Shown here one piece after another: positions 1-6,604 of a DNA stretch of 6,604 bases. A model generated the notes under the pieces. That model made no database searches. It saw nothing but the letters and a program-made list of their open reading frames with translations, and was not told where the DNA came from. Both the position numbers and the translations under genes were made by a program. Positions within the stretch are counted from its first letter, which is position 1, and the number at the start of each line of letters is the position of its first letter. Origin of the DNA: JBHIER01 sp046760705 [NCBI: bacterium] (GTDB taxonomy: Bacteria > JBHIER01 > G020348925); the NCBI GenBank assembly GCA_046760705.1, contig JBHIER010000196.1:1-6604 (forward strand), given 5' to 3'.

Positions 1-1
1 A

Positions 2-514
2 AAAATTCTGTCGGTCGTCTTGGCCGTCCCATTTGTGGCTTTTTTCACTGCCTATTTGCCAGATGGAGCGAAAATCCTGAAAAATATCTTCCAATGGGGG
101 TTTATCCCTGACCATTTCGGCGCTCCGGGTAGGTTTGCCGGGGAGCCCTGGTATTTCTATTTCAAACAACTGATCGGCTATTCACCCCTTTATATTTTTG
201 CTTTCCTTTCCTTATTTCTATTGAGGTGTAAACAGAAGAGGGATTTTTTGATGATATTGTGTTCCGGAGGGCTCTTGGCCTTTTTCATCCTCTGGGGAGC
301 TTTCCAGTGCCGGTACATTCTGCCGGCGATTCCCTTCCTGATCGTGCTATCCGCCCGCACTCAGATTTTCCTTCATGATTGGCTGAAAAGGTATCTGCGG
401 AGCCGGTCAAAGCTATTGATCTGGATCCTGTTTATTATTCTCTCCTATTTTTACATCAAAACTGTGTGGACCGATTTTGCCTTCGCCCTGCCGAACAAGG
501 CCATCTTCTTCTGA
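2..514 (+). CDS. GT-C glycosyltransferase-like membrane protein, 3' part (5' end outside window)
   Basis: This reading frame is open from the first bases of the window to a TGA at 512-514, so only the last 170 or so residues are visible. The TTG at 20 lies inside the open frame, has no ribosome binding site, and is not taken as the start. The protein is strongly hydrophobic, with about four membrane segments. The segment around positions 310-345 reads RYILPAIPFLIVL, very like the RY-L-PA-P motif late in PMT/ArnT-type (GT39/GT83-like) transferases, which move a sugar from a polyprenyl-phosphate carrier to a lipid or protein outside the cytoplasmic membrane. The DxD-like N-terminal loop that would confirm catalysis is outside the window. 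The next gene starts 8 bases after the stop, which suggests one operon. The fold class is reasonably clear; donor and acceptor are not. It could also be a non-catalytic relative. Confidence 0.72.
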   Translation, partial: KILSVVLAVPFVAFFTAYLPDGAKILKNIFQWGFIPDHFGAPGRFAGEPWYFYFKQLIGYSPLYIFAFLSLFLLRCKQKRDFLMILCSGGLLAFFILWGAFQCRYILPAIPFLIVLSARTQIFLHDWLKRYLRSRSKLLIWILFIILSYFYIKTVWTDFAFALPNKAIFF

Positions 515-522
515 CAGAGACG

Positions 523-2148
523 ATGAAAAAATACGATAGGAGAAAGCATAAAAAGGTACGGCCCAAAAGACCTGAGATAAAGAGGTATAGCACCTTAAAT
601 AAATCGCGCTTTTTTGATATATTATCCTTGATCTTTCTCTGCCTCCATCTTCTTTTCCTACTCCTCAACTGGTCCAATTATCCCACTGAATTGGACACCC
701 CTTATCATCTCCTGATGGGGAAGATGTTTGCCGATCACAATCGCCTCGAAACGTGGGACTCTTATGAGTTTGCTCCAGACGGCAGACCCCATCTCTATTC
801 CCCGGGTCTCCATATCCTGATCTGGTGGATTCACAAAATCTCTGCCTTAGACTACATGGATATCGGCAGGTTGCTGGTTATTATTCAGGCCTTTCTCACC
901 ATCTTCTTTCTCTGGTCAATAGGTCGCAAATTCTTTAATCCTGCTGTGGCTTTTTACGCCCTAATCTTCTTCTCCTCATGCACAGAATCTTGGTGGTGGC
1001 AGACTTCCGTCGTACCATCAAGTCTGGTGGTGATGTGGTCTCTTCCTTTTATTTACCTTCTTTATCAAAAAAGGTGGTGGCCCTGTCTGATTATCCTGAC
1101 CACTTCTCTTTACCTCCACTACGGGATAACCTATCTCCTTTTTCTGATCGTTCTTCTCTTTCCAATCCTCAGTGCCTCCGCCAGAAAAGAATATATAAGA
1201 GCGATAGGCGCTATTTCAGCAGGATCGCTGCTTCTCTTCACTCCTTGGCTGGTGCATATGTGGAAGTTTCGCTATTATTTTACTCATCACGCCACCTCTA
1301 CTGGAGGACTGCCTCTAATATCTTCCAAAATAGTGTCAGATGAAATCATATTGAACCTCAACAATCTCCTTTGGCTGTTTGCTCTCATCGGTGTAGCCCA
1401 CTGTCTGATGCACCGCAAAAAGGATCCGAAGTTGGCCCTGCTTCTCAGCAGTTTCGTCAGTTTTCTGATCTTCTTATTTCTCTTTCGAGGGGTAAGATTC
1501 AACTCCCATTCGCCTATTGTGAACTCTCTTCTCGCAGGAGTAGGACTTTCATTAACTGTAGACTGGTTGGTGAGATTCTTTAAGAAGAGAGGTCTCAGGG
1601 GGGTAAGGACACTCTCTTATTCCTTCCTCACCCTCATTCTGGCGGTAACCATTCTCTTCGAATTGCATCTTATCCCCCCATCTCATCTTAAGAGGGCCAA
1701 ATATCATGGGAAGCTCATGGGGTTAAGCAACAACGATCTCTACCTCCGGCCAACTCCCCTAGTCAACGAGATAAGAGCTGTTGTTCAGAAAACCTCGCTG
1801 AAAGGAAAACACAGGATTAGAATTCAGGACTTTTTCACCTCCCCATCAACGGTTGCCCTCATCGACTATCTCAAAAAGGAGGTGGATCCGAGGAGCGTTA
1901 TCCACATCCGAAATGGTGCCTTGGCTTGTTACCTCACTCTGAAAACGGAAATTAAGACAGATTGGGGGATGTTCTGGGAAATCATTACCCCAGAGATGCT
2001 CAGAGAGATAACGGAGAGAAGAAAAGATGGTATCTACATCTCCAAGGATCCGACCTTCAAGAAACTATTGATCGGCCACGAAGAGAGCAGAAAGCGCCTG
2101 AAAGTTATTGCCAAGATCGGGCCTTACAAGATCGGAGAGGTTAAATGA
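523..2148 (+). CDS. Multi-pass membrane protein, putative GT-C family glycosyltransferase
   Basis: A 541-residue protein. The ATG at 523 is chosen because it lies just after the upstream stop and opens a strongly basic cytoplasmic tail (residues 1-29, rich in K and R). The frame stays open back to 379, but that stretch overlaps the upstream gene in another frame and is a shadow. The ribosome binding site is weak (AGAGA about 4 bases upstream), so coupling to the upstream gene is plausible. Residues 30-50 form the first membrane helix. The following loop has ELDTPYH (56-62) and HLYSPGLH (90-97). An acidic residue followed by YH in the first outer loop, and a PG-x-H motif, are typical of GT-C enzymes. 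About eight to ten further helices run to about residue 383. Residues 390-541 are a soluble, charged C-terminal domain I do not recognise. Substrate unknown. An O-antigen-polymerase-like or uncharacterised membrane protein is the alternative. Confidence 0.75.
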   Translation: MKKYDRRKHKKVRPKRPEIKRYSTLNKSRFFDILSLIFLCLHLLFLLLNWSNYPTELDTPYHLLMGKMFADHNRLETWDSYEFAPDGRPHLYSPGLHILIWWIHKISALDYMDIGRLLVIIQAFLTIFFLWSIGRKFFNPAVAFYALIFFSSCTESWWWQTSVVPSSLVVMWSLPFIYLLYQKRWWPCLIILTTSLYLHYGITYLLFLIVLLFPILSASARKEYIRAIGAISAGSLLLFTPWLVHMWKFRYYFTHHATSTGGLPLISSKIVSDEIILNLNNLLWLFALIGVAHCLMHRKKDPKLALLLSSFVSFLIFLFLFRGVRFNSHSPIVNSLLAGVGLSLTVDWLVRFFKKRGLRGVRTLSYSFLTLILAVTILFELHLIPPSHLKRAKYHGKLMGLSNNDLYLRPTPLVNEIRAVVQKTSLKGKHRIRIQDFFTSPSTVALIDYLKKEVDPRSVIHIRNGALACYLTLKTEIKTDWGMFWEIITPEMLREITERRKDGIYISKDPTFKKLLIGHEESRKRLKVIAKIGPYKIGEVK

Positions 2149-2200
2149 GGACCATTCCAACAGAGATGAAGTCGCGGCTGTGATTCTGATCTTTATCCTC

Positions 2201-2566
2201 TCAGCTTTTGGAAATCAGAAAGATGCCCAGACAGACAACCCCCACACCCAGCCATCTCACGACGGAGACGTGTTCGTGAAAAAAGAGGATCGCCGCCATC
2301 ACCCCTAAGACATAGCTGATGCTCATCAAAGGATAGGCTAAGCTCAACTCAACTCTTGAGAGGACCTCGAGCCAGACCAACGTGGCCACTCCGAACAGAA
2401 AGAGCCCTCCCAAAATATACGGTGATGACACCAGGCTCCCCATCTTTGAGAGACTGAAATCGGAGGTGATGAAGAAACCGCCCATTCTCTTCAGCCCACA
2501 CTTCCACATCAATTGGCCGGACACCAACAGCAGATTACTGGCAAATATGAGGATGAGATATCTCAT
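2201..2566 (-). CDS. Four-helix EamA/SMR-type transporter (ArnE/ArnF-like candidate flippase)
   Basis: A 121-residue protein with four membrane helices at about 3-24, 48-70, 74-95 and 103-119, the size and layout of small multidrug resistance and half-EamA proteins. The C-terminal part is diagnostic of the DMT superfamily: LAYPLMSISYVLGV (76-89), then FFHEHVS (95-101) and a final G-rich helix. There is a Gly-Gln pair in helix 1 (17-18) and a Glu in helix 2 (E67). Relatives include ArnE/ArnF, which flip aminoarabinose-phosphoundecaprenol, and EmrE-type drug exporters. The nearby GT2 and GT-C proteins favour a lipid-linked sugar flippase, but that is inference. The ATG at 2566 has a good ribosome binding site (AGGAGAGG just upstream). 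A 156-bp gap holding a long inverted repeat separates it from the DUF2304 gene, so it may or may not be co-transcribed. It converges with the + strand gene across 52 bases in which I see no strong terminator. Confidence 0.85.
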   Translation of the reverse strand: MRYLILIFASNLLLVSGQLMWKCGLKRMGGFFITSDFSLSKMGSLVSSPYILGGLFLFGVATLVWLEVLSRVELSLAYPLMSISYVLGVMAAILFFHEHVSVVRWLGVGVVCLGIFLISKS

Positions 2567-2597
2567 AACCCTCTCCTATTGCGTTGTTACAAAGCAT

Positions 2598-2722
2598 ATC
2601 AGCGCATCAGTAAATCAGTAGGCAGGATGTCAGATTATCAGCATACCAGGCATCGTCTCCTCGGAGCGTGGTTTGTCCTGATATTTCCGATCCGCTGCCC
2701 ACTGATATTCTGATCGCCTGAT
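2598..2722. repeat. Long imperfect palindrome with 8-base-spaced ATCAG/CTGAT units
   Basis: The left arm has ATCAG at 2598, 2606, 2614 and 2637 (plus a variant GTCAG at 2629). The right arm has CTGAT at 2678, 2702, 2710 and 2718. Both arms keep an 8-base step. The outer units pair exactly about one centre near 2660: 2598-2602 with 2718-2722, 2606-2610 with 2710-2714, 2614-2618 with 2702-2706. The pairing runs on as GGCAG (2621-2625) with CTGCC (2695-2699), GAT with ATC, TATCAG (2636-2641) with CTGATA (2678-2683), ACCA with TGGT, and CTCC (2657-2660) with GGAG (2663-2666) at the tip. The 3-base spacers between outer units mostly do not pair. The one mismatch next to the third unit (2620/2700) becomes a G-U pair in a - strand transcript, the direction of the flanking genes. 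The element fills the gap between the DUF2304 stop and the transporter's ribosome binding site. Function unknown: mRNA hairpin, dispersed repeat, or protein-binding array. Confidence 0.85.
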
Positions 2723-3094
2723 CTACTCATCTCTCTTTTCAGTAGCCCTTGATCCGATCTCCTTCATCCTCTCCTTCAGCAGAGCCAGCTCCTGAGCCAG
2801 AGCCTTGTTCTGATCCGAAAGCTTTGTTATGACCACAGAGAAATGGAGAAAGATGGCCACACCCAGAAAGACGATGAGAGGCAGGAGAACCGCCGGGGCA
2901 TAATCGATTCCCATCCATTTCGCGACCATCTCCAGCAGGTTTCTCCAGAGCGAAAAGATAATCAGAACGATAGCCGAAAGGAGCCACAGAATGGAGTACT
3001 CCTCGCGGAACCTGCGCCGCCTGATGAGCTCCAACACGAACAGGAGCAAGAGCCCCCCGGCCACGGCTGCGAATATCTGGATCTTAAGCACCAT
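2723..3094 (-). CDS. DUF2304 family small membrane protein
   Basis: A 123-residue protein when started at the ATG at 3092-3094, which has AGGTGG three bases upstream. Starts further upstream (TTG at 3133, ATG at 3130) lack a ribosome binding site and would lengthen the overlap with the glycosyltransferase, so I rejected them. An N-terminal helix (IFAAVAGGLLLLFVLELI) is followed by a basic RRRRFREEYSILWLL turn typical of DUF2304, a second and a third helix, and a C-terminal coiled-coil-like tail (SDQNKALAQELALLKERMKE) ending in charged residues. The family has no established biochemical role. It is commonly encoded directly after a GT2 polyprenyl-phosphate glycosyltransferase, as here, where the start lies inside the last codons of the glycosyltransferase gene (11-base overlap). 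A membrane partner or anchor for a soluble GT2 enzyme is the natural inference, since the neighbour has no membrane domain of its own. Confidence 0.88.
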   Translation of the reverse strand: MVLKIQIFAAVAGGLLLLFVLELIRRRRFREEYSILWLLSAIVLIIFSLWRNLLEMVAKWMGIDYAPAVLLPLIVFLGVAIFLHFSVVITKLSDQNKALAQELALLKERMKEIGSRATEKRDE

Positions 3095-3803
3095 CACCAC
3101 CTCTCTTCTGAACCGGTTTTCGAAAGACATCAATACATGAGGCCAGCACCACCTTCACCATATAATAGACTGTTCGAAATCGGGTGATTGAAGACCTGCC
3201 GTGTTCTCTCTCCCGCATCCTCACCGGCACCTCCGCGATCTTGAAATTGTTCCTGCCCAAAAGGATAACAGCCTCCGGCTCTGGATAGTCGTACGGGTAA
3301 TTGGTTGACAGAAATCGTATTGCTCTCCTGTTGTAAGCTCGAAATCCCGAGGTGTTATCTGTGATCTTCTGACCGATCAAAATTGAGTTGAGAAGGGAGA
3401 AGGCGTAAATCCCTACGCGGCGAAAGAAGGTGGATTTGAGTCCCCCCCGGTCAAGAAATCGTGATCCTATGACAACATCGGCCTTTCCTTGGCCGATGGG
3501 CTCAATCAAATCCCCAATGTAGGAGGGGACGTGTTGACCATCGCCGTCTATCTGAATGGCAATATCGTAATTTTGAGAATCGGCATACAGAAAGCCAGTC
3601 TGAACCGCTCCCCCGATCCCCAGATTGATGGGCAACTCCAGAACGGTCGCCCCCTCCCTTTCGGCCACACCCTTGGTGTCGTCGGTGGAGCCGTCGTTGA
3701 CCACGACCACGTGGGCGGAGGGTTGGGCTGCCCGAACCTCTCGAAGGACGCCTCCAATATTCCGCTCCTCATTGTACGCCGGTATGATGACTACGATCTT
3801 CAT
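3084..3803 (-). CDS. GT2 family glycosyltransferase, DPM1-like polyprenyl-phosphate sugar synthase
   Basis: A 239-residue soluble enzyme. The ATG at 3803 starts MKIVVIIPAYNEE, the standard GT2 opening. An in-frame extension to 3830 would add nine residues that do not look like the family. GGTGA lies 7 bases and AGAGG 3 bases upstream. Visible motifs: NDGSTDDT (36-43, nucleotide-sugar binding), DGDGQH (86-91, the DXD metal site), GSRF (113-116), TSGFRAYNR (151-159) and REREHGRSS (197-205, the R-x-x-G-x-S element of dolichol-phosphate mannose synthases). This matches the DPM1/DPG-synthase group, which transfers mannose, glucose or a related sugar from a nucleotide donor to polyprenyl phosphate at the cytoplasmic face of the membrane. 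It lacks the C-terminal membrane helices of some relatives. Its last codons contain the ribosome binding site and start of the DUF2304 gene, so the two are probably translationally coupled. The sugar cannot be told from sequence. Confidence 0.92.
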   Translation of the reverse strand: MKIVVIIPAYNEERNIGGVLREVRAAQPSAHVVVVNDGSTDDTKGVAEREGATVLELPINLGIGGAVQTGFLYADSQNYDIAIQIDGDGQHVPSYIGDLIEPIGQGKADVVIGSRFLDRGGLKSTFFRRVGIYAFSLLNSILIGQKITDNTSGFRAYNRRAIRFLSTNYPYDYPEPEAVILLGRNNFKIAEVPVRMREREHGRSSITRFRTVYYMVKVVLASCIDVFRKPVQKRGGDGA

Positions 3804-3810
3804 TAGCCTC

Positions 3811-3957
3811 TCACCCGTACATGTCTGCAATCATCCCACTTTTCAGTCGGGCCACATGCCTGCGGAGCTCAGCCTTGCAGCAAGTTGCGACCTGGGCCAC
3901 CTGCGAGGTGGTCTTGGCCGCAGAGAGAGGAGAAGGTGTCATCCATTCAGCCGGCAT
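3811..3957 (-). CDS. Possible 48-residue small protein, unrecognised
   Basis: In the 185-bp gap between rplI and the GT2 gene, the - strand has an ATG at 3955-3957 and a TGA at 3811-3813, only 7 bases before the GT2 start. The predicted peptide starts MPAEWMTP, has a Cys-Cys pair at residues 26-27, and ends with a basic, helix-like stretch (AELRRHVARLKSG) before a short tail. No family is recognised. Against it: no ribosome binding site precedes the ATG, another in-frame ATG follows at 3942, and an ORF this short can occur by chance. For it: strand, position and spacing match an operon member, and the stop is embedded in the GT2 ribosome binding region. It could also be the remnant of a decayed gene. 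Confidence 0.25.
   Translation of the reverse strand: MPAEWMTPSPLSAAKTTSQVAQVATCCKAELRRHVARLKSGMIADMYG
3897..3911 (-). terminator. Small GC-rich hairpin downstream of rplI, weak terminator candidate
   Basis: CCACCT and AGGTGG form a 6-bp stem with a 3-base loop (GCG on the + strand, CGC in the - strand transcript). It lies 77 bases after the rplI stop and about 93 bases before the GT2 start. No run of U follows on the - strand, so it is not a standard intrinsic terminator. It may slow polymerase, protect the ribosomal mRNA 3' end, or mean nothing. It also falls inside the possible small ORF. Confidence 0.25.
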
Positions 3958-3988
3958 GGGAAGACAGGGGAAGTTGACGGCGGACGGA

Positions 3989-4432
3989 CTATTGCTTCAC
4001 CACCCATACCTTCACTCCAGCCTCAACCTCCGGGTGGAGCTTAACCGGTATGGTGTAAATTCCCAGGGCCTTCAAGGGTTCCTCCAGCACAATCTTCCGC
4101 CTGTCGATGTCGAACCCCTTCTCTTTCAGCAGCTCGGCTATGGTCTGAGCGGTGACCGAACCGAAAACTCTGTCTTCTTCTCCCACCGGCACGGTCGCCG
4201 TGCAGGAGATCTTGCCCAGATCACGGGCCATCTTTTCGGCCGACCGCCTCTCTTTGTTGGCCCTCATCCGCTTCTGCTTCTGCTCCTCCTCGTAGATCTT
4301 CCGGTTCGATGGCGTGGCCGGATAGCCCAGTTTTCTTGGGACGAGAAAGTTGCGGGCATAGCCTGCGGCCACATCTACGATCTGGCCTCTGGTTCCCAAA
4401 GAAGGAACATCTTCTCTCAGGATGATCTTCAT
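3989..4432 (-). CDS. rplI: 50S ribosomal protein bL9
   Basis: A 147-residue protein, the usual bL9 length. The ATG at 4430-4432 opens MKIILREDVPSLG. A strong AGGAGG lies 4 bases upstream, so the in-frame extension to 4477 is rejected. The N-terminal RNA-binding domain (about 1-50) has the signature GYARNFLVP (24-32). A long charged connecting helix follows (about 41-75, with EEEQKQKR). The C-terminal domain contains the conserved RVFGSVT and ends KVWVVKQ. bL9 binds 23S rRNA near the L1 stalk base and reaches across to neighbouring ribosomes, helping to hold the reading frame. It lies 22 bases after rpsR in the common bacterial order rpsF-rpsR-rplI. dnaB, which often follows rplI, is absent here; sugar-transfer genes follow instead. 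Confidence 0.98.
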   Translation of the reverse strand: MKIILREDVPSLGTRGQIVDVAAGYARNFLVPRKLGYPATPSNRKIYEEEQKQKRMRANKERRSAEKMARDLGKISCTATVPVGEEDRVFGSVTAQTIAELLKEKGFDIDRRKIVLEEPLKALGIYTIPVKLHPEVEAGVKVWVVKQ

Positions 4433-4436
4433 GCTT

Positions 4437-4442
4437 CCTCCT
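4437..4442 (-). promoter_or_regulatory. rplI ribosome binding site
   Basis: AGGAGG on the - strand, 4 bases before the ATG at 4432. It lies in the 22-base rpsR-rplI gap and decides the rplI start against a longer in-frame extension that would overlap rpsR. Confidence 0.9.
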
Positions 4443-4454
4443 CTCAACCCCACC

Positions 4455-4745
4455 TTAATGGTATGTCTCAGCCACATACGGCAGGAGAGCCAGATGGCGG
4501 GCTCGCTTGATCGCCGTGGTCAACTGCCTCTGGTGTCTGGCGCACGTTCCGGTGATCCGTCTGGGGATGATCTTCCCCCTGTCGGTGATGAACCCCCGCA
4601 GACGGCGGTCGTCCTTGTAGTCAATGTGCTCAATCCTGTCAGCGCAGAATCGACAGGGCTTTCGGCGCCCCCTCCTCTCTTGGAATCCCCTTCTCTCTCT
4701 AAACACAGCCGTTCTCTTGTTCTTAATCCCCTTTGATCTGTTCAC
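4455..4745 (-). CDS. rpsR: 30S ribosomal protein bS18
   Basis: A 96-residue protein. The start is a GTG at 4743-4745 (then AACAGATCA), with AGGGGGG 4-5 bases upstream. The N-terminal tail is very basic and variable ([14 protein letters not shown]). The conserved core runs from CRFC (31-34) through [22 protein letters not shown] and CARHQRQL (68-75) to a C-terminal [10 protein letters not shown] (81-90). C31, C34, C68 and H71 are intact, so this looks like a metal-binding (C+) form of S18, which is known to occur with and without these residues. S18 pairs with S6 on the 30S platform, and rpsF lies just upstream. The intervening 91 bp contain no ssb gene, unlike the rpsF-ssb-rpsR-rplI order of many bacteria. 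Confidence 0.97.
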
Positions 4746-4836
4746 TGTTCCCCCCTTATATACGGGTTCAGGCTTTCTCCTCCCGACCGGTCACCCTTCT
4801 CGAAGAGCTCAAGGGCCAAATCGGGGCCGCGAGGTC
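4746..4836 (-). other. rpsF-rpsR spacer, no ssb
   Basis: 91 bases between the rpsF stop and the rpsR GTG. There is room for a leader but not for ssb, and none of the three - strand frames gives a recognisable peptide. An 8-bp palindrome GACCGGTC sits at 4785-4792, and a TATATA at 4757-4762 lies too close to the rpsR start to be a convincing -10 box. The rpsR ribosome binding site is at the 3' end of the spacer. Confidence 0.6.
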
Positions 4837-5148
4837 TCATCTTCCCTTCTCCTCGGTCGGCTCCTGCTTCACAGCGATGTTCAGATACCTCAAAACGGTC
4901 TCGTCCAGTTCAAGCTCGCGTTCAAGCTCGGCTACGGATGAGCCCTCGGCCTCAAATCGGACGACCACGTAATACCCCTGACCCTTCCTGCGGATGGGAT
5001 AGGCCAGTTTTCTCCGACCCCATCGATTGATATCGGAGATCGTGCCTCCGTGGGCCTGAATGAGGCCTTCGATCTTCTTGACCTCTGCCTCTATCCCTTC
5101 GTTCTCCAGAGAGCCGTCTATGACGATGGTCTCCTCATAGATTTTCAA
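4837..5148 (-). CDS. rpsF: 30S ribosomal protein bS6
   Basis: A 103-residue protein of normal S6 length. It starts at a TTG (5146-5148) that aligns with the family N-terminus (KIYEETIVID). There is no nearby ATG, and a near-perfect ribosome binding site sits at the right distance. The fold is the S6 ferredoxin-like domain. The hallmark NRWGRRKLAYPI is at 41-52, followed by KGQGYYVVVRFEA and ELERELELDETVLRYL, with a short charged tail (KQEPTEEKGR). S6 binds S18 and 16S rRNA helices in the 30S platform. In several bacteria the S6:S18 complex represses its own mRNA through a leader structure; a candidate lies upstream here. First gene of the ribosomal cluster, 210 bp after hppA on the same strand. 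Confidence 0.98.
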   Translation of the reverse strand: MKIYEETIVIDGSLENEGIEAEVKKIEGLIQAHGGTISDINRWGRRKLAYPIRRKGQGYYVVVRFEAEGSSVAELERELELDETVLRYLNIAVKQEPTEEKGR

Positions 5149-5152
5149 TCTC

Positions 5153-5162
5153 TCACCTCCTT
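5153..5162 (-). promoter_or_regulatory. Near-perfect ribosome binding site of rpsF
   Basis: AAGGAGGTGA on the - strand, almost the full complement of the 16S rRNA 3' end, 4 bases before the TTG start of rpsF. It supports the TTG as the true start and probably offsets the weaker initiation codon. Confidence 0.92.
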
Positions 5163-5171
5163 TTTAGGAAG

Positions 5172-5211
5172 AAAATCCAAAATCCAAAACAAATTCCAAC
5201 TACCAAAATCC
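5172..5211. repeat. Short degenerate heptamer repeat AAAATCC
   Basis: AAAATCC occurs at 5172-5178, directly repeated at 5179-5185, then a degenerate AAAACAAATTCC, then again at 5205-5211. Read on the - strand it is a GGATTTT-rich tract upstream of the rpsF ribosome binding site. It resembles the short tandem repeats scattered through intergenic DNA of some environmental bacteria. Function unknown, and too short to classify further. Confidence 0.6.
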
Positions 5212-5269
5212 CAATGCTCCAAAGCAAAAAACCCTTGCCTAAAGCAATTCAGCTTTGATCTGTTTCGAA

Positions 5270-5313
5270 TTCCTGAACCCCTGAACGGAGTCAGGGGCAA
5301 GCTCTGTCAGGAA
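5270..5313 (-). promoter_or_regulatory. Nested hairpin between hppA and rpsF (leader element or terminator)
   Basis: Two 7-bp perfect stems are nested: an outer stem TTCCTGA (5270-5276) with TCAGGAA (5307-5313), and an inner stem CCCCTGA (5278-5284) with TCAGGGG (5291-5297). In the - strand transcript the internal loop is 9 bases on the 5' side and 1 on the 3' side, and the apical loop is CUCCGU, which exposes CCG. The CCTGA units of one arm are 8 bases apart and their partners 16 apart, so alternative pairings are possible. No U run follows. It lies 45 bases after the hppA stop and 121 bases before the rpsF TTG. It may be an hppA terminator or processing site, or a leader element of rpsF; the exposed CCG recalls the S6:S18-binding leader motif described in other bacteria. 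Confidence 0.6.
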
Positions 5314-5358
5314 CAGGTTTCAAGATCTCGCCTTATGAAGCAGGCTAGTGTCTGCGCC

Positions 5359-6603
5359 TCATTTGAGAAACAGCGGGGCCAGGACCAGGGCGATGATCGA
5401 CATCAGCTTGATCATGATGTTGAGGGACGGTCCCGAGGTATCCTTCATGGGATCGCCGACCGTATCTCCGACGACACTCGCCTTATGGGCCTGCGACCCT
5501 TTTCCTCCGTAGTTTCCCTTTTCAATCCATTTCTTTGCGTTGTCCCACGAGCCGCCGGCGTTGGCCATAGTGACGGCCAGAATGAATCCGGTGACGATGG
5601 CCCCGACTAAAAATCCCCCCAGGGCCAGGGGCCCCAGGGCAAACCCGACAACGATGGGAGCGGCAACCGTCATCAGTCCTGGAGCGAGCATCTCTTTGAG
5701 GGCGTCTTTGGTACAGATATCGACGCACCGCTTGTATTCGGGCCGCGCCTCCCCCTCCATCAGGCCTGGAATCTCCCGGAACTGGCGTCGGACCTCGTTG
5801 ATGATGGTAAAGGAGGTTCTGCCCACGGCCGTCAGGGTGAGGGCGCAGAAGACGGCTGGCAGCATAGCGCCCAAGAAGAGTCCGATGATGACTCTGGCAT
5901 CCAGGAGGCTTATTTCGCTCGGCTTCAATCCGGCTGCCTGCGAATAGGAGAGCATCAGGGCCAGGGCCGTCAGGCCCGCTGCCCCGATGGCGAACCCCTT
6001 GCCCGTGGCGGCCGTCGTATTTCCCAGAGAATCGAGGGCGTCGGTCCGCTCCCGGATCTCCGGCGGCAGGCCCGACATCTCGACGATGCCACCCGAATTG
6101 TCGGCCACTGGGCCGTAGGCATCGGTGGCTAAGGTGATGCCCAGGGTAGAGAGCATACCGATACCGGCGATGGCCACCCCGTAAATATCGGCGAAGTGAT
6201 GGGCCACCCAGATGGCGGCGACCACAAGGAGAATGGGCAGCAGGGTGGACTTCAGACCGTTGGCAAATCCGGCCACGATCGTTGTGCCGGCCCCGGTTTG
6301 AGAGGCTTCCGACATCCTGCGCGTCGGCTTATAAGCGTACGATGTGAAGTAGTTGGTGCTCTCTCCGATCAAGATGCCGGCCCCCAAACCGGCCAGGATG
6401 GCCCAAAATAAGCCCATGCTCGCCTTCAGAAGAACAACGGCCAGAAGGGAAAAAGCGGCCGTCAAAATCGAGGCGGCGAAGATTCCCCGGCGCAGAGCCG
6501 ATAGAAGTGCCTCCATCTCCGGCTTCTCGCCCACCCTGACGAAGAACGCGCCGACGATGGAGGCGACGATCCCTCCGGCAGCCACCATCAGGGGCAGAAA
6601 CCA
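5359..6603 (-). CDS. hppA: Membrane-bound pyrophosphatase, K+-dependent type, C-terminal part
   Basis: The last 414 residues are visible; the N-terminal third or more lies beyond the right edge, since the family is usually about 650-800 residues. The Met at 6588 is internal, because the frame continues upstream as WFLPL. The enzyme hydrolyses cytoplasmic pyrophosphate and pumps H+ and/or Na+ out across the membrane. Counting from that Met, family hallmarks are TDAYGPVADNSGGIVEM (155-171), GNTTAATGKGFAIG (189-202), and GGSWDNAKKWIE (345-356) followed by HKASVVGDTVGDPMKDTSGPSLN (368-390), which carry catalytic Asp and Lys residues. In the second motif, Ala193 and Gly196 replace the Lys and Thr of K+-independent enzymes, so this is a K+-dependent form. 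Whether the ion is H+ or Na+ depends on residues partly outside the window. The gene ends 210 bp before rpsF on the same strand. Confidence 0.96.
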   Translation of the reverse strand, partial: WFLPLMVAAGGIVASIVGAFFVRVGEKPEMEALLSALRRGIFAASILTAAFSLLAVVLLKASMGLFWAILAGLGAGILIGESTNYFTSYAYKPTRRMSEASQTGAGTTIVAGFANGLKSTLLPILLVVAAIWVAHHFADIYGVAIAGIGMLSTLGITLATDAYGPVADNSGGIVEMSGLPPEIRERTDALDSLGNTTAATGKGFAIGAAGLTALALMLSYSQAAGLKPSEISLLDARVIIGLFLGAMLPAVFCALTLTAVGRTSFTIINEVRRQFREIPGLMEGEARPEYKRCVDICTKDALKEMLAPGLMTVAAPIVVGFALGPLALGGFLVGAIVTGFILAVTMANAGGSWDNAKKWIEKGNYGGKGSQAHKASVVGDTVGDPMKDTSGPSLNIMIKLMSIIALVLAPLFLK

Positions 6604-6604
6604 G

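Follow-up and report, generated by a model that had tools for sequence, protein, structure and literature searches.

Intervening sequences (IVSs) of 23S rRNA that carry an open reading frame for the IVP/S23p protein are described in Leptospira, Coxiella and other bacteria (PMC4990558). In Coxiella the IVS is located in helix 45 of the 23S rRNA, comprises 428 nt, is closed by a near-perfect terminal stem of 28 bp and is cut by RNase III (PMC4990558). According to the sections of the same source that deal with the protein, IVP/S23 was reported in 1993, still had no known function in 2016 and goes with IVSs that are suspected of mobility, while a Xanthomonas homologue assembles into a pentamer of four-helix bundles (PMC4990558). 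IVP genes have also been listed in cas loci, including a position between cmr3 and cmr2 (PMC3936711).

Tandem and opposed short units are described elsewhere in bacterial intergenic DNA. The repeats (GGGAATC)n of Xanthomonas and (GGGGATT)n of Nostoc form intergenic heptad arrays near gene ends; two Xanthomonas genomes contain 70 and 75 opposed GGGAATC pairs, which were read as quadruplex-forming, Nostoc holds only a few opposed pairs, and the term '23S' occurs nowhere in the main text of that paper (PMC4692102). BrickBuilt of P. gingivalis is described as a MITE with 23-nt tandem units (PMC4596501). Among the papers listed in searches of largely open-access literature, we found no description that links IVP genes to flanking arrays, and none that we recognised as bringing together the rRNA IVSs, the IVP genes of cas loci and the heptamer repeats. 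REP/BIME elements are short, palindromic, intergenic and multicopy, are moved in trans by RAYT and carry a GTAG or CGTC tag at the foot of the palindrome. Avd of the diversity-generating retroelements, a relative of IVP, is a four-helix-bundle pentamer that binds nucleic acid. Here we report a hairpin from a bacterial operon and compare it with these systems and with the arrays that surround IVP genes.

The window, by which we mean the whole stretch of 6,604 nucleotides analysed (contig JBHIER010000196.1 of JBHIER01 sp046760705), contains seven Pfam-tested genes within 2201–6588, all on the minus strand: hppA, rpsF, rpsR, rplI, a GT2 glycosyltransferase gene (PF00535, 3084–3803, E 2.4e-26), a DUF2304 gene (PF10066, 2723–3097, E 1.2e-23; ORF 2723–3133) and a gene for a small EamA/EmrE-like transporter (PF00892, 2201–2566, E 5.6e-8). 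Among 34 genomes searched, 31 of which gave a match, its rplI comes closest to that of a KSB1 genome (55% identity). The hairpin stands between the DUF2304 gene upstream and the transporter gene downstream, whose start is 26 nt past the hairpin edge; a reading of the window made from its letters (the sequence-only reading) had set the element against the DUF2304 stop, and the stop codon TAG (2725–2723, minus strand) indeed falls inside the terminal unit. Given this position, the hairpin is probably transcribed with the operon. Two further repeats were seen in the window. In the rpsF–hppA gap, AAAATCC-like units about 7 nt long are repeated in direct orientation (5169–5228), in an array that resembles IVP arms elsewhere (locus L149); an opposed arm to this array was not found, and the fold of the gap barely beats shuffled sequence (z −0.93). 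At 5271–5312 there is a hairpin CCCCTGA...TCAGGGG in which CTGA and TCAG are everted, that is, in the reverse order of those in the hairpin described here.

Read from the sequence, the element spans 2593–2727 (135 bp). The left arm (2593–2649, plus strand) opens with the terminal half-unit AG (2593–2594) and continues with TCAG at 2599, 2607 and 2615, GCAG at 2622, TCAG at 2630 and 2638 and CCAG at 2646, in steps of 8, 8, 7, 8, 8 and 8 nt. The right arm (2678–2727, minus strand) is its mirror image, with the half-unit CT (2726–2727; AG on the minus strand) followed inwards by CTGA at 2718, 2710 and 2702, CTGC at 2695, CCGA at 2687 and CTGA at 2678, in steps of 8, 8, 7, 8 and 9 nt; steps and half-units were read from the sequence, the half-units being supported by the end composition of relatives. 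The shortened step of 7 nt, or kink, falls at the matching position in the two arms, and among 16 aligned hairpins the kink is present in one place per arm, 1–2 nt shorter still in 12 of the 32 arms. The eight copies in opposed 8-nt arrays on which the sequence-only reading was built are all there (ATCAG at 2598, 2606, 2614 and 2637; CTGAT at 2678, 2702, 2710 and 2718). Its three-unit arms at 2598–2722 consist of real units, but each arm has more of them and the true span is the wider one given above. Its mirror about a single centre applies to the outer arms, where paired coordinates sum to 5320, but not to the inner pair (5319) or to the tip CTCC/GGAG (5323), and the stem by which pairing was to continue to that tip is missing from the computed fold. 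The hairpin proposed there is very stable: the minus-strand RNA of 2722–2598 folds at −54.1 kcal/mol, whereas 200 dinucleotide-shuffled sequences average −31.3 ± 3.4 and none of them is as low (z −6.7), and the DNA fold gives z −4.05. Each of the 16 window-type hairpins beats shuffled sequence in folding, whichever strand is taken (z −2.2 to −10.8). With 135 bp the element is too short to hold an IVP gene, none is present between its arms, and it is classed here as an ORF-less form rather than a complete IVP element.

Similar arrays are dispersed widely among bacteria. A pattern of six cores, in which three TCAG octads face three CTGA octads 70–100 bases away, occurs in at least 118 stretches of bacterial genomes (257 Gb scanned), against a chance expectation of about 0.03–0.06 by our own arithmetic under equal base frequencies; the hairpin of the window is thus not unique. 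Viral contigs scanned with the same pattern gave no match. Carriers among the matches listed include Anaerolineae, Acidobacteria, Rubrobacter, Omnitrophota, WOR-1, WOR-3, KSB1, Elusimicrobia, Planctomycetes, Bacteroidales and others, nearly all as metagenome assemblies. In 40 genomes picked for carrying the six-core pattern, a four-core pattern with a gap of 60–90 bases yielded 722 nested matches spread over 39 of the genomes, up to 87 in a single one, against 14 for the pattern read backwards. A chance origin is ruled out by the number of six-core stretches, by the fold z and by the backward-pattern control. None of 130 merged elements lies wholly within an open frame of at least 200 codons; of the ORF-less elements (n = 130), 65 stand between codirectional genes, 20 between convergent and 20 between divergent ones (25 uncalled), which speaks against a strict leader position. 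Flank repeats of at least 8 bases occur at 11/126 ORF-less elements, compared with 23/1260 swapped, which gives no more than a hint of target duplication.

The composition of these relatives defines both the ends and the unit. Outside the outermost TCAG, at both ends, the base at −5 is G in 76% of cases and the base at −6 is A in about 50% (130 elements, contributing 128 left and 130 right ends), whereas positions −8 and −7, where a full unit would have TC, are near background; AG/CT are therefore defined ends of the element. In the 99 of 130 elements with exact outer units, N1, one of the two bases next to TCAG, agrees with that of the neighbouring unit at.74, of the pairing partner at.73 and of a non-partner at.75, as against.29 in other elements, and N4 behaves alike (.62,.64 and.62, against.33). 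The two middle spacer bases match at.31–.39 inside an element and at.29–.31 between elements. Since the flanking bases agree and the middle ones are near-random, the unit is best described as an element-specific hexamer N-TCAG-N followed by two nearly free bases. Pair-by-pair RNA covariation was rejected as an account of these arrays, paired units agreeing no better than unpaired ones, and the same result argues for repeated sequence recognition rather than base-pair covariation. Of the earlier expectation that paired 5-mers would co-vary while spacers drift, the conserved cores and the drifting spacers stand, but in the 99 relatives no covariation is specific to paired units.

Genes for PF05635 (23S_rRNA_IVP) are present in 38 of the 40 TCAG-hairpin carriers (19/20 and 19/20; G006 and G045 have none) and in 0/14 control genomes in either search, the controls being few and well known. 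The full set comprises 110 IVP loci read on both strands, 109 with usable flanks. When the upstream flank is compared with the reverse-complemented downstream flank at a cut-off score of 28, 87 of the 109 genes score higher and 22 fail (24/29 score higher in the later locus set alone), as against 13/468 control ORFs of similar size; 91 of the 109 exceed the 99th percentile (27) and 63 the maximum (33) of 545 swapped pairs, whose mean is 18.3. Among the 160 flanks of the first 80 loci, 82 reach a 65% lag match over 40 nt, and none does after shuffling; the array period in these is 7 (43 flanks), 14 (16), 8 (15) or another value (8). The cores vary by element and include TCAG octads, TCAG heptads, GCAGAAG, TTAGGAA, GGTGCTAG and more, and the median length of the IVP elements is 496 bp. 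The UBP18 genome G019, bearer of the window-type hairpin L078, has IVP matches that are mainly broken or partial (L137, L158), as though gene-less hairpins were able to persist after their IVP has decayed.

The arms of the window hairpin tie it to one lineage of these genes. The arm profile comprises 32 arms that come from 16 ORF-less window-type hairpins (the window, Omnitrophota, WOR-1, WOR-3, KSB1, UBP18 and others); some of the 16 share genomes with matched IVP genes (G014, G020, G021), and no IVP flank entered the profile. Without the window rows it matches the window at 2593–2651 on the plus strand (E 1.4e-15) and at 2726–2675 on the minus strand (E 6.1e-10), its next match in the window having E 1.5 and nothing else falling below E 1. 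Searched with the full profile, the 8 best of 220 IVP flanks are both flanks of four loci, L152 (WOR-3), L166 (Elusimicrobia), L271 (unclassified bacterium KR13) and L140 (WOR-1), with E from 5e-14 to 5e-8, against a best E of 0.38 for shuffled flanks. Among the flanks next in rank (L179, L195, L267 and L193; E 2.5e-6 to 1e-3) are plain TCAG octads that belong to other IVP branches. When 102 IVP proteins were placed in a tree (8 of 110, with stops or short, left out), the proteins of the four best loci, which come from four genomes, formed together with those of the weakly matching L267 and L146 one branch with support of 97/73, below the tool's star threshold; 0/500 label shuffles were as low, L267 and L146 uncounted. 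Kink-free TCAG octads also border IVP genes outside this branch (L129, L179, L193, L195), so that the TCAG core alone marks no single lineage and the argument depends on the kinked arm as a whole. Over 83 loci the similarity of proteins and that of arm 4-mers are correlated with a small rho of 0.114 (3300 cross-genome pairs), a value reached by 0/2000 free permutations and by 1/2000 when arms are permuted within genomes; a T8/T7 group test, which addressed a different question with nine rows only, gave no sign of clustering (shuffles as low: 127 and 131 of 500). Arm type thus co-segregates with IVP lineage, and the window hairpin is linked to the family of the IVP elements.

The IVP-bearing relatives are polymorphic for presence and absence. 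Compared with Trichormus variabilis ATCC 29413, Nostoc MS1 has 479 bp inserted and flanked on either side by TACTAAG, and Picosynechococcus PCC 7003 has an IVP element between cmr2 and cmr3 (insert edges read by eye) where PCC 7002 has a gap of 12 nt. Three plasmids of Nostoc ATCC 53789 share a gene row A-B-C and carry an IVP element in A|B (pNsp_a), in B|C (pNsp_c) or in neither (pNsp_b); in the related plasmid pC052_A the stop and start codons overlap at the empty B|C junction (GGTAATGGG), and both codons are retained in the filled junction of pNsp_c. The pair Anabaena 90/Dolichospermum was discarded as a clean empty site, its gap containing another sequence. Twelve plasmid loci were hand-picked from 48 rows, mostly of cultured cyanobacteria: by eye, arrays frame the IVP gene in 11 of them and the twelfth (L206) has TCAG heptads on inspection, and only 5/12 score above the maximum of the swapped pairs (43), since purine-rich cores are alike from one plasmid to another. 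Target duplications are short and imperfect, and they vary. Between codirectional genes, 56 of the 87 arrayed IVP loci stand in sense and 3 in antisense orientation; 10 have convergent and 5 have divergent neighbours, 13 have an uncalled side, and the median distance of the arrayed loci is 4 nt from the upstream stop (71 loci) and 16 nt to the downstream start (63 loci). The window hairpin, with the DUF2304 stop in its last unit, fits this placement. Inside cas operons of cyanobacterial plasmids (L205, L209, L210), IVP elements stand once in cmr2|cmr3 and twice in cas6|cas4, and 'CRISPR-associated IVP' may simply denote insertions into operon gaps. As separate observations, the IVP element of Tolypothrix PCC 7910 (L204, 1900–2490) lies over the start of an integrase gene, with a similar, diverged start region on its far side, and in Anabaena sp. 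90 (L209, 1580–1990) the GGTGACA/GGGAACA heptad array upstream of the IVP gene is much longer than the downstream arm.

The sequence-only reading had favoured a device that tunes the expression of this one transporter, and a cis-regulatory RNA such as an attenuator, RNA thermometer or processing site, setting the EamA-type transporter against DUF2304 and GT2, would suit the very stable fold of the coding strand, the snug fit between stop and ribosome-binding site and the common strand of the adjacent genes. The identical arm type nevertheless recurs in many other gaps and around IVP genes, and tuning of the transporter is not supported as the main reading. In agreement with the earlier failure to assign the element to a terminator family, no terminator-like site was found within 2593–2727 (three lie elsewhere in 2150–3200), the element shows no G+C-rich stem followed by a T run, and Rfam covariance models gave 0 matches to the window at E ≤ 1; an attenuator or terminator was rejected on these grounds, and cis-regulatory RNA as a whole is improbable, although an effect of the hairpin on its operon is possible. 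Regulation could instead come from the protein, if mRNAs were regulated or processed by IVP bound to the arrays, with the ORF-less hairpins as domesticated targets in trans and mobility incidental or over. The sense orientation in operons (56 vs 3), the tight fit between stop and start and the lineage-specific cores would all be expected of such targets, but the occupied sites differ between plasmids of a single strain (Nostoc ATCC 53789) and a genome can have many matches, up to 87 nested ones, and we regard the proposal as unlikely.

Two further explanations were weighed. In one, the element is of REP/BIME type and is moved by RAYT, a Y1 transposase, REPs being likewise intergenic palindromes mobilised in trans. 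Y1_Tnp genes do occur in 18/20 carrier genomes, but also in 5/14 control genomes, where IVP is found in 0/14. Of 20 Y1 loci taken, L232 (at a contig end) was left out and 7 were dropped for short flanks; 0 of the 12 usable loci match the arm profile (best E 0.54), and the complementary flanks at 4 of the 12 are plain hairpins or inverted repeats with no tandem octads, all of which makes this origin very unlikely. On contig 71 of genome G009 (L147/L233) an IVP gene lies about 460 bp or less from a Y1 transposase gene. In the other, replication slippage and hairpin-templated repair turn low-complexity DNA into a tandem palindrome with no dedicated protein. The wide variation in unit number and spacer bases, and the long, repetitive character of some arrays, would follow readily; one core and one kink position are, however, kept across phyla, the AG/CT ends are defined and arm type tracks IVP lineage. 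Copying from arm to arm would moreover make paired spacers match, and they match no better than unpaired ones, so that passive DNA seems most improbable.

The window element is instead quite likely an ORF-less, MITE-like form of the IVP-element family, which would most probably spread in the following manner. In a complete element two inverted arrays of short units enclose one IVP gene (PF05635), whose product is a small protein of the four-helix-bundle type; in the window type the units are 8-nt octads with the core (A)TCAG and one kink. The cognate IVP would bind these units, recognising about 6 bases of each and leaving 2 nearly free, in the folded hairpin, either as RNA or as single-stranded DNA; the complex of IVP and hairpin would then be copied or moved to new gene junctions by an insertion that preserves the upstream stop and the downstream start, and the ORF-less form would be moved in trans. 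The window hairpin could in addition be cut by RNase III in the way of 23S rRNA intervening sequences. The comparisons show the architecture, the link to the family, the co-segregation of arms with IVP lineage and, for IVP-bearing relatives, filled and empty sites; direct binding by IVP, mobilisation in trans, the RNA or DNA route and RNase III cutting are steps that we infer. Since we know of no catalytic activity of IVP, the protein may perhaps be bound cargo rather than the mover.

More tentatively, and with confidence somewhat short of even, we suggest that IVPs could provide the specificity of a large class of mobile elements that has so far gone unrecognised and has no known recombinase; in this class each lineage would read its own hairpin code of 7–8 nt and complete and gene-less forms would spread together through operon gaps across phyla, possibly via RNA, and the rRNA IVSs and the Xanthomonas and Nostoc heptamers would be special cases. 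The old orphan protein IVP/S23 in any event gains a concrete setting, in that 87/109 of its genes have complementary flanks, typically arrays, whose sequence tracks the protein lineage. This setting may account for dispersed hairpins and heptamer repeats that might be taken for regulatory RNAs, G-quadruplexes or simple repeats, and for the IVP genes in cas operons that the compilation cited above lists as CRISPR-associated (PMC3936711). With a protein-to-repeat code of which nature offers many variants, binding and mobility become directly testable.

Among known systems, REP/BIME elements with RAYT resemble the present hairpins in being short, palindromic, intergenic and multicopy; they differ in their protein, which is of the Y1 family, and the 12 Y1 loci tested have no octad arrays. 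Avd is alike as a related four-helix-bundle pentamer; no reverse transcriptase is annotated in 11 annotated plasmid stretches with IVP genes (L207 being unannotated), and a link of IVP to reverse transcription is speculation. MITEs, with BrickBuilt as it is described, share the non-autonomous and intergenic character, the inverted ends and the tandem units, but the BrickBuilt unit has 23 nt instead of 8 and the IVP elements are without a recognised transposase (PMC4596501). The window element has the terminal inverted repeats of a MITE, and by eye no target-site duplication is evident at it. The opposed GGGAATC pairs of Xanthomonas have the same architecture as the arrays of the IVP elements but are described in that report as G-quadruplex repeats (PMC4692102). 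The 23S rRNA IVSs, as the Coxiella account presents them, share the PF05635 protein, the complementary ends that form a hairpin and a similar length (428 nt in Coxiella against a median of 496 bp here) (PMC4990558). The window element likewise folds into a hairpin with complementary ends, at the z of −6.7 given above, but it is situated between the DUF2304 and EamA-type genes and not in 23S rRNA, just as the IVP elements surveyed here occupy gaps between protein genes. The 28-bp stem of Coxiella is matched here by arrays of 7–8-nt units with nearly free spacer bases, and the IVS carries the IVP ORF whereas the window copy is without it. Array ends, insertion sites and a gene-less form are absent from these descriptions, so far as the cited accounts extend, and the element reported here, which looks like a MITE, is grouped with the IVSs and IVP genes.
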